A stretch of 64,000 bases of DNA, taken from Halostella limicola. GTDB lineage: Archaea; Halobacteriota; Halobacteria; Halobacteriales; Natronoarchaeaceae. This document shows, one piece after another, positions 1-64,000 of this stretch. The DNA lies in NCBI RefSeq assembly GCF_003675875.1, contig NZ_RCDI01000001.1, positions 310,001 through 374,000 of the forward strand, given 5' to 3'. Position 1 is the first letter of the stretch, and each line of letters begins with the position of its first letter. The position numbers and the translations under genes are program-made. The notes under the pieces are model-generated. The model worked only from the letters and a program-made list of their open reading frames with translations, did not search any database and was not told the origin of the DNA.

Positions 1-29
1 CCGCGCGCCTCGCGGCCGTCGGATCGGCG

Positions 30-773
30 TTACGGCTCGTCGTCCGCGGTCTCGCTGTCGTCGGACGCCGTCTCGTTGTCGGCGGTCGTGGTTCCGTTTT
101 CGCCGGTCGTCGTCTCGTCTGCCGTCGTCTCGTTCCCGACGCCTTCGCCCGGACCGCGGTCGCCGGGCCCGACGTCTCGTCCCGCAGGCGAACCGGGATT
201 CTCACCGGCGATAGAGCGAGCGATCTCGGCGACCTCGGGACCGGAGAGGTTCTCGGCGCGATCGCGCAGCGACCGGACCGCGTCGGCGTCGACGCCGTTG
301 GCTTCGAGGACGTCGGCGGGGATCCCCTCGGCGGCGTTCTCGCTCGCGTTCGCCATGCGCTGCACGGTGTGGATCTCCGCGGCGACCTTCGCCAGTTCGG
401 CGCGGTAGCGGCCCTCGGAGATCGACCCGTTGTCGCGGGCCTGCTCCAGCTCGGCCCGGCGCTGTTCGAGCTCGGTCAGGCGCTCCTCGGTGTCGTTGAT
501 TTCCCCGGCCACAATCGAGGCCCGCGCCTCGTCGCTCGCGGCGGCGGCGACGCGGACGCCGAAGGTCCGCTCCTCCATCTCGCCGTCGATCTCGGCGCCC
601 TGCACGCCGACGACGCCGGCGAGGCGTTCGCCCGGTGCGACCGATTCGTTCCCGTCGTTCGCGTCGTCGTCGTCCTGCGGTACGCTCCCGTCCGCTCCCG
701 CGAACGCGGCGGCGGGCGCCGCCACCAGCGCGGCGGCGAGGACGGCGAGCGCGAGGAGGGTGCGTCGTTCCAT
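30..773 (-). CDS. Secreted coiled-coil protein of unknown function
   Basis: 247 residues. An N-terminal hydrophobic signal (about residues 5-25, ending in an Ala-rich cleavage region) is followed by an acidic linker. A conserved-looking central part (about 50-185) contains a charged coiled coil rich in Glu/Arg (about 95-115). A Thr/Asn/Glu low-complexity tail (200-247) carries several Asn-X-Thr glycosylation sequons. This fits an exported, surface-exposed protein of a haloarchaeal family; I do not recognise a function. A TATA-like ATATAA at 801-806 lies about 28 bases upstream of the ATG and supports this start. The tail is low complexity and probably evolves fast. Confidence 0.7.
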   Translation of the reverse strand: MERRTLLALAVLAAALVAAPAAAFAGADGSVPQDDDDANDGNESVAPGERLAGVVGVQGAEIDGEMEERTFGVRVAAAASDEARASIVAGEINDTEERLTELEQRRAELEQARDNGSISEGRYRAELAKVAAEIHTVQRMANASENAAEGIPADVLEANGVDADAVRSLRDRAENLSGPEVAEIARSIAGENPGSPAGRDVGPGDRGPGEGVGNETTADETTTGENGTTTADNETASDDSETADDEP

Positions 774-800
774 CTACCCGGTCGTACGCGACCGCTCTCC

Positions 801-806
801 ATATAA
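801..806 (-). promoter_or_regulatory. TATA-like box for the secreted coiled-coil gene
   Basis: TTATAT read on the minus strand, about 28 bases before the ATG at 773, as expected for a leaderless haloarchaeal transcript. Confidence 0.4.
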
Positions 807-920
807 CTGACACTCCCTCGCTCCGGATCAACCCCGATTAAGGCGGATTCAAGACGGTTCATCCCGGTGCAGTCGCCCGATTGCCGGTGCGAGGGAGCTA
901 TTCGGCGACTGCCGGACCCG

Positions 921-2006
921 TTACTCCTCGCCTTCGTCGGGGAGCGACAGCACGTTCTCCCGACCGAGGCGGAAGCTCTCTACTTTCCCCTCGTCCCGGA
1001 GGTCGCTCACGACCTGACTGGTCTTGGCCTCGGTCCAGTCGAGCGCCTGAACGACCTCCTGTTGTTTCATCCGCCCGCCCTGCTGGTCGAGCAGCCGGAG
1101 GACGCGCTCCTCGTTGGAGAGCAGTTCCGGCGGCGGTCCGTCGTCGGTCGCGTCGCCGTCGCCTTCGCCTGCCGCGTCGGCGTCGCCACCGCCGCCGGTC
1201 GCCCCGGTCGTCTCGTCGCCTCTCGCGTCTCGGTGCCGCGCCCAGTACGCCAGGGCGGCGACGCCGACCGCGCCGACGAGCGCGAGCGCACCGAGCATCC
1301 ACGCGTCGGGGGAGTCGCCGTCGGCGCCGTCTCCCCCGTTCGACGGGCCGAGCAGGATCCGGGGGTCGTCGGTCCCGAAGTCCGTCTGCGACCCCCGCCA
1401 GGTGACCGACCGGTCGCCGCTGTCGTCGGCGTCCGGCGACACGACGGACGCCTCGTACCCCGCCGGCCACTCGACGGTCATGCGCGTCTCGTCGCTCAGG
1501 AAGAACCCGCGGATGGCGTCGCCGATCCGGATCTCGCTGCCGTCGACTGCGGCGAAGCGCTCCCAGGTGAACGAGTACGTGACGACACCGTACTCCTGCG
1601 GGATCGACCGCGTCTCCGCCCGAACGCTCACGTCGCGGACCGACATCTCTCGACCGGTCTCGTTCTCCGCGGCGGCGGCGGTGCGCTCGATGCGCTCCCG
1701 GAACCGCGACGTGTAGTTCTCCGGGTTCTCCTCGACGTCGCGCTGCAGGTCCTCGAAGGCCTGCGTCGAGTTGTCGTCGTCGAGTCTGGTCCAGTACTGC
1801 ATCTCCCAGCGCGCCGTCCCGTTCTCGTCGACGGACACGAGGATGCGGATCTCGTCGGTCTCGACGCTCTGGTGAAGGGCGTTCGGATCCGGATCCTCGC
1901 CCGCGGCCGGCGTCGCACCGGCGGTCGCGAGGGCGGTTCCGACGCCGGCCGTTACCAGCGCGGTCGCGACCAAGAGCGCAAGCAGGGACCTCGTCGTGCC
2001 GTGCAT
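921..2006 (-). CDS. Membrane-anchored winged-helix regulator (DUF7345/DUF7343-like)
   Basis: 361 residues. The layout is a signal peptide or N-terminal anchor (1-31), an extracytoplasmic beta-rich domain (about 40-220), one transmembrane helix (about 232-255), an acidic linker and a C-terminal winged helix (about 290-355) containing the recognition-helix stretch TEAKTSQVVSDL. This architecture is common in haloarchaea: an outside sensor domain tethered to a cytoplasmic DNA-binding domain. The presumed role is transcription control in response to an envelope signal; ligand and targets are unknown. A TATA-like AGATATTT at 2033-2040 supports the ATG at 2006. It sits divergently from a small membrane protein gene at 2093. 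Confidence 0.75.
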   Translation of the reverse strand: MHGTTRSLLALLVATALVTAGVGTALATAGATPAAGEDPDPNALHQSVETDEIRILVSVDENGTARWEMQYWTRLDDDNSTQAFEDLQRDVEENPENYTSRFRERIERTAAAAENETGREMSVRDVSVRAETRSIPQEYGVVTYSFTWERFAAVDGSEIRIGDAIRGFFLSDETRMTVEWPAGYEASVVSPDADDSGDRSVTWRGSQTDFGTDDPRILLGPSNGGDGADGDSPDAWMLGALALVGAVGVAALAYWARHRDARGDETTGATGGGGDADAAGEGDGDATDDGPPPELLSNEERVLRLLDQQGGRMKQQEVVQALDWTEAKTSQVVSDLRDEGKVESFRLGRENVLSLPDEGEE

Positions 2007-2062
2007 CGTTTCCCGCTGTCGACGGCACGGGGAAATATCTTGTCGTCCCGATAGCCACAGAG

Positions 2063-2069
2063 TATTTAT
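2063..2069 (+). promoter_or_regulatory. TATA box for the 64-residue membrane protein
   Basis: TATTTAT about 27 bases upstream of the ATG at 2093. It is divergent from the AGATATTT box (2033-2040) of the preceding minus-strand regulator, so the two genes share a short bidirectional promoter region. Confidence 0.45.
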
Positions 2070-2092
2070 CTATCTGGACCGAACGGTCGCGC

Positions 2093-2287
2093 ATGCTCGA
2101 TTCCCGCGGTGACGTCGAGGTCGAGACGCTACTGAAGGTGGTGCTCGGTCTCCTCGCCCTCCTGCTCGTCCTGGAAATCGTCGAGTTCCTCGTCGGCGGT
2201 CTCCTCGCCGTTCTCGGCCCCCTCCGGCCCGTGATCACGCTGCTCGCGGTGATCCTGGTCGTCCTCTGGCTCCTCGACCGTCTCTGA
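2093..2287 (+). CDS. Small two-helix membrane protein (DUF7554-like)
   Basis: 64 residues: a short charged N-terminus, then two Leu/Val-rich transmembrane helices (about 13-38 and 42-62) separated by Gly/Pro. It ends with a short cytoplasmic Asp-Arg-Leu. I associate it with a haloarchaea-specific family of unknown function. It stands alone between a membrane-anchored regulator (divergent) and a 2H phosphoesterase gene 37 bases downstream on the same strand. Confidence 0.6.
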   Translation: MLDSRGDVEVETLLKVVLGLLALLLVLEIVEFLVGGLLAVLGPLRPVITLLAVILVVLWLLDRL

Positions 2288-2324
2288 TCGGCACCCATTT
2301 GACAGGCGACCTCCTAGACCGCCC

Positions 2325-2825
2325 GTGTTCAGCATCAACGCCCCGGTCCCCGGACGAGTCTCCCGGCTCGCCTCCGAGATGCATCCGGAGCTGGTCGATT
2401 TCGACCACCTCCGGGAGCGTCACTCGATCCTGGTGAAACGCCTCGGTACCCCCGAGTACGCGGGCCACGTCCAGCACGAGGCGCGGCGCGCGCTCGCGAA
2501 CGCCCCCGCCGTCGAGGTCGAAGTCACCGGCATCGACTACTTCACCGACCCGCCGTCGGGCTCCTCCCCGGTCGTCTACCTGTCCGTTGAGAGCCCCGGC
2601 CTCCGCCGGCTCCACCGACGGCTCGTCGAGCAGTTCGGCGCGGTCGAGAACCTCGAAGGCGACGACTACACGCCCCACGTCACGCTCGCCCGCGACGGCG
2701 ACGAGGAAGCGGCCCGCCGCCTCGCCGAACGCGACGTCGAGCGGGTCTCCTGGACGGTGTCGAAGCTCCAGTTCTGGGACGCGACGTACGACGAGTCCGT
2801 GAGCACGGTCTCGCTCCCCGCCTAG
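2325..2825 (+). CDS. 2'-5' RNA ligase family (2H phosphoesterase) protein
   Basis: 166 residues, GTG start. The 2H superfamily carries two His-X-Thr/Ser-type motifs; here I see RHSILVKRL near residue 30 and HVTLAR near residue 120, with the spacing and overall size expected for 2'-5' RNA ligase/cyclic phosphodiesterase-like enzymes. The likely chemistry is hydrolysis or ligation at 2',3'-cyclic or 2'-5' phosphodiester bonds in RNA or nucleotides. The first motif has Ile rather than Thr/Ser in the expected position (H-S-I), so activity may differ from LigT/ThpR. It converges with the helicase gene, whose stop lies 26 bases beyond. Confidence 0.7.
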   Translation: MFSINAPVPGRVSRLASEMHPELVDFDHLRERHSILVKRLGTPEYAGHVQHEARRALANAPAVEVEVTGIDYFTDPPSGSSPVVYLSVESPGLRRLHRRLVEQFGAVENLEGDDYTPHVTLARDGDEEAARRLAERDVERVSWTVSKLQFWDATYDESVSTVSLPA

Positions 2826-2850
2826 GACCCCGGTACCGGGACGCGGTCCC

Positions 2851-5022
2851 CTACGGCGCCGGCGGCCCGTCCTCGTAGGCGTCCTGCCCCTGGTAGAAGT
2901 TCAGCATCGCGAACTTCAGCTTCTCCGGCGCGACGTCTATCATCTCCTCGCGCTCCTCCTTCGGGAACGAGGAGTGGACGCTGTACTTGCCCATCTCGCC
3001 CTCGGCGGCGGCGGTGTAGCGCTTGTCGAGCAGGACGCGCACGCCGAAGTCGTCGGGCGAGCGGATCACCCGGCCGATCGCCTGCCGCGTCTTGCGGATC
3101 GTCGGGATCTCGACGGCGTACTCCCAGCCGGCGTCGTCGCTGCGCTCCGCGTACGCCGCGCCGTAGGCGTCCTGTACGGCCTTCGCCCGGTCGTCGAGGT
3201 GCGGGTACGGGACGCCGACGACCGCGACGGTGCGGGCGTCGTCGCCGTCGAAGCTCACGCCCTCGGCCAGCGTGCCCCACAGCGAGGTGAGGAGGACGGC
3301 GTCCTCGCTGTCGGCGAACCGCTCGCGCAGTTCCTCGGCGGACTCGCCCGGCCGGTCGCGCAGCACCGTCGCCTCCACGTCGAGCAGTTCCTCGTAGCGC
3401 TCGGCCTCGGCGTAGCTCGGGAAGAAGGCGAGCGTGTTCCCCGGCGTGAACCGGACGGCGTCCGAGAGCGTCTCGGCCACGACGTCCTGCGTCTCGGGGT
3501 CGTCGCGCTCGCTGGCGAACAGCGCCGGCGTCCCGGCGGCGAACGTCCGGCGGTTCTCCTCGGGGAACTGGAGGCCGTAGGCCATGTTCACCGGGCTCTC
3601 CAGGCCGAGGACGTCCTCGCTCACGTCGAACGGGCGCAGCGTGGCGCTCATCAGGACGCTCGCGTACACCTCATCAAACAGCTGGCCGGTCACCTCCCGC
3701 GGGATGCAGGTGTACAGCTCCGCGCGCCCGTACACCTCCTCGGTCCCCGCGTCGCGGCGGACGGAGAGGACGGGGTACTGGCCGAGCTCGGCGCCTTCGT
3801 CGATCCACGAGGAGACGAACGACGCCGCCTGGAGGGTCTGGCACTCGGTCCGCGTGGTCGTCTCGCCGCGTTTGTACGCCTCCTCGTACTCCTCGTCGAG
3901 TTCGAGGCCGAGGTTCGCGGCGGCCTCCAGATCCGAGTCGATGCCCGGCCCGGAGTACTGCTGGAGGAACGCCCGCGTCAGGTCGTCGCGGCCCTCGTCG
4001 TTGGCGACGGAAACGTCCTCCCAGTCCTCGCCGACCCGCTCCCGGTCGCCGAAGCCGAAGGAGTCCTCGTACGTCTCGACGAGGGCGTCCCGGAACGCCC
4101 GGATCACGTTCTCCGCGCCGGGCGCTCGCGCGTCGTCGCTGTCGTCGAGTTCGTCGAGCGCCTGGTCCAGCGTGTTCTCCGTGAGCGTGCGCGTCGCGTG
4201 GTCGCGCGCGGCCCCCTCGATGTTGTGGGCCTCGTCGAAGACGGTGATCACGTCCTCGGGGTCGCGGTCCAGCCACCGGAAGAACTGCTCGCGGATGGCT
4301 GGGTCGAGCAGGTGGTGGTAGTTGCAGACGACGAGGTCGACGCCCTCGATGCCGTCCTTGAGGAGTTCGTAGCCGCAGAGCGTCCGCTCGTGAGCGTACT
4401 CGTAGATCTCCGTGGGGGTGCGAACGTCCTCGAACAGCCAGCCGTAGAACTCGTCGGAGTCCCGCGTCAGGTTGTTGTAGTAGTGCTCGCAGGTGTTCTG
4501 CTCTTCGAGGTCCTCGACCTCCGCCTCGACGGCGTCGAGTTCGTCCATCACCGCGGAGCGGGCCTCGGTGGCGCGCTCGTTGCCCTCTTGGCTCTCTTCT
4601 AAGAGCTCCTCCTGTCGGCGCTCCAGCTGTCGCACGTCGCGCTCGGCGTCGACGAGCTCGTAGGTGTTGTCCCGGAGCACCTGGCATTCCTCGAAGCCCA
4701 CGTCGATGTGACACATCGACGACTTCCCCTTGAACACGACGGCCTGGATCGGCTCCTGCCGGGTTATCTGGCGCGCCTCCGTGACGAACTGGCGCATCTG
4801 CTGGTGGACGTTGGTCGTGATGACGACCGTCTTGTCCTCCTCGCGGGCGTACTCAAGCGCCGGGACGAGCGCCGACAGCGTCTTCCCGGTGCCGCAGGCC
4901 CCCTCGAAGAGCACGTCCTGCTCGCGCGAGAGCGCGTTGTAGATGCGGTCCATCGCCTCCCGCTGGTTGTCGTAGGGGGCGTCGTAGGGGAAGAACCGCA
5001 TGTACCCGTTGGTCTCTGCCAC
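2851..5022 (-). CDS. XPD/Rad3-type ATP-dependent DNA helicase
   Basis: 723 residues from a GTG at 5022. I chose this start because homologues begin near the (M/V)AETNGY stretch; an in-frame start at 5172 would add 50 unlike residues. Walker A is GACGTGKT, Walker B/DEAH is FDEAHN, and the C-terminal motif VI ends QAIGRVIRS. Four Cys (SSMC, FEEC, QNTC, RTLC) between the Walker A and DEAH boxes match the 4Fe-4S cluster domain of XPD, with a coiled-coil insertion (QLERRQEELLEE region) between the second and third Cys. It is a superfamily 2, 5'-to-3' DNA helicase expected to act in repair. It is transcribed alone. Confidence 0.9.
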   Translation of the reverse strand: MAETNGYMRFFPYDAPYDNQREAMDRIYNALSREQDVLFEGACGTGKTLSALVPALEYAREEDKTVVITTNVHQQMRQFVTEARQITRQEPIQAVVFKGKSSMCHIDVGFEECQVLRDNTYELVDAERDVRQLERRQEELLEESQEGNERATEARSAVMDELDAVEAEVEDLEEQNTCEHYYNNLTRDSDEFYGWLFEDVRTPTEIYEYAHERTLCGYELLKDGIEGVDLVVCNYHHLLDPAIREQFFRWLDRDPEDVITVFDEAHNIEGAARDHATRTLTENTLDQALDELDDSDDARAPGAENVIRAFRDALVETYEDSFGFGDRERVGEDWEDVSVANDEGRDDLTRAFLQQYSGPGIDSDLEAAANLGLELDEEYEEAYKRGETTTRTECQTLQAASFVSSWIDEGAELGQYPVLSVRRDAGTEEVYGRAELYTCIPREVTGQLFDEVYASVLMSATLRPFDVSEDVLGLESPVNMAYGLQFPEENRRTFAAGTPALFASERDDPETQDVVAETLSDAVRFTPGNTLAFFPSYAEAERYEELLDVEATVLRDRPGESAEELRERFADSEDAVLLTSLWGTLAEGVSFDGDDARTVAVVGVPYPHLDDRAKAVQDAYGAAYAERSDDAGWEYAVEIPTIRKTRQAIGRVIRSPDDFGVRVLLDKRYTAAAEGEMGKYSVHSSFPKEEREEMIDVAPEKLKFAMLNFYQGQDAYEDGPPAP

Positions 5023-5161
5023 GCGGTGTCCTTTCGCGCCACCGGACAAAAAGTCTCGGCCGCCGCGGTGAAAGTGATCCCGTACCCAGCGAGTGGACCG
5101 AACGACTCCGGACGCCGGGTCTCGGCCGCCTGCATCCGAACGCGCGGGACGGGGTCCCGCC

Positions 5162-6379
5162 TCAGCTGACACGGGTGACGGAGTAGCCCGCGTCGCGGAT
5201 CGCTTCCACGATGCGGTCCGTCTGGTCCGTGCCGCTCGTCTCGATACGGAACTGCAGGTACGCGTTGCCGACGTCGAGTTCCTCGACGGACCGCTCGTGG
5301 TTCACCTCGTAGATGTTCGCGCCGCAGTCCGCGATGATCTCCGAGACGCGGTTCATCTCGCCGGGGCGGTCGACGATGTGGACGCGCAGTCGAACGACCT
5401 GCCCGCGATGGGTGAGCCCGTGCGTGAGCACCGTCCGGAGGTCGGTCATGCTCAGGTTGCCGCCGGACAGGACCGGGACGACCACCTCGTCGCGGACGTC
5501 GAGCCGATCGCTTCGCATCGCCGCCACCGTCGTCGCGCCCGCGCCCTCTACCATCTGTTTGGTTCGCTCCAGCATGAACAGGACGCTCTCGGCGATCTCG
5601 GTGTCGGAGACCGTGATCACCTCGTCTACGTGCTCCGCGATCATCTCGTAGGTGAGGTCCGAGATGCCCCCGGTCGCGATCCCGTCGGCGATGGTCTGCA
5701 CCGAGTCGATCGTCCGCGGTTCGCCCTTGTCCAGACTCTGGGGGACGGTCGCCGCCGCCTCGGCCTGCACGCCGACGACTCGCGTCTCGGGCGACGTCTC
5801 GTCGACGGCCGCGGCGACGCCCGCGATGAGCCCCCCGCCGCCGATCGGGACGATCACGGTGTCCACGTCCGGGACCTGCGAGACGATTTCGAGCCCGAGC
5901 GTCCCCTGCCCCGCGACGATCGCCGGGTCGTCGTAGGCGTGGACGAAGACGCTGTCGTCGTCGACGATCGACTTCGCGTGCGCCATCGCCTCGCGGAAGT
6001 CGTGCCCGTGCAACACGACGTCAGCCCCGTAGTCCGACGTCGCGTCGATCTTCGTCTGCGGCGTGTTCTTCGGCATGACGATCGTCGATTCGAGGCCGGT
6101 CTTCGTGGCGGCGAGCGCGACCCCTTGCGCGTGGTTCCCCGCGCTCGCCGCGACCGCCCGTGTCGCTTCGCTCCGCGCGGACGTCGCCTGCTTCAGTTTG
6201 TTGTACGCTCCCCGGGTCTTGAACGACCCCGTCCGCTGGAGGTGCTCCATCTTGAGCCGGACCGTCGCCCCCGTCTCCGCTTCGAGCGACCTGCTCGTTT
6301 CGATCGGCGTCTCCCGGACGACCGACTCGTCGTCGAGCCTGTCGCGGGCTTCTCTTATCTCAGATACGGAAACGCTCAT
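5162..6379 (-). CDS. ilvA: Threonine ammonia-lyase (threonine dehydratase), PLP enzyme with ACT domain
   Basis: 405 residues. The PLP-binding Lys is K54 in GSFKTRGA, and the phosphate-binding glycine loop is PIGGGGLIAG. A C-terminal ACT-type regulatory domain spans about 325-405. It deaminates L-threonine to 2-oxobutanoate, the first step towards isoleucine, or acts catabolically. The length and single ACT domain resemble the short TdcB/IlvA form widespread in archaea. An AT-rich AAATTTTT near 6408-6416 could be its TATA box. No isoleucine pathway gene is adjacent. Confidence 0.92.
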   Translation of the reverse strand: MSVSVSEIREARDRLDDESVVRETPIETSRSLEAETGATVRLKMEHLQRTGSFKTRGAYNKLKQATSARSEATRAVAASAGNHAQGVALAATKTGLESTIVMPKNTPQTKIDATSDYGADVVLHGHDFREAMAHAKSIVDDDSVFVHAYDDPAIVAGQGTLGLEIVSQVPDVDTVIVPIGGGGLIAGVAAAVDETSPETRVVGVQAEAAATVPQSLDKGEPRTIDSVQTIADGIATGGISDLTYEMIAEHVDEVITVSDTEIAESVLFMLERTKQMVEGAGATTVAAMRSDRLDVRDEVVVPVLSGGNLSMTDLRTVLTHGLTHRGQVVRLRVHIVDRPGEMNRVSEIIADCGANIYEVNHERSVEELDVGNAYLQFRIETSGTDQTDRIVEAIRDAGYSVTRVS

Positions 6380-6542
6380 TGTCTGAACGGGTCGACGGAA
6401 CGCACCGGCGAAAAATTTGCCACTAGTCGTGGTTGGATAACACGTGCTACATCGCCGTCGCGTCCGCTAACCGCTCTGACGGCGAGGGCGTGACAGCGAC
6501 CAGTAACGCCCGTAACGAGCCCGGAGAACGGGGCGGGAACCG

Positions 6543-7496
6543 TTACGCCGACGACTCGACCTCCGGCTCGACGTACACCTTCTTCACGCCGGGGTTGTGC
6601 GCGATGAGGTCGTCCTCCAGTTTCGTGATCCGGTCGTCTATCTCGTTGGTCTCCAGCGAGGGGTCGAACGCGACGTCCGCGGTGACGAGGATCTGGTCCG
6701 TGCCGAAGTAGACCGTCCGGAAGCCGACGATGTCCGTGACGCCCTCGGCGTTCTCGACGATCTCCCGGAGCTCGCGCTCCTCGTCTTTCGGGACGCTCTC
6801 GCCGAGGATGAGCCGCTTGTTCTCCCACGCCAGCGCGAGGGCGAAGCCCATCAGCATGATCCCGATGATCACGGCGCTCGCGGCGTCGTAGATGTAGTTC
6901 CCGGTCGTCCGGGTCAGGTAGATGCCCAGCAGCGCGATGGCGGCCCCCGAGAGGGCGATGAAGTCCTCGGTCAGCGCCGTCAGCGTCGTCACGTCGCTCG
7001 TCTTCCGGAACGCCTCGCGGTAGCCGCTCCACCCGTGCTGGTCCATCTGTTTCGTGATCGCGTCGTTCGCTTTCTTGAACGCGTACGCCTCGAAGAGTAT
7101 CGCGCCGATCAGCACGGCGTAGTTGACGTAGACGGGATCGAAGGTGACACCGAGCAACTGGACGGGCTCGCTGGCGCGGTGGACGCCGTGCTGGAGCGCG
7201 TCGTAGCCGTGCTTGACGCTCTCCCACCCGGCGATACCGAACAGGAAGACGCTGACGAGGAAGCTGTAGAAGAACTGCGCCTTCCCGTAGCCGAACGGGT
7301 GCGACCGCGTCGCTTCCTGACCGCTGAACCGGATACCGATCAGCAGGAACACCTGGTTGCCCGTGTCGGAGATAGAGTGATACGTCTCCGACAGCATCGA
7401 CGGGCTCCCGGTCAGCAGGTACCCCACGAACTTCAGCACCGCGATGGCGCCGTTGGCGATGAGCGCGGCGATGACGACCGACTTGCTACTTGCCAT
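6543..7496 (-). CDS. Cation diffusion facilitator (CDF) family transporter
   Basis: 317 residues starting at MASSKSV; a GTG three codons upstream is also possible. About six transmembrane helices are followed by a cytoplasmic ferredoxin-like C-terminal domain (about 210-310) with KRLILGES at its start, as in CDF proteins. The helix-2 metal site is seen as YHSISD (His-X3-Asp). In helix 5 the usual second His/Asp site is replaced by a TEDFIAL stretch, so only an acidic pair is visible there; this suggests a CDF subgroup with altered metal choice. Expected function: efflux of divalent metal (Zn, Mn, Fe or similar) by proton antiport across the cytoplasmic membrane. Confidence 0.85.
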   Translation of the reverse strand: MASSKSVVIAALIANGAIAVLKFVGYLLTGSPSMLSETYHSISDTGNQVFLLIGIRFSGQEATRSHPFGYGKAQFFYSFLVSVFLFGIAGWESVKHGYDALQHGVHRASEPVQLLGVTFDPVYVNYAVLIGAILFEAYAFKKANDAITKQMDQHGWSGYREAFRKTSDVTTLTALTEDFIALSGAAIALLGIYLTRTTGNYIYDAASAVIIGIMLMGFALALAWENKRLILGESVPKDEERELREIVENAEGVTDIVGFRTVYFGTDQILVTADVAFDPSLETNEIDDRITKLEDDLIAHNPGVKKVYVEPEVESSA

Positions 7497-7547
7497 CACT
7501 CCCAACGGCGACCGCCGCTATGAAAGAAGTAGGGGGTTCCGACGCCC

Positions 7548-8138
7548 TCAGGACTCCTCGGAGCGCCAGACGCCGTCCTCGCGGTGGACGCCCGGGACGC
7601 TCAGCAGGCGCGGTCGCACGCAGTCCCACCAGACGTCGGGGTCGTCGTACCCCGCGGAGTGCGGAGGGTACACCGCCGCGCGGATCTCCGCGGCCGTCGC
7701 CGGCCCCTCCTCGCGGAGGAACTCGACGACGGCGCGGACGGCGTCGCGGCGCCAGTCGCGCATCATCCGGCTCGCGCCGGGCACCGCCATCTCGGCGAGC
7801 GCGCGGTCGACGTCGTCGTCGGCCTCCGCGAGGCCCTCGGACGCGCGCTCCCGGAGCGTCTCGGCCGGCAGGTACCACAGCGACAGGGTCTCGTCGTCCC
7901 CCTCGGCGGCGTCGGCACCTTCGACCGGGACCTCCGTCCGTCGGAGGTCGCCCCGCTCCTCGAGGGCGGCGAGTTCCTCGGCGACGGCGTCGGCGGGGGC
8001 GTCGACCGCGTCGGCCACCTCCGCGGCGGTCCGCGGCGCCGCGTCGACGAAGGCGGCGAGGACGGTCTCCGGGTCGTCGCCGCGCTCCGCGCTCCCGTCG
8101 CCCCGGAGTTCGGCGTCGTCCCCCCACTCCTCGCTCAT
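7548..8138 (-). CDS. Acidic protein with winged-helix-like segments, function unknown
   Basis: 196 residues from ATG at 8138 (an upstream in-frame ATG at 8204 would add 22 residues with no support). Two helix-turn-helix-like parts are visible: about 25-70 (TAAEVADAVDAPADAV, a typical HTH helix pair) and about 150-195 (TAAEIRAAVYPP, then a wing-like C-terminus). A WYLPAETL stretch lies between them. The sequence looks like a haloarchaeal conserved protein with a DNA-binding fold, but no characterised family is recognised. It is divergent from the phosphoesterase gene at 8213. Confidence 0.65.
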   Translation of the reverse strand: MSEEWGDDAELRGDGSAERGDDPETVLAAFVDAAPRTAAEVADAVDAPADAVAEELAALEERGDLRRTEVPVEGADAAEGDDETLSLWYLPAETLRERASEGLAEADDDVDRALAEMAVPGASRMMRDWRRDAVRAVVEFLREEGPATAAEIRAAVYPPHSAGYDDPDVWWDCVRPRLLSVPGVHREDGVWRSEES

Positions 8139-8212
8139 GGGCACCAGTAGGGAAGGGTCCCCTATTGAACTTGTGACGAAAGAGTGGTACGCCGGGGCGG
8201 GCAAACACCGCC

Positions 8213-8746
8213 GTGATCGTCGTCTGCTCGGACACCCACAGCGGCACCGGCCACGAACTGACCGACCACATGGCGGACGCCGTCGCGGCGGCCGACCTCG
8301 TGCTCCACGCGGGCGACTTCACGTCCGAGGCCGCGCTCGACGCGTTCCGCGCGGAGAGCGACCGCCTCTTCGCCGTCCACGGCAACGCGGACGGCTCCGC
8401 GGTCCGCGAGCGCCTGCCGCCGGCCCGCACGGTGACCGCCGGCAACCTGACGGTCGCGCTGACCCACCGCCGGGACGGCGGCGCGACGGGGCTGGCGATG
8501 TTCGGCCGCTCCCGCGGCGCGGATCTCGTCGTCTCCGGGCACACGCACCGTCCCTCGGTGACCCGCGCCGGCGACGTGACGCTCCTGAACCCGGGGAGCT
8601 ACGCCGATCCGCGGGGCAACAGGCCGGGCTACGCGGAGCTAGAGCCGCGCGACGGCGGCGCTCGCGGGCGACTGCTCGAACCGGACGGAACGGTCGTCGA
8701 GCGGTTCGAGGTCGATGCGGTCGGGGACGCGGGATCCGGAGAATAG
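8213..8746 (+). CDS. YfcE-type metallophosphoesterase
   Basis: 177 residues, GTG start. Calcineurin-like metal-binding motifs appear in order: SDTHSG (D-x-H, residues 6-8), HAGDF (GD, about 33-36), HGNAD (GN, about 56-60), LTHRRD, and SGHTHRP near residue 108. This is the full set for a dinuclear-metal phosphodiesterase of the MJ0936/YfcE group. Likely substrates are small phosphodiesters; the physiological one is unknown. The length is normal. About 250 bases of GC-rich non-coding DNA follow. Confidence 0.85.
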   Translation: MIVVCSDTHSGTGHELTDHMADAVAAADLVLHAGDFTSEAALDAFRAESDRLFAVHGNADGSAVRERLPPARTVTAGNLTVALTHRRDGGATGLAMFGRSRGADLVVSGHTHRPSVTRAGDVTLLNPGSYADPRGNRPGYAELEPRDGGARGRLLEPDGTVVERFEVDAVGDAGSGE

Positions 8747-8996
8747 CGTTCGACGCGGCGATCCGGTCGCCGGCGGGCTGTCGGCCGGCGAAGCCGGTTG
8801 CGTGGTCGGGAGGGCCGATGCGGACAGCGTGGGGCCGTCGCGGCGGTCGAGGCCGCTTCGGACGGCGGAGTGCCGCGGCGCGGAGGGCCGACCGCCGCGG
8901 CGCGGAGGGCTGTGCGGAGGGCAGGGTGCCACGGAGACCGCAACAGCGACTACCGGCGGAACAATCAAGAAGTCAGCGTAAGCTCAAACGGCTATT
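8747..8996. other. GC-rich intergenic stretch with short repeats
   Basis: 250 bases without a supported gene. It contains a GAA-triloop hairpin (CCGGC-GAA-GCCGG, 8785-8797) and a direct repeat of CCGCGGCGCGGAGGGC (about 8873 and 8896), typical of low-complexity haloarchaeal spacer DNA. Confidence 0.4.
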
Positions 8997-9914
8997 TCAC
9001 CTTTCGACGTAGTAGAAGAACACCCACGCCGTCACGGCGATCGTGCCGGCGACGAACAGGACCAGCCCGGGCGATATCGCCCCGCTCAGGTCCAGCACGG
9101 AGGTCGCCGTGTCGTTGGCCGCCTCCGCGGCGTCGCCGACCACCGTGGTCGTGCCGTCGGCGGCGTCCGCGGTCTCGGTGGCCGTCTCTCGCGTCGTCTC
9201 GACCGCGGTCTCGGCGACGGTGTCCTCCTCGGCGTACTCGGTCGCCTCGGCGGTCCTCGTCGCCTCCGTGGTCTCCTCGTTCATGATGCCGACGTCGCCG
9301 CTCTCGGTGGTGGTCGTGGTCGCCGTCTCCGTCGCCTCGCCGCCGTTGGTCTGGTTGGGGCCGCCGGGGTCGGCGTCGTCCCCGGTGAGGTACTCGCCGC
9401 CGTCGGCGTCGCCGCCGACCGCGCCGCCCTCGCGGTTCCCGCCGCTGCCGCCGCTGCTCGGCGGGGTGACCGCCATCTCGCCGGCCAGCCGGTGGAGCGC
9501 GACGCTCGCCGCGCCGACGATGCCGACGCCGCCGAGCAGGCGGGAGAGCGCCGACTTCAGCGTCGACGTCTCCTCCTCCTGTCCGGCGAACAGGACGAGC
9601 GGCTGGTCGGCGGGGGCGTACACCTTCATCTCGCGCCCCTTCTCGGAGTAGATCGTGTCGACGACTTCGACGACCTCGGCGTCCTCGAGGTTGCCGAGGT
9701 GGTACTGGGTGTTCTGGAGCGACGTGTCGACCGCGTCGGCCAGTTCGGAGGGGGTAGCGGGGTCGTCGTGCAGGACCGCGAGCAGTTCCCGGGCGGTCGC
9801 CGACGAGAGCGCGGCGAGGACGTCGTCCGCGTCCTCGCTGTCGACGCCGACGACCCGGGGGTCCGCGTCCTCGGGCGCGGACGCGTCCGACGTGGAGGGC
9901 AGGAGGTCGGCCAT
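8997..9914 (-). CDS. ArsR-like helix-turn-helix regulator with C-terminal membrane anchor
   Basis: 305 residues from ATG at 9914 (MADLL); an ATG at 9941 gives a 9-residue longer form. An N-terminal HTH of the ArsR type spans about 25-95 (ELADAVDTSLQNTQYHLGNL holds the helix pair). It is followed by a conserved YSEKGREMKVYAP wing, a hydrophobic segment (about 125-145), a long Thr/Glu/Ala low-complexity linker (150-270) and a final transmembrane helix near residues 278-300. The DNA-binding domain is therefore tethered to the membrane. Target genes are unknown. It is the second membrane-attached HTH protein in this window. Confidence 0.75.
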   Translation of the reverse strand: MADLLPSTSDASAPEDADPRVVGVDSEDADDVLAALSSATARELLAVLHDDPATPSELADAVDTSLQNTQYHLGNLEDAEVVEVVDTIYSEKGREMKVYAPADQPLVLFAGQEEETSTLKSALSRLLGGVGIVGAASVALHRLAGEMAVTPPSSGGSGGNREGGAVGGDADGGEYLTGDDADPGGPNQTNGGEATETATTTTTESGDVGIMNEETTEATRTAEATEYAEEDTVAETAVETTRETATETADAADGTTTVVGDAAEAANDTATSVLDLSGAISPGLVLFVAGTIAVTAWVFFYYVER

Positions 9915-10023
9915 GTGTCGGTGATGCGAGTCAGGCGGCATGAACTTTCTCCCTCGCCACCGGAAATTACGCGGCCGTTTCGCCGTCGAAACCTATTTCC
10001 TCGCCCCGCGACTACCCGGCGAC

Positions 10024-10152
10024 ATGGCCTCCGTCGACCCCTTCATCGTGCTCATCGTCGGCGCGTTGCTCGCGCTGATCCTCTTTTTCTACCTGATGCT
10101 CCGTCGCACCCTGCTCGGGTTCAAGGAGGGGATGGACGACGGGCGACGGTAG
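10024..10152 (+). CDS. 42-residue single-pass membrane protein (DUF7859-like)
   Basis: The start MASVDPF is chosen over an upstream in-frame ATG at 9940. One hydrophobic helix (about 8-28) is followed by a basic patch (LRRTLLG) and a charged tail ending MDDGRR. A TATA-like CTATTT near 9992 lies about 28 bases upstream of the ATG. It resembles a haloarchaeal family of tiny membrane proteins; function unknown. It is divergent from the membrane-anchored ArsR-like gene. Confidence 0.55.
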   Translation: MASVDPFIVLIVGALLALILFFYLMLRRTLLGFKEGMDDGRR

Positions 10153-10182
10153 CGTCGAAAGCGCGACGCTCCGCGGTCCGAC

Positions 10183-11202
<1,020 letters not shown>

Positions 11203-11349
11203 ACGTCGCCGTTCGCGGCGGTTCGGGAAATACGCCGCGGTTGGGGCTGTCGACGCGTCGCCGCCGGCGGCCGCGGCGCCGGGCGAACGTTTCCCACCCG
11301 ACCGATCGGAAACCAAACGGTTTTGCACGCACCGCTACCAGAGGCGGGT

Positions 11350-12444
11350 ATGGATCCGCGCATCCGCGAACACGCGTCGCTCCTGGTCCACGAAGCACTC
11401 GAACTCGAAGAAGGCGACGACGTCGTCATCAAGGCGTCACCGGTCGCCCAGGACCTCGTCGTCGCCCTCCACGAGGTGATCGGCGACGTCGGGGCGAACC
11501 CAGTCGCCCAGTACACCAACCGGGGCGGCCGCGCCATCCGCTCGTACCTCCGCGCGCACGACGGCGACTTCGAGACGCCCGAGCACGAGCGAGCGCTCGT
11601 CGAGGCCGCCGACGCGCACATCCACATCCGCGCGGACGAGAACGTCACCGAGGCCAGCGACGTCGACCCCGAGCAGAACGCCGCCTGGCAGCAGGCCCAC
11701 CGACCCATCCTCAACGAGCGCCTCACCGACAACTGGACGCTCACGCAGTACCCCGCGCCCGCCAACGCCCAGCTCGCGGAGATGAGCACCGAGGGCTACG
11801 AGAACTTCGTCTGGGACGCCGTCAACAAGGACTGGGACGAACAGCACGAGTTCCAGCAGCAGCTCGTGGAGATCCTCGACGGCGCCGACGAGGTCCGGAT
11901 CGTCAGCGGCGACACGACGGACGTCCGGATGAGCGTCGCCGGCAACCACCCCATCAACGACACCTGCAGCAACAACGTCCCCGGCGGCGAGGTGTTCACC
12001 GCGCCGGTGCCCGACTCCGTCGAGGGCGAGGTGCTCTTCGACAAGCCCCTCTACCATCAGGGCCGCGAGGTGCTCGATGCCTACCTGAAGTTCGAGGACG
12101 GCGAGGTCGTCGACCACTCGGCCAGCAAGAACGAGGAGACCCTCACCGAGGTCCTCGACACCGACGAGGGAGCGCGCCGCCTCGGCGAACTCGGCATCGG
12201 GATGAACCGCGACATCGATCGGTTCACCTACAACATGCTGTTCGACGAGAAGATGGGCGACACCGTCCACATGGCCGTCGGCCGCGCGTACGACGCCAAC
12301 GTCGGCGAGGATAACGAACAGAACCAGAGCGCGGTCCACGTGGACATGATCGTCGACATGAGCGAGGACTCCTACATCGAGGTCGACGGCGAAGTGATCC
12401 AGCGGGACGGCACCTTCCGGTTCGAGGACGGATTCGAGGGCTGA
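11350..12444 (+). CDS. M29-family metal-dependent aminopeptidase
   Basis: 364 residues starting at MDPRIREH. The family (AmpS/PepS, thermophilic aminopeptidase T) uses paired divalent metals; here the C-terminal metal-binding region shows NMLFDEKMGDTVHMAVG and a following SAVHVDMIVDM with conserved His and Asp. The GMNRDIDRF segment corresponds to the conserved GIGxNxxI region. It removes N-terminal amino acids from peptides in the cytoplasm. Divergent from ltaE, with about 150 bases between. Confidence 0.88.
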   Translation: MDPRIREHASLLVHEALELEEGDDVVIKASPVAQDLVVALHEVIGDVGANPVAQYTNRGGRAIRSYLRAHDGDFETPEHERALVEAADAHIHIRADENVTEASDVDPEQNAAWQQAHRPILNERLTDNWTLTQYPAPANAQLAEMSTEGYENFVWDAVNKDWDEQHEFQQQLVEILDGADEVRIVSGDTTDVRMSVAGNHPINDTCSNNVPGGEVFTAPVPDSVEGEVLFDKPLYHQGREVLDAYLKFEDGEVVDHSASKNEETLTEVLDTDEGARRLGELGIGMNRDIDRFTYNMLFDEKMGDTVHMAVGRAYDANVGEDNEQNQSAVHVDMIVDMSEDSYIEVDGEVIQRDGTFRFEDGFEG

Positions 12445-12621
12445 GACGACGATCTAACTGTCTCTCCCGATCAGAGGAATACCACGAAACCGCCTGCCGG
12501 TGATCGGTCTATCGATCCGAGCGAGTCGCCGCGAACCAATTTATAGACTGTTGACACCTCTCCGCGGCGTTTTCGCCACACATCGGATCAGTTAAGTGTA
12601 TGGCCTGAAAGTTCGTGAAGT

Positions 12622-12774
12622 ATGCCGAAGGTCGCCTGTCCGGACTGTGGCCGTAACATCGCCATGCACGAACTCGAAGCCCGGACCGTCGCCCAGACGT
12701 CGGGCTTCGCGACGAACTACCGCTGTCCGTTCTGTCGCGCCGACTTCGAGGACGTCGGCGACAACCTCGTCTGA
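12622..12774 (+). CDS. 50-residue zinc-finger protein (two CPxC-type knuckles)
   Basis: A short gene (ATG 12622, TGA 12772-12774). Two Cys pairs are present: ACPDCG near residues 6-9 and RCPFCR near residues 36-39, separated by about 26 residues. This is one zinc ribbon, as in the haloarchaeal small CPxCG-type zinc-finger proteins. A weak TATA-like GTTAAGT at about 12590 fits a leaderless transcript, and a T-run (12784-12788) follows the stop. Codon use is normal for the window. Role unknown; such proteins often affect regulation or motility/biofilm. Confidence 0.7.
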   Translation: MPKVACPDCGRNIAMHELEARTVAQTSGFATNYRCPFCRADFEDVGDNLV

Positions 12775-12783
12775 GGGACCGAG

Positions 12784-12788
12784 TTTTT
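12784..12788 (+). terminator. Oligo-T terminator after the small zinc-finger gene
   Basis: TTTTT ten bases after the TGA at 12774; archaeal intrinsic termination uses such T-runs. Confidence 0.4.
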
Positions 12789-12987
12789 CCGGTTCGGCCT
12801 GCGCGTCGTGCACGCATCGCCAGCCATAGTTAGCGATTCCCGCCTCCCCCGTATCGCGGCATTTTCCGGCGGAGCGACCGCCGTATAGTGTCTATCGCGA
12901 CGATTCCGACGCATAGAGCGGATTTTCGCGCTGGATTCTATCTGGATAGTATCCGTTAGTAACTATCGGCAACTTATCTCTAATTCA

Positions 12988-13010
12988 TTATAAATAGGGA
13001 ACTATTTATT
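12988..13010 (+). promoter_or_regulatory. Tandem TATA boxes upstream of the subtilase
   Basis: TTATAAATA at 12988-12996 and TATTTATT at 13003-13010. The second lies about 28 bases before the ATG (leaderless); the first would give a leader of about 20 bases. The flanking 100 bases are unusually AT-rich for the window. Confidence 0.5.
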
Positions 13011-13037
13011 ATCGAAGTTGTCGATGAACGGAGTGCA

Positions 13038-14462
13038 ATGTCAAACCATAACAGAAGATCGTTCCTCAAGGCGACGGGTAGCGTGGTCGGTGCCGCCGCG
13101 CTGGTCAGCGGTCCCGCCAGCGCCGGCGGAGGCAGTCGGGAAAACCGACGCTTCCTCATCGACCTGCGGGAGGTTTCCCGGAGCGAGGTGCCCGATGACG
13201 TCGAGATCGTCCACGACCTCGACGGCATTGACATCCTCGCGGCGCGCGGCGACCCGAACGCCGTACCCGGGTCGGCGTCGACGACGCCGGACGTATCGGT
13301 GTATCGCCACGACGCGACGCCCGAAGGAGGGCCAGTCGCGGAGCGGAACGTTAACTCCGAGGGGAGCAACGGCCCCGCCTGGGACAGCGGCGCGCCCACG
13401 AACACCGAACTCCAGTGGGACAAGCGGGTCCAGCGCGTCGACGACCTGACCGAACGCCCCGACGACCGCCGGGTCGTGCACGACACGACCACGGGCGAAG
13501 GGACCCGCGTCGCCGTCGTCGACACCGGCGTCTACGACGGCCACCCCGACCTCGCGGACGTGGTCAACGAGGAACTCTCGGAGAACTTCACGACCGACGA
13601 CTACGACTGGCGGCCGAACGGCGCGGGCGACCACGGGACGCACGTCGCGGGCATCATCGCTGCGACGAACGCGAACGGCGAGGGCGTCCTCGGCACCGCG
13701 CCCGACACCGAGATCGTGTCCCACCGGGTGTTCTCCGGCGTGGAGGGGGCGACCGGCGACTCGCTCGCCGCGCTTTATACCGCCGCAGACAAGGGTTGCG
13801 ACGTCGCAAATTTCAGCGTCGGGTACATTCACTACGATCCCGAGGAGTATCCCTATCTTCTCGAGATCAAGGAACTGTATGAGCGTCTCGCCGATTACGC
13901 TCACGAGAGAGGGATGACCATCGTCAACTCGACGGGTAACGACTCGATGAACATGTCCGAGGAGGGAGTCATGAGTATGCCGACCGAAGCCGAGGGCATC
14001 TTCGGCGTCTCCGCGACCGGCCCTATCGGCTACCTCTGGGACGACAAGCAGGACAGTCGCGAGGACAAGAGTCTGAAGACGCTGGATGACGGGACCGATT
14101 CCCCCGCGTTCTACACTAACTACGGGCACGGAGTTGACGTGAGTGCCGCCGGCGGCGACGCAGACTTGGAGGCGATCGAAGAGGGTGTCCCCGGTTGGTT
14201 CTATGACCTCGTGTTCTCTACTATCGTCCAGTACGACGATGACGGTAATCCCGTCCCCGGCTCCGGCTGGAAGGCCGGCACGTCGATGTCGGCCCCGCAG
14301 GTGACGGGCGCGTACGCGCTCGTCCGCTCCCTGCGGCCCGACGCCAGTCCCGAGGAGGTCGAAACCCTGATCCGGGAGACCGCGCGGGACGCACCGGGCG
14401 GCGAGCTGTACCACGGCGCGGGACACCTCGACCTGCGCCGGCTGGTGCGGCGGGCGCGGTAG
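13038..14462 (+). CDS. Tat-exported subtilisin-like serine protease (S8)
   Basis: 474 residues. The twin-arginine signal NRRSFLKATG lies near residues 5-14, with a hydrophobic core and an Ala-rich cleavage site near residue 30. A propeptide-like part (about 35-150) precedes the catalytic domain. The triad is Asp in AVVDTGVYDGHP, His in DHGTHVAGI and Ser in GTSMSAPQVTG; the oxyanion Asn is in NSTGND. Expected role: extracellular protein degradation, folded before export as usual for halolysins. The domain between the catalytic His and Ser has lower GC than the rest (about 59% by hand count over 13801-14280, about 52% in the first 180 bases), suggesting mosaic origin. It lacks an evident C-terminal extension. 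Confidence 0.92.
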   Translation: MSNHNRRSFLKATGSVVGAAALVSGPASAGGGSRENRRFLIDLREVSRSEVPDDVEIVHDLDGIDILAARGDPNAVPGSASTTPDVSVYRHDATPEGGPVAERNVNSEGSNGPAWDSGAPTNTELQWDKRVQRVDDLTERPDDRRVVHDTTTGEGTRVAVVDTGVYDGHPDLADVVNEELSENFTTDDYDWRPNGAGDHGTHVAGIIAATNANGEGVLGTAPDTEIVSHRVFSGVEGATGDSLAALYTAADKGCDVANFSVGYIHYDPEEYPYLLEIKELYERLADYAHERGMTIVNSTGNDSMNMSEEGVMSMPTEAEGIFGVSATGPIGYLWDDKQDSREDKSLKTLDDGTDSPAFYTNYGHGVDVSAAGGDADLEAIEEGVPGWFYDLVFSTIVQYDDDGNPVPGSGWKAGTSMSAPQVTGAYALVRSLRPDASPEEVETLIRETARDAPGGELYHGAGHLDLRRLVRRAR

Positions 14463-14613
14463 CGGCGAACGGGCCCCGCTTCTACGGTCGAGAGAACGAG
14501 TCGGTGCGCGTCGTCCGCACCGCTCTCCGGGGTCGGTCCGGCATCGTGACCGGTAACTGGCCGTTTCCGGCGGTTGACCTCCGATTACCGTCGACACGGG
14601 CGACGCTCGAACT

Positions 14614-14626
14614 GATCGAAACGATC
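14614..14626. repeat. Small AAA-triloop hairpin
   Basis: GATCG-AAA-CGATC, a perfect 5-bp stem between the subtilase and beta-helix genes, followed about 12 bases later by a T-rich tract. It could end the subtilase transcript or be chance. Confidence 0.3.
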
Positions 14627-14735
14627 GATCTCACTTGATTTTTATCCTGGACCGCTCACAAATTTCCCCCTAGGTCGTACGAGGGCGCTCCTACCCGAAT
14701 CATAACAAACTCCGCTCCGGCTAGTGTGTTGGTTG

Positions 14736-16025
14736 ATGACGTACGACAAACTTCGATCCGGCGTCGCGCTCGTGATGACGCTGGTCCTGGTCGTCAGCGT
14801 CGTCCCGGCAGGGGCGATCGCTCAGGACGACGGACAGGAGGGCGACGGCGCGACGACGATCGACTCGTGTACGACGATCACGGAACCGGGCACGTACGAA
14901 CTGGCCGGTGACCTGACGAACGCGACGGCGAACGCCACGATACTGGAGTTCGACGGGACGCGGGTCACCGCCTGCGTCGTCGTCGCCGCCGACGACGTAG
15001 TGCTGAACGGCGGCGGGAACGCTGTCGAAGGGTCCACCGGGGATCCGGTCGACACTGGCGTATCGATAGGGAGCGCGACGGCCGACGCGAACGTGACGAA
15101 CGCGTCGGGCGACGCGAATCAGACGGCGGCGACCGGGCAGAACGAGACGTTCTCCCCCGACGTCGGCGTGGCCGTCCTGCCGCTCCACGACGCGCGCGCG
15201 AACCTGACGAACGTCACCGTGCGGAACGTCAGCAGCACCGGTTGGTTCGGCGGCGTGTTCGCGAGCAACGTGACGGGCTCGACGATAGCGGGCGTCGACG
15301 CGAGCGGGAACGCCGAATCCGGACTGATCCTCGAGAACGTCACCGACACGTCCGTGAGCGACGTGCGCGCGGACGACAACGCCGTCTTCGGCGTCATCGC
15401 GTTCAGCGCCGACGACAACGCGCTGTCTTCCGTCCGCGCGGCGGACAACGGGTTCGTCGGGTACTTCGTGGCCGAGAGCCACCGGACCCAGTTCCGGAAC
15501 GTGACCGCGACGAACCAGTCCCTCGCCGGGATGGCGTTTTTCAACGCCACCGAGAACGTCGTGTCCGGCCTCGAAGTCCGGAACACGGCTGGCGACGACC
15601 CGATGCTCGGCCCCTCCGCCGGCCTGCTGTTCGAAAACGCTAGCGACAACTTCCTGACGGGCGTCGCGGCGTCCGACAACCGCAACTGGACCTACCACGC
15701 GGCGAACGGGTCGACGGACAACGTCGTCCTGAACCTCACTGCCGACGACCGGCAGCTGTCGTTCGTCGCCACCGACGTCGCCGTCCGCTTCGACCGGAAC
15801 GCGACGGGAGGCGTCGGGACGCCGTTCGTAGCCGTCGACACCGGCGAGAACGCGTCGATCCTCGTCGACGTGAACTGGTCGTCGACGGGCGCGCCGACCG
15901 GCGCCGCCGAGAACGAGACGCTGGAGGCGGGCGACAACCTCACCGACGCCGAAGCGGCGAACGCCACGGGCGACGGGGCTGTAGAACCCGCGAACGCGAC
16001 GGCCGGGAACGAGACGGCGACGTGA
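14736..16025 (+). CDS. Secreted right-handed parallel beta-helix (NosD-like) protein
   Basis: 429 residues from ATG at 14736. A Sec-type signal peptide (about 1-33, ending GAIAQ) is followed by repeated beta-helix coils (about 40-340), seen as recurring short motifs such as NVTGSTIAGVDASGNAESG and NVTDTSVSDVRADDNA. Very many Asn-X-Thr/Ser sequons suggest heavy glycosylation at the cell surface. The C-terminal tail is Ala/Asn/Thr-rich and has no transmembrane helix or PGF-CTERM, unlike many relatives, so it may be released. Such proteins often bind or cleave polysaccharide; activity cannot be assigned here. Confidence 0.75.
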   Translation: MTYDKLRSGVALVMTLVLVVSVVPAGAIAQDDGQEGDGATTIDSCTTITEPGTYELAGDLTNATANATILEFDGTRVTACVVVAADDVVLNGGGNAVEGSTGDPVDTGVSIGSATADANVTNASGDANQTAATGQNETFSPDVGVAVLPLHDARANLTNVTVRNVSSTGWFGGVFASNVTGSTIAGVDASGNAESGLILENVTDTSVSDVRADDNAVFGVIAFSADDNALSSVRAADNGFVGYFVAESHRTQFRNVTATNQSLAGMAFFNATENVVSGLEVRNTAGDDPMLGPSAGLLFENASDNFLTGVAASDNRNWTYHAANGSTDNVVLNLTADDRQLSFVATDVAVRFDRNATGGVGTPFVAVDTGENASILVDVNWSSTGAPTGAAENETLEAGDNLTDAEAANATGDGAVEPANATAGNETAT

Positions 16026-16168
16026 CCGACGACGCGATCCGAGGTGTCCGTCGGCGGCCGGTGACGCCTCCGCGATATTCTTTCGGACGAGCCCGCTACG
16101 ACGGCCGCCGCTTTCGGGCGGATCGAAAGAAGGAGTTCGCGGAAGAGCGGCTTTCGTGACGCGGACAG

Positions 16169-16726
16169 TCAGGATTCGTCGTCGCCGTCGACGAACCACT
16201 CGTCGACGTCGAGGAGGCTGTCCTCGTCGTCCTCGTTCACCGGGCTGACCTTGACGGTGACGAGTTCGGGGTTGTCGCCGAACGGCGTCCACTCCTTGTT
16301 CATCTGGAACAGCTGGGGCTGATCCTGGTCGTCGTGCGCGTCGGAGACGAACCCTCGGTCCCCGTCGAACGAACCGAGGTTCGCTTCCTCGGCGGCCCAC
16401 AGCGGCACGACCTCGCCGGTGTTCTGCCACCGGATCATCCGGGTGTTGTAGTCGCTGAAGAAGCTGTCCTGGATATCGCCGTAGTTCGGCGTCCAACTCA
16501 CGACACCGGACACGATAGCAAACTTCCCTTCCGGGTGGAAGTTGCTCGCCTGGATCAGCGCCTTCCAATCGTCGTCGAGGCCGCCGCTTCCGGCATCGTC
16601 GTCCTGCGCGCTGGCGGTGCCGGAGAGGGCCAGTCCCGTTCCGGCCGTCGTCACTGCGCTCTTTTTGATAAACGAACGCCGCGTCTCGTCGTCCGCTATC
16701 CGCTCAAGAAGGCTGTCGTCGGTCAT
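16169..16726 (-). CDS. Tat-exported protein of unknown function
   Basis: 185 residues from MTDDSLL at 16726 (a longer in-frame start at 16762 lacks support). The Tat motif TRRSFIKKSA lies near residues 16-25, with a hydrophobic stretch to about residue 41 ending in SAQ. The mature part is acidic and contains aromatic-rich segments (SWTPNYGDIQDSFF, MIRWQNTG, MNKEWTPFGDNP), suggesting a compact folded domain. No catalytic motif is recognised. It is the third exported protein in the 13-17 kb stretch, in opposite orientation to the other two. Confidence 0.65.
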   Translation of the reverse strand: MTDDSLLERIADDETRRSFIKKSAVTTAGTGLALSGTASAQDDDAGSGGLDDDWKALIQASNFHPEGKFAIVSGVVSWTPNYGDIQDSFFSDYNTRMIRWQNTGEVVPLWAAEEANLGSFDGDRGFVSDAHDDQDQPQLFQMNKEWTPFGDNPELVTVKVSPVNEDDEDSLLDVDEWFVDGDDES

Positions 16727-17044
16727 AATCAGTTCACCCGCAGACCGTGGTTGCGCCGCCACGCTGAAAAGGAGAGAAGTCCGTTTCGTGAGAAACCGTC
16801 CCGTAAGTCACTCACCAGCACTCTTTCAGGAGTTAAACGACCCGTTTCGCCCCCCGCGATGAGCGGTCGTCGGCGACAAGTACAGGGTAGCTGACCCGTC
16901 CGCCGACTGGGGGCGATGGCCTAAGTAGTCGCGTCGATCGGGGGAACCGTCACAACTGTCGGAGGGGTGCGAGTACGTGGAAGTTTCGTACCACTCCCCC
17001 TGACACCGTTCGCGGTGGGAGGCGCGAGCTTCACCTCGCGACCG
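16727..17044. other. 318-base spacer without a recognised gene
   Basis: Lies upstream of the Tat protein and downstream of the AIM24 gene, both on the minus strand. I find no supported reading frame, tRNA or strong hairpin; it presumably carries the Tat-protein promoter. Confidence 0.4.
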
Positions 17045-17698
17045 CTATAACTCCTCGTACGGCTGGACGACGACGAAGCCGCCCTCCCCCTCGAAGTTCA
17101 TCTGGAACCGCTCGCCGGACTCCTGGCCGACCATGTCCGAGAGGTTCTTGTTGACCTCCACGTCCGGCGAGGTTCCGGTCCAGGCGACCGTCGCGCTCGG
17201 GTCCGTCGAGACCGGAGGATCGAGCACCAGTGGGTCGCCGTGAGTGGTGATCGCGACGTGGCCCGGCCCCTGGAGGTAGACGTTGGTGAGCCCACCGGCG
17301 AAGGACCCGGCGAGGCTGTCGATGGTGTCGATCTCGTAGTCGAGCCCCGACTCGAAGGCGAGGACGTCCTCGCCGTTGACCGTGATGGCGTCGTCGGCGC
17401 CCAGTTCGAGCACCTGTACCTTCTTCTGCCGGTCGGCGAGGTAGACGTGTCCGTCGCCCTCGACGGTCATCACGGGCGTGCCTTCGCCGGTCGCGGCCTC
17501 CTTGAGAAAGCCCGTGATGCCGCCCTCGGCCGACGCCCGGCCGGTGAACGAGAGATCGCCGGTGTAGGCGACCATTGACCCGGCTTTCGCCATCACGCTG
17601 CCGTCGACCTCGACGTCGAGCGTGTAGCTGTTCTCTAGTTGGAAGGTCTCGGCGCTGTCGGTGGGGACGTGTTCGGATCTGAAGCGTTCGATGTCCAT
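17045..17698 (-). CDS. AIM24 family protein
   Basis: 217 residues, made of repeated beta strands with many Gly turns, as in the AIM24/TIGR00266-type beta-barrel family. Recognisable segments are AKAGSMVAYTGDLSF near residues 37-51, then GGITGFLKEAATGEG, and the GPGHVAITTHGDP strand near residue 148. The family is widespread in prokaryotes and mitochondria but its biochemical role is poorly known. No signal peptide is present, so it is probably cytoplasmic or membrane-peripheral. It stands alone, upstream end facing the tRNA-Arg gene. Confidence 0.85.
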   Translation of the reverse strand: MDIERFRSEHVPTDSAETFQLENSYTLDVEVDGSVMAKAGSMVAYTGDLSFTGRASAEGGITGFLKEAATGEGTPVMTVEGDGHVYLADRQKKVQVLELGADDAITVNGEDVLAFESGLDYEIDTIDSLAGSFAGGLTNVYLQGPGHVAITTHGDPLVLDPPVSTDPSATVAWTGTSPDVEVNKNLSDMVGQESGERFQMNFEGEGGFVVVQPYEEL

Positions 17699-17859
17699 GG
17701 TGTCACAGAGCCTCTGGAGGGCGGCTCTATTTATCCATCAACGAAGTGCGAAAAGAAACTGGTGGAATCGCGCCGAACGCGCGGTTCGAACGTCGGCGCG
17801 TCGGCCGCCGCGGGCGGAAACTCACCGCGTCGGTCCCGTTCGCTTCGGTCGCAGAGAAC

Positions 17860-17880
17860 GGGCACGATGGGATTCGAACC
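17860..17880 (-). repeat. Duplicated 3' end of tRNA-Arg (attachment-site-like)
   Basis: 21 bases identical to the 3' end of the tRNA-Arg gene (17966-17986: acceptor strand, T stem and T loop), located 85 bases beyond that gene's 3' end. The sequence then diverges. This is the pattern left by integration into a tRNA gene or by a small duplication; no integrase or element is present between the copies. Confidence 0.6.
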
Positions 17881-17965
17881 TCCTGAACTTCGGTCGTTTC
17901 GCTCCCTCGTTCCGTGCCTCGAATCCCACAGCTACCGCTCCCTGCTCACTGTCGTTCGCAGCAGC

Positions 17966-18039
17966 GGGCACGATGGGATTCGAACCCACGACCGTCGGAT
18001 TAGAAGTCCGACGCTCTATCCGGACTGAGCTACGTGCCC
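17966..18039 (-). tRNA. tRNA-Arg (anticodon TCT)
   Basis: 74 bases, no intron. Acceptor GGGCACG pairs with CGTGCCC; D stem GCTC/GAGC; anticodon stem TCGGA/TCCGA with loop CTTCTAA giving anticodon TCT (reads AGA, and AGG by wobble); T arm GTGGG-TTCGAAT-CCCAT. CCA is not encoded. A TATA-like CTTATTTT (minus strand, 18066-18073) lies about 30 bases upstream of the 5' end. The gene is divergent from the UPF0200 gene. Confidence 0.95.
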
Positions 18040-18065
18040 TCGGGTATTCCTCCGTCACAGGACTC

Positions 18066-18073
18066 AAAATAAG
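18066..18073 (-). promoter_or_regulatory. TATA-like box for tRNA-Arg
   Basis: CTTATTTT on the minus strand, about 30 bases before the tRNA 5' end. The divergent UPF0200 gene has its own CTTAAG at 18107-18112. Confidence 0.4.
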
Positions 18074-18137
18074 TTGGGTTTCGTACTCGTTGAGCGCTTC
18101 AAAGACCTTAAGCGCGCCACGCAAGTATCACGACCCA

Positions 18138-18707
18138 ATGAGAGTCATCGGGACCGTCGGCCTGCCGGGCAGCGGCAAAGGCGAGGCCGCGGCCGTCGCC
18201 GAGGAACTGGGCGTCCCCGTCGTGACGATGGGCGACGTCATCCGCCGGGAGTGCCGGGACCGGGGGTTAGACCCCGCGACGCATCACGGGGAGATCGCGC
18301 AGGCGCTCCGCGAGGAGAACGGCCCGGACGCGATCGCGGAGCGGTCGCTCCCGGTCGTCGAGGACGCGCTGGAGGAGTCAGACACCGTGCTCGTCGACGG
18401 CCTCCGCTCGGGCATCGAGGTCGAGCGCTTCAAGGCGGCGTTCGGCGACGCGTTCACGCTGGTCAGCATCGAGGCCCCGTTCGAACTCCGCGCCGAGCGC
18501 GTCGACGACCGCGGGCGCGACAAGGGCGTCGACGAGGGCGGCGAGAGCCTCGAAGAGCGCGACGAGCGCGAACTCGGCTTCGGCATGGGCGAAGCAATGG
18601 ACCGGGCCGACGCCGTCATCGAGAACACCGGTTCGCTGGCGGCGTTCCGGCGACGCGTCCGGACGCTGATCGCCGACGGCCCCGACGCGCTCACGGAGGA
18701 ACCATGA
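18138..18707 (+). CDS. UPF0200 family P-loop nucleotide kinase-like protein
   Basis: 189 residues. Walker A GLPGSGKGE lies near residues 8-16, followed by an adenylate-kinase/dephospho-CoA-kinase-like fold: GDVIRRE after the first helix, a DGLRSGIEVE segment near 95, and a lid-like RGRDKG region near 133. Archaeal UPF0200 proteins are often labelled dephospho-CoA kinase, but the true substrate is not settled. It overlaps the next gene by four bases (ATGA), showing translational coupling with the UPF0201 protein. CTTAAG at 18107-18112 fits a leaderless start. Confidence 0.85.
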   Translation: MRVIGTVGLPGSGKGEAAAVAEELGVPVVTMGDVIRRECRDRGLDPATHHGEIAQALREENGPDAIAERSLPVVEDALEESDTVLVDGLRSGIEVERFKAAFGDAFTLVSIEAPFELRAERVDDRGRDKGVDEGGESLEERDERELGFGMGEAMDRADAVIENTGSLAAFRRRVRTLIADGPDALTEEP

Positions 18708-19129
18708 GTACGGTGTACAGCGTCGACGTCCGGATCGTAGCGCCCGTCAAAGACACCGAGGTGACCGACCGGGTCGCCGACGCGGTGACGAACGTCTTCC
18801 CCGAGGCCGAGACGGAGTCCCGCCCCGGCGAGGTAGTCGCCACGGCGCACTCGATGGAGCACTTCTCCGAGCTGCTCCACCGCCAGGAGATACTCGACAC
18901 CGCCCGCCGGGAGTTCTTCGACACCCTGCGCGGCGACACCTTCTCGTTCGCGCTGAAAAAGCAGGCGGCGTTTCAGGGCGTCATCAACTTCGCGGTCGGC
19001 AACCCCGACGAACTTGGCGACATCGAGGTCCGCGTGACCGTCACCCAGCCCACGCCCGAGGAGTTCGTCGACCACGTCGCCCCGCCGACGGAGGAGGGCG
19101 AGCCGATCACCGAAGACTTCGAGAAGTAG
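18704..19129 (+). CDS. UPF0201 family protein (archaeal, RNA-binding-like fold)
   Basis: 141 residues. An alpha/beta protein with the family segments VRIVAPVKDTE at the N-terminus, EILDTARREFF in the middle and FALKKQAAFQGVINF near residue 87. Members have a fold resembling ribosomal protein L5 domains, so RNA binding is suspected but unproven. Its ATG lies inside the stop of the UPF0200 kinase-like gene; this adjacency, together with the ATGA overlap, suggests the two act in one process. Confidence 0.82.
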   Translation: MSTVYSVDVRIVAPVKDTEVTDRVADAVTNVFPEAETESRPGEVVATAHSMEHFSELLHRQEILDTARREFFDTLRGDTFSFALKKQAAFQGVINFAVGNPDELGDIEVRVTVTQPTPEEFVDHVAPPTEEGEPITEDFEK

Positions 19130-19141
19130 TCGGTAGCCCGG

Positions 19142-19975
19142 TCAGTAATCGCCCAGAACCCCGAGGCGGCGCGCCCGTCGCGTCGAGTACTGGAACACCG
19201 CGTAGCCGAGCGCGAGGTAGCCGACGGCGGTCCCGACCAGGATCCCCAGGTCGACGAGCGAGAACTCCCAGAGCCGGGTCCCGTCGATCATCGCCCGCTG
19301 GAGGAGCGCGCTCCCGTGAGCCAGCGGGAGCGCCCGCGTCCAGCCCAGGTCGAACGCGGGGGCGGAGATCAGCACGACGAAGCCGAACTGCAGGAGGTTC
19401 AGCCAGTTGCCGATCCGCTTGTACAGCACGGTGATGCCGCCGGCGGCGAAGCCGAGGCCGAGCACCGACGCGATGCTGAGCGCGGACACGGCGACGACGG
19501 TCAGGACGTTGATCCGGAGCGCGGTGTCGGTGATGAGGAGCATCGCCAGCAGGACGACCGCCGACGTGAGGAACGTCCGGACGACCTTCGCGACGCCCTT
19601 GAGGAGCGCGACCGGCGCGAACCCGAACGGCGTCATCACGTGTCGCTCCAGCGTGCCCCACTGGACCTCGCTGCCGATGTCGTTCGATATCGAGGAGTAC
19701 GCGCCCACCGACAGCGTCCACAGGAAGTAGCCGACGATGATGCCCTCGATGGAGTCGGTGAGCGCCCGCCCGGCGATCATCCGGCCGCCGTAGAACAGCA
19801 GGCCGAAGAAGAACAGCGAGACGACGACGCCGCCGACGGCGTTGGCCGGATAGCGGACGAAGATCAGGAACTCGCGGTACAGCACGGCCGCCGCGAGGTC
19901 GAGATAGCCGGCCTCGCGGGGCGTAGACGCGTCCTCGCGGGGCGCGGATGCGACCCTGCGGTCGTCAGAACTCAT
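19142..19975 (-). CDS. ABC-2 type transporter permease
   Basis: 277 residues. A charged N-terminus (1-22) is followed by six predicted transmembrane helices, typical of ABC-2 exporters (first near 45-65; last near 240-262, with a cytoplasmic Arg-rich tail). GSEVQWGTLERHVMTPFG near residue 102 matches the conserved cytoplasmic loop that couples to the ATPase (usually E-x-G-T-L-E). It is encoded directly downstream of its ATPase, with a four-base overlap (19972-19975). Substrate unknown; ABC-2 pairs export drugs, lipids or polysaccharides. Confidence 0.85.
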   Translation of the reverse strand: MSSDDRRVASAPREDASTPREAGYLDLAAAVLYREFLIFVRYPANAVGGVVVSLFFFGLLFYGGRMIAGRALTDSIEGIIVGYFLWTLSVGAYSSISNDIGSEVQWGTLERHVMTPFGFAPVALLKGVAKVVRTFLTSAVVLLAMLLITDTALRINVLTVVAVSALSIASVLGLGFAAGGITVLYKRIGNWLNLLQFGFVVLISAPAFDLGWTRALPLAHGSALLQRAMIDGTRLWEFSLVDLGILVGTAVGYLALGYAVFQYSTRRARRLGVLGDY

Positions 19976-21177
19976 CGGTCTCCCCGGTCGCCCGCGGTGA
20001 GTTCGACGAACACGTCCTCCATGTCCGGTTCGATGGTCACGACCCGATCGAGCGTCACCCCGCGCGTTCGCAGGAACGCCATCACCGCGTAGAGCCCCTC
20101 GCTGTCGGCCGTCACCTCGACGCGCGCGCCGGGATCGAGCTGTTCGACGCCGGTCACGTCGAACCGGTCGCGCAGCTCCGCGAGCAGCTCCCGGTCGAAG
20201 TCGCGGCTCGCGATCCGGACGCGGTGTGCGTCGTCGCCGCTCCGGAGCAGGGCGTCGACGGCGTCGTCGGCGACGATCCGGCCGTCCGCCATGACGATGA
20301 CGCGGTCGCAGACCGTCTCGACGACGTCCATGTCGTGGCTGCTCAGCACGACGGTCAGCCCCTCCTCGGTCGCCAGGCGGCGGAGTTCCCGCTGGAGCGT
20401 CCGCGCGCTCTCGACGTCTAACCCGAGCGTCGGCTCGTCGAGAAACACCACGTCCGCGCCGCCGGCGAGCACGCTCGCGAGCGACACCTTCTGCTTCATC
20501 CCACGCGAGAGGTCGCGGACCGGGACGTCCGCCTTCTCCGCGAGTTCGAGGCGGTCGAGCAGGCGCTCCTGGCGGTCGGCCACCGAGTCCGGGTCGACGC
20601 CGCTGACCGTCGCGAAGTACCGGAGGTTCTCCCGGACGGTGAGCCGCCAGTAGTCGTTGCGCGCGCCCTCGAGCATGGCGTCGACGTGCGCGTACGCGGC
20701 GCGCGGGTCGTCCTGAGCGTCGACGCCGCTGATCCGGATCTCGCCCTCGTCCGGCAGCACCATCCCGAGAACGGATTTGATCAGGGTGGTCTTCCCCGCG
20801 CCGTTCGGTCCGAGGATCCCGACGACGGCCCCGGCCTCGATCTCGAAGGAGACTCCGTCGACCGCCGTCACTGCGTCGTCGCCGGTCCGGAACCGCTTGC
20901 GGAGCCCCTCGACGGCGACGGCGACCTCGGCCGCGCTCTCACGGTCCGCGTGGACGCCGCCAGCCGCTTCGTCCTCGCCGCCAGTCGCCATGTCATCGAC
21001 GGCATCTACACCGCTCTCGCGGACGCCTGCACCGTTCTCGCCGATGCCCGCACCGCTCTCGCCCTCGTCGCAGGTGCGCGTCCGCTCCCGAGAACCGGCC
21101 GCGTCGGTGTCCCGAACCGACGCTGACGGGCTCTCGTCCTCGTCTGCGACCGACCCGCCGTCGTCTCGCGTAGTCAT
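19972..21177 (-). CDS. ABC transporter ATP-binding protein with long acidic N-terminal extension
   Basis: 401 residues. Walker A GPNGAGKTT is near residue 119, the Q-loop region lies around the HVDAMLEGARN segment, the signature is LSRGMKQK (degenerate LSGGQ, usual for ABC-2 exporters), Walker B is VVFLDEP and the H-loop is SSHDMD. A C-terminal domain (about 320-400) follows. The first 70 residues are low complexity with near-repeats (GAGIGENGAGV); an internal ATG at 20991 would remove them, but a TATA-like AGTTTATC at 21202-21209 favours the upstream start. It forms an exporter with the overlapping permease gene. Confidence 0.85.
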   Translation of the reverse strand: MTTRDDGGSVADEDESPSASVRDTDAAGSRERTRTCDEGESGAGIGENGAGVRESGVDAVDDMATGGEDEAAGGVHADRESAAEVAVAVEGLRKRFRTGDDAVTAVDGVSFEIEAGAVVGILGPNGAGKTTLIKSVLGMVLPDEGEIRISGVDAQDDPRAAYAHVDAMLEGARNDYWRLTVRENLRYFATVSGVDPDSVADRQERLLDRLELAEKADVPVRDLSRGMKQKVSLASVLAGGADVVFLDEPTLGLDVESARTLQRELRRLATEEGLTVVLSSHDMDVVETVCDRVIVMADGRIVADDAVDALLRSGDDAHRVRIASRDFDRELLAELRDRFDVTGVEQLDPGARVEVTADSEGLYAVMAFLRTRGVTLDRVVTIEPDMEDVFVELTAGDRGDR

Positions 21178-21201
21178 CGACGGCCCTAGGGGCGGGAAGC
21201 G

Positions 21202-21209
21202 GATAAACT
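21202..21209 (-). promoter_or_regulatory. TATA-like box of the ABC exporter operon
   Basis: AGTTTATC on the minus strand, about 28 bases before the ATG at 21177; it decides for the long form of the ATPase. Confidence 0.4.
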
Positions 21210-21345
21210 ACACCCGGTCGCGGCCGTGGCGTCGGGCGTCCAACTGTCCGGACGGGTGTGTGAACCGTGCGAAGCCGTACGGGAACCGCGTCGTTACCGA
21301 CATCTGGCGGGAACCTTCGCTCGGGGAAGCGATCGCACCAAGAGA

Positions 21346-21353
21346 CTTTTATC
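21346..21353 (+). promoter_or_regulatory. TATA box of the six-PAS kinase gene
   Basis: CTTTTATC, about 28 bases before the ATG at 21379, consistent with a leaderless mRNA. Confidence 0.45.
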
Positions 21354-21378
21354 CCGCTGGTCGCGGACGTGTTGGTAG

Positions 21379-24300
21379 ATGGATTCTCCATCGCCGTCCG
21401 AGGCCGAACTCGAAGCGCGGGTTCGCCAACAGGAGATCGTCGCAGAACTCGGCCAGCGGGCGCTGGAAGCCGAGCCGCTCGACGAGCTGCTGCGCGACGC
21501 GGCGGCGCTCGTCGCGGAGACGCTGAACGCGGAGTACTGCCGCGTCCTTGAACTGCTACCCGATGGGGAGGCGTTTCTCTTGCGTCAGGGCGCCGGCTGG
21601 CCGGCGGAGTCGGTCGGGGAGGCGACGGTGTCCGCAGAAGGAAACACGCAGGCGGGGTTCGCGCTCCGTTCGGAGGAACCGGTCGTCGTTGACGACCGCC
21701 GCGCCGAGGACCGCTTCGACGGCGACCACCTGCTGGCCGACAACGATGTCGGCAGCGGGATCAGCGTCCCCGTCGGTCCGGCCGACGAGCCGTGGGGGAC
21801 GCTCGGCGTTTTCGCGACCGCCCGGCGGTCGTTCACCGAGCGCGACGTCACCTTCGTCCGGAGCGTCGCGAACGCCCTCGCGTCGGCCGCCGAGCGGGAG
21901 CGCGACGAGCGGCAACTCCGACAGATGGAGCGCCGGTACGAGGCCGTCTTCGAGGACCCGAACATCCTCGTCGGCCTGCTGGAGCCCGACGGGACGGTGC
22001 TCGACATCAACGGGACGGCGATGGAGTACATCGACGCCGACCTCGACGCGGTCACCGGGGAGGCGTTCTGGGAGACGCCGTGGTGGGGTGAGGGCGACGA
22101 CGTGGCGGCGGACGTCAGGGAATGGACCATGCGTGCGGCCGCGGGCGAGTACGTCGAGTTCGAAGCCGACCTCACTCGCCCGGACGGCGAGCGGTACACA
22201 CTCAACGGCGTCTTCCGCCCGGTCACCGACGACGACGGCGAGGTCGTCTCGATCCTCGTCTCGGACCGCGACGTCTCCGAGCGCAAGGAGCGAGAACGCG
22301 AGCTAGAGGAGTCCGAGCAGCGCTACCGGGCACTGATCGAGCACTTCCCCAACGGCGCTGTCGCGCTCGTCGACGAGGAACTCCGCTACCAGACCGTCGG
22401 CGGACACCCCCGCGACGTGGCGGACGTCACCGCCGAAGAGATAGAGGGGCGACCGGTGACCGAGAGCGTGCAGCCGAAACTGGCCGACGAGCTCGTCCCG
22501 CGCTATGAGGCCGCACTGGAGGGAGAGTCCGACGCGTTCGAGATCGACCTCGACGACCGGATCTACCAGTTTCAGGTCGTCCCCGTCCGGGACGAGGACG
22601 GTGAGGCCTTCGCCGCGTTGGGGATGTCACAGGACGTCACGGACCGGAAGCGAGCGGAGCGAAAACTACAGCGCAACAACGAGCAGTTGAAGACGCTGTT
22701 CGATGTCCTGCCGGTCGGCGTCATCGTCGCGGACGCCGACGGCCGGATCGTCGAGGCCAACGACACCGCCCACGAGATCTGGGGCGGGGACGTGTTCGAC
22801 GCGGGGTCCGTCGACGAGTACGAGCGGTATCCCGTGCGACGGGCGGATTCAGGCAAACGAGTCGAACCGGCGGAGATGACGCTGGCGCGCGTCGTCGACG
22901 GCGAGGAGGTGACCGACCCCGACATCGTCGAGATCGAGGCCGCCGACGGCGAGCGTCGCATCGTCAGGGCCGAGGGGATGCCGGTCCGCGACGAGCGCGG
23001 TGAGGTGACCCGCGGGGTCATCACGCTGACCGACATCACCGAGCGTCGGGAGAGCCAGCGAGCCCTCGAAGAATCCGAACGCCGGTACCGTACGCTGGTC
23101 GAGAACTTCCCGAACGGCGCGGTGGGGCTGTTCAACGAGGACCTGGAGTACACCGCCGTCGGCGGGGAACTGCTGGACACCCTCGACGTGGATCCCGAGG
23201 ACCGCATCGGGCACAGCATCCGCGAACTCCACCCCGAGGGCCTCCTCGACGAGATCGAACCGTACTTCCACGCCGCGCTCGCCGGCGAGACCAACGCCTT
23301 CGAGATCGAGTTCCGCGGCCGACACCTCTCGGCTCACACCCTGCCTATCAGGGACGCGGACGGCGAAGTCAGCGAGGGGATGCTTGTCGTTCAGGACGTC
23401 ACCGAGCGCAAGGAGCGCGAGCGGGCGCTCGAAGAGAGCGAGGCGAAGTTCCGAATGCTCGCTGAGAACCTCGATGAGGTGGTCTGGATGTCCGACCCGG
23501 ACACGCGGGAGATCCTCTACATCAACCCGGCGTACGAACGAGTCTTCGGGCGCGACAGAGACTCGGTGTACGAGAACCCGTTCTCGTTCCTCGAGGCAGT
23601 GCACCCGGACGACCGCGAGCGCGTCGAACGGGCGTACGATACCACCCCCGAGGAGGGGTTCGACGAGGAGTACCGCATCGTCACACCCGACGGCGAGACC
23701 CGGTGGCTCGACGTTCAAGCTGGCATCGTCCACAACGACCGGAAAACTCGCGTCGTCGGTATCGCCGAGGACATCACCGAACGGAAGGAGCGGGAGCGGG
23801 CCCTCGAAGAGTCCGAGCGACGCTACCGGACACTCGTGGAGGACTTCCCCAATGGCGCGGTGGCGCTGTTTGACGATGACCTGCAGTACACCGCTGTGGG
23901 CGGCCAGCTCCTAACGAGCGAGGGCATTGATCCGGACGACAGAATCGGCCGCAGCGTCCGCGAACTGTACCCGGACGAGCTCCTCGAAGAGGTCGAACCG
24001 AACTTCCGTGCCGCCCTTGCGGGTGAGTCGAATACGTTCGAGATAGAGTATCACGACCGGCATCTGTTCAGTCAGACCCTGCCAGTCCGGAACGCCGACG
24101 ACGAAGTCTTCGCGGGCATGCTCGTCGTCCAGGACGTCACCGAGCGCCGGGAGTACGAGCGGAAACTCGAGGAGTCGAACGAGCGCCTCGAGCAGTTCGC
24201 CTACGCCGCCTCCCACGACCTGCAGGAACCGCTTCGGATGGTCTCCAGCTACCTCCAGTTGATCGAGGACCGGTACGCCGACGAACTGGAGGCGGACGGC

Positions 24301-24864
24301 CGGGAGTTCCTGGAATTCGCAGTCGACGGCGCGGACCGCATGCGCGACATGATCGAGGGGCTTCTGGAGTACTCCAGAGTGGACACCCGCGGGGACCCGT
24401 TCGAGCCGGTCGAACTCAACGACGTCCTCGCGGACGTCCGCGACGACCTCCAGGTGAAGATCGAGGAGTCCGACGCGGCGATCGCCGCAGACGACCTCCC
24501 CCGCGTCAACGGCGACGCGAGCCAACTCAATCAGGTGTTCCAGAACCTGCTCTCGAACGCCATCGAGTACAGCGGCGACGCGCCGCCGCGGATCCGCGTC
24601 GCCGCCGACCGCGCCGACGGCGGAAACGAGTGGGTGATCTCCGTCAGCGACGAGGGGATCGGGATCGACCCGGACGACGCCGACCGCGTCTTCGAGGTGT
24701 TCCAGAGCCTCCACGGCCCCGACGATTCCGGGACCGGCATCGGACTGGCGCTGGTCAAGCGCATCGTTGAGCGCCACGGCGGCGACGTCCGGGTCGAGTC
24801 CGAACCCGGCGAGGGCGCGACGTTCTCGTTCACGCTGCCGGACGCGGCCGACCGGGACGAGTAA
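21379..24864 (+). CDS. Sensor histidine kinase with GAF and six PAS domains
   Basis: 1161 residues, soluble (no transmembrane helix). Approximate order: GAF 20-175; PAS1 180-305; PAS2 311-430; PAS3 434-555; PAS4 565-685; PAS5 685-805; PAS6 811-930; HisKA with phospho-acceptor His946 in YAASHDLQEP; HATPase with N-box NLLSNAIEY, G1 DEGIGID and G2 SGTGIGLAL. PAS2, PAS4 and PAS6 share the signature FPNGAVAL/GL and are clearly related; PAS4 and PAS6 are near copies, pointing to recent internal duplication. The protein autophosphorylates and should pass phosphate to a response regulator, but none is adjacent. The sensed signal is unknown; redox, light or small molecules are typical for PAS/GAF. Confidence 0.92.
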   Translation: MDSPSPSEAELEARVRQQEIVAELGQRALEAEPLDELLRDAAALVAETLNAEYCRVLELLPDGEAFLLRQGAGWPAESVGEATVSAEGNTQAGFALRSEEPVVVDDRRAEDRFDGDHLLADNDVGSGISVPVGPADEPWGTLGVFATARRSFTERDVTFVRSVANALASAAERERDERQLRQMERRYEAVFEDPNILVGLLEPDGTVLDINGTAMEYIDADLDAVTGEAFWETPWWGEGDDVAADVREWTMRAAAGEYVEFEADLTRPDGERYTLNGVFRPVTDDDGEVVSILVSDRDVSERKERERELEESEQRYRALIEHFPNGAVALVDEELRYQTVGGHPRDVADVTAEEIEGRPVTESVQPKLADELVPRYEAALEGESDAFEIDLDDRIYQFQVVPVRDEDGEAFAALGMSQDVTDRKRAERKLQRNNEQLKTLFDVLPVGVIVADADGRIVEANDTAHEIWGGDVFDAGSVDEYERYPVRRADSGKRVEPAEMTLARVVDGEEVTDPDIVEIEAADGERRIVRAEGMPVRDERGEVTRGVITLTDITERRESQRALEESERRYRTLVENFPNGAVGLFNEDLEYTAVGGELLDTLDVDPEDRIGHSIRELHPEGLLDEIEPYFHAALAGETNAFEIEFRGRHLSAHTLPIRDADGEVSEGMLVVQDVTERKERERALEESEAKFRMLAENLDEVVWMSDPDTREILYINPAYERVFGRDRDSVYENPFSFLEAVHPDDRERVERAYDTTPEEGFDEEYRIVTPDGETRWLDVQAGIVHNDRKTRVVGIAEDITERKERERALEESERRYRTLVEDFPNGAVALFDDDLQYTAVGGQLLTSEGIDPDDRIGRSVRELYPDELLEEVEPNFRAALAGESNTFEIEYHDRHLFSQTLPVRNADDEVFAGMLVVQDVTERREYERKLEESNERLEQFAYAASHDLQEPLRMVSSYLQLIEDRYADELEADGREFLEFAVDGADRMRDMIEGLLEYSRVDTRGDPFEPVELNDVLADVRDDLQVKIEESDAAIAADDLPRVNGDASQLNQVFQNLLSNAIEYSGDAPPRIRVAADRADGGNEWVISVSDEGIGIDPDDADRVFEVFQSLHGPDDSGTGIGLALVKRIVERHGGDVRVESEPGEGATFSFTLPDAADRDE

Positions 24865-24903
24865 CCGGTCGGTCACCGCTGACCCGCTTCCGCCGCCCGA
24901 CCG

Positions 24904-25788
24904 TCACTCCTCGTCGGTGATCGCGTAGTACGCCGAGCGGAGCGTCACCGGCGAGACGCCGGCGACCTCCGCGGCCTCGGTCTGGGTTAGCCCGCCGTCG
25001 CGCTCGCGGTCGGCGGCGTAGAGGCAGGCCGCGGCGACGCCGCTGGGGTCCCGGCCTCCGACGATGCCCTCGTCGGTCGCCCGCTCCGCGAACTCCGTCG
25101 CGCGGCGCTCGACGGCGCGCGAGCAGTCGAGTTCGCTGGCGAAGCGCGGCAGGTACTCGCGCGGGTCGATCGGCCCGGTCGGGAGGCCGAGTTCCCGGTT
25201 CAGCGCGTCGTAGGCCGCCTTGAGTTCGCTCTCGTCGGCGCGGGCGTCAGCGGTGACCTCGGCGAGCGTCCGCGACACCGTCTCGACCCGGCAGGTGGCG
25301 TAGACGGCGGCGGCAGCGAACCCCTCGACGGAGCGGCCGCGGAGGAGGTCCTCGTTCTGGGCCGACTCGAACAGCGTGCAGGCGCGGTCGCGGACGTTCT
25401 CGGGGAGTGATAGCGAGCTCACCAGCCGGCGGATCTCGGTGAAGCCGTACACCTGGTTACGGTCGGACTTCGAGGAGATGCGGGCGCGGTTGTGTTCGCG
25501 GCGCATCCGGGCGACCTGCCGACGCTTCCGGCCGGTCAGGCGCGTGTTCGACCCGGAGCCGTACCCGATCTCCGTGGAGAGGCCGCGGTCGTGTCTGGAC
25601 CGGGTCAGCGGCGCGCCGGTGCGCTCGCGGTTCGTCCCGTCGTCGTCGAACGACCGCCACTCCGGCCCGCGGTCGATGCGGTCCTCGGCCACGACGAGAC
25701 CGCACTCCGCGCAGACCGTCTCGTCGCCGCTCTCGTTCAGTCGTCCGTCGCACTCCGGACAGGCGGGGGAAGAGCGTGTCGTGCTCAT
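24904..25788 (-). CDS. tfb: Transcription initiation factor IIB (TFB)
   Basis: 294 residues from ATG at 25788 (a GTG one codon upstream is possible). N-terminal zinc ribbon C10-x2-C13 and C26-x2-C29; a B-finger-like segment with EWRSFDDD and GAPLTRSRHDRGLSTEIG; then two cyclin-type repeats (about 110-195 and 205-290) with VEGFAAAAVYATCR and PSGVAAACLYAAD marking each. It recruits RNA polymerase to TBP-bound promoters. Haloarchaea carry several TFBs that divide up promoters, so this is one paralogue. A clear TATTTAAA at 25816-25823 lies upstream, possibly self-regulated. Confidence 0.95.
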   Translation of the reverse strand: MSTTRSSPACPECDGRLNESGDETVCAECGLVVAEDRIDRGPEWRSFDDDGTNRERTGAPLTRSRHDRGLSTEIGYGSGSNTRLTGRKRRQVARMRREHNRARISSKSDRNQVYGFTEIRRLVSSLSLPENVRDRACTLFESAQNEDLLRGRSVEGFAAAAVYATCRVETVSRTLAEVTADARADESELKAAYDALNRELGLPTGPIDPREYLPRFASELDCSRAVERRATEFAERATDEGIVGGRDPSGVAAACLYAADRERDGGLTQTEAAEVAGVSPVTLRSAYYAITDEE

Positions 25789-25815
25789 CACAGTCGAAGC
25801 TTCGGCCCGACGGGA

Positions 25816-25823
25816 TATTTAAA
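25816..25823 (-). promoter_or_regulatory. TATA box of the tfb gene
   Basis: TTTAAATA on the minus strand, centred about 30 bases before the ATG. One of the best archaeal TATA boxes in the window; it indicates a leader of only a few bases. Confidence 0.6.
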
Positions 25824-25928
25824 CACGGACGAAACGCGGAACGAACGGCGCTTTCTCGACGTGGAGCGTACCGGTGACCGGTACGTTCCCCATCACAGAC
25901 GAGTAGATTCCGCCCCAGTGATCGATGA

Positions 25929-25935
25929 TTTTTAA
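25929..25935 (+). promoter_or_regulatory. TATA-like box for the 167-residue protein
   Basis: TTTTTAA, about 28 bases before the ATG at 25960, divergent from the tfb promoter. Confidence 0.4.
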
Positions 25936-25959
25936 CGGATGGAGAGAGGAGAGTGGGGT

Positions 25960-26463
25960 ATGACGCTGTCGGACATCGCCGCCGGTATCGAGGTCACCGC
26001 CGAGCAGCGCGACCCCGGCGTGGCGACGGTCGACGAGACCGACGCGGACCTGGCCGCGCGGCTGTCCGACCACGTCGACGAACTCCCCTGTGCCGCCGAC
26101 GCGGCCGCAACGGTCGTCGAGGCGTACGCCGACGGCGCGAGCGTCGGCGCGGCCGGGCGGGCCGCCGGCCTCGCACCGATGACCGCGGCGAAGGCGCTCC
26201 ACCGGCTCGGCGTGCAGGGGCTGTCCCCGCTCTCCCCGCGACAGCGCGAGGTCGTCAGGGACTGGCTGGCGGCGGAGCTCCCGCGGTCGGACGCGCTGGC
26301 GCTCGCCGGCGGATCCGAGACGGAGTTCGCGCTCGCGGCCTACGTCGAGACCCACGACCCCATCCCGGCGGCGGCCGACGCCGCCGAGGGGGTCCTCGCC
26401 GACGGCGGCCCCGCGGACGATCCGCTCGACGAGGCGATGAGCTCCGTCGACGACCTCCTATAG
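25960..26463 (+). CDS. Conserved haloarchaeal protein with HTH-like segment (DUF7858-like)
   Basis: 167 residues from MTLSDIAA (an in-frame ATG at 25939 lacks promoter support). The protein is all-alpha and Ala-rich. Residues about 45-85 (TVVEAYADGASVGAAGRAAG, then APMTAAKALHRLGV) look like a helix-turn-helix of the sigma/transposase kind. A second helical part follows (RQREVVRDWLAAELPRSDAL). I recall the family only as haloarchaeal and uncharacterised. It converges on, and overlaps by six bases, the ParA-like gene; the two may be functionally linked. Confidence 0.65.
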   Translation: MTLSDIAAGIEVTAEQRDPGVATVDETDADLAARLSDHVDELPCAADAAATVVEAYADGASVGAAGRAAGLAPMTAAKALHRLGVQGLSPLSPRQREVVRDWLAAELPRSDALALAGGSETEFALAAYVETHDPIPAAADAAEGVLADGGPADDPLDEAMSSVDDLL

Positions 26464-27183
26464 GGAGAGGAACTTCTCCTCGGGGAACTCCAGGTCCAGC
26501 GACACCTCGAACAGCGCCTCGGCGAGCGACGCCACGGCCGGCGCGAACTCGGGGTCCGGGTCGGCGCAGGCCGGGGCGTTCGCCGGACGGGTGACCTCGC
26601 TCTCTGGGACCGACACGTCGGCCGTCCCGACGGGGTCTTCCCCGCGGTTCGCGACGACCAGGTCCGCGCTGCTCCCCACGTCGGCGAGGCGGCCGCGGAG
26701 CCGCTGGAGCGCGTCGACGCCCCGGTGAGTCGCGGGGATCACCGCGCCGACGCGGTCCGCAGCGGTCACCGCGGTGACGGCGGGGTTGTCGGCGACCGGC
26801 GGCGCGTCGACGACGACGTGGTCGACCGCGTCGGCGGCGGTCCGGAGTTCGTCACCGAGGCGCTCCGCCGCGACGGCGGTTTTCGCCCGGGCGAGCGCCT
26901 CGAACGCGGCCCTGGCCGGACAGATGGCGAGTCGGCCCGGCCCGCCGTAGTCGAGGTCGATCAGCGCGTCGCCGACCGACGCGGTCTCGTCGGTCACGAG
27001 CGTCGTCACGTCGGGATCGATCCGGCCGTCGACGTAGTGCGAGAGCCCCTGCGTGTCGTACGCTGCGTCGACGACGGCGACGTTGCGGCCGTCCCGCGCG
27101 AGCGTCGCGGCGACTTCGATCGAGAGCCTGGTCGTCCCTGCCCCGCCAGTCGCGCCGACCAGCGTGGCCGTGTCAGTGGGCAT
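26458..27183 (-). CDS. ParA/MinD-like protein with degenerate P-loop
   Basis: 241 residues with the deviant-Walker ATPase fold: N-terminal strand-loop-helix LVGATGGAGTTRLS, the switch I region VVDAAYDTQGL and the Walker B-like VVVDAPPVADNP, in the order seen in MinD/ParA. Where these ATPases have K-G-G-x-G-K-T-T, this protein reads T-G-G-A-G-T-T-R, so both the signature Lys and the Walker A Lys are missing. It may bind nucleotide weakly or act as a scaffold. No ParB or MinE neighbour. An AT-rich promoter (27205-27216) lies 28 bases upstream. Confidence 0.75.
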   Translation of the reverse strand: MPTDTATLVGATGGAGTTRLSIEVAATLARDGRNVAVVDAAYDTQGLSHYVDGRIDPDVTTLVTDETASVGDALIDLDYGGPGRLAICPARAAFEALARAKTAVAAERLGDELRTAADAVDHVVVDAPPVADNPAVTAVTAADRVGAVIPATHRGVDALQRLRGRLADVGSSADLVVANRGEDPVGTADVSVPESEVTRPANAPACADPDPEFAPAVASLAEALFEVSLDLEFPEEKFLSL

Positions 27184-27204
27184 GAGTTCATTTCATTCCT
27201 TCCC

Positions 27205-27216
27205 GAATAAAAAATA
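27205..27216 (-). promoter_or_regulatory. AT-rich TATA region of the ParA-like gene
   Basis: TATTTTTTATTC on the minus strand, centred about 28 bases from the ATG at 27183. It indicates the gene is transcribed separately from the HIT gene upstream. Confidence 0.45.
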
Positions 27217-27267
27217 CCGGTGTCGCCTCGACGCGGCGGTCGAAGAACGGCCGACCCGTCGCCGCGC

Positions 27268-27696
27268 TTACTCCGCGCCGTCCGCGATCCGGTCGGCGAT
27301 ATCGTCGAGTTCGTCGTCGGAGAGGTCGGGGCGACTGCCGGCGATGGCATGGATGGGGTTGCCGCCGTCGCCGTCGAACCGCGGGATGACGTGGCCGTGG
27401 ACGTGGGGCACCTCCTGGCCGGCGGCCTCGCCGTTGTTGAACGCGACGTTCGAGCCGTCGGCGTCGACGGCGTCCTCGACGACCGGCGTGAGGTCGTGGA
27501 GCGCGTCGAAGACGGCGGCGGCCTCGCCGTCGGGCAGGTCGTTCAGCGTCTCGTAGTGGTCTCTCGGGATGACGAGCGTGTGCCCCGGCGCGAGCGGGTT
27601 GGCGTCGAGGAAGGCGATCACGTCGTCGTCCTCGTAGACGGTGCGGCTCGGGATGTCGCCCGCGACGATCTGACAGAAGATGCAGTCGTCCGTCAT
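27268..27696 (-). CDS. HIT family nucleotide-binding protein
   Basis: 142 residues from MTDDCIFCQIVAGD, the normal HIT N-terminus with a CxxC pair. The histidine triad is seen as VPHVHGHVIPR near residue 97, where the central His is nucleophilic. These enzymes hydrolyse or transfer nucleotides from AMP-linked phosphoramidates and dinucleoside polyphosphates. It lies 32 bases downstream of the uracil-DNA glycosylase gene on the same strand and probably shares its transcript. Confidence 0.9.
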   Translation of the reverse strand: MTDDCIFCQIVAGDIPSRTVYEDDDVIAFLDANPLAPGHTLVIPRDHYETLNDLPDGEAAAVFDALHDLTPVVEDAVDADGSNVAFNNGEAAGQEVPHVHGHVIPRFDGDGGNPIHAIAGSRPDLSDDELDDIADRIADGAE

Positions 27697-27728
27697 GTTC
27701 GGGGCGTCGACCGCTCGGACTAAGAAGG

Positions 27729-28355
27729 TTACCCGACGATCGCGTCGACGGCCTCGGCCACCGCGGCGACGTAGTCCTCTTTGCTGTCGTAGCCCAGACG
27801 GGCGGTCCACACGTCCTGGTAGGAGGGGTGCAGCAGCGGGAGCACGGGAACGCCCAGCGTCTCGCAGCGAACCGGGTCGAGGACGCCCTCGACGAAGCCG
27901 TCGAGGTCGCGGCCGTCGAACGCGAGCATCGTGCGGGTCGCGTGCTTGCCCGTCGCGAGGACGACCGCGGGGTCGACCTGCTCGACCTCCGTCTCGAGGT
28001 GCTCGCGGCAGTTCGCCCGCTCCTCGGCGGTCGGCTCGCGGTTCGAGCCGTCCTCGCCCTCGGGGAAGCACTTGACGGCGTTGGTGAAGTAGGCGTCGCC
28101 GGCGTAGCCCGCGTCCGCGACGAGGTCGCGCACGCGCCGGCCGGAGTGGCGGGTGGTGTAGGCTTTCCCGGTCCAGTTGCCGCCGCGCCAGCGGTCGGCA
28201 CCGGGGTTCCCGAGGCCCGGCGCTTCGCCGACGACCATCACGGTCGCGTCGAGGGGGCCGGTCCCCCACGAGATCCGCTCGCGGCAGTCGACGAGCGCCG
28301 GACAGCGGCGGCAGTTCGGTTCGAGAACGTTGCGCGAGTCGGGGAACTCAGCCAT
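27729..28355 (-). CDS. Uracil-DNA glycosylase family protein (4Fe-4S type)
   Basis: 208 residues. Motif 1 is VVGEAPGLGNPG (water-activating region, GEAPG as in family 4/5 UDGs) and the C-terminal motif is PLLHPS. Four Cys expected to hold a 4Fe-4S cluster are visible: C15 and C18 near the N-terminus, one in NAVKCFPEG and one in ERANCREH about 20 residues later. It removes uracil from DNA arising by cytosine deamination. The ATG overlaps by one base the stop of the small membrane protein gene upstream (TGATG), and HIT follows. Confidence 0.88.
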   Translation of the reverse strand: MAEFPDSRNVLEPNCRRCPALVDCRERISWGTGPLDATVMVVGEAPGLGNPGADRWRGGNWTGKAYTTRHSGRRVRDLVADAGYAGDAYFTNAVKCFPEGEDGSNREPTAEERANCREHLETEVEQVDPAVVLATGKHATRTMLAFDGRDLDGFVEGVLDPVRCETLGVPVLPLLHPSYQDVWTARLGYDSKEDYVAAVAEAVDAIVG

Positions 28356-28582
28356 CACTCCGTCAGCGGCATGACGACGCCGAACACGAGCGGGCTGAAG
28401 AGGGCGGTCAGGATTCCGAGTATCTCTAGGTCGTACAGCAGCGTGGCCTCCCAGGCGGGCAGCGTGTCGAGGAAGGCGTTTCCGGCGAACGACCCCGCCG
28501 CGCCGACCAGAAACATGGCGACGCCGGCGAGGAAGCCGAGTTTCGCGTAACGGGGGTAGTCGACGGTGTCGTAACGTCCCAT
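28355..28582 (-). CDS. 75-residue membrane protein (DUF7860-like) in the UDG operon
   Basis: A soluble N-terminus (MGRYDTVDYPRYAK) and two transmembrane helices (about 15-37 and 50-72). Its stop codon shares one base with the uracil-DNA glycosylase start, so the two are translationally coupled. Function unknown; the small family appears restricted to haloarchaea, and why it is coupled to a repair enzyme is unclear. Confidence 0.65.
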   Translation of the reverse strand: MGRYDTVDYPRYAKLGFLAGVAMFLVGAAGSFAGNAFLDTLPAWEATLLYDLEILGILTALFSPLVFGVVMPLTE

Positions 28583-28669
28583 AGTCGTCCGTCGCCGAAA
28601 AGCGGGAAAAGAATTGCGTCATGCGACGCAAGCGAAAGGGCCATAACGGCGGATGGCCTGAGAGCGACC

Positions 28670-28882
28670 ATGCAGATACTCATCGAACTGCTCGCGTACG
28701 TGCTGGGCGCGAGCGCACTGACGGTGCTCGGCCTGCTGGCCGAGTACAGCGGCCTCCAGCATCTCACCGGCGGCGAACCGGTCCTCGGACTCTGGTTCGC
28801 CGGGTTCGGCGTCATCATGCTGTACGCCGGCGCGTACCTCCTCGGCTACGAGAAGGTGCTGAAGCGGTCGGTCGGCGCGTAA
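28670..28882 (+). CDS. 70-residue membrane protein (DUF8151-like)
   Basis: Two hydrophobic helices (about 3-25 and 38-62) with a Gly-rich turn (LTGGEPVLG) and a short basic tail. It is divergent from the UDG operon. It resembles small haloarchaeal membrane proteins of unknown function. The region just downstream is unusually rich in GTAAC/GTTAC half-sites (28879-29003). Confidence 0.6.
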   Translation: MQILIELLAYVLGASALTVLGLLAEYSGLQHLTGGEPVLGLWFAGFGVIMLYAGAYLLGYEKVLKRSVGA

Positions 28883-29003
28883 CGCTCGTTCTCCCCTCCG
28901 GTCCTCAGTAACCCGCTACCTGTCGGTAACTACACGGGAGACGCTCCTAGACGACAGACAACCGACACCCGTACGAACGTAGTGTTACCGTAACAACAGT
29001 TAC
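28879..29003. promoter_or_regulatory. Cluster of six GTAAC/GTTAC half-sites before the DUF4397 gene
   Basis: The pentamer GTAAC or its complement occurs at 28879-28883, 28908-28912, 28926-28930, 28984-28988 with 28990-28994 (an inverted pair around one base), and 28999-29003. Fewer than one is expected by chance in this GC-rich DNA. The last copies abut the TATA-like TTACTTTTAC at 29000-29009, so this is a candidate operator. Confidence 0.4.
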
Positions 29004-29031
29004 TTTTACTTCTTCCTTGGCTCCGGGCACA

Positions 29032-29880
29032 ATGCCCGCAACACGGCGTGACGCCTTGAAAGCGCTCGGTGCAGCAGGGGTACTATCGACGGTCGCCGCG
29101 AGTCCCGCACTCGCCGGCGAACACACAGGGGATGACGACGACGACGGCGGCGACCGTCCGGCGGCGGACCAGGCGAAGGTCCGTGTCGCCCACGCGTCGC
29201 CGGACGCGCCGAACGTCGACGTGTACGTCGACGGGAACCTCGTGTTCGGCGACCTGGCCTACGGGCTCGTGACGAACTACGCGACGCTTGATCCGGGCAC
29301 CTACCGGGTGAAGATCACGGCGGCGGGCGACGAGTCGACGGTCGCGTTCGAGGGCGACGTGCCGGTGGACGCGTCGTTCTACACGGTCGCCGCCGTCGGC
29401 GAACTGTCTCAGGACACGTTCGAACCGCTCGTCCTGCAGGACGGGAACCTCGCGCTCGCGCGCCTCGTCCACGCGTCGCCGGACGCGCCGGCGGTGGCCG
29501 TCGACGCGAGTCCGGTCGCCGCCGAGGACGGGGAGGACGACGAGAAGAAACACGACGACAAGGAGGACCTGACGCTCACCGTCTTCGACGACGTCGAGTT
29601 CAAGGAGGCGACCCGGTACGTCGCCGTCCCGCCGGGCGAGTACTCGCTCGCGGTCCGGCCCGCGGGTGACCCCCACGCCGACCCGGTCGCGACGTTCGAG
29701 GCGGAAGTCGAGGGCGGCCGTGCCTACACCGGGTACGCGATCGGCTACCTGAACCCCGACGACGCGGCGGCGGACGAGCCGTTCGACCTCCTCCTCACGG
29801 AGGACGGGGAGCCGACGATGTGTCCCGAGGACGACTCCGACGACGCGGACGACGATTCCGACGACTCGGACGACCACTGA
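29032..29880 (+). CDS. Tat-exported DUF4397 domain protein
   Basis: 282 residues from ATG at 29032. The Tat motif TRRDALKALG lies near residues 4-13, with cleavage near SPALAG. The mature protein has two DUF4397 (Ig/transthyretin-like beta) units, each beginning with the same VAHASPDAP / VHASPDAP motif (about residues 46 and 145), with a Lys/Asp-rich insertion near 170. A highly acidic Asp/Ser tail closes it. These are surface proteins, possibly adhesive; no catalytic motif. The start is supported by TTACTTTTAC at 29000-29009. Confidence 0.8.
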   Translation: MPATRRDALKALGAAGVLSTVAASPALAGEHTGDDDDDGGDRPAADQAKVRVAHASPDAPNVDVYVDGNLVFGDLAYGLVTNYATLDPGTYRVKITAAGDESTVAFEGDVPVDASFYTVAAVGELSQDTFEPLVLQDGNLALARLVHASPDAPAVAVDASPVAAEDGEDDEKKHDDKEDLTLTVFDDVEFKEATRYVAVPPGEYSLAVRPAGDPHADPVATFEAEVEGGRAYTGYAIGYLNPDDAAADEPFDLLLTEDGEPTMCPEDDSDDADDDSDDSDDH

Positions 29881-29902
29881 CTGGCCGTTCGATCGACTAC
29901 CG

Positions 29903-29908
29903 TTTTTT
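29903..29908 (+). terminator. Oligo-T terminator after the DUF4397 gene
   Basis: TTTTTT 22 bases after the stop at 29880; a strong T-run by haloarchaeal standards. Confidence 0.45.
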
Positions 29909-30124
29909 GCGGAATCCGGACTACCGACCCCTCTGCTTCGTATGGAGGATGTAACATTTACGGGCGTAGCGGACAGCCGACCAGCGGCCGCGCTCGGCGG
30001 CGCGAACGAATGTGAGCGCGCCGAGCAATCGGGAGAGGGCAGGCGCTCGAAGCGTGTCGCCGCAGCCGCGGCGACCGCGCAAACTAGCGGCCTGGTGTCT
30101 TCGCGAACGGAGTGAGCGACGGCT

Positions 30125-30145
30125 CGGAGCGGCGAAGCCGCTCCG
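30125..30145. repeat. Perfect hairpin, 9-bp stem, GAA loop
   Basis: CGGAGCGGC-GAA-GCCGCTCCG. First of three adjacent triloop palindromes upstream of ileS. Confidence 0.6.
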
Positions 30146-30178
30146 GTGGTCATTGAAAGGGCGCAGCAGTGGACGTCC

Positions 30179-30199
30179 TCAGAACGCGAAGCGTTCTGA
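30179..30199. repeat. Perfect hairpin, 9-bp stem, GAA loop
   Basis: TCAGAACGC-GAA-GCGTTCTGA. Same loop as the preceding hairpin but a different stem sequence, so the structure and not the sequence is repeated. Confidence 0.6.
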
Positions 30200-30204
30200 C
30201 GTAC

Positions 30205-30229
30205 TCGGAAATCGCAAAGCGATTTCCGA
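30205..30229. repeat. Perfect hairpin, 11-bp stem, AAA loop
   Basis: An 11-bp stem (TCGGAAATCGC, loop AAA, then its complement), beginning six bases after the previous hairpin. It is the longest of the three. Confidence 0.6.
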
Positions 30230-30271
30230 CCGCCAGTCCGCTGCAAGGGCTTTCTGTGGGACCGATTGGCC

Positions 30272-30278
30272 TTTAATA
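30272..30278 (+). promoter_or_regulatory. TATA box of ileS
   Basis: TTTAATA, about 26 bases before the ATG at 30300, indicating a leaderless mRNA and excluding upstream in-frame starts. Confidence 0.5.
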
Positions 30279-30299
30279 GTCGAGGAACACGTCTCGGGT

Positions 30300-33200
30300 A
30301 TGAGCAGGTTCGCGGCGGTGGACGACCAGTACGATCCCGACGCGGTCGAGGACCGCGTGTTCGACTACTGGGACGAGGTCGACGCCTACGAGAAAGCGAA
30401 GCAGCACCGCGAGGGCGAGGAGCCGTTCTTCTTCGTCGACGGCCCGCCGTACACGTCGGGCGCGGCCCACATGGGTACCACGTGGAACAAGACGCTGAAG
30501 GACGCCTACATCCGCTACCTGCGGATGCAGGGGTACGACGTGACCGACCGGCCGGGCTACGACATGCACGGCCTCCCTATCGAGACGAAAGTCGAGGAGC
30601 GACTCGACTTCGAGAACAAGAAAGACATCGAGGAGTTCGGCGAGGAGAACTTCATCGAAGAGTGCAAGGCGTTCGCCGAGGAGCAACTCGAAGGCCTCCA
30701 GGAGGACTTCAAGTCCTTCGGCGTCTGGATGGACTGGGACGACCCGTACAAGACGGTCAACCCCGAGTACATGGAGGCCGCCTGGTGGGGGTTCAAGCGG
30801 GCTCACGAGCGCGGCCTGGTCGAGCAGGGCCAGCGCTCCATCTCGCAGTGCCCGCGCTGCGAGACCGCCATCGCGAACAACGAGGTCGAGTACGAGGACG
30901 TCGAGGACCCGTCGATCTACGTGAAGTTCCCGCTGCGCGAGCGGGAGGGGCACCTCGTCGTCTGGACGACGACGCCGTGGACGATCCCGGCGAACACCTT
31001 CGTCGCGGTCGACGGCGACGTGACGTACCAGGGCGTCCGCGCGACGAAGGACGGCGAAGAGGAGGTCCTCTACCTCGCCGAGGGCTGCGTGGAGGACGTG
31101 CTCCGCGAGGGGCGCTACGACGACTACGAGGTCGTCGAGGAGGTCTCCGGCGAGGAGATGGTCGGCTGGGAGTACGACCACCCGCTGGCCGACGAGGTGC
31201 CGGACCACCCGTCCGGCGAGGACGCGCTGCAGGTGTACACCGCCGACTACGTCGAGGTCGACCGCACCGGTCTCGTCCACTCCGCGCCCGGCCACGGTGA
31301 GGAGGACTTCGAGCGCGGCCGCGAGCTCGGGCTCGACATCTTCTGTCCCGTCGGCGGCGACGGCGTGTACGACGAGAGCGCCGGCGAGTACGCCGGCCAG
31401 TTCGTCAAGGAGGCCGACGAGGACATCATCGCCGACCTCCAGGAGAAGGGCCTGATGCTCGACGCCGGGACGACCCACCACAGCTACGGCCACTGCTGGC
31501 GCTGCGACACGGGCATCATCCAGATCGTCACGGACCAGTGGTTCATCACGATCACCGACATCAAGGACGAGCTGCTGGAGAACATCGAGGACAGCGAGTG
31601 GCACCCGCAGTGGGCGCGGGACAACCGCTTCCGGGACTTCGTCGAGGACGCGCCGGACTGGAACGTCTCGCGCCAGCGCTACTGGGGCATCCCGATCCCC
31701 ATCTGGACACCCGAAGACTGGGACAGTTCGATGGATGACGTGGTCGTCGTCGGCGACCGCGAGGAGCTCGCCGAGCGCGCCGACCAGGACGTCGACCCCG
31801 AGGACGTCGACCTCCACAAGGGCACCGTCGACGACCTCACCATCACCGAGGACGGGACGACGTACACCCGCGTCGGCGACGTGTTCGACGTGTGGCTGGA
31901 CTCCTCCGTGGCGACGTGGGGCACCCTCGACTACCCCGCAGAGGAGGAGGCGTTCGAAGAGCTGTGGCCCGCCGACCTCATCATGGAGGCCCACGACCAG
32001 ACCCGCGGCTGGTTCTGGTCGCAGCTCGGCATGGCGACGGCCGCGATGGGCGAGATCCCGTACGAGGAGGTACTGATGCACGGCTACGCCAACATGCCCG
32101 ACGGCCGCGGCATGTCCAAGTCGAAGGGGATCACGGTCGAGCCCGGCGAGGTCATCGAGGAGCACGGCGCGGACCCGATGCGCATGTTCCTGCTGTCGGT
32201 CAACCCGCAGGGCGACGACATGCGCTTCTCGTGGGACGAGACCGAGAACATGCAGCGGGACCTCAACATCCTCTGGAACGTGTTCCGGTTCCCGCTGCCG
32301 TACATGCGCCTCGACGGCTTCGACCCCGCGGAGACCACGCTGGAGGACGTGGACGACGACCTCGAACTCGTCGACGAGTGGGTGCTCGCCCGCCTGCAGT
32401 CGGTCGTCGAGGAGATGACCGAGCACTGGGAGGACTACCGTCAGGACAGGGCGATCGACGTCCTGCTCGACTTCGTCGTCGAGGACGTCTCGCGGTTCTA
32501 CATCCAGGTCGTCCGCGAGCGCATGTGGGAGGAGGCCGACAGCGGCTCGAAGCGGGCCGCGTACGCCACCTTCTACGAGGTGCTGACGACGGTCGTCGCG
32601 CTGCTCGCGCCGTACGCGCCCTTCGCCGCCGAGGAGATCTACGGCGCGCTCACCGGCGACGAGGGCCACGACACCGTCCACATGTGCGACTGGCCCGCGG
32701 CCGACGAGTACTGGCAGGACGAGCAGCTAGAGACCGACGTCGCGTACCTCCGCGGCGTCGAGGAGGCCGGCTCGAACGCCCGCCAGCAGGCCGAGCGGAA
32801 GCTGCGCTGGCCGGTCCAGCGCGTCGTCGTCGCCGCTGACGACGACCGCCTCACGGAGGCGGTCGAGCGCCACCGCGACCTGCTCGCCGACCGCCTCAAC
32901 GCCCGCACGATCGAACTCGTCGGCGCCGACGAGGAGTGGGGCGAACTGGAGTACAGCGCCCGCGCCGACATGAGCGAGCTCGGCCCCGCCTTCGGCGACC
33001 GCGCCGGCGAGGTGATGACCGCGCTGAACGAGGCCCGCGTCGACGAGCCGTCGCTCGACGCGCTCGAAGCCGCCGTCGGCGACGTGCTGGACGGCGAGGA
33101 GCTCACCGACGAGATGGTCGAGTTCGTCACGGAGACGCCTGAGGGCGTCACCGGCACCGCGGTCGAGGACGAGGGCGACGAGCGCGGCGTCGTCTACGTC

Positions 33201-33500
33201 GACACGACGCTCACCGAGGACATCGAGAGCGAGGGGTACGCCCGCGAGGTGATCCGCCGCGTTCAGGAGATGCGCAAGGACCTCGAACTCGACATCGAGG
33301 AGCGCATCCGCCTCGACTTCGAGGTCGACGACGACCGCGTGGCCGACCTCGTCGAGCGCCACACCGACCTCATCGCCGAGGAGGTCCGCGCCGACGAACT
33401 CGGGGCGGTCGAGGACGGCCACCGCAAGGAGTGGGACGTGGAGGGCGTGGAGATGGAGATAGCGATCGAGCCGCTGGCGGCGGCGGAAGCGTCGGACTGA
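30300..33500 (+). CDS. ileS: Isoleucyl-tRNA synthetase
   Basis: 1066 residues. Class I synthetase: the HIGH motif is present as HMGT in GAAHMGTTWNKT (about residue 60), and KMSKS as GMSKSKG (about 605). Between them lies the editing CP1 domain (about 190-400) with the TTPWT and GHGEEDF segments used for hydrolysing Val-tRNA(Ile). Zinc-binding CxxC pairs (SQCPRC, HCWRC) are visible, and an anticodon-binding alpha-helical region fills the C-terminal third. It charges tRNA-Ile. The TATA box at 30272 fixes the start; longer in-frame starts are not supported. Confidence 0.96.
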   Translation: MSRFAAVDDQYDPDAVEDRVFDYWDEVDAYEKAKQHREGEEPFFFVDGPPYTSGAAHMGTTWNKTLKDAYIRYLRMQGYDVTDRPGYDMHGLPIETKVEERLDFENKKDIEEFGEENFIEECKAFAEEQLEGLQEDFKSFGVWMDWDDPYKTVNPEYMEAAWWGFKRAHERGLVEQGQRSISQCPRCETAIANNEVEYEDVEDPSIYVKFPLREREGHLVVWTTTPWTIPANTFVAVDGDVTYQGVRATKDGEEEVLYLAEGCVEDVLREGRYDDYEVVEEVSGEEMVGWEYDHPLADEVPDHPSGEDALQVYTADYVEVDRTGLVHSAPGHGEEDFERGRELGLDIFCPVGGDGVYDESAGEYAGQFVKEADEDIIADLQEKGLMLDAGTTHHSYGHCWRCDTGIIQIVTDQWFITITDIKDELLENIEDSEWHPQWARDNRFRDFVEDAPDWNVSRQRYWGIPIPIWTPEDWDSSMDDVVVVGDREELAERADQDVDPEDVDLHKGTVDDLTITEDGTTYTRVGDVFDVWLDSSVATWGTLDYPAEEEAFEELWPADLIMEAHDQTRGWFWSQLGMATAAMGEIPYEEVLMHGYANMPDGRGMSKSKGITVEPGEVIEEHGADPMRMFLLSVNPQGDDMRFSWDETENMQRDLNILWNVFRFPLPYMRLDGFDPAETTLEDVDDDLELVDEWVLARLQSVVEEMTEHWEDYRQDRAIDVLLDFVVEDVSRFYIQVVRERMWEEADSGSKRAAYATFYEVLTTVVALLAPYAPFAAEEIYGALTGDEGHDTVHMCDWPAADEYWQDEQLETDVAYLRGVEEAGSNARQQAERKLRWPVQRVVVAADDDRLTEAVERHRDLLADRLNARTIELVGADEEWGELEYSARADMSELGPAFGDRAGEVMTALNEARVDEPSLDALEAAVGDVLDGEELTDEMVEFVTETPEGVTGTAVEDEGDERGVVYVDTTLTEDIESEGYAREVIRRVQEMRKDLELDIEERIRLDFEVDDDRVADLVERHTDLIAEEVRADELGAVEDGHRKEWDVEGVEMEIAIEPLAAAEASD

Positions 33501-33514
33501 TCGGCCAGCCGATC

Positions 33515-33519
33515 TTTTT
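33515..33519 (+). terminator. Oligo-T terminator after ileS
   Basis: TTTTT 15 bases after the ileS stop. Confidence 0.45.
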
Positions 33520-33604
33520 GTCGGGCCGTCGTTTTCTCACCGCACGCTGATCTCACCGTCCGGTACCGGCGGTTATCGAGCGCGGGAACGAAAACGGAGA
33601 ACGG

Positions 33605-33609
33605 AAAAA
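33605..33609 (-). terminator. Oligo-T terminator after the transducer operon
   Basis: TTTTT on the minus strand, about 30 bases after the transducer stop at 33638, facing the ileS terminator. Confidence 0.4.
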
Positions 33610-33637
33610 CCGTAAGAGGAGATAGCGGCGTCGCGGC

Positions 33638-36097
33638 TTACTCGGACTCGCGCCGGACGGGCGAGGCGTCGGAGCCGTCCTCGGCCGCGTCGTCGGTGGC
33701 GTCTCCGCCGGACTCGTCGAACAGCCCGTCGTCGGTCTCGTCGGTCGACGACTGTGCCGCGCCGTCGGTCCCGTCGGGCGTCTGTTCGCCGGTGTCGAAC
33801 TGGTCCAGTACCTGACTGAGGCGGGACGCCTTGCCGGCGAGGTCGCTCGCGGACTGGCTCACCTCGGTCAGCGCGGAGGTCTGCTCCTCGGCGGCCGCGG
33901 CGACGTTCTCGGCCTCCGCGGTCGTCTCCTCGCTGATGGTCGCGGCTTCGTCGACCATCGCGACGACCTGCTGGGTCGAGGCGGCCTGCTGCTCGGTCGC
34001 CGCGCTGATGTCCTGCACGCCCGTGTTGGTCTCCTGGGCGTAGCCGGCGATCTCTTCGAGCGCCTCGATCGCGTGCTCGACGGACTCGCGGTGGTCGTCG
34101 ATGTGTGCGCTGGTGTTTTGCACCTCCTTGGCGGTGCGTTCGGTCTGGGACTGGATGCGCTCGATGCGCTCCTCGATCTCCTCGGCGGCCTCTTTCGTCT
34201 CCGCGGCGAGTTCCTTGACCTCGCCCGCGACGACGGAGAAGCCCTTGCCGTCGTCGCCGGTGGAGGTCCGCGAGGCCTCGATGTTCGCGTTCAGCGCGAG
34301 CATGTTCGTCTGCTCCGCGACCTCGGTGATGAACTCGATCACTTCCCCGATCTGCTCCACCTCGTCCTCGAGCGCCTCGATCTCGTCGACGGCCTCCTCG
34401 GACTCGGCCTCGATGCGGTCGAGGCCCTCGATGGCCTCGGTGGCGGCCTCGCGGCCTTCCTTGCCGGTGCGGGCCGTCCGCTCGGCGATCTCGGCGACCT
34501 CGTTCGACGAGGAGGCGATCTCCTCGATGGTCGTCGAGAGGCCGGACATCTCGGAAGAGACGGACTGAAGGGACTCGTTCTGTCGCTCGGAGCCGTCGGA
34601 GATCTCCTGGATGGACTCGCTGACCTGCTCGGAGGCGGAGCGGACCTCCTCGGAGCTGACGGTGACCTCCTCGCTGGAGGCCGCGACGACGGTCGCGAAC
34701 TGCTTGACGCGGTCGAGTGTCTCCTCGATCGTCTCCATCATGGCGTTGAACTCCCGGGCAATCTCCGACATCGCCTCGTTCTCGCTCTCGTGGTCCATCC
34801 GCCCGGTGAGGTCGCCGGTCGCGCACCGCTGCATCACGTCGGCGTACTCGTCGGCCTTCGTCTCCAGGTGCTGGTTGATGCGGTCGGTGCGCCGGCGGGC
34901 CGCCTCGGCCTCCTCGCGCGCCTGTTCGGACTCGCGGATCTGGTTCCGGAGCGCCCCGCGCATGCTGTCGAAGGACGCGTAGAGGCGGCCGATCTCGTCT
35001 TTCCGGTGGCTGCGGAGGTCGACGTCGAGGTCGCCCTCCTCCATCCGCCCCGCCTGCTCGCGCAGGTCGGCCAGCGGCCCGACCGTCTGCCGGCCGAGCA
35101 CGACGCCGACGAAGCCGAGCGTCAGCAGCGCGGAGCCGATGATGAGCAGGACGCTCCGCCCGACGTTCTGCTGGACGGCGAAGGCGTGGTCCTTGTCGAC
35201 GGTGCGGATCGTGACCCAGTTGGTCGCGCCCACCTCGGCGTACGCGTGCACCTCGTCGGCCGACTGCTGGAACGTCGTGTTGCCGGTGGAGCGGGTCTCT
35301 GCGAGGTTGTCGCCGTGGAGCGACGAGTTGATCGCGTCGTCGATCACCATCACGGTCTCGCCGTCCTCGTTGACGATCCGGGTCGAGTGGTGCTCGTCGT
35401 CCTTCTGGATGTCGTCGAGGTGGGTCTGGATGCGCGCCACGACGACCACGTACTTGCCCTCCTGGTCCGGCACGGAGCTCGCGAAGGCGATAACGGGCTC
35501 GTTGTCGAGCACCGGCGAGCGGTACGAGCGCGAGGACATCCACACTTCGTCGTTCTCGCCGGCGCCCGACGGCGGGTTCGCGGTCGCCCACGGCACCGCT
35601 TCGAGGGTGTCCGTCTCGAAGCCTTCCATCGGGAACTCGGTGCTGGCCTCGACGACGCCCTCGTTGCTGTCGACGAGGTGGATGCTGAGCACGTCGTCGC
35701 TCATCCTGTCGCGCTGCGTCACCAGGTACTGAGCCGGCTGGTCGTTCTCCCGGAGCGACTCGCCGGCCGAGACGGTGCGGGTCTGGAGCTGCATCTTCTC
35801 GACCCACTCGCCGAGGGAGTTGGCCCGGAGCTCGCTGGTCTCTTCGAGGTTGTCCTGAGTGCTGGTCTGGACGGCGTCCTGAGCCTGGACGAAGCCGAAC
35901 CCGCCGACCATCGAGATGACGATCACGACGGCCAGGATCGAGACGACGAACTTGGCCGCGTACCGCCGCTGGATGAACGACGGCACGAGGAGGTTCGCGA
36001 CCTTCCCGGGGAGGCTCCGCGACAGCTCCTCGTCGCGCCCGGCGTCGGTGTCGATCGATTCTACGTCGGTGTCGGTGTCTTGATTCGCGTCAGGCAT
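33638..36097 (-). CDS. Methyl-accepting chemotaxis transducer (Htr type), partner of a binding lipoprotein
   Basis: 819 residues. Acidic N-terminus, transmembrane helix 1 (about 48-72), an extracellular Cache-like sensor domain (about 75-305), transmembrane helix 2 (about 310-332), a HAMP domain and a second HAMP-like segment (about 420-475). A long methylation/signalling coiled coil follows, with hairpin tip EQTNMLALNANIEASR and then GKGFSVVAGEVKELA. It signals through CheA/CheW to the archaellum. Three bases separate it from the upstream BMP-type lipoprotein gene, the layout of the Halobacterium BasB-BasT and CosB-CosT pairs. No che gene is present in the window. Confidence 0.92.
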   Translation of the reverse strand: MPDANQDTDTDVESIDTDAGRDEELSRSLPGKVANLLVPSFIQRRYAAKFVVSILAVVIVISMVGGFGFVQAQDAVQTSTQDNLEETSELRANSLGEWVEKMQLQTRTVSAGESLRENDQPAQYLVTQRDRMSDDVLSIHLVDSNEGVVEASTEFPMEGFETDTLEAVPWATANPPSGAGENDEVWMSSRSYRSPVLDNEPVIAFASSVPDQEGKYVVVVARIQTHLDDIQKDDEHHSTRIVNEDGETVMVIDDAINSSLHGDNLAETRSTGNTTFQQSADEVHAYAEVGATNWVTIRTVDKDHAFAVQQNVGRSVLLIIGSALLTLGFVGVVLGRQTVGPLADLREQAGRMEEGDLDVDLRSHRKDEIGRLYASFDSMRGALRNQIRESEQAREEAEAARRRTDRINQHLETKADEYADVMQRCATGDLTGRMDHESENEAMSEIAREFNAMMETIEETLDRVKQFATVVAASSEEVTVSSEEVRSASEQVSESIQEISDGSERQNESLQSVSSEMSGLSTTIEEIASSSNEVAEIAERTARTGKEGREAATEAIEGLDRIEAESEEAVDEIEALEDEVEQIGEVIEFITEVAEQTNMLALNANIEASRTSTGDDGKGFSVVAGEVKELAAETKEAAEEIEERIERIQSQTERTAKEVQNTSAHIDDHRESVEHAIEALEEIAGYAQETNTGVQDISAATEQQAASTQQVVAMVDEAATISEETTAEAENVAAAAEEQTSALTEVSQSASDLAGKASRLSQVLDQFDTGEQTPDGTDGAAQSSTDETDDGLFDESGGDATDDAAEDGSDASPVRRESE

Positions 36098-36100
36098 GGG

Positions 36101-37231
36101 TTATGGTTCGAACGGCACCTCGACGTCGCCGTCGACGATCGCGGTTCTGTCCGCCTCGATGTCCTCCTTCAGTTCGTCGGGGATCGCCGGCCCGAGTTCG
36201 GAGCCGTACACGACGGCGACGCCGTCGTCGTCGAGGCCGAGCGGGACGACCGACCCGCCCCCGAACTCGCCGTCGACGACGGTCCCGATGGCGTCGTAAA
36301 CCGCCGTGTCGATCCGCTTCGTCATGCTCGCGAGGATGACGTCGGAGTAGCGGGGGTTGCTCCGGGACTGGTCGGAGTCGACGCCGAGCGCGAACCGCTC
36401 GCGGTCCTGGGCGGCCTGGAAGACGCCGAGACCGGTCCCGCCGGCCGCGTGGTAGACGATGTCGGCCCCCTCGTCGTACATCCCTTCGGCGGCTGCGCGG
36501 CCGCCTTCCACGTCGCCGAAGCTGCCGACGTACTCCGTGAGCACCTCGACGTCCGGGTTCGCGTGTTCGACGCCCGCCGCGAACCCGGCTTCGAACTTCT
36601 GGACCAGCGGCACCTCGACGCCGCCGACGAAGCCGACCGTCAGGTCGTCGGGCCGGGTGGAGCCCTGCCCGGCGCTGAACTCAGTCGTCGTCAGCTGGCC
36701 CGCGAGCGATCCGACGAGGAACGACCCCTGGTGCTCCTGGAACACGTAGCTCGCGACGTTGTCCTCCTCCACCACGGCGTCGAAGAGCACGAACTTCTGG
36801 TCCGGGTGGTTCGGCGCGGTCGTCTCCAGCGCGGCGGTCTGGTCGAAGCCGATGCAACAGACCAGGTCGTACTCCGGGTCCGAGGACTCGGCGAACTCCC
36901 GCTGGAGCGCCTCCATCTCGTCGGCTGTCTCCGGCTCCCGGTAGTCGAACGAGACGTCCCGCTCCAGGCGGCTGCGCTGGACGCCCCGGTGGGCCATGTC
37001 GTTGAACGACTTGTCGTCGAGGCCCGCCGTCGCGTACACCATCCCGACGTGGGTGCCGGCGGTGGTCTCCGCGGGGTCGTCGCTGCGGCCGTCGTCGCGG
37101 CCGTCGTCGCCGTCCGAACTCCCGAGTAGTGCCTCCTCTACCGCCGTGCAACCCGCGACGGCGGCGGTGCCGATACCGGCGAGACCGCCCAGTAGGCGGC
37201 GTCGCCGTAGCGCTACCTGCTCCTCTTCCAT
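36101..37231 (-). CDS. BMP-family binding lipoprotein, candidate chemosensory ligand receptor
   Basis: 376 residues. The Tat-type signal RRRRLLGGLAG is followed by a lipobox ending AVAGC (Cys near residue 28), so the protein is lipid-anchored outside the membrane. The rest is a two-lobed binding protein of the BMP/PnrA group: GMVYATAGLDDKSFND opens lobe 1, as in nucleoside-binding homologues, and GADIVYHAAGGTGLGVF and FALGVDSDQS follow in order. The family usually feeds nucleosides (or autoinducers) to an ABC importer, but no permease or ATPase is here; the next gene is a chemotaxis transducer. TATA at 37257-37264. Confidence 0.88.
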   Translation of the reverse strand: MEEEQVALRRRRLLGGLAGIGTAAVAGCTAVEEALLGSSDGDDGRDDGRSDDPAETTAGTHVGMVYATAGLDDKSFNDMAHRGVQRSRLERDVSFDYREPETADEMEALQREFAESSDPEYDLVCCIGFDQTAALETTAPNHPDQKFVLFDAVVEEDNVASYVFQEHQGSFLVGSLAGQLTTTEFSAGQGSTRPDDLTVGFVGGVEVPLVQKFEAGFAAGVEHANPDVEVLTEYVGSFGDVEGGRAAAEGMYDEGADIVYHAAGGTGLGVFQAAQDRERFALGVDSDQSRSNPRYSDVILASMTKRIDTAVYDAIGTVVDGEFGGGSVVPLGLDDDGVAVVYGSELGPAIPDELKEDIEADRTAIVDGDVEVPFEP

Positions 37232-37256
37232 GACGCACCTTCTGCAATCACTTAAC

Positions 37257-37264
37257 TTATAAAT
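37257..37264 (-). promoter_or_regulatory. TATA box of the BMP lipoprotein-transducer operon
   Basis: ATTTATAA on the minus strand, about 28 bases before the ATG at 37231. Confidence 0.5.
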
Positions 37265-37411
37265 GTCGGCATACGAGTCATAATTCTACGATAAATACGG
37301 AACCGGTGAGGAATTGAACGTAGCTGGGCTAATCACCCGAAACCGGGGCGAGAGAGCGCCCTAACGATCGACGTCACAAGAACCATACCTATCGAGCGAA
37401 CAGAATAGAGT

Positions 37412-39532
37412 GTGATACGTCGCCTCCTCGTCACTCTTCTGGTCGTCTGTGCGCTTCCCGCGACCGGCGGCCTCGCGGGCGCTGCGGACCCTTCCGGCGC
37501 TGCGGGTACCGGTCCTCGATCGCCGGCGACGACCGCTGTCGGCGGGCCGTCGACCGCGGCCGACCCCCTCGTCAGAACGGTCTCCCTCCAGCTCACGCCG
37601 GACGACCCCGGGTCCGTCCGGGCGACAGTCCGGTTCGACGTGCCCGACAGCGTGACCGAGGTTCGGGTCGTGCTTCCCGAAGACGCGAGCGTGGTCTCGA
37701 CGCGCGGGTTCGATCGGGCGGACGGCCGGGAGTACGCCTGGGACGGCTCGACGAGTCGGCCCTCGGTGACCTTCGACAAGCCAGCGAACGTCACGGGCGA
37801 CGCCCGCCGTTCGGCGAACGTCACGGGGAACGAGAGCGTCCCTGCCGTCCCCACCGCGACCGGCGACGCTGACGACGGTCACGACCACAGCCACGACGAC
37901 GAGCGCGGCGGGGTCGAAGCACGCGCCGCCGAGCCCGGCGACCCGCACCTCGACGGGGCCGCCGCCGAGGCGGGATACGTCTTCGCCGACACCGGCGACT
38001 GGGCCGTCGTGCGCGTCCCGCAGGTCGGGACCAGTTGGCGATACCGCGGCAAGGAGGTCCCCCTCGACCGCCGGACCGTCGTCGACGGCGAGGGCGCGAC
38101 CGGCGGCGAGATCGCGTACCTCGGCCCGCACGAGGAGCGGGTCCGTCAGGCGGGTGACGAGACCGTTCGCCTCGTCGTGCCGGCGTCGGCGTCGATGCGG
38201 GCGTCGCCGGAGGCCGTGCTTGACTCGATCGCCGACGCCCGCGACCGCCTCCGCGTCGGCGGCGACAACGAGGAGTCGTTCTTCGTCGCCGCGCCGACGA
38301 ACGTGGCGTGGGCGGCCCGCGGCGTCCAGACCGGGCCGGACGACGCCTGGGTGCGGGCGGACTCGGGGCTCGACTCCCCGGACAACGTCTGGATACACGA
38401 GTACGTCCACACCCGCCAGGACTACGGGACGACCGCCGAGACGGAGTGGCTGATCGAGGCCTCCGCGGAGTACTACTCGGCGCTGCTCTCGTTCGAGCAG
38501 GGCCGCGTCGGCTTCCGGGCGTTCCGCGACCACCTCAGCCACGGCGCGCGAAGCCCCTACGCGGGGACCGTCATGGACGACCCGGCGACCTGGCGGGACA
38601 ACGGGGCGAACTACGTGAAGGGCGCGCTCGCCGTCGGCGCCATCGACTACCGCACCCGCGCGGCGAGCGACCGGCGGCGGAGCTTCGCGATCACGTTCCG
38701 CAGTCTCAACGAGCGCGACCGAGTCACCGCCGACGCGTTCTACGACGCGGTGAACGCCTCCGGCGGCCCCGAGGTCCGCGCGTTCGCCCGCGAGCACGCG
38801 ACGACCGACGCCGTGCCCGACGCGTGGAGCGCAGAGGAGCACGCGGACGCCTTCGACGCCGCGCCGGCGATGCTGCGCGCGTCCGTCGACTCCTATCGGG
38901 TCGACGGCCCCTACAGGAACCGCACGGTCGCGACGCCGCCGACGCTCGTCCCGGGCGAGCGGCTCACGGCTGCCGTGGCCGTCGAGAACGACGGCGGCCG
39001 TGCCGACGAGTTCGCCGTCGAACTGACAGTCGACGGGGAGCGCGCCGCCGCGCGGACGGTCGCGCTGGACCCCGGCGAGACGGCGACGGTGCGGCTCGGA
39101 ACGACGTTCGACGCGGCGGGGTCGTACGAGCTGTCCGTCGCCGACGTCGCCGGCGTCGTCTCGGTTCGGGAGCCGGCGGCGCCGACCGTCACGGCTATCG
39201 ACGTCGACCCCTCGTCGCCGCGGGCGGGCGACGAGGTCCGACTGGTCGCCACCGTCAGGAACGACGCCGATTGGCCCGCGCGCGGGGAGATCCAGTTCCG
39301 GGTCGACGGGGACGCGGTCGCGACGCGGACCGTCGCGGTCGACGCCGGCGCGGAGACGACGGTCACCGCGAACGCGACCCTCCCCGCCGGCGGGGTCAGA
39401 ATCGGCGCGGGCGATGCGGAGCGGTCGGTTCGCGTCTCCGAGCGGAGCAGCACCGGCCTGCCCGGGTTCGGCGTCGGCGTCGCGCTCGTCGCGCTCGTCG
39501 CGGCGGCGCTGTTCGGTCGGCGCGGTGAATAG
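37412..39532 (+). CDS. Secreted zinc metallopeptidase with PGF-CTERM surface anchor
   Basis: 706 residues, GTG start, Sec signal peptide (about 1-24). The zinc site is H329-E-Y-V-H333 with the third ligand probably E349 in EWLIEASAEYY, the gluzincin arrangement of the M1/M61 group. An N-terminal beta domain (about 50-250) and one or two Ig-like CARDB-type domains (about 505-680) flank the catalytic part. The C-terminus LPGFGVGVALVALVAAAL followed by GRRGE is a PGF-CTERM signal, which the archaeosortase ArtA removes before lipid attachment. Expected to act on the cell surface; substrate unknown. A His/Asp-rich loop (DGHDHSHDDE) near residue 155 may bind metal. Confidence 0.82.
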   Translation: MIRRLLVTLLVVCALPATGGLAGAADPSGAAGTGPRSPATTAVGGPSTAADPLVRTVSLQLTPDDPGSVRATVRFDVPDSVTEVRVVLPEDASVVSTRGFDRADGREYAWDGSTSRPSVTFDKPANVTGDARRSANVTGNESVPAVPTATGDADDGHDHSHDDERGGVEARAAEPGDPHLDGAAAEAGYVFADTGDWAVVRVPQVGTSWRYRGKEVPLDRRTVVDGEGATGGEIAYLGPHEERVRQAGDETVRLVVPASASMRASPEAVLDSIADARDRLRVGGDNEESFFVAAPTNVAWAARGVQTGPDDAWVRADSGLDSPDNVWIHEYVHTRQDYGTTAETEWLIEASAEYYSALLSFEQGRVGFRAFRDHLSHGARSPYAGTVMDDPATWRDNGANYVKGALAVGAIDYRTRAASDRRRSFAITFRSLNERDRVTADAFYDAVNASGGPEVRAFAREHATTDAVPDAWSAEEHADAFDAAPAMLRASVDSYRVDGPYRNRTVATPPTLVPGERLTAAVAVENDGGRADEFAVELTVDGERAAARTVALDPGETATVRLGTTFDAAGSYELSVADVAGVVSVREPAAPTVTAIDVDPSSPRAGDEVRLVATVRNDADWPARGEIQFRVDGDAVATRTVAVDAGAETTVTANATLPAGGVRIGAGDAERSVRVSERSSTGLPGFGVGVALVALVAAALFGRRGE

Positions 39533-39562
39533 CGAGCCTCGGACCCCGTTCGCAGAAAGCGT

Positions 39563-40099
39563 CTACTCGACCGTGACGGTCAGCTCGCACCGGTCGTCGC
39601 CGTCAAGCAGGCAGGCCGCCTCGTCGATGCTCGCCGCCTCGTCGCGCGACGCCGCGATGCCGCGGACGATGCCCTTCCCGAGCGGACACAGCTCGTTGCC
39701 CGACGGGTAGACGAGCGTCACGACGTCGCCGTCGACCCGCTCCGCGTCCACGTCGGGCGGGAACGCCTCGTCGTCGTCGCCGTCGAGCTCCGCGTATATC
39801 GTCTCCAGGTTCTCGAGCACGTCGGCGGTTCGCCAGTCGTCCCTGACGTGGGCCTTGAACGTGTCGAGGAGCTCGGGCGCGAGGAACTCGCCGAAGTCCT
39901 CCTGGAGCGCCGGCTCGGAGCGGTCGTTCCGCTCCGCGAGCGTCTCGAGGAGCGCCGTCACCTCCTCGTCCGGGTAATGCGACACCGGCAGGTAGAGCTT
40001 CGGTTCGATGCCCGCGGCGTCCATGACCTCGTCCCAGTCCTCCTCGGGCAGTTCCGCCTCGACGTAGCTTTTCAGCGATTTGTGGATTATTCCGTGCAT
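39563..40099 (-). CDS. HNOB/H-NOX-like sensor protein lacking the heme-ligand histidine
   Basis: 178 residues. The opening MHGIIHKSLKSYV, the segment SHYPDEEVTALLETLAE and the C-terminal CLLDGDDRCELTV follow the heme-NO-binding (HNOB) family order. In that family the proximal heme His lies in a NL-x2-(I/L)-H motif; here the aligned stretch reads NLETIYAEL, with Tyr instead. The YxSxR motif that binds the heme propionates reads YPSGN, so Arg is missing too. It therefore may bind another ligand or bind heme differently. It follows PRPP synthetase (96 bases) on the same strand. Confidence 0.72.
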   Translation of the reverse strand: MHGIIHKSLKSYVEAELPEEDWDEVMDAAGIEPKLYLPVSHYPDEEVTALLETLAERNDRSEPALQEDFGEFLAPELLDTFKAHVRDDWRTADVLENLETIYAELDGDDDEAFPPDVDAERVDGDVVTLVYPSGNELCPLGKGIVRGIAASRDEAASIDEAACLLDGDDRCELTVTVE

Positions 40100-40195
40100 A
40101 TCTCAGTTCGCCCCCCACGCACGCGCTTCGTTCACACGCGTACAACTGCGAGACTCCGGCTTAAAACTCCCGGTGAAATGAGAAGTTCCGTCGAG

Positions 40196-41044
40196 TTACA
40201 GGAACTCGGCGACCGCCGGCGCGGCGCTGACCTCGCTCGCGGCGCGTTCGAGCGTGTCGGTGCCGTAGACGGCCTCGACGCCCGCCCGCGCCAGTTTCGT
40301 CGGCGCGTTGCGAGCCAGCAGGGGGTGGACGCAGGTGACGAACACCCGCGCCGCGCCGCGGTCCTGCAGGATGCCCACGGCCTCGCTCATCGTCGACCCG
40401 GTGGCGATGATGTCGTCGGTGACGACGACGTCCCGCCCGTCGACCGCGGCGTCGCTCGGCGATATCTCCACCTCCGACCCGGAGTGGCGCGTCTTCTCGA
40501 AGTAGTCCGTCTCGCCCGCGCCGTAGGCGTCCCGGACGGTCTCGGCGATGTCGAGCGCGCCCTCGTCCGGCGAGAGGAACACCGGTTCCGCGAGATCCCC
40601 GGGCAGCGGCTCCGCCAGACACGCCCCCGCGTCGACGGCGGTCGCCGCCGGCTCGAACCAATCCGTCACGGCGTCCTCGTGGGGGTTGACGACCAGCGTC
40701 CGGTCCGCGCCGGTGCTGATGGCCCGCGCCATCGCGCGCGCCGACACCGGTTCGCCGGCCTTGAACGCCTCGTCCTGCCGCGCGTAGCCCATGTAGGGCA
40801 GGACGGTGACGACCTCCTCGGCCCCGGCCTCGCGGGCGGCGTCCTGCAACTGGAGCAGTTCGACGTGGGCGTCGCTCGTCGGCGTCGACGCCACGACGAC
40901 GGCGCGCTCGGGCGAGACGTCGCCGACGCGCGCGATCAGTTCGCCGTCCGGAAACCGTTCGAACTCCACCGGCGCGAGCGGTTCGTCGAGCTCGTCGGCC
41001 AGCGCGGCCGCGAGCGACTGCGACGCGGACCCGGGTACGATCAT
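40196..41044 (-). CDS. prs: Ribose-phosphate diphosphokinase (PRPP synthetase)
   Basis: 282 residues. The PRPP-binding loop is VVVTDDIIATGSTM near residue 210; the flexible ATP-binding loop region is near YARQDEAFKAGEP (about 87-99), and the metal/ATP His lies in NPHED. It converts ribose 5-phosphate and ATP to PRPP, needed for purines, pyrimidines, histidine (hisI, hisA, hisB are in this window) and NAD. It is shorter than bacterial Prs, as in other archaea. It lies 69 bases downstream of the beta-propeller gene, same direction. Confidence 0.93.
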   Translation of the reverse strand: MIVPGSASQSLAAALADELDEPLAPVEFERFPDGELIARVGDVSPERAVVVASTPTSDAHVELLQLQDAAREAGAEEVVTVLPYMGYARQDEAFKAGEPVSARAMARAISTGADRTLVVNPHEDAVTDWFEPAATAVDAGACLAEPLPGDLAEPVFLSPDEGALDIAETVRDAYGAGETDYFEKTRHSGSEVEISPSDAAVDGRDVVVTDDIIATGSTMSEAVGILQDRGAARVFVTCVHPLLARNAPTKLARAGVEAVYGTDTLERAASEVSAAPAVAEFL

Positions 41045-41113
41045 GGTCGGGTATCTGCGACCCTGGTTAAACCCGTTTTCGTTCTGCGGACTCGGGCGGT
41101 AACGTCTGTCTCA

Positions 41114-41923
41114 CTACGGCACCGCGATCCCGCCGATCTCCGTCACGCCGAGGGGCTGGGTCCGCCAGCCGTCGCCGGCGTCCGCGAGGAAGGTGCCGTC
41201 GCCGCCGACGGCGTACACCGCGGCGTCGGCGTACGCGATGCCGGCCACCGACGCGTTGGGCGGGAACTCGACGGGGGACCAGTCGCCGTCGTCGTGCTCG
41301 TACAGCGTCTCCGGCGTGGCGGCGTGGGCGCGGCCCAGTTCGCCCGGCGGAACGTCGCGGTCGGCGGCGGCGAGCGTGAACTCGCCGCCGGACTGCTCCA
41401 TCCAGCCCGCGCCGAGCTTGTACAGGCCGTCGCCGGTGGCGGCGAGGGGGGTGCCGGCGGCGGAGACGTCCCGAGCGTCGTCGAGCCCGGTGTGCGAGAG
41501 GTCACCGTTCCGGACGCGGTAGACGCCGTCCTCCGCGGCGACGAGGTCGCCGGCGGCGGCGCGGACCGGGACGCCGACCGACCCGACGGTCGTCCACTCG
41601 TCGGTCTCGGTGGCGCGGGCGACCGACCAGTCCGGGCCGACCGCGAGGAGGGCGTCACCGTCGAAGGCGACCGCGACGGCGGGGCCGAAGCCGACGGAGT
41701 CGTACTCGTGCTCGTCTTTCACGAGCACGTCCGTCGGCGTCGCGACGGCGAGATGGCCGTCCCGCGCGGCCACGTCGAGCGCGGTGCAGGCGTGGTCGAT
41801 GCCGTACTGTCCGACCAGGTCGTCGGAGACGGAGACGCTGGCGACGCCCTGGCCGGCCGCGACGTACGCCGTCGTCTCGCCGACCTTGTCCCCGTACACC
41901 CGCTTCTCGTCGATGCTGACCAT
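41114..41923 (-). CDS. HVO_0234-like beta-propeller protein
   Basis: 269 residues from MVSIDEKRVYG at 41923. The sequence is a chain of short four-strand blades (repeats of the kind AVATPTDVLVKD, AAEDGVYRVRNGD, AATGDGLYKLGAG, AAATPETLYEHDDGD, YADAAVYAVGGDG), about six in all, making a beta-propeller. No signal peptide is seen. The family is haloarchaeal and of unknown function; propellers usually bind partners or small ligands. It sits directly before prs, an arrangement I also associate with Haloferax (HVO_0234 beside prs), which hints at a link to PRPP metabolism. Confidence 0.75.
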   Translation of the reverse strand: MVSIDEKRVYGDKVGETTAYVAAGQGVASVSVSDDLVGQYGIDHACTALDVAARDGHLAVATPTDVLVKDEHEYDSVGFGPAVAVAFDGDALLAVGPDWSVARATETDEWTTVGSVGVPVRAAAGDLVAAEDGVYRVRNGDLSHTGLDDARDVSAAGTPLAATGDGLYKLGAGWMEQSGGEFTLAAADRDVPPGELGRAHAATPETLYEHDDGDWSPVEFPPNASVAGIAYADAAVYAVGGDGTFLADAGDGWRTQPLGVTEIGGIAVP

Positions 41924-42036
41924 GTGGGTGCGGTGGCGTGCGATCACGGAAAACGTTCCGGCGCGTCCGCCGACCCGGACCGTCGGCGTCGTTCGCGAGT
42001 CCTTTTCAGGCGCCGTGCGGTACCGGGAAACGGAAA

Positions 42037-43029
42037 ATGGCGCTGGAGACGGCGATTCGGATCGGGCTCCTGGTCGCATCGGTCGCGGGCCTCTGGGTCG
42101 GGGCGCGCCTGTTAGTCGACGCCGTCGTGCGGCTGGGCCGTCGAGTCGGCCTGTCCGAACTGACGATCGGACTCACCGTCGTCGCCGCCGGGACGTCGAC
42201 CCCCGAACTCGTCGTCACGACCGACGCGGCGCTCAAGGGGCTCGGCGACATTGCGATCGGCAACGTCGTCGGGTCTAACATCTACAACCTCGCGTTCGTC
42301 CTCGGGGTCGTCTCGCTGATCCGCTTCGTTCCGATAGAGCGCTCACTCGTCCACAGGGACGGTCTCGCGCTGATCGCGAGCACGCTCGTCGGCGCCGCCG
42401 TCATGCTCGACCTGACGGTGACGCGGGCCGAGGGAGCGCTCCTCCTCGCGCTGTTCGCGGCGTACACGGCGCACCTCCTCCGGTCGGGCGCCGAGTCCGA
42501 CTCCGAGTTCCCGTCCGCAGGCGAACCGTCGACGCGAGAGGGGACGAGCGTGCCGATGGGACCGACGGACCGCGTCGCGTTTCGGGGTCGCGACGCGGTC
42601 CTGCTGGTCGCGGGGCTGGCGATCACGCTCGTCAGCGGGGACGTCATGGTCCGGACCGCCTCGGCGCTGGCGAGAGGCGCCGGCGTCTCGGAGTGGGTCA
42701 TCGGCGGGACGGTCGTCGCCGCCGGCACCTCGACCCCGGAGTTCGCGGTGTCGCTCGTGGCGATGCGGCGCGGCAGTCTCGGCGTCTCGGTCGGGAACGT
42801 CGTCGGGAGCAACGTGTTCAACTTGCTCGGCGTCGTGGGGGTCGCCTCCCTCATCCGCCCGCTCTCGTTCGGCGGTGCCGCGCTGGAGAGCCTCGCGTGG
42901 CTGACCGCCGTGTCCGTCGCGATCGTCGCCGCCCTCTGGACGCGGCGGCGGCTCTCGCGGGGGGAGGGCGCGCTGTTCGCCGGGTCCGAGATCGTCCGGT
43001 GGACGCTCGGCCTGCTCGGCGGCGGGTGA
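42037..43029 (+). CDS. Calcium/sodium antiporter (YrbG family)
   Basis: 330 residues from MALETAIRIG at 42037. Two homologous halves, each about five transmembrane helices, carry inverted alpha-repeats: AAGTSTPE followed by GNVVGSNIYN in the first half (about 48-90), and AAGTSTPE with GNVVGSNVFN in the second (about 230-275). The Glu in each TPE motif binds the cation. A cytoplasmic loop (about 150-180, Ser/Glu-rich) joins the halves. It should extrude calcium using the sodium gradient, relevant in hypersaline cytoplasm. Divergent from the propeller/prs genes. Confidence 0.9.
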   Translation: MALETAIRIGLLVASVAGLWVGARLLVDAVVRLGRRVGLSELTIGLTVVAAGTSTPELVVTTDAALKGLGDIAIGNVVGSNIYNLAFVLGVVSLIRFVPIERSLVHRDGLALIASTLVGAAVMLDLTVTRAEGALLLALFAAYTAHLLRSGAESDSEFPSAGEPSTREGTSVPMGPTDRVAFRGRDAVLLVAGLAITLVSGDVMVRTASALARGAGVSEWVIGGTVVAAGTSTPEFAVSLVAMRRGSLGVSVGNVVGSNVFNLLGVVGVASLIRPLSFGGAALESLAWLTAVSVAIVAALWTRRRLSRGEGALFAGSEIVRWTLGLLGGG

Positions 43030-43112
43030 CGCGGCTCCGACGGACGGTCGCCGGCCGCAGTCTCCGTCGCGCTTCGGAACCACTTTGAGGAACGCATCCA
43101 CAGGTTTACGCA

Positions 43113-44477
43113 ATGAAGGTTTTCGGGTCGAGCGGAACGCGGGGCGTGGTCAACGAGTCGTTGGGGCCCGAGTTCCTCCTGCGGGTCGCGAAGGCAGCGG
43201 GAACGATGTGGCGCGCCGACCGCGTCGCCATCGCACGGGACACGCGGCGGACGGGCGAGATGCTTGCGGACGCGGCGGCGAGCGGGCTGGCGAGCGTCGG
43301 CACCGACGTCGACCGCCTCGGCGTCGTGCCGACGCCGGGCCTGCAGGCGTACGCGGAGCGCGAGGGCGTTCCGGCGCTGATGATCACCGCCTCGCACAAC
43401 CCGCCGAAGTTCAACGGCATGAAGCTGATCGGCGACGACGGCGTCGAGCTCTCGGTCGACGAACTGGAGGCCGTCGAGGAGCGGCTGCTCGCTGAGCGCT
43501 TCGAGACCGTCTCCTGGGCCGAGACCGGCGAGGCCCGCCACGTCGAGGGCGCTCGCCGCGCGTACGTCGACCAGCTCATCGACGCGGTCGACGCCGAGGC
43601 GATCGCCGACGCGGACCTCACCGTCGCGCTCGATCCGGGCCACGGCGCCGGATCGCTCACCAGTCCCGACTTCTTCCGCGAACTGGGCTGTCGCGTCATC
43701 ACGGTCAACGCCCAGCCCGACGGCCACTTCCCCGGCCGCAACCCCGAGCCGGTCTCGGAGAATTTGGGGGACCTCGGCCGGCTGGTCGCCTCGACCGACG
43801 CCGACCTCGGCATCGCCCACGACGGCGACGCCGACCGCGCCATCTTCTACGACGAGCGCGGCGAGTACATCGAGGGGGACGCCACGTTCGCCGCCCTCGC
43901 CGCCGCCGAACTCTCGCCCGGCGACACGACCGTCTCCGCGGTCAACGTCTCCCAGCGCCTCGTCGACGTGGCCGACGACGTCGGCGCGGACCTCGAACTC
44001 ACCCCGATCGGCTCCACGAACATCATCTCGCGCATCCGCGACCTCCGGAAGGAGGGCGCGACGGTGCCCGTCGCCGGCGAGGGCAACGGCGGCGTCTTCT
44101 TCCCTAACTACCGACTCGCGCGCGACGGTGCCTACATCGCCGCGCGCTTCCTCGAACTCGTCGCCGAGCGCCCGGCCAGCGACATCGTCGCCCCGTACGA
44201 CGACTACCACAACGTCCGCCGCAACATCGAGTACGGCACCGAGGACGAGCGCCGCGCCATGCTCACCGCCGCCGAGAGCCGCGCACAGTCCTCCGACGCC
44301 GAACTCGACGTCACCGACGGCTACCGCCTCGACTACGGCGACGCGTGGGTACTCGCCCGCCCGAGCGGCACCGAGCCGCTCGTCCGGATCTACGCGGAGG
44401 CCCGCGAGCGGGACAGGGCGGTGGAGCTGGCGGAGGGGATGCGCGCCGAGTTGGAAGCGGCGAGGAGCGAGGCGTAG
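43113..44477 (+). CDS. glmM: Phosphohexomutase (phosphoglucosamine/phosphoglucomutase family)
   Basis: 454 residues. Catalytic Ser94 in TASHNPP (phosphorylated in the resting enzyme), the metal-binding loop DGDADR near residue 240, the sugar-binding loop EGNGGV near 325 and the phosphate-binding RPSGTEP near 420 complete the four signature motifs. It interconverts 1- and 6-phosphates of glucosamine, glucose or mannose. The exact substrate cannot be read from sequence; glmM is the closest name, consistent with supplying sugar for S-layer glycosylation. It converges with the membrane protein gene at 44712. Confidence 0.85.
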   Translation: MKVFGSSGTRGVVNESLGPEFLLRVAKAAGTMWRADRVAIARDTRRTGEMLADAAASGLASVGTDVDRLGVVPTPGLQAYAEREGVPALMITASHNPPKFNGMKLIGDDGVELSVDELEAVEERLLAERFETVSWAETGEARHVEGARRAYVDQLIDAVDAEAIADADLTVALDPGHGAGSLTSPDFFRELGCRVITVNAQPDGHFPGRNPEPVSENLGDLGRLVASTDADLGIAHDGDADRAIFYDERGEYIEGDATFAALAAAELSPGDTTVSAVNVSQRLVDVADDVGADLELTPIGSTNIISRIRDLRKEGATVPVAGEGNGGVFFPNYRLARDGAYIAARFLELVAERPASDIVAPYDDYHNVRRNIEYGTEDERRAMLTAAESRAQSSDAELDVTDGYRLDYGDAWVLARPSGTEPLVRIYAEARERDRAVELAEGMRAELEAARSEA

Positions 44478-44711
44478 CCTCGTCTCCGAACTGTCGAACT
44501 CGGCGGTTGCGCTGAACTCGAATCGGCGAGGGACGACGCGTAGCGGTTTCTGCTGTCTCTTGGTGTCGCCGCCTACCGAACAGCACCGCTTCCGGATCGA
44601 GCGCCCGCAAAAGGGTGCCTCTGCAGGCCGCCGTCAGGTGGTCCCTCAGCGAGAAGGAGACGTGGGATTGATAGGAACCTTCGGTTTTCCTTCTCAACGC
44701 TTTAAATATCG
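44478..44711. other. Structured spacer between convergent genes, possible small RNA
   Basis: Between glmM and the membrane protein gene. GAGAAGGA (44651-44658) pairs with TCCTTCTC (44688-44695) and encloses a second hairpin AACC-TTC-GGTT (44676-44686). On the minus strand an ATATTTAAAG TATA-like box (44700-44709) lies about 28 bases before this structure, and a T-run follows (AAAAGG on plus near 44612). It is a candidate non-coding RNA or bidirectional terminator. Confidence 0.35.
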
Positions 44712-45689
44712 TCAGTCCAACTGGTCCTCCGGTATCCCCTGTTGGAGCATGAACGGGCCGAAGTCCGCCGCGGTCCGACGAGCGACGGTCGCGATGCGGA
44801 GGACGTACGCCAGCAGGACGGCGAACGGGGCGACGGCGAGCGTCACCGCACCGGCGACCACGCCGGTCAGCAGCGCCCGGTTCGCGACGAGGTCGACGAG
44901 GCGGTCGTACGACAGGATGACGAACCCCCCGCCGACCAGGGCGGCGAACCCGACGTATAGTAGGACGATGGAGAGGTTGGCGAGCTCCTGCTGGATGTAT
45001 ACCGTTTTGAAGTAAAGCCGCGCGACGTGGACGTCCTCCAGCAGCGACTCGATGCCGTCGACCGCGTCGGCGACGGCGTCGGGTAGCGCCTCCTCGTCGC
45101 GAGTGTTCCGGAGCGTCCGGGCCGCATCCAATTGCGCCGAGTCGTCGTAGTCGAGGATGACCGAGACGACCTCGAACGTCCCGAACGTCGCTCCCTCCAG
45201 CGTCTGCTCCGCACTGCCGGCCTCGTCGGCGACGCGGTCCGCGAACCCGCGCACCCGCTCGCGGCGCTCGGCGTCGTCGACGGTGTCGGCCGCCTCGCGC
45301 AACCGCTCCGCGCGGTCCCGCGTGGCCGCGACGAGCGTCCGGAGGAAGGCGGTCGGTGTCGCAGGACTGGACTCTACGCCCACGTCGTCCTCGACCGTCC
45401 GCCGGAACTCGTCGGTCTCGTCGAGCCGTTCCCGGAAGGTGCCAGTGGTGCCGAACTCCTGCGTGAGGATGAGCTGGTTGATCGCGAGTACGACGGTGAT
45501 GAACGGGAGCATCCCGCCGAGCATCGAACCGACGAGCGTCGTCACGGGACGGGGATCGGTGACGACGACGAGGCTCATCCCGGCCAGGGCGACGACCGCC
45601 GCGAACACGATCGCCAGGAGCGCGGCGGCGATCAGCACCCGGTCCCCGTCGAGCGCGACCCACCGCTTCGCCTGCGCGAGGTCCGGCAT
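44712..45689 (-). CDS. Haloarchaeal four-helix membrane protein of unknown function
   Basis: 325 residues. Four transmembrane helices: two near the N-terminus (about 18-40 and 50-72) and two near the C-terminus (about 238-262 and 272-300). Between them is a large cytoplasmic or extracytoplasmic domain (75-235) made of charged helices, for example TFRERLDETDEFRRTVEDD. The last residues (FMLQQGIPEDQLD) are soluble. No catalytic motif. The 2-plus-2 helix layout with a central domain is shared with channel-like or signalling membrane proteins, but assignment is not possible. Monocistronic. Confidence 0.6.
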   Translation of the reverse strand: MPDLAQAKRWVALDGDRVLIAAALLAIVFAAVVALAGMSLVVVTDPRPVTTLVGSMLGGMLPFITVVLAINQLILTQEFGTTGTFRERLDETDEFRRTVEDDVGVESSPATPTAFLRTLVAATRDRAERLREAADTVDDAERRERVRGFADRVADEAGSAEQTLEGATFGTFEVVSVILDYDDSAQLDAARTLRNTRDEEALPDAVADAVDGIESLLEDVHVARLYFKTVYIQQELANLSIVLLYVGFAALVGGGFVILSYDRLVDLVANRALLTGVVAGAVTLAVAPFAVLLAYVLRIATVARRTAADFGPFMLQQGIPEDQLD

Positions 45690-45814
45690 CTATCGGGGAT
45701 CCAACGGCCGGCCACTTGTACGGCGGCCGGTCCTACCGTGTTCGACGCGTCCGAGTCCTCCGGATCTCGCGGCCGGGTGTCGAACCCTCTTGGGCTCTCG
45801 GAGTGCGTCTACTC

Positions 45815-45997
45815 ATGCGCGCAGCCACGTTTCAGGGCCCCGGCGATATCAGCGTCGAAGAGGGACCGCGCCCGGCGATCGAGGACCCGACCGACGCAGT
45901 CGTGCGGGTCTCCCACACCGCGATCTGCGGCTCCGACCGCTGGTTCTACCGCGCGATGGACGAGCGCGAGGCGATCAAGGTGCTCGTCAGGCCGTGA
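45815..45997 (+). pseudogene. Zinc alcohol dehydrogenase collapsed by an internal in-frame deletion
   Basis: 60 codons. The first 45 residues (MRAATFQGPGDI, then ICGSDRWFYR) are the start of a zinc-dependent alcohol dehydrogenase, with the Cys-Gly-Ser-Asp zinc motif. The remaining residues (AMDEREAIKVLVRP) are what the family has at its extreme C-terminus. About 290 residues of the normal length (near 350) are missing, and the joint falls in a TACCGCG stretch that could occur at both ends. It cannot be active as it lacks the Rossmann fold. The stop abuts the DUF7118-like gene's stop on the other strand. Confidence 0.75.
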
Positions 45998-47110
45998 TCA
46001 GCGGTCGGGGTACGACTCCAGCGCGTCGGCGAGGCGCTCTCGCTCCTCTCGCAGGTCCGCGAGTTCGCCCTCGACGTCCCCGGAGGCGAGGCGGTCGCGC
46101 TCCTCGGGGCCGAGGCGCTCCCGCGCGACGGCGGCGTTTCGCAGGCGCTCGTAGTCGTCGTCGCGGGTCAGCGCGCGCACGTCGCGGAGCCGCGCCACGA
46201 CGTCCTCCGGCGCGAACCGCGAGACGAGCGAGATCAGCTCCCGCGAGCGCCACCAGAGGTCGTCCGCCGACGGCGGTGGCCACCCGACGGTGAGGGGGTC
46301 GGCGTCGAGCCGTTCCAGGTAGGTCTGTCTGGTGGCGACCCGCCGCTTCAGTTCCGCGGCGTCGTCGACGTAGTGGTCGAGCTTCGACTTCGAGTAGTCG
46401 GCGTAGGAAAGCAGGGTCGGGATCGGCTCCTCGCCGGCCGGCGACGACCGGACGAAGTCGAGCAGGTCCGTCGGCGGCGTCGTCAGGTCGACGAGCGGGA
46501 ACTGGTCGGCGTCGACGGCGAACCCGAGCACCGTCCGGGCGCTCTCCTCGCGTTTGAACGCGGCGAAGGCCTCGCGAACCCCCTCGTCGTACGCCTCGAT
46601 CGGGTCTCGCAGGCGCTCCACGGGGGCGTTCAGGTCCGCCTCGCCGAGTTCGATCAGCCGTTCGAGGTCGTCGATGCGGTCCTCGACGCGCTCCTTCCGG
46701 CGGGCGGCGTCCTTGCGGGCGTCTCTATACGCTTCCAGGGCTTCCTCCCGCTCCGCGGGGAGTCGGGCGACGGAGGCCGCGGGCGCGAGCGCCTCGCGGG
46801 CGGCGGCGAAGTCGTCCTCGCTCAGGCGGCGCTGGTCGAGCGCGTCGAGCGCGCCCTCGAACGCGTCGCGGCGGGGGAACTCCTCCGGCAACCCCTCGAC
46901 GAGGTCCGCCACCGCGTCCTGGAACTCGACGTACGCCTTGAAGTCGCCGGTCCCGGTGGCGCTCTCCTCGTACCGGTCGAACAGGTCGGTCAGGTCGTCG
47001 TACGCGTCCGCGACCGTCGAGACGGTCTCCTCGCCGACGTCCTCGATCTCCCGCTCGACCTCGCGGACGGCGTCGTCCGCGGACTCCAGGGCGGCGATGG
47101 GGTCACTCAT
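45998..47110 (-). CDS. Coiled-coil protein in the hisI operon (DUF7118-like)
   Basis: 370 residues, almost all alpha-helical and charged. Long heptad-type helices fill about 1-60, 115-175 (YRDARKDAARRKERVEDRIDD) and 320-370 (LREERERLADAL). A short beta-containing middle (ARTVLGFAVDADQFPLVDL, about 205-225) has a TPPTDLLDFVRSSPAG turn. No membrane helix or signal. It is encoded nine bases downstream of hisI and so co-transcribed. Function is unknown; haloarchaeal proteins of this kind may bridge other proteins or DNA. Confidence 0.7.
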   Translation of the reverse strand: MSDPIAALESADDAVREVEREIEDVGEETVSTVADAYDDLTDLFDRYEESATGTGDFKAYVEFQDAVADLVEGLPEEFPRRDAFEGALDALDQRRLSEDDFAAAREALAPAASVARLPAEREEALEAYRDARKDAARRKERVEDRIDDLERLIELGEADLNAPVERLRDPIEAYDEGVREAFAAFKREESARTVLGFAVDADQFPLVDLTTPPTDLLDFVRSSPAGEEPIPTLLSYADYSKSKLDHYVDDAAELKRRVATRQTYLERLDADPLTVGWPPPSADDLWWRSRELISLVSRFAPEDVVARLRDVRALTRDDDYERLRNAAVARERLGPEERDRLASGDVEGELADLREERERLADALESYPDR

Positions 47111-47119
47111 TGCGCGTGG

Positions 47120-47494
47120 TCACTCGTACACGTCGTCGGGGTCGAAGACCTTCTCGCCGACGACCTCGCCGTCGACGGTTCGGTGGAAACACGACTCGTA
47201 GCCGGTGTGACAGGCCCCGCCCTCCTGCTCGACGAGGTAGAGCAGGCTGTCGCCGTCGCAGTCGACGCGGACCTCCTCGACGCGCTGGACGTGGCCGCTG
47301 GTCGCCCCCTTCTCCCAGAGCTCGTCCCTGCTGCGGGAGTAGTAGTGCGCGCGCCCCGTCTCCCGGGTCCGCTCCAGCGCCTCGGGCGTCACGTACGCGA
47401 GCATCAACACCTCGCCGGTGTCGGCGTCCTGCGCGACGGCGGGGATCCGCCTGCTCTCCCCGAAATCCATCTCCACGGCGGTGGCGTCGGTCAT
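47120..47494 (-). CDS. hisI: Phosphoribosyl-AMP cyclohydrolase
   Basis: 124 residues. The metal-binding signature CDGDSLL is followed by [12 protein letters not shown] (catalytic Zn Cys residues), with [16 protein letters not shown] near residue 52, the family's most conserved stretch. It opens the adenine ring of phosphoribosyl-AMP, step three of histidine synthesis. It is a free-standing enzyme, as in archaea generally, not fused to HisE. First gene of a two-gene operon with the coiled-coil protein; hisA and hisB are 12 kb away. Confidence 0.95.
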
Positions 47495-47581
47495 GTCCGC
47501 GAAGACGCCGCTCCCGCGAATAGTTCTTTTGTTCGCGCCGACGCCGGGGCTGTTTTAGGGACCGAGCGCGGAGGCGGGAGT

Positions 47582-47842
47582 ATGGACGGCGACGCGGACG
47601 CGACGGACGACGGAGCGACCGGCGACGACGGGATCGTGGCGGAACTGCGCGCGAACCCGGCGCTCGCCGCCGTCGAAGTGGGGAGCCTCGCGGTCGCGCT
47701 CTGCCTCCCGGTCGCGACGCTGTGGGCGCTCGTCGCTCCCGGCGACCCGTCGACGGACGTGCTGGTCGGCGTCGTCCTCGTCGGAGTCGCCTTCGCCGCG
47801 CTCTGGACGCTCGCGTACCCCTTGTACGACGCGATGCGGTAA
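47582..47842 (+). CDS. 86-residue membrane protein of unknown function
   Basis: From ATG at 47582. An acidic N-terminus (1-20) precedes two transmembrane helices (about 31-52 and 58-80) and a short end (YPLYDAMR). Divergent from hisI. No family recognised beyond its likeness to other small haloarchaeal membrane proteins. The following 240 bases up to the kinase at 48082 hold no gene; a TATA-like CTATATG at about 48047 serves the kinase. Confidence 0.6.
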   Translation: MDGDADATDDGATGDDGIVAELRANPALAAVEVGSLAVALCLPVATLWALVAPGDPSTDVLVGVVLVGVAFAALWTLAYPLYDAMR

Positions 47843-48081
47843 CTTCGGGGTCGCCGCGAACCGGACCTCCCGCTCGTCGTCACGCACGCCAGCGATGCCT
47901 CAACGGGTTACTCGTCGCCTTTCCGTCCCGATCGCGCCCGTCGCCGTCGCGACGGCCGCAATGCTCTCGGGTACATGTATGATAATTTAATCCCTGTCGG
48001 GCGTGGAGTCGCCTTCCGACGGTATTCACGTCTAGAAGAAGACTATATGTAGCCGCATCATCTGGACCTAGTGACCAGTAG

Positions 48082-50127
48082 ATGCAGTCACTCGGAACCG
48101 CACCGACGGGGTCGGTCCTCCTCGCCGCGCCGCCGGTCAGGGGCGGGATCCCCACCGTCGGCCTCGACAGCTCGCAGTGGGTCGAGACCGTCCTCTCGGC
48201 TGGTGCGCTCGCTCTCTCACCGGACGCCCTCGCGCTGGCGCTCGTCGGATCGATGTTCGGGATCGCCGTGCTGTTGCGCAGGCGCCGTCGGTCCCGTCAC
48301 GGCGGGTTTGACGGGAACTACCGCGACGTCTTCCACGGCATGGACGAGGCGGTCGTCGTTCAGGACGCCGAGACCCTGGAGATCGTCGACGCGAACCGGG
48401 CGGCGGCCGACCTGTACGGGTACTCCGTCCCGGAGCTCCGGCGACTGAACGTGATGGACCTCACTGCCGCCCACCCGGAGTTCGACGCCGCGACGGTCGA
48501 GGAGAAGCTCGAACGGACGGTCGAGGACGGCTCCCAGCGGTTCGACTGGCCCATCGAGCGCGAGGACGGCGAGCGGCGCTGGGTCGAGGTCTCGCTGACG
48601 CGAGCGTCCGTAGAGGGGAACCCCCGGGTGCTCGCGGTGATTCGGGACGTCACCGATCGGAAGGCGCGGATCGACGACCTCGAACGCTACGAGACGCTCG
48701 CCGAGACGGTCGTCGACGGCCTCTACATCACGGGCCCGAACGGCCACTTCACGTACGCCAACGAGGAACTGGCGGCGCTGATGGGGTACGACCGCGAGGA
48801 ACTGCTCGGGATGCACATCGCCGACGTCACGCCCTCGCCGGAGGTGGACCGGGCCTGGGAGCTGCGCGACGACCTCGAAGCGGCGCCCGACCAGACGAAG
48901 ACCCAGGAGTTCGACCTGTTCACCGCCTCCGGTGACACCGTCCCCGTCGAGATCCGGTTCACCGCCCTGCCCTTCAGCGACGGGTCGCAGGGCACCGCCG
49001 GGGTGGTCCGCGACGTCTCCGACCGAAAGCGCCACGAGCACCAGCTCGAAGCGCTACACGCGGTGACCCGCGACCTGATGACGGCGAGCGATGCCGACGT
49101 CGTCGCCGCCCGCGCGAGCGAGGCGCTGGAGGAACTGCTCGAGTTCCCGATCAACGGCGTCCTGTTTCACGAGGACGGCCGCCTCGACCACGTCACGATC
49201 AGCCCGGACGCGGAGTCCCTGTTCGGATCGCCGCCGTCGCTGCCGACGGAGGGGAGCGTCGCGGGGGAGGTGTTCCGCACCGGCGAGCCGCGCGTGTTCG
49301 ACGACGTCGACGGCGCCGACGGCGTCTACGATCCCGACACCCCGGTCCGGAGCGAGTGCATCTTCCCGCTCGGGGAGTTCGGCGTGCTGATCGTCGCCTC
49401 GACCGCGCCGAACGCGTTCGATCGGCGGGAGGTCGAACTCGTGCGCGTCCTCGCCGCCAACGTCCGGGCCGCGCTGGAGCGAACGCGGATCGAGACGGAA
49501 CTCGAGCGCCAGAACGCCCGCTTGGAGGAGTTCGCGAGCATCGTCACCCACGACCTCCGCAACCCGATGAACGTCGCCGAGGGCCACCTCGAACTCGCCC
49601 GCGAACTGGACGACCTCTCCCGCCTCGACGACGTCGACGCGGCGTTCGACCGGATGAGCGCCATCATCGAGGAGGGACTGACGTTCGCCCGCGTCGAGGG
49701 GGAGATGGAGACCGCGGTGCTCGACCTCGAAGCCGTCGCGCGGCGGGCGTGGGACATGGTCGCGACCGGCGACGCGACGCTGATCGTCGAGGCGGAGGGG
49801 CTCGTCCGCGCCAACGAGGAACGGCTCCTGACGCTGTTCGAGAACCTCTTTCGCAACTCGTTCGACCACGGCGGCGAGGGCGTCACCGTCCGGGTCGGCT
49901 GGCTGGCGGACGGCGACGAGTTCTACGTCGAGGACACTGGCCCCGGCATCCCGCCGTCGGAGCGCGAGCGCGTCTTCGAGGCGGGCCACACGACGGCGGA
50001 GAGCGGCACCGGTCTCGGCCTCTCTATCGTCCGCACCGTCGCCGACGTCCACGGCTGGGACCACGGCATCACCGACGGCGAATGCGGCGGCGCACGCTTC
50101 GAGTTCTCCGGCGTCGAGGCGGCGTAG
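48082..50127 (+). CDS. Membrane-linked PAS/PAS/GAF sensor histidine kinase
   Basis: 681 residues. One hydrophobic helix near residues 45-65, ending in an RRRRRSR patch. Then PAS1 (about 80-195), PAS2 (about 205-320), GAF (about 325-475), a HisKA domain with acceptor His490 in SIVTHDLRNPMN, and HATPase with N-box NLFRNSFDH, G1 DTGPGIP and G2 SGTGLGLSI. No response regulator adjacent; in haloarchaea such kinases often act through distant regulators. The signal is unknown. The end of the gene is 60 bases from the convergent NarK-type transporter. Confidence 0.92.
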   Translation: MQSLGTAPTGSVLLAAPPVRGGIPTVGLDSSQWVETVLSAGALALSPDALALALVGSMFGIAVLLRRRRRSRHGGFDGNYRDVFHGMDEAVVVQDAETLEIVDANRAAADLYGYSVPELRRLNVMDLTAAHPEFDAATVEEKLERTVEDGSQRFDWPIEREDGERRWVEVSLTRASVEGNPRVLAVIRDVTDRKARIDDLERYETLAETVVDGLYITGPNGHFTYANEELAALMGYDREELLGMHIADVTPSPEVDRAWELRDDLEAAPDQTKTQEFDLFTASGDTVPVEIRFTALPFSDGSQGTAGVVRDVSDRKRHEHQLEALHAVTRDLMTASDADVVAARASEALEELLEFPINGVLFHEDGRLDHVTISPDAESLFGSPPSLPTEGSVAGEVFRTGEPRVFDDVDGADGVYDPDTPVRSECIFPLGEFGVLIVASTAPNAFDRREVELVRVLAANVRAALERTRIETELERQNARLEEFASIVTHDLRNPMNVAEGHLELARELDDLSRLDDVDAAFDRMSAIIEEGLTFARVEGEMETAVLDLEAVARRAWDMVATGDATLIVEAEGLVRANEERLLTLFENLFRNSFDHGGEGVTVRVGWLADGDEFYVEDTGPGIPPSERERVFEAGHTTAESGTGLGLSIVRTVADVHGWDHGITDGECGGARFEFSGVEAA

Positions 50128-50186
50128 GTCGCCGAACGCGGTCGCGACGGCGGATCGGCGCGGTGGTGAGTTCTTCCTAGCGACGG

Positions 50187-51491
50187 TCAGTCGTCGCTCG
50201 GCGCGTCCGATCCGGGCGGGTCGAAGTCGAAGAACCCGTCGACGGACGCCCGGGCTGCGATCCGGGGGCGGTAGACCCAGGCGTTGAGCAAGACGATGGG
50301 CACCACGACCGCCGCGACGACGGCGTAGCCGACGTGGAGGTTCGGGAGCAGCGTCGCGGAGTAGACCAGCGGGAAGGCGATGCCGCCGATCGTCCCCACG
50401 CCGCCGACGACGCCCGCCACCGACCCCGAGCTGTTCGGGAACATCGCGGGCACCTGCGCGAAGATGGCCCCCTCGGCGAACGCGCAGGCCATCCCGACGA
50501 CGAAGCCCGCTCCGACCGCGACCAGCACGCGGCCGGTGAGCCCGGCGAGCGTCATCCCGAGCATCGCGACGACGATGAAGACGAGGGTGACGAACGTCCA
50601 CTGCTCCCGGTACCGCCCCTCGAAGACGGGCAGGAGGTCCCGCTCGCGCCGCGCGAGCGCGTCGCTGACGTAGCCTCCGATCGGGCGAAGCAGGCCGGCC
50701 GCCAGCGAGAACGTCGCGGCGAACGTGCTCGCGAGGACGAGGTCGTCGGTGGCGAACGCCTCCCGGTAGTACGTCGCCAGCCAGCCGTTCATCGAGAGTT
50801 CGAGGCCGAAGCTCATCACGTACGCGAGCGCGAGGACGACCGTGCCGTACCGTGTCGCGGTGTGGACCCACTGCTTCAGGGTGGCGCTTTCCGCGGTCGC
50901 CTCCCGGCGTTCGTCAGTCTTCGCCGCCTCGCCGACGGAGTAGTATACGACCGCCATCAGGATCGACGCGATCCCGGTGTAGAAGAAGGCGGCCCGCCAG
51001 TTCGACTGGAACAGGGGGCCGCTCCACTCCGGCCCGAACGCCCGCGGGAGGACGAGCGCCCCGCCCGCTGCCCCGGCGTTGCCGACGCCGGCGTAGATGC
51101 CCTCCGCGGTGCCGAGCTGCTCCTCGGGGAACCACTCCGAGACGTGCTGGATGCCGATGACGAAGGTTATCCCCGCCGTCGCGACGATCAGCCGCTCGAC
51201 GAAGAAGACGGCGTAGCTCTGGGCGAACGCGCTCGCCATCGAGAACACGCCGACGTAGGCGAGCACGATGGCGAACACCGTCGGCGCGCCGTACCTGTCC
51301 GAGAGCCAGCCGGTCAGGATCCGCCCGAACGGGGCCAGCCAGATCGCGGCGCTCGCCAAGATCCCGATCTCCGCGAGCGAGAGGTCGAACTCCGCCGCCA
51401 TCGGCCCGGTGAAGGGGGCGAAGGAGAACCAGATGAGAAAGGAGAGGTTGAACCCCGCCGTGGCGAGAACGAGCGTCCGCCACTTCGTCAT
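50187..51491 (-). CDS. MFS transporter of the nitrate/nitrite (NarK) type
   Basis: 434 residues from ATG at 51491 (GTG at 51500 is an alternative). About twelve transmembrane helices. The two nitrate-signature-like motifs are [10 protein letters not shown] in the first half (near residue 135) and [11 protein letters not shown] in the second (near 358), as in the NNP family. A substrate-contacting Arg would be in helix 2 or 8; I did not place it. It probably imports nitrate or exports nitrite. The upstream 458 bases to nadE are AT-rich and likely hold its promoter, with CTATAAAG near 51629 on the minus strand giving a leader of about 110 bases. Confidence 0.8.
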
Positions 51492-51949
51492 CCGGATCAC
51501 GCTTCTCCCTCCGTCGGGGGCCCGACCGACCGATCGCCGCCAGCGTCGATTTCGGATACTTCGTCCACTTCCCCCGGGTCCTCGCTAACGATTGGAGCTA
51601 TAATCACGATATATCCGTACGAACCTGAACTTTATAGTCTCTATCGTTGACGGTTGGTTATTTCCCCGACGGCAGACGCGACGATCGGACGGTATGGGAT
51701 CGGATATTGTGTCATTAAGGGATCTAACGACCAGTGCGGGGCAGTCGTTTCGGTCGCGCGGCGGCCGCGCGGAACCGGGTGGCGGCCGGCGCGGCCGTTC
51801 GGCGGTACGTCCCACGAACGGGCCGCTTCGCCGACATCCAGTTTGTGGCTATTCGTCACCTTAATGCCGAATTCTGTACTAGCTATTTTAGGAAAAAGCG
51901 TAAATACAATATGCACGACCACAACTAACGACGAAAGGTGATCTAACGA
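51492..51949. other. 458-base AT-rich divergent spacer between narK-like and nadE genes
   Basis: No supported gene. It holds the TATA-like CTATAAAG (minus strand, about 51629) for the transporter and the AT-rich TAAATA (near 51901) for nadE, plus a Shine-Dalgarno at 51934-51942. The middle (about 51730-51830) is GC-rich and may be a relic of coding DNA. Confidence 0.4.
51934..51942 (+). promoter_or_regulatory. Shine-Dalgarno site of nadE
   Basis: AAAGGTGAT, seven bases before the ATG at 51950, complementary to the 16S rRNA 3' end. Unusual here, where most genes appear leaderless, and it implies a leadered transcript. Confidence 0.55.
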
Positions 51950-52864
51950 ATGCTAACTGGAAACAGAACCCCGCTGGCTCGGCTGCGCGAGGGCGACGGG
52001 GACGGGTTCGTGACGTCGGGGTCCGAACTCGAACTCGTCCGCGAGGAGGTCGTCTCGTTCGTCGACGAGGCGGTCGCGAGCGCGAACCGGACGGGGGCCG
52101 TCGTGGCGATGAGCGGCGGGATCGACTCGACGCTGACGGCGGCGCTCGCCGTCGACGCGCTCGGCAGCGACCGCGTCCTCGGACTGGGACTGCCCTGTCG
52201 GAAACTCGACGAGCCCCACGCGACGGACGCGCGGACGCTGGCCGAGGGCCTCGGGATCGAGTACCGGGAGGTGAACCTGCGCCCGCTGCTCGACGCGTTC
52301 GAGGACAGCGTCGCCCCGGAGATAAGCACGAACGGCACGAAGCGAGCGATCGGAAACGTCGTCGCGCGGTTGCGGATGGCCTGTGCGTACTACGCCGCGA
52401 ACGCCCGCTCCCTGCTCGTGCTGGGGACGGCGAACCGCTCGGAGCTCCTGCTGGGGTACTTCACGAAGCACGGCGACGGGGCCGCCGACCTGTACCCGAT
52501 CGGCGACCTGTACAAGACGGAGGTCCGGGCGCTCGCACAGCGGGTCGGGGTCCCACGGCGCATCATCAACAAGGAGTCGACAGCGGGGCTCTGGGCCGGC
52601 CAGACCGACCGGGACGACCTCGGCGCGCCGTACGAGACGATCGACGCGCTCCTGACGCGGATCATCGACCGCGGCGAGCGCGTCCCGGCGGCGGCCGACG
52701 AGATCGGCGTCGACGAGGACACCGCCCGCGAGATAGCCGCCCGCTACGTCGACACGGTCCACAAGCGAAACGTCCCGCCGACGCCGGGACTCACGGAAGA
52801 TGGTGCCGGGAAGTCGGCCTACCCCCTGCATCTCCTCGGCTCGGGATCGACCGTCGATCCGTGA
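51950..52864 (+). CDS. nadE: NAD+ synthase (ammonia- or glutamine-dependent)
   Basis: 304 residues. The ATP pyrophosphatase P-loop is VVAMSGGIDST near residue 53, and the NAD-binding LLVLGTANRSELLLGYFTKHGDGAADL region is near 155-180. It lacks an N-terminal glutaminase domain, so it uses ammonia. It completes NAD from deamido-NAD. The C-terminus is about 30 residues longer than minimal forms (PLHLLGSGS). It is divergent from the NarK-type transporter; both relate to nitrogen and ammonia but a shared function is not shown. Confidence 0.9.
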   Translation: MLTGNRTPLARLREGDGDGFVTSGSELELVREEVVSFVDEAVASANRTGAVVAMSGGIDSTLTAALAVDALGSDRVLGLGLPCRKLDEPHATDARTLAEGLGIEYREVNLRPLLDAFEDSVAPEISTNGTKRAIGNVVARLRMACAYYAANARSLLVLGTANRSELLLGYFTKHGDGAADLYPIGDLYKTEVRALAQRVGVPRRIINKESTAGLWAGQTDRDDLGAPYETIDALLTRIIDRGERVPAAADEIGVDEDTAREIAARYVDTVHKRNVPPTPGLTEDGAGKSAYPLHLLGSGSTVDP

Positions 52865-52900
52865 CATCGGGCCGATCGGCGTCGGGCTCGACGAGCGGCG

Positions 52901-53968
52901 TCACACCGCGCCGAGCAGTCCCAGCAGCCCGAACAGCACGTCGCCGTAGGTGAGCGCGACGACGAGGCCGACGAACATCGGGACGAGAAACGGGATGCCC
53001 GGCGACACCCACACGTCGCGCTCCGTCGTCAGGCGGTCGAGCCCCTCCCGGAGGTCGCTCGCGCTCGCGCCGTACGCGCCGTCCACGTCGGTCAGGAAGG
53101 CGTCGGCCCCCCAGGGGTCGTCGAACGTCGGAGCGGCCGGGTCGTCGTCGGCGCTCTCGCGGCCGGGCGGCGACCCCCCGTCCGACGAGCGACGCCCGTC
53201 GACGTCCTCGACGACGGCGGGCGCCCCCGGCGACTCCGCGGTCACGGCCCCGTCCGTCGGGGGGTTCGGCTCGTCGGGCAGCGTGGCGGGGTCCCGGAGC
53301 GCGTCGGCGTTCGCCCGCAGCGTTTCGAGGTCGACCCCGCGCCAGCGCAGGTACATGCGGAGCGCGTCCAGGTCGAGGCCGCCGCGGGTCGACCCGTCGG
53401 CCCCTTCGAGCAGCCGTCCGTGCGTCTCGGGGACGGCCTCGACGTGTACTGGCCGGCCGACGAACATGAGCGACGAGAACCGCCCGGCGACGGCGTTGCG
53501 AGCCGCAAGCAGCAGCGGCGCGGCGAGGCCGAAAAGCACGGTGTTCGTCAGCACCGTGAAGGAGAACACGCCGACGTTCGTCGGCTGGAGCGGGAGCGCC
53601 GCGTTCGGCAGGAAGTAGACGGGGTAGGCGGGAAAGAGCAGGGCGATGACCATCAGCGCCTTCGCGTCCGCGCCGCCGAACCCGCCGGTCCGCCAGAACA
53701 GGTACGCGAGCGGGACGACGAGGCCGATACTCACCGCCGTCGGGACGAGGAAGCGCCGCCACGCGAACTCGCTCGCGGTCCAGGCCGTCCACGCGTCCTG
53801 GGCGAGTAGCGCGAGCGCAAGTGCCGTCAGCGGCGCCCAGGCGGCGTTTGGCACGCGCCGGGTCGCCACGTCGCGGTACGCCGCCCACGCGAAGACGGGG
53901 ACGGCGAGCAACCGCAGGAGGTCGACGGTCGACGTCTCCTCGACGAGCACGGTGACGGCTTCGAGCAC
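52901..53968 (-). CDS. Prepilin/preflagellin peptidase (A24, PibD/FlaK type)
   Basis: 355 residues from GTG at 53968; the longer start at 54130 is rejected because TTTATATC (53994-54003) lies about 28 bases upstream of the GTG. Polytopic membrane protein. The two catalytic Asp of this aspartyl protease are in YRDVATRRVPN (near residue 33) and GGFGGADAK (near 95). A large hydrophilic insertion (about 190-310, acidic and Pro/Ser-rich) interrupts the C-terminal helices, as in other haloarchaeal members. It cleaves leader peptides of archaellins and pilins. Stand-alone, no pilin neighbour. Confidence 0.85.
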   Translation of the reverse strand: MLEAVTVLVEETSTVDLLRLLAVPVFAWAAYRDVATRRVPNAAWAPLTALALALLAQDAWTAWTASEFAWRRFLVPTAVSIGLVVPLAYLFWRTGGFGGADAKALMVIALLFPAYPVYFLPNAALPLQPTNVGVFSFTVLTNTVLFGLAAPLLLAARNAVAGRFSSLMFVGRPVHVEAVPETHGRLLEGADGSTRGGLDLDALRMYLRWRGVDLETLRANADALRDPATLPDEPNPPTDGAVTAESPGAPAVVEDVDGRRSSDGGSPPGRESADDDPAAPTFDDPWGADAFLTDVDGAYGASASDLREGLDRLTTERDVWVSPGIPFLVPMFVGLVVALTYGDVLFGLLGLLGAV

Positions 53969-53993
53969 GTTCGGTATTCGGTGGCGTCGCCGT

Positions 53994-54003
53994 GATATAA
54001 ATT
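53994..54003 (-). promoter_or_regulatory. TATA box of the prepilin peptidase gene
   Basis: AATTTATATC on the minus strand, about 28 bases upstream of the GTG at 53968; this decides the start codon. Confidence 0.55.
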
Positions 54004-54145
54004 CCGTCTGGGACGGTGCCGGGCGGGACTCGCCCGGCGGCGTCGGGCCGTCCGCAACGGGGAAGTGCTCGACGCCGTCGGAAACGGTCTTGTAGTGTGT
54101 TATCTCACCACAATCATTTTCACCGATCACGCGCCACCCTCACGC

Positions 54146-54652
54146 ATGGCCGACAGCCTGCAGGACGCACAGGAACCGCTCAAGGAGCAGTACGAGGCGG
54201 ACCCCGACGAGGCGCGGATCACCCTCACCGCCACCGGCGAGGAGCAGGACGACCTCCGCGCGTGCAACGTGGACATCGGCCGCGCGGTCTACGAGGCGGA
54301 ACTCCACGAGGGGGCCGGCGGTCCCGGCCGCGGCGCGTGTTCGGGCGACCTCCTGCTCGGGGCGCTCGCCGCGTGCGCCCAGTTGACCGCGCAGGCCGTC
54401 GCCGACTCGTTCGGCATCGACGGCGACGTCGGCGTCGAGGTGGCGGGCGACCTCGACATCCGGGGAACGCTCGGCGTCGACGAGGACGCGCCGGTCGGCT
54501 TCGAGGACATCCGGCTGGAACTCGCCGTCGACGACGCGGACGTCGACGAGGAGACCCTCGCCTCGTTCCGGGACGTGGTGGAACGGTACTGCGTCGTGTA
54601 CCAGACGCTGGCGAACCCGCCCGAGATAGAGACGGCGGTGACCGGGGCCTGA
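54146..54652 (+). CDS. OsmC family protein
   Basis: 168 residues from ATG at 54146. The two redox Cys of OsmC/Ohr proteins are seen in CSGDLLLGALAACAQ (near 64-78) and YCVVYQTL (near 151). The first segment has two or three Cys, and one of them should pair as peroxidatic. Role: thiol-dependent reduction of organic hydroperoxides or handling of other electrophiles in the cytoplasm. Convergent with the CBS gene. Confidence 0.85.
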   Translation: MADSLQDAQEPLKEQYEADPDEARITLTATGEEQDDLRACNVDIGRAVYEAELHEGAGGPGRGACSGDLLLGALAACAQLTAQAVADSFGIDGDVGVEVAGDLDIRGTLGVDEDAPVGFEDIRLELAVDDADVDEETLASFRDVVERYCVVYQTLANPPEIETAVTGA

Positions 54653-54671
54653 CCCGGTCGCGCGTCCGACG

Positions 54672-55049
54672 CTACCGCGAGAGGTGGGCGGTGACGTCGG
54701 TGGAGGAGACCATCCCGACGTAGTCGTCCTCAACGACCGGCAGGTGTTTGATGCCGTAGTTGGTCATCATCGCGGCGACCTCCTCCATGTAGAGGTCCGG
54801 CGCGGCGGTCTCGACGTCGGTCGTCATCACGTCCGAGACCGTCAGCTTCGAGGTGTCCCGCCCCTCGGCGACCGCGCGGAGCACGTCCGTGCTGCTGACG
54901 ATCGACCGCGGCGTGGTGCGGACGACCAGCGCGCTGATCTCTTTGTCCTCCATCAGCTGTGCGGCTTCCATCACGGTCGCGTCCTCCGCGATCGTCTCGA
55001 GCGGCGTGGACATCACGTCCTCGACGGTGGTTCTGTCTGTGTCACTCAT
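54672..55049 (-). CDS. Two-CBS-domain protein
   Basis: 125 residues from ATG at 55049 (a longer start at 55193 adds 48 unrelated residues). Two CBS units: residues about 10-62 (VEDVMSTPLETIAEDATV) and 67-125 (VSDVMTTDVETAAPDL), each with the conserved SSTDVLRAV / SSTDVTAH strand-turn. CBS pairs bind adenosyl ligands (AMP, ATP, SAM) and regulate partner proteins. The start is preceded within one base by a perfect 8-bp inverted repeat (55051-55079), a likely operator. No partner domain is fused. Confidence 0.88.
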   Translation of the reverse strand: MSDTDRTTVEDVMSTPLETIAEDATVMEAAQLMEDKEISALVVRTTPRSIVSSTDVLRAVAEGRDTSKLTVSDVMTTDVETAAPDLYMEEVAAMMTNYGIKHLPVVEDDYVGMVSSTDVTAHLSR

Positions 55050-55050
55050 G

Positions 55051-55079
55051 ACCATACCAACGACTGCGGAGGGTATGGT
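55051..55079. promoter_or_regulatory. Inverted repeat ACCATACC-N13-GGTATGGT next to the CBS start
   Basis: Perfect 8-base arms (55051-55058 and 55072-55079), ending one base before the CBS ATG and reaching the expected TATA position. It is placed to block initiation if a protein binds it, or to form an mRNA hairpin. Confidence 0.45.
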
Positions 55080-55223
55080 GTTTTCCCCGCGGCGACGGGT
55101 TCGCAGGGACGCATCCCGTGACGCGACGGCCGGCACGACCGATCGAAATACCGAGGCTCGCGCTCTGATTATAAATCGTATGTGACGTGGCATCTCTCAG
55201 GTAGATCGTATTGCCGTCCTGCG

Positions 55224-55231
55224 ATTTTTAT
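55224..55231 (+). promoter_or_regulatory. TATA box of the DUF6517-like lipoprotein gene
   Basis: ATTTTTAT, about 30 bases before the ATG at 55258. Confidence 0.45.
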
Positions 55232-55257
55232 GTCCGAATCCGCTTGCTAGATTCGAT

Positions 55258-56076
55258 ATGAACCCCGATCTCAGCCGCCGTCGGATGCTCGCCTCGGCCG
55301 CCGCCCTCGGCACCGCCGCGCTCGCCGGTTGTTCGACCGACGCGATCGGCCGCGACGGCTCGGCCGACGAGACCGCGCCCGAACCGCGGCCGCCCGACGG
55401 GACGCTGGCCGAGGCGGGCTGGGAGCGCTTCAAAACCGCCCCCGTCGAGGAGGAAACGACCGCCGACGCGCCGCTCGGCCGAGAGGTCACGGTCACCGCA
55501 AGCGGTACCAACTACTACTACGAGGACGCTCGCCTCCGGCGACGCGTTCGAGAGCGAACCTTCGGCGCCGTCGACGAGCCGCTCCGCGTGTTCTTCGCCG
55601 GCAAGCTCGCGCTCGACCCGAACCTCCTCGGCGCGCCGTTCGACGTCGGCTCCGAGCGGGTGCTCGACGTCGTCCAGCGGCAGGCCGAGTCGTCGTACGA
55701 GCGCGAGCTCTCGGAGATGGGGCTCGAGGGGTTCTCGCTGGTCGAGGAGTCGACGCTCGACGTCGCGACCGGCGAGGAGGCGCGCCTGCGCCGCTACGAG
55801 TCGACGTACCCCTACGACGACTACGAGGTGCCGGTCACCGAGAACTCGACCCACACCGTCGAGGGGGGCGAACTGCGGTACGGGTCGCTGCTCGCGCTGT
55901 GGGAGCGTGACGACCGCGTGCTGGTCGCCGGCGGAAGCTACCCCGGGGAGAACTACGCCACGACGGAGCAGGTCGACGTGATGGCCGGTGTCACCGCCAC
56001 GGTCGACATCGACCTCGAACTCGCCCCGGACGAGTACCGTGCCGACCTCCGCGACCTCGTCGCCCGCGTCGAGTGA
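55258..56076 (+). CDS. Tat lipoprotein (DUF6517-like)
   Basis: 272 residues. The signal SRRRMLASAAALGTAALAGC has a twin-arginine motif and a lipobox, so the protein is exported folded and lipid-anchored at Cys25. The mature part is mainly beta, with aromatic-rich strands (TNYYYEDARL near 85, YESTYPYDDYEVP near 180) and no catalytic signature. This matches a haloarchaeal lipoprotein family of unknown function; the DUF6517 name is from memory and tentative. Alone in its direction, upstream of a wHTH regulator gene. Confidence 0.72.
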   Translation: MNPDLSRRRMLASAAALGTAALAGCSTDAIGRDGSADETAPEPRPPDGTLAEAGWERFKTAPVEEETTADAPLGREVTVTASGTNYYYEDARLRRRVRERTFGAVDEPLRVFFAGKLALDPNLLGAPFDVGSERVLDVVQRQAESSYERELSEMGLEGFSLVEESTLDVATGEEARLRRYESTYPYDDYEVPVTENSTHTVEGGELRYGSLLALWERDDRVLVAGGSYPGENYATTEQVDVMAGVTATVDIDLELAPDEYRADLRDLVARVE

Positions 56077-56239
56077 CTGCTCTCCCGCGGGACCGCCGTC
56101 GGTAGTGCCGCCCGTGCGGGTGCCTGACCGTCCCCGACGCGTTCGTCATTCGGAGAACTATCGCTGCCGCTTTCGTCGCTGGAAACGATTGCCGTCGCGA
56201 CGGTACCGAGTGCTGGGCGAGTCGGACACCCACCGCAGC

Positions 56240-56247
56240 GTTTTATT
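56240..56247 (+). promoter_or_regulatory. TATA box of the zinc-rich wHTH gene
   Basis: GTTTTATT, about 27 bases before the ATG at 56270, consistent with a leaderless mRNA. Confidence 0.5.
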
Positions 56248-56269
56248 CTGCGATGTGGTATTAGTTAAC

Positions 56270-57253
56270 ATGGAGGATCCGCGTCCGACTGGTTCACCGC
56301 TTGACGCGGCCGCTGACATCGCAGACTCTCACGTAGTCGACGCTTTCAAACTGCTGAGTAACGAGACGCGACTCGCCATCTTGCTGGCTCTCTGGGAGGA
56401 GTACGAACCGTTCGCCGACGGAAACACCGTGGCGTTCTCAGAGCTGTTAGACCGGGTGGAGTACGACACCTCCGGGAACTTCAGTTATCACCTCCAGAAG
56501 CTGGAGGGTCACTTCGTAGAGACGACGGCCGACGGGTACCGGTTGAAACAGGCGGGTCACAGGATCGTCCGAGCGATAATCGCAGGACGGGGCCTCGCGG
56601 ACGTTACTCTTCCGCCGACCGAGATCGACGCCGACTGCACGATGTGCGGCGAACCGCTTGCGATCGCCTACGAGAACGAGCACTTGTACACGGTCTGTAC
56701 CGGGTGTGGCGGGAAGTTTTCCGCCGGCGAAGAGAAGCCGTCGGGTACCGTCATGGGGTTCGCGTTCGATCCCGCGGGCCTGGCGCGCTCCTCCGCCGAG
56801 GAGATCTTCGCCGCATCGACGTTCCGGGCGATGCAGAAGTTCACGATGCAGATGGGCGGTCTCTGTCCCGACTGCTCGGGACCGGTCGATAGCTCGATCC
56901 ACGTCTGTGAAGACCACGACTCGGACGGGATCTGCACGAACTGCGGCCGGAGAGACGAGATCAAGGGGCGGTGGGTGTGTACCGTCTGCAAGAATTCCGG
57001 CCACGGCCCTCCGGGAGACAACCTCGTCCTGCACCCCCGCGTCGTGGCGTTCTACGCGGATCGCGGGGTCGATATCGGATACAACACGACCGATTTCGAG
57101 ACGATCGTCCGGACTCTCGAGCTGATGACGACACACGACCAAGAACTCGTCTCTACGGACCCGCTACGCGTTCGCGTCACGGTGCGGTACGGGGGTGACG
57201 AGCTGCGGCTGGTGATCGACGAGTCGATGGACGTCGTAGACGTCGAGGCCTGA
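56270..57253 (+). CDS. Winged-helix regulator with two zinc-ribbon-like modules (DUF7351-like)
   Basis: 327 residues from ATG at 56270. An ArsR-like winged helix lies at about 20-95 (FKLLSNETRLAILLALWEEY; SYHLQKLEGHF holds the recognition helix). A first Cys cluster follows (CTMCG near 124 and CTGCG near 143). A second has at least six Cys (CPDCSG, VCEDHD, CTNCG, CTVCK, about 205-245), and a C-terminal beta domain closes the protein. It should sense metal or redox state through the Cys modules and control transcription. The upstream half of the gene has slightly lower GC than neighbours. Monocistronic. Confidence 0.8.
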   Translation: MEDPRPTGSPLDAAADIADSHVVDAFKLLSNETRLAILLALWEEYEPFADGNTVAFSELLDRVEYDTSGNFSYHLQKLEGHFVETTADGYRLKQAGHRIVRAIIAGRGLADVTLPPTEIDADCTMCGEPLAIAYENEHLYTVCTGCGGKFSAGEEKPSGTVMGFAFDPAGLARSSAEEIFAASTFRAMQKFTMQMGGLCPDCSGPVDSSIHVCEDHDSDGICTNCGRRDEIKGRWVCTVCKNSGHGPPGDNLVLHPRVVAFYADRGVDIGYNTTDFETIVRTLELMTTHDQELVSTDPLRVRVTVRYGGDELRLVIDESMDVVDVEA

Positions 57254-57473
57254 CCGGTGCAGCCTGCCGCCTCCAGATCGTCCTCTGTTCGGTTCGGAAC
57301 GACGGAGAACGCACGAAAACGAGGCCACCGGTCCCTCAACTGGCTCACTATAATTTCGTATAGCTAACACTTATTCGCGGAGCCGTCCACAGTTCCACGC
57401 GTCCGTCGCAAACGCCCAGGGGGTGTGGATCTTCGACGAATAGTCGATGCGCGGCGGCGGGGGGATCATCGCC

Positions 57474-57770
57474 ATGCCAACGTACATCGCGTTCCACGAG
57501 CACAGGAAAGAGGGCGCCCAGAGTATCAAACAGCTGCCGGAACGGCTCGAACAGGCGAAAGAGATCGCGAACTCCATGGACTGCGACGTCGAGTACTACC
57601 TCACCAACGGCCGGTACGACTCGGTCGTCGTCGTCGATGCGCCCGACGAGCGGACTGCGAAGCAGTTAGCGCTCGGCGTCACGAGCGCCGGCACCGTGTC
57701 GACGGAGTTCCAGCGGGCATTTCGCGAATCTGAAGTCGAAGAGCTGACCGAAGGGGTCCCGGAGGCGTGA
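57474..57770 (+). CDS. GYD domain protein
   Basis: 98 residues from MPTYIAFHEH. A small alpha/beta protein with the GYD-type core: residues 17-33 (QSIKQLPERLEQAKEIA) form the helix and NGRYDSVVVVDAPDE holds the signature (GRYD here). It ends with an acidic helix. The family belongs to the dimeric alpha/beta-barrel group that binds small molecules, function unknown. The G-run GGCGGCGGGGGG upstream (57450-57463) may act as a ribosome-binding site, and 27 in-frame bases upstream offer an ATG at 57447 as a less likely start. Confidence 0.8.
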   Translation: MPTYIAFHEHRKEGAQSIKQLPERLEQAKEIANSMDCDVEYYLTNGRYDSVVVVDAPDERTAKQLALGVTSAGTVSTEFQRAFRESEVEELTEGVPEA

Positions 57771-57979
57771 GGTAGAGCCCTTCGTTTTCCGCTCCCGCTT
57801 CGTGACGGTGAGCGCCGCTCCGTTCACCGTGGCGTTTCGAGTGCCGGGAGCGGTAGCTTCGGAGCGCGACGCGAGCGCTCCTCCGAGGAGAGAGGAGTTC
57901 CTGCCGTTCACGTCGCTCCGGTCGAAAAATGTCTGTTGCTGGAACGGAGCCCGTGGACACCGCCTGTCCACGTCGCAGC

Positions 57980-58369
57980 TCAGATGACGCGGTTCTGCAG
58001 GTAGTCGAGGTGCTTCGCGTTGTAGACGATCTTGACCTCGTCGGCGTCCGGGGAGCCGATGCAGGTCAGGCGAACGCCCTTCTCCTCGACCTCCTCGTCG
58101 CTGAGGATCTGCTGCATGTCCATGTCGATCTCGCCCTCGAAGACGATGGCTGCGCAGTTCGCGCAGGCGCCTGCGCGGCACGAGAAGGGCCAGTCGTAGC
58201 CCTGGGCCTCGGCCGCTTCGAGGATGTACTCGCCCTCGTTCACGTCGAGGGTACCGTAGTCCTCGTCGTCGAGGCCGGCGTCGGCGGCCTGCTCGAAGAG
58301 ATCGTCGTCGTCCATGTCCCAGCCGTGGTCGTCCAGTACTTCGTAGTTGAGGTATTCTACCGTGGGCAT
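57980..58369 (-). CDS. fdx: Halophilic 2Fe-2S ferredoxin
   Basis: 129 residues from ATG at 58369, the size of Halobacterium ferredoxin. The N-terminal part (about 1-40) is the acidic extra domain of halophilic ferredoxins ([20 protein letters not shown]). The cluster ligands are in [11 protein letters not shown] (Cys near 63, 68, 71) and LTCIGSP (near 102), the plant-type pattern C-x4-C-x2-C-x(n)-C. It carries electrons for 2-oxoacid:ferredoxin oxidoreductases and similar enzymes. Monocistronic. Confidence 0.96.
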
Positions 58370-58420
58370 CACTCCGTTGGTTCGACGCCCTAACTGTTAG
58401 AAGTTGCTGTTTTTCCCCGG

Positions 58421-58621
58421 TCAGACCGGCGCGAACTCGGAGAGCAGAACGGACAGAACCGCGGAGACAGACGGCGTTAGAACCCACAGCGTGATCGCGC
58501 GGCGGGTCGTCGCGGGCTCGAACGGGTCGCTCGCGGCGAATTCCCCTGGCTCCTCCCTGATGGAGGTCACCTCGTCGTCGGGCGTGAACTGGTCCGACGG
58601 GTCGATCCGGCCGCCCGTCAT
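58421..58621 (-). CDS. Small protein resembling the C-terminus of the adjacent PiT transporter
   Basis: 66 residues. DPFEPATTRRAITLWVLTP is similar to DLFEPATTARVIALQNVVP at the C-terminus of the phosphate transporter encoded immediately upstream, and both then have a hydrophobic helix ending in F-x-P/A residues. Only the last transmembrane helix is retained. It may be the remnant of a tandemly duplicated transporter or a co-evolved accessory subunit. Ten bases separate it from the transporter's stop. Its own ATG is plausible. Confidence 0.55.
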   Translation of the reverse strand: MTGGRIDPSDQFTPDDEVTSIREEPGEFAASDPFEPATTRRAITLWVLTPSVSAVLSVLLSEFAPV

Positions 58622-58631
58622 CTCGATGCCC

Positions 58632-59861
58632 CTATCCCGCCAGTCCGGGGACGAACTGGAAGACGAGGAAGGCGGCGATGGTCGCGATGGCGGGCACCAC
58701 GTTCTGGAGCGCGATCACCCGGGCGGTGGTCGCGGGCTCGAACAGGTCGGAGGCCTGCGGGATGTCGTCGGCCTCCTCGTCGCCGATCTTCGGGACCTCC
58801 TCCGTGCCGCCGTCGTCGCGCTCCGGCGTGGGGTTGCCGACCGTCGCCGCGCCGTCGTCGGCCGAGTCGGCGGCGAGCGCGCCGACCGAGATGCGCTCCG
58901 GGCCCTCGCCCCGCACCGTGTCGCGGACGGTCGCCGTCCGGGTCGCCCGCCCCCACCCGAGGCCGAGGATGCTCATCGTCGCCACGACGACGAAGCTCGC
59001 CGGGATGCCGAGCAGGGACAGCACCGTGATGAGCGTCGCGCTCACGACCTCGACCACCAGCGCCGCCAGAAGCGGGAGCTCGGTCAGGTCGTTGCCCATC
59101 GTGTCGAGCGTGCGGCGGGCGATGGTGACCGCGCCGACGCCGATGGCGCCGCCGCCGAGCAGGATGCCGGCGTTCATCGAGAGCGAGCCGTTACCGACGA
59201 GGGGGGCGACCGCGTTGGCGACGTTGCTCGCGCCGGCCGAGAACGCCATGTAACAGCCGATGACGATCACGAGCGCCGTCCCGACGAACTCCCGGAGCGT
59301 CGTGTTCGGCCCCAGCGAGGGCCGCGGAAAGGCGCCGGACCGGTCGAACGTGAGGAGGTTCCCCTCCGTCTGGGTCACCTCGAAGCGCCCCACCAGCGCC
59401 GGGTAGAAGTACCGGCCGATGACGCCGCTGACCCAGAAGGCGATCACCGGCGCGACGATCCACCAGGAGACGATCTCCAGCATCACCGCGGCGTCGAGCG
59501 TCCCCGTCGCGACGCCGAGACCGGCGATGGCGCCGACGGCCGTCATCGACGTCGACGCTGGCACGCCGACGACGTTCGAGAGGAACAGCGCGAACCCGAT
59601 GAAGAAAAGCACCGTGATGCTCACTTCCAGCGTGAACAGGCCCGACGGGACGATCTGCCCACCCATCGTCTCGACGACGTTGCGGCCGACGGTCCACCCG
59701 CCGAGCAGGGCGAACACGGCCATCAGCCCCCCGGCCGCGAGCTTCGAGACGACGCCGCTCCCGACCGCGGGACCGAACGCGACGCCGGTCGAGGAACCTC
59801 CGATGTTGAATCCGACGAAGACCGCGACGGCAAGACCGACGACTAGGAGAAGTTCTACCAT
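58632..59861 (-). CDS. pit: PiT family inorganic phosphate transporter
   Basis: 409 residues from ATG at 59861. Around ten transmembrane helices in two homologous halves. The PiT signature is seen as GASNVANAVAPLVG near residue 190 (second repeat), and the first as GFNIGGSSTGVAFGPAVG near 17-33. An acidic cytoplasmic loop (about 310-365, ending DLFEPATT) separates the last helices. It imports phosphate coupled to a cation gradient. TATA-like ATTTTAAT at 59884-59891 marks a leaderless start. Divergent from hisA. Confidence 0.88.
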   Translation of the reverse strand: MVELLLVVGLAVAVFVGFNIGGSSTGVAFGPAVGSGVVSKLAAGGLMAVFALLGGWTVGRNVVETMGGQIVPSGLFTLEVSITVLFFIGFALFLSNVVGVPASTSMTAVGAIAGLGVATGTLDAAVMLEIVSWWIVAPVIAFWVSGVIGRYFYPALVGRFEVTQTEGNLLTFDRSGAFPRPSLGPNTTLREFVGTALVIVIGCYMAFSAGASNVANAVAPLVGNGSLSMNAGILLGGGAIGVGAVTIARRTLDTMGNDLTELPLLAALVVEVVSATLITVLSLLGIPASFVVVATMSILGLGWGRATRTATVRDTVRGEGPERISVGALAADSADDGAATVGNPTPERDDGGTEEVPKIGDEEADDIPQASDLFEPATTARVIALQNVVPAIATIAAFLVFQFVPGLAG

Positions 59862-59883
59862 ACTGGAACGAACGCCGCCCCCG

Positions 59884-59891
59884 ATTAAAAT
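59884..59891 (-). promoter_or_regulatory. TATA box of the phosphate transporter gene
   Basis: ATTTTAAT on the minus strand, about 27 bases before the ATG at 59861. Confidence 0.5.
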
Positions 59892-59981
59892 GGCGTCGTC
59901 TCCGCCCCGGGCGCGCTCGACCGCGGCGCGACCCTCGCCGTCAACGGTGGCTTTACGCCGCCCGCTCCCCCGAGTTCGAGT

Positions 59982-60713
59982 ATGAACCCCTTCCCCGAGT
60001 TCTCGGTCGTCCCGGCGGTCGACGTACAGGACGGCGAGGTGGTCCAGCTCGTGCAGGGCGAGCGCGGCACGGAGAAGCGCTACGGCGACCCCGTCGAGTC
60101 CGCGGAGCGCTGGGTCGACCAGGGCGCCGAGACGCTCCATCTGGTCGACCTCGACGGCGCGTTCGAGGGCGAGCGCGTGAACGCCGAGGCTATCGGGCGC
60201 GTGCTGGACGCCGTCGACGTCGACGTGCAACTCGGCGGCGGCATCCGCACCGTCGACGACGCCACCGACCTGCTGGAGCGCGGCGTCGACCGCGTCATCC
60301 TCGGCACGGCCGCCGTCGAGAACCCCGATATCGTCGCCGAGATCAGCGAGTCTCACCCCGGCTCGGTGACGGTGAGCCTCGACGCCAAGGACGGCGAAGT
60401 GGTCGTCTCCGGCTGGACCGAGGGGACCGGCCTCGACCCCGCCGCGGCGGCCGAGCGCTACGAGGACCTCGGCGCCGGCGCGATCCTGTTCACGGACGTG
60501 GACGTGGAGGGGCGACTGGAGGGCGTCCAGACCGACCCCGTCCGGCGGATCGCGGAGGCCGTCGACATCCCAGTGGTCGCCAGCGGCGGCGTCGCGACCA
60601 TCGACGACGTGCGCGCGCTGCGCGACGCGGGCGCGGCAGCGGTCGTCGTCGGCAGCGCGCTGTACGAGGGCCGGTTCACGCTCCGGGAGGCGAACGAGGC
60701 CGTCGACAGGTGA
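59982..60713 (+). CDS. hisA: ProFAR isomerase (phosphoribosylformimino-AICAR-P isomerase)
   Basis: 243 residues, (beta/alpha)8 barrel with internal half-barrel symmetry. VVPAVDVQDGEVVQL opens the barrel with the catalytic Asp near residue 14. LGGGIRTVDD (about 86) and ASGGVATIDD (about 200) are the two phosphate-binding half motifs, and the second catalytic Asp is in FTDVDVEGRLEG. It isomerises an Amadori step in histidine synthesis. Co-directional with hisB, 38 bases apart. Confidence 0.95.
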   Translation: MNPFPEFSVVPAVDVQDGEVVQLVQGERGTEKRYGDPVESAERWVDQGAETLHLVDLDGAFEGERVNAEAIGRVLDAVDVDVQLGGGIRTVDDATDLLERGVDRVILGTAAVENPDIVAEISESHPGSVTVSLDAKDGEVVVSGWTEGTGLDPAAAAERYEDLGAGAILFTDVDVEGRLEGVQTDPVRRIAEAVDIPVVASGGVATIDDVRALRDAGAAAVVVGSALYEGRFTLREANEAVDR

Positions 60714-60751
60714 GCGGAACCGCCTTGTAGCAGAGGCGACAATGCGGCGGT

Positions 60752-61339
60752 ATGACGGACCGCACGGCCGCCGCGACCCGCGAGACGGCGGAGACGGAGA
60801 TCGAGGTGACCCTCGGCGTGGACGGCGACGGCGAGTCGACCGTGGACACCGGGATCGGCTTCTTCGACCACATGCTCGAATCGTTCGCCAAGCACGGCCT
60901 GTTCGACCTGACGGTGCGGTGCGACGGCGACCTGGAGATCGACGACCACCACACCGTCGAGGACGTCGCCATCGTGCTCGGCGAGGCGTTCGACGAGGCG
61001 CTCGGCGACCGCGCGCGCATCGAGCGCTTCGCCGACCGGAAGGTGCCGCTGGACGAGGCCGTCGCCGGCATCGTCGTCGACGTGAGCGGCCGGCCCGTAT
61101 TCCGCTTCGACGGCGAGTTCTCGCAGGCGAGCGTCGGCGGGATGACGAGTCACATGGCGAAGCACTTCCTGCGCTCGCTCGCGACCAACGCCGGCCTCAC
61201 GCTCCACGCCGAGGTGACCGGCGAGAACGCCCACCACGAGATCGAGGCGCTGTTCAAGGCGACCGCCCGCGCGCTGGACGACGCCACCCGCCTCGACGAG
61301 CGCCGCGCGGGCACGCCGAGCACGAAAGGCGAGCTCTAA
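60752..61339 (+). CDS. hisB: Imidazoleglycerol-phosphate dehydratase
   Basis: 195 residues. The metal-binding His clusters typical of IGPD are present: GFFDHML near residue 37, DDHHTVED near 64, SHMAKHFL near 133 and [11 protein letters not shown] near 155. It removes water from imidazoleglycerol phosphate to give imidazole-acetol phosphate. It is free-standing, without a HisN phosphatase fusion. It follows hisA by 38 bases. Confidence 0.95.
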
Positions 61340-61653
61340 GCCCCGATTACTGCGACTGACGACGGACCCGCCGCTCGCGCGAAACGATTACCGACGCGCT
61401 ACCCGCGTTCCCGGCCACCGCCGATACCGCCCGCGCGGCCTGCACCGCGTCGTAACTGGTGCTCCGGGGCGCACGATGGCGCCTCTCACACGTATCAGTA
61501 TAACCCTCCCCCCGAACCCGGTATCTACGCGTCTAGCCGTTCTGCGTATGCCCCCGTGGCGGCTAGTAAGGGTAAGATGAGTTCCCTCCCGACTTCAGAA
61601 GGTATCGCGTACCACTTCCGACCCTCCCCCGTAACCGAGGTGCGTCGCGAGTG
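61340..61653. other. 314-base spacer after hisB
   Basis: No supported gene. A TATA-like AGTATAA lies near 61498 and a Shine-Dalgarno-like GAGGTG at 61637-61642, both in a position to serve the 112-residue gene, whose leader would then be over 100 bases. Confidence 0.35.
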
Positions 61654-61992
61654 ATGTGGCAGGACTTCGTGTTCATGCTCGGTAGCTCCCTGTCTATCTT
61701 CTTCCTCGCGCCCACCCTGAAGGACGCGAACGCCCGCGTCCCGCTGGCGACGAGCCTCCCGTCGATGGCGATCGGGCTGGCCTACGGATTCACGTTCACT
61801 ACGCTCGGCATGACGTTCTCCGCGCTCGGCGCGTTCGCCGCGGGCTCGATGTGGTCGCTCATCGCGGTAGCGCGCTCCCCCAGCGACGGCGCGACGCTGA
61901 CGCGCCGCGACGGCCTGCGCCTCTTCTTCGCCGACGTCCAGCGGTGGGTCGACCAGCGGCTCCACGGCGACGGCGTCTCGGTCTACCGCTAG
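61654..61992 (+). CDS. 112-residue membrane protein of unknown function
   Basis: From ATG at 61654 (a GTG one codon earlier is possible), preceded by GAGGTG at 61637-61642. Three hydrophobic stretches (about 5-22, 32-48, 50-72) are followed by a soluble Arg/Asp-rich end (ADVQRWVDQRLHG). The GLAYGFTFTTLGMTF core is Gly/Thr-rich. No family is recognised. It overlaps the end of the kinase gene on the other strand by four bases. Confidence 0.6.
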   Translation: MWQDFVFMLGSSLSIFFLAPTLKDANARVPLATSLPSMAIGLAYGFTFTTLGMTFSALGAFAAGSMWSLIAVARSPSDGATLTRRDGLRLFFADVQRWVDQRLHGDGVSVYR

Positions 61993-64000
61993 ATCCGCGG
62001 CAGGTACAGCGACACCACGGCCCCGCCGAGGTCGCTCTCCCCGAACTCGACGTCCCCGCCGTAGGCGTCGACGATCCATGCGACGAGCCACAGCCCGAGA
62101 CCGCTCGCGTGCTGTAGCGGCGTGATCTCCGCCTCGCCTGTGACGACCTCCCGCTCGTGCTCCGGGATGCCGGCGCCGTCGTCGGCGATCCGGAGCGCGA
62201 CCCGGCCGTCCACCGCGTCGTCGATCGACACGCGGACGCGCGGGGCCCCGTCGTCGCCGGACGCGGGGTGGTGCTCGATCGCGTTCTCGAGCAGGTTCTC
62301 CACGGCGACGGTGAGGCGCTCGTCGCCGGCGACGCGGGTCTCGATCGGGCCGTCGAAATCGATGACCGCGTCGCCGTACCGCCGCCGGTACCGCGCGACG
62401 GCGTCCGCGGCGACGGCGCTCGCGTCGACCCACGACGAGTCCGTCTCCGCCTCCAGCACGTCCTCGGCCTCCCGCGCCTTGTTCGAGAGCGCGACGAGCT
62501 CCTCGACGGTCGTGGTCAGCGCGTCGACGTAGTCGGCGACGGTCTCTTTCGTCGCCGCGTCGGCGATCTGCTCCGCGTACCCGACGACGAGGTTCAGGTC
62601 GTTGCGGAGGTTGTGTCGCAGGACGCGGTTCAGCACTTGGAGCTGCCGGTGGCGCATCTGCCGGTCGGTGATGTCCGTGTAGATGCCGAACCCGTACAGG
62701 TTCTCGTCCTCGTCGCGGTACGGCAGGCCGCGAAACAGGAACTGGCGGGGGCCGTCGGCGGTGAGGCGTCGGATCTCGCGCCGGACTACGCCCTTCTCCC
62801 GCGCCTCGTCGTCGAGCGCCCGCGCGTCCCCTCGCTGCTCGGGGAGCAGGATGTGATCGTTGAGCGACTCGCCGATGATCGCTGCGGGGTCGTACCCGAA
62901 TACGTCGGCGAACGCCGGGTTGACCGACTGGACGATCGGCTCGCCGTCCCGGAACCGGACCTCGACGACCGCGTCCGGGATGTTGTCGAACAGGAACTCG
63001 AACCGGTTGCGCTCCTCCTCGAGGCGGGTCCGCGCCCGTTCGAGCTCCGAGCGGTCCCGGACCGTGCCGACGGCCCCCTCGAACCCGTCGTCCGCCGGGA
63101 GCAGGGAGAGCTCTATCTCCACCGGGAACTCGTCCCCGGTCGCGGTCGGCATCGTGCTCTCGTAGGTCGCGCCCTCGGGATCGTCCGCCGCGACCATCGT
63201 CCGGACGAGGTCCTCGGCCGCCGCGACGCCCTTCTCGCCGCAGATCTCGCTCGCGTGCTGCCCGACCAGGTCCGCCCGGTCCCTCCCCAGTCGGTCGGCG
63301 AGGGGCTGGGTCACGTTCGTGAGGCGGCCGTCCCCGTCGACGATGAACAGCATGTCCCCCGCGTTCTCGAAGACGGTCTCGAACCGCTCCAGTTCGCGCT
63401 GGCGGTCGATCCGTTCGAGCGCGGCCGCGGCATTCGCGGCGAGCAGGCGGGCCAGTTGCAGGTCGGTCGTGTCGAAGGCGTTCGGCTCGGGCTCGCTGAA
63501 GAGGAGGACGCCGTGCTCGCCGAGCGGCAGGTGGAGCTCGCTCACGAACGGGCTCTCCGGATTGTGCGTCTCCCGCCCGCGGAGGTCGTGGTATACCTTC
63601 GGCTCCCCGGAGCGGTACGCCGCCCACACCAGTCCCTGGCCGCGGTCGAACGCGGGCGGCGCACCGGCCGCGGCTTCGACCTCGTCGGTCCAGACGACGG
63701 GTGCGAGCCGCTCGGAGTCCGGGTCGAACAGGTGGACGCCGACCAGCCGGTGGCCGAGGACGTCCCGGGCGGCGTCGCGCAGGATGGCGCAGGTCTCCTC
63801 GCGGCTCTCGGCTCGCATCATCGCCCGCGTCCGGCGGTGGAGGCGCTCGATCCGCTCGACCCGGCTCGTCCGGTCGAGCGCCGCCGTGGCGCCGGTCGTG
63901 AGCAGCTTCGCCGTCCGTCGGTCCGCCTCGTCGAACGCCGCGGTCGAGCGCGCGCCGATGCTCAGGACGCCGTGTCTCCCGAGCGGGAGCAACAGCAGCG
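61989..64000 (-). CDS. PAS/GAF sensor histidine kinase, N-terminus cut by the window edge
   Basis: At least 667 residues visible; the start lies outside. Visible order: end of a GAF domain, a second GAF (about 60-200), PAS (about 205-320), PAS (about 325-440), HisKA with the haloarchaeal-type acceptor His in LRHNLRNDLN (about 455), and HATPase with N-box NLLENAIEHH and G1 DDGAGIP. The two GAF segments share PLGxHGVL. It is the third kinase without a neighbouring response regulator in this window. Converges with the small membrane gene at 61654. Confidence 0.88.
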   Translation of the reverse strand, partial: LLLLPLGRHGVLSIGARSTAAFDEADRRTAKLLTTGATAALDRTSRVERIERLHRRTRAMMRAESREETCAILRDAARDVLGHRLVGVHLFDPDSERLAPVVWTDEVEAAAGAPPAFDRGQGLVWAAYRSGEPKVYHDLRGRETHNPESPFVSELHLPLGEHGVLLFSEPEPNAFDTTDLQLARLLAANAAAALERIDRQRELERFETVFENAGDMLFIVDGDGRLTNVTQPLADRLGRDRADLVGQHASEICGEKGVAAAEDLVRTMVAADDPEGATYESTMPTATGDEFPVEIELSLLPADDGFEGAVGTVRDRSELERARTRLEEERNRFEFLFDNIPDAVVEVRFRDGEPIVQSVNPAFADVFGYDPAAIIGESLNDHILLPEQRGDARALDDEAREKGVVRREIRRLTADGPRQFLFRGLPYRDEDENLYGFGIYTDITDRQMRHRQLQVLNRVLRHNLRNDLNLVVGYAEQIADAATKETVADYVDALTTTVEELVALSNKAREAEDVLEAETDSSWVDASAVAADAVARYRRRYGDAVIDFDGPIETRVAGDERLTVAVENLLENAIEHHPASGDDGAPRVRVSIDDAVDGRVALRIADDGAGIPEHEREVVTGEAEITPLQHASGLGLWLVAWIVDAYGGDVEFGESDLGGAVVSLYLPRI

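Follow-up and report, generated by a model that had tools for sequence, protein, structure and literature searches.

A BMP-family lipoprotein and its co-encoded transducer in Halostella limicola as a likely nucleoside receptor of the OE2170R-Htr6 type

What is the role of a binding lipoprotein of the BMP family whose gene adjoins that of a transducer, when well-known members of this family serve ABC importers? The question is raised by the minus strand of the window, i.e., the whole stretch of 64,000 nucleotides of Halostella limicola DNA analysed here, on which a BMP ORF of 376 aa is followed by a transducer ORF of 819 aa. Both ORFs and the three bases separating them were found as described in the first-pass annotation of this DNA. 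The features of the locus, in the direction of reading, are as follows.

37256–37263, minus strand: TATA-like element TTTATAAG (read in the sequence; putative function)
36101–37231, minus strand: substrate-binding lipoprotein of the BMP/PnrA family, 376 aa (Pfam Bmp, structure model)
37148–37231, minus strand: signal peptide with an RRRRLL motif and the lipobox AVAGC, Cys28 (sequence, conservation among homologues)
36098–36100, minus strand: intergenic gap of 3 bases from the BMP stop to the transducer start (sequence)
33638–36097, minus strand: transducer (MCP), 819 aa, counterpart of Htr6 (Pfam HAMP and MCPsignal)
35180–35878, minus strand: predicted extracellular dCache-like sensor, about residues 74–306 (structure model, Foldseek)
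34946–35098, minus strand: HAMP domain, residues 334–384 (Pfam)
33935–34450, minus strand: MCP signalling domain, residues 550–721 (Pfam)

By reading, the TATA-like element lies 25–32 bases before the BMP start codon, which is the position of a leaderless-type haloarchaeal promoter; a promoter and terminator scan around the pair gave no signal above chance with models of the sigma-70 type, which are not meant for archaea. Downstream, a long ileS-like ORF (30012–33500) converges on the pair and upstream the next gene diverges from it, so that the pair is most simply a two-gene operon. In agreement with the first-pass annotation, which had reported no ABC permease or ATPase nearby, ABC genes of the BMP type were not found within the 64-kb window. 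A single related ATPase, DrrA-like, is encoded there (19972–21177, minus strand), ~15 kb from the pair. The C-terminal DrrA-like match of this ATPase is weak, and it is not of the BMP importer type. The host genome contains three BMP genes. Two of them adjoin an ABC ATPase and permeases, and the copy in the window is the only one adjoining a transducer. Also near the pair are genes for a 178-aa stand-alone haem-NO-binding (HNOB) domain protein (39563–40099, minus strand), a homologue of which is encoded directly upstream of the BMP gene in the locus L080 (5070–5606), and, at a distance of 3 kb, for a PRPP synthase (40196–41044), which would suit a nucleoside ligand but is possibly there by chance.

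The first gene product matches the BMP family over nearly the entire Pfam model (PF02608, E = 4.8e-62, residues 62–373, model positions 3–298 of 301). Together with the lipobox, in which A26, G27 and C28 are invariant among the 14 homologues compared, this bears out the earlier assignment to a lipid-anchored protein of this family, and we predict it to be a Tat-type lipoprotein. The closest PDB structures to its structure model (pLDDT 86) are PnrA, Lbp and BmpD with bound nucleosides, and the two-lobed PnrA fold is recovered with a TM-score (target length) of 0.89 for both 2fqw and 7x0r. Similarity of the model extends to type I binding proteins (e.g., the ribose-binding protein), and RfuA (riboflavin) and AtzT are among its structure matches as well. 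Peripla_BP_6 proteins are type I binding proteins, too; the suggestion that the BMP protein has a different fold from the binding proteins of known haloarchaeal receptors was therefore overstated. Taken together, the protein is a member of its family by sequence and fold, and by context it is not an importer component, having a transducer in the place of an ABC permease and ATPase.

The transducer is full length, as had been noted: its 819 aa comprise two hydrophobic segments (near residues 44–73 and 312–336), a HAMP domain (8.6e-16) and an MCPsignal domain (6e-37). The sensor was modelled with moderate confidence (pLDDT 75), and Foldseek matched the model to the dCache domains of CtaA, PctB and Mlp24 with E values of about 1e-9 to 1e-8 (9.4e-10 for CtaA, prob 1.00). 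For the dCache_1 sequence profile, no match was reported for the window transducer, and the matches in two related transducers were sub-threshold. With PMC10104139 as a guide to the R-x-W-Y core, no such core is evident by eye near PW170, and direct amino-acid sensing by the dCache domain was provisionally set aside. A paralogous transducer (L163, G000:C3:484229–486609), the sensor of which is 38% identical, has no adjoining binding protein.

Lipoproteins that work with a transducer are known from Halobacterium salinarum, where BasT and CosT respond to branched-chain and sulphur amino acids and to compatible solutes, respectively (PMC3579733). Compared by description, BasB-BasT and CosB-CosT resemble the window pair in having a lipoprotein gene beside that of a two-TM transducer without ABC genes, and differ from it in their amino-acid and compatible-solute ligands, whereas the binding protein of the window belongs to the BMP family. 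The pairing of a lipoprotein gene with a two-TM HAMP/MCP transducer supports a partnership of the BasB-BasT kind, which the first-pass annotation had envisaged.

Is the pairing a peculiarity of this genome? We searched 292 genomes of the class with the sensor half of the transducer. The best 34 sensor matches had a BMP gene directly upstream and on the same strand without exception (34/34). A divergent further pair in one genome (G175; L174, 313–3929) has a sensor about 30% identical, and its BMP nonetheless groups with the transducer-linked proteins in the tree of BMPs. At least 35 of the 292 haloarchaeal genomes, from nine genera and six families, carry the pair, which rules out an invention unique to the host genome; the association of BMP and transducer is far beyond chance. 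Spacing is tight among the relatives, with gaps of 1–6 bases, directly abutting genes or short overlaps of a few bases; contact or overlap was seen in many genera. A scan by name found the pair in Halobacterium, Haloarcula, Halorhabdus, Halorubrum, Haloarchaeobius, Halorubellus and the MAG QS_9_68_17, and the BMPs seen in Haloferax, Halococcus and Natrialbaceae were ABC-linked. Because BMP genes stand beside transducers in many haloarchaea, they do not always accompany ABC genes, and the notion that they do could be dismissed. An ABC ATPase located upstream of the pair in Halorubrum is 28–33% identical to the BMP ATPase, and by eye the genes near it resemble those of an unrelated importer that has a lipoprotein of its own. 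A literature search for a link between BMP proteins and chemoreceptors returned nothing relevant.

A contig of H. salinarum DSM 3754 holds a lipoprotein gene and a transducer gene on one strand and, on the other strand, genes for a transducer, a BMP protein and a 789-aa transducer. The published locus tags are OE2196F, Htr18 (OE2195F), Htr4 (OE2189R), OE2170R and Htr6 (OE2168R) (PMC3579733), and as gene order and orientation agree with them, we equate OE2170R with the BMP protein. Judged by sequence, the window pair is the counterpart of OE2170R-Htr6 with regard to the BMP protein and the sensor, not the signalling half. Both share the gene pair, its order and the BMP clade, with 54% identity between the BMP proteins and 38% between the sensors. 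In contrast, the signalling domain of the window transducer shows only 49% identity to that of Htr6 but 80% to the MCP encoded at the che cluster of the host itself. OE2170R was described as a putative periplasmic binding protein that copurified with Htr6 when core signalling proteins were used as bait, no signal was listed for Htr6, and the authors cautioned that receptor clusters may purify whole (PMC3579733). This AP-MS result comes from clusters and is thus no proof of direct contact. The expectation that the pair would add a receptor not seen before is contradicted by this report of 2012: it is a known kind of system with a member already reported in H. salinarum. New are the single clade of transducer-linked BMPs, their conserved nucleoside cage and a genomic context of deoC, cytidine deaminase and phosphorylase genes.

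To trace the origin of the pair, we considered a tree of 73 BMP proteins, 38 of them transducer-linked, with the bacterial BMPs and further distant ones taken as its far end. The transducer-linked proteins form one clade (support 97/94, present in 98% of bootstrap trees), and one switch of linkage, ABC or transducer, suffices for the tree. The clade is nested within those haloarchaeal BMPs that are ABC-linked, with weak support for the deeper branches, and this nesting is most simply explained by the capture of an importer protein. The BMP-linked sensors, except the divergent L174, group as well (36 sequences, support 99), and BMP and sensor distances correlate with r = 0.96 over 36 pairs, a raw value that includes shared species history. 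The window signalling domain is 62–66% identical to the Peripla_BP_6-linked transducers at the etf locus of Natrialbaceae and 47–50% identical to the Htr6 type, whereas the window sensor has the reverse pattern and is closer to the Htr6 type than to the Peripla_BP_6-linked sensors (31–36%). As these identities run opposite ways, BMP and sensor are the unit of inheritance, and the signalling part fits the Che lineage of the host; exchange of the signalling part by recombination or gene conversion is possible. Related transducers are also paired with lipoproteins of another family, Peripla_BP_6, in Natrialbaceae and Halorubrum. One and the same etfBA-polyprenyl synthase locus holds the Peripla_BP_6 pair in Natrialbaceae (L164–L168, L170) and the BMP pair in Haloarchaeobius and Halorubellus (L088, L106).

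Which ligand might be bound? The nucleoside-contacting residues described for BmpA/TmpC (PMC13325309) map to F76, D151, F213, F238, V284, D285 and K305 of the window BMP. Among 37 transducer-linked BMPs, F76, D151, F238, D285 and K305 are invariant, and F213 and V284 occur in 36. The window BMP hence possesses the nucleoside cage known from PnrA, i.e., two Phe (F76, F238) and the ribose-binding Asp/Lys residues (D151, D285, K305), and the cage is conserved throughout the transducer-linked group, as the assumed kinship with nucleoside binders would predict. Fold and cage residues are shared with PnrA/TmpC, PnrA of S. pneumoniae and BmpA/BmpD; all of these serve ABC importers, whereas the window BMP adjoins a transducer. 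The base-tuning loop differs from that of TmpC (D27/S28 replaced by A67/T68), so that the exact nucleoside, purine or pyrimidine, is not readable from the sequence. The gene neighbourhoods point in a similar direction. In nine Halorubrum loci, deoC adjoins the pair (188.7 bits vs a cut-off of 117.3), a neighbourhood confined to Halorubrum that may go back to one single event. The sister ABC importer operons of Natrialbaceae have an adjoining cytidine deaminase gene (above cut-off) and one for a uridine phosphorylase-type nucleoside phosphorylase (257.9 bits vs a cut-off of 280.3). A nucleoside as ligand is thus well supported by sequence and context, and the unit probably detects nucleosides.

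We consider it likely that the two genes constitute a binding-protein-dependent nucleoside receptor, the counterpart of OE2170R-Htr6, which arose once by capture of an importer BMP. The lipoprotein, anchored outside the membrane, would close around a purine or pyrimidine nucleoside, and in its closed form would dock on the transducer encoded with it, at the dCache domain. Docking would then alter the HAMP domain and the signalling hairpin and, in consequence, the activity of CheA; ligand, docking and signalling are what we infer here. The single origin would lie in the BMP of an ABC nucleoside importer that was captured by a transducer. If so, the orphan receptor Htr6, in a genetically workable archaeon, gains a specific and testable class of ligands, and the binding protein of a nutrient importer was probably turned into a dedicated sensor in a single step, to be passed on later as a module from one signalling system to another.

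The BMP could instead still feed an ABC permease encoded elsewhere, given the two BMP-ABC importer operons in the host genome, while the transducer senses its ligand directly, its sensor being dCache-like and such domains usually binding their ligands directly and being able to bind small ligands by themselves. This is quite improbable, for each of the host importer operons already contains a BMP gene, and the transducer-linked BMPs branch as a clade of their own that follows the sensor and not an importer. In addition, the BMP gene has been kept beside the transducer in nine genera without importer genes downstream, and OE2170R was recovered together with the Che complex (PMC3579733). A second possibility, that the pair works as proposed on another ligand, such as a different ribosyl compound, a flavin, a vitamin or a signal molecule, appears unlikely. 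The BMP family also holds binders of other compounds (RfuA for riboflavin, AtzT), which counts against the nucleoside reading, and the BMP protein has a weak match to an NCBIfam putative B6 binder (67 vs a 400-bit cut-off). However, the BMP retains both residues of the aromatic pair and every ribose-contacting Asp/Lys residue of the nucleoside binders, nucleosides are bound in the closest solved structures for which a ligand is named, and nucleoside-catabolism genes lie near the sister importer operons as well as the Halorubrum pairs.

A further alternative concerns the output of the nucleoside receptor proposed here. Each of the five genomes of the host genus (G000–G004) has CheA, and the host che cluster (L176/L177, at ~43–52 kb of G000:C1) is intact; by eye, CheA is surrounded there by genes resembling those for CheB, C, D, W and Y. 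Archaellins were not found in the five genomes of the genus, whereas its sister genera have them. No close ArlJ was found in these five genomes either, the best matches being ~23–26% identical over ~220 residues vs 45–47% over the full length in sister genera, and FlaD/E was not found in the host genome, the one searched for it. Halobacterium differs in having archaellins, ArlJ and CheF, none of which is detectable in the host genus. Since CheF was not detected in archaellated relatives either, little can be concluded from its absence alone. The host genus has apparently lost the archaellum and kept the sensory system; as archaellin and a close ArlJ are lacking, archaellum-driven swimming is unlikely, and the output is probably a different one. 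Of the chemotaxis receptor initially proposed, the sensory transducer stands, and chemotaxis in the host is doubtful because the genus has no detectable archaellum genes. These absences favour a unit that regulates a non-movement output in the host, or a decaying remnant, for which we see a lesser though appreciable chance; the former is compatible with the proposed binding and signalling. A remnant is unlikely, since both ORFs are intact and ~80% identical in the next species and the che cluster is intact, and the missing CheF is a weak pointer for the reason given above.

The analysis thereby points out a haloarchaeal genus that has kept sensors and CheA, seemingly without an archaellum. Tentatively, and with the odds somewhat against it, one may picture its nucleoside sensor as a captured importer BMP that acts through a Che system without CheF and archaellum on a non-swimming output (e.g., pili or cell state), the BMP-sensor module having been re-attached to the signalling domains of two haloarchaeal Che lineages. 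Two CheA lineages possibly exist in haloarchaea, CheF not having been found in carriers of the long form. CheA frames of ~1050–1360 codons, matching PF02895 with 42–52 bits, were seen in G000–G008, G206 and G236, and frames of ~670–770 codons, matching with 28–35 bits, in G026, G031, G132, G024, G151 and G144.
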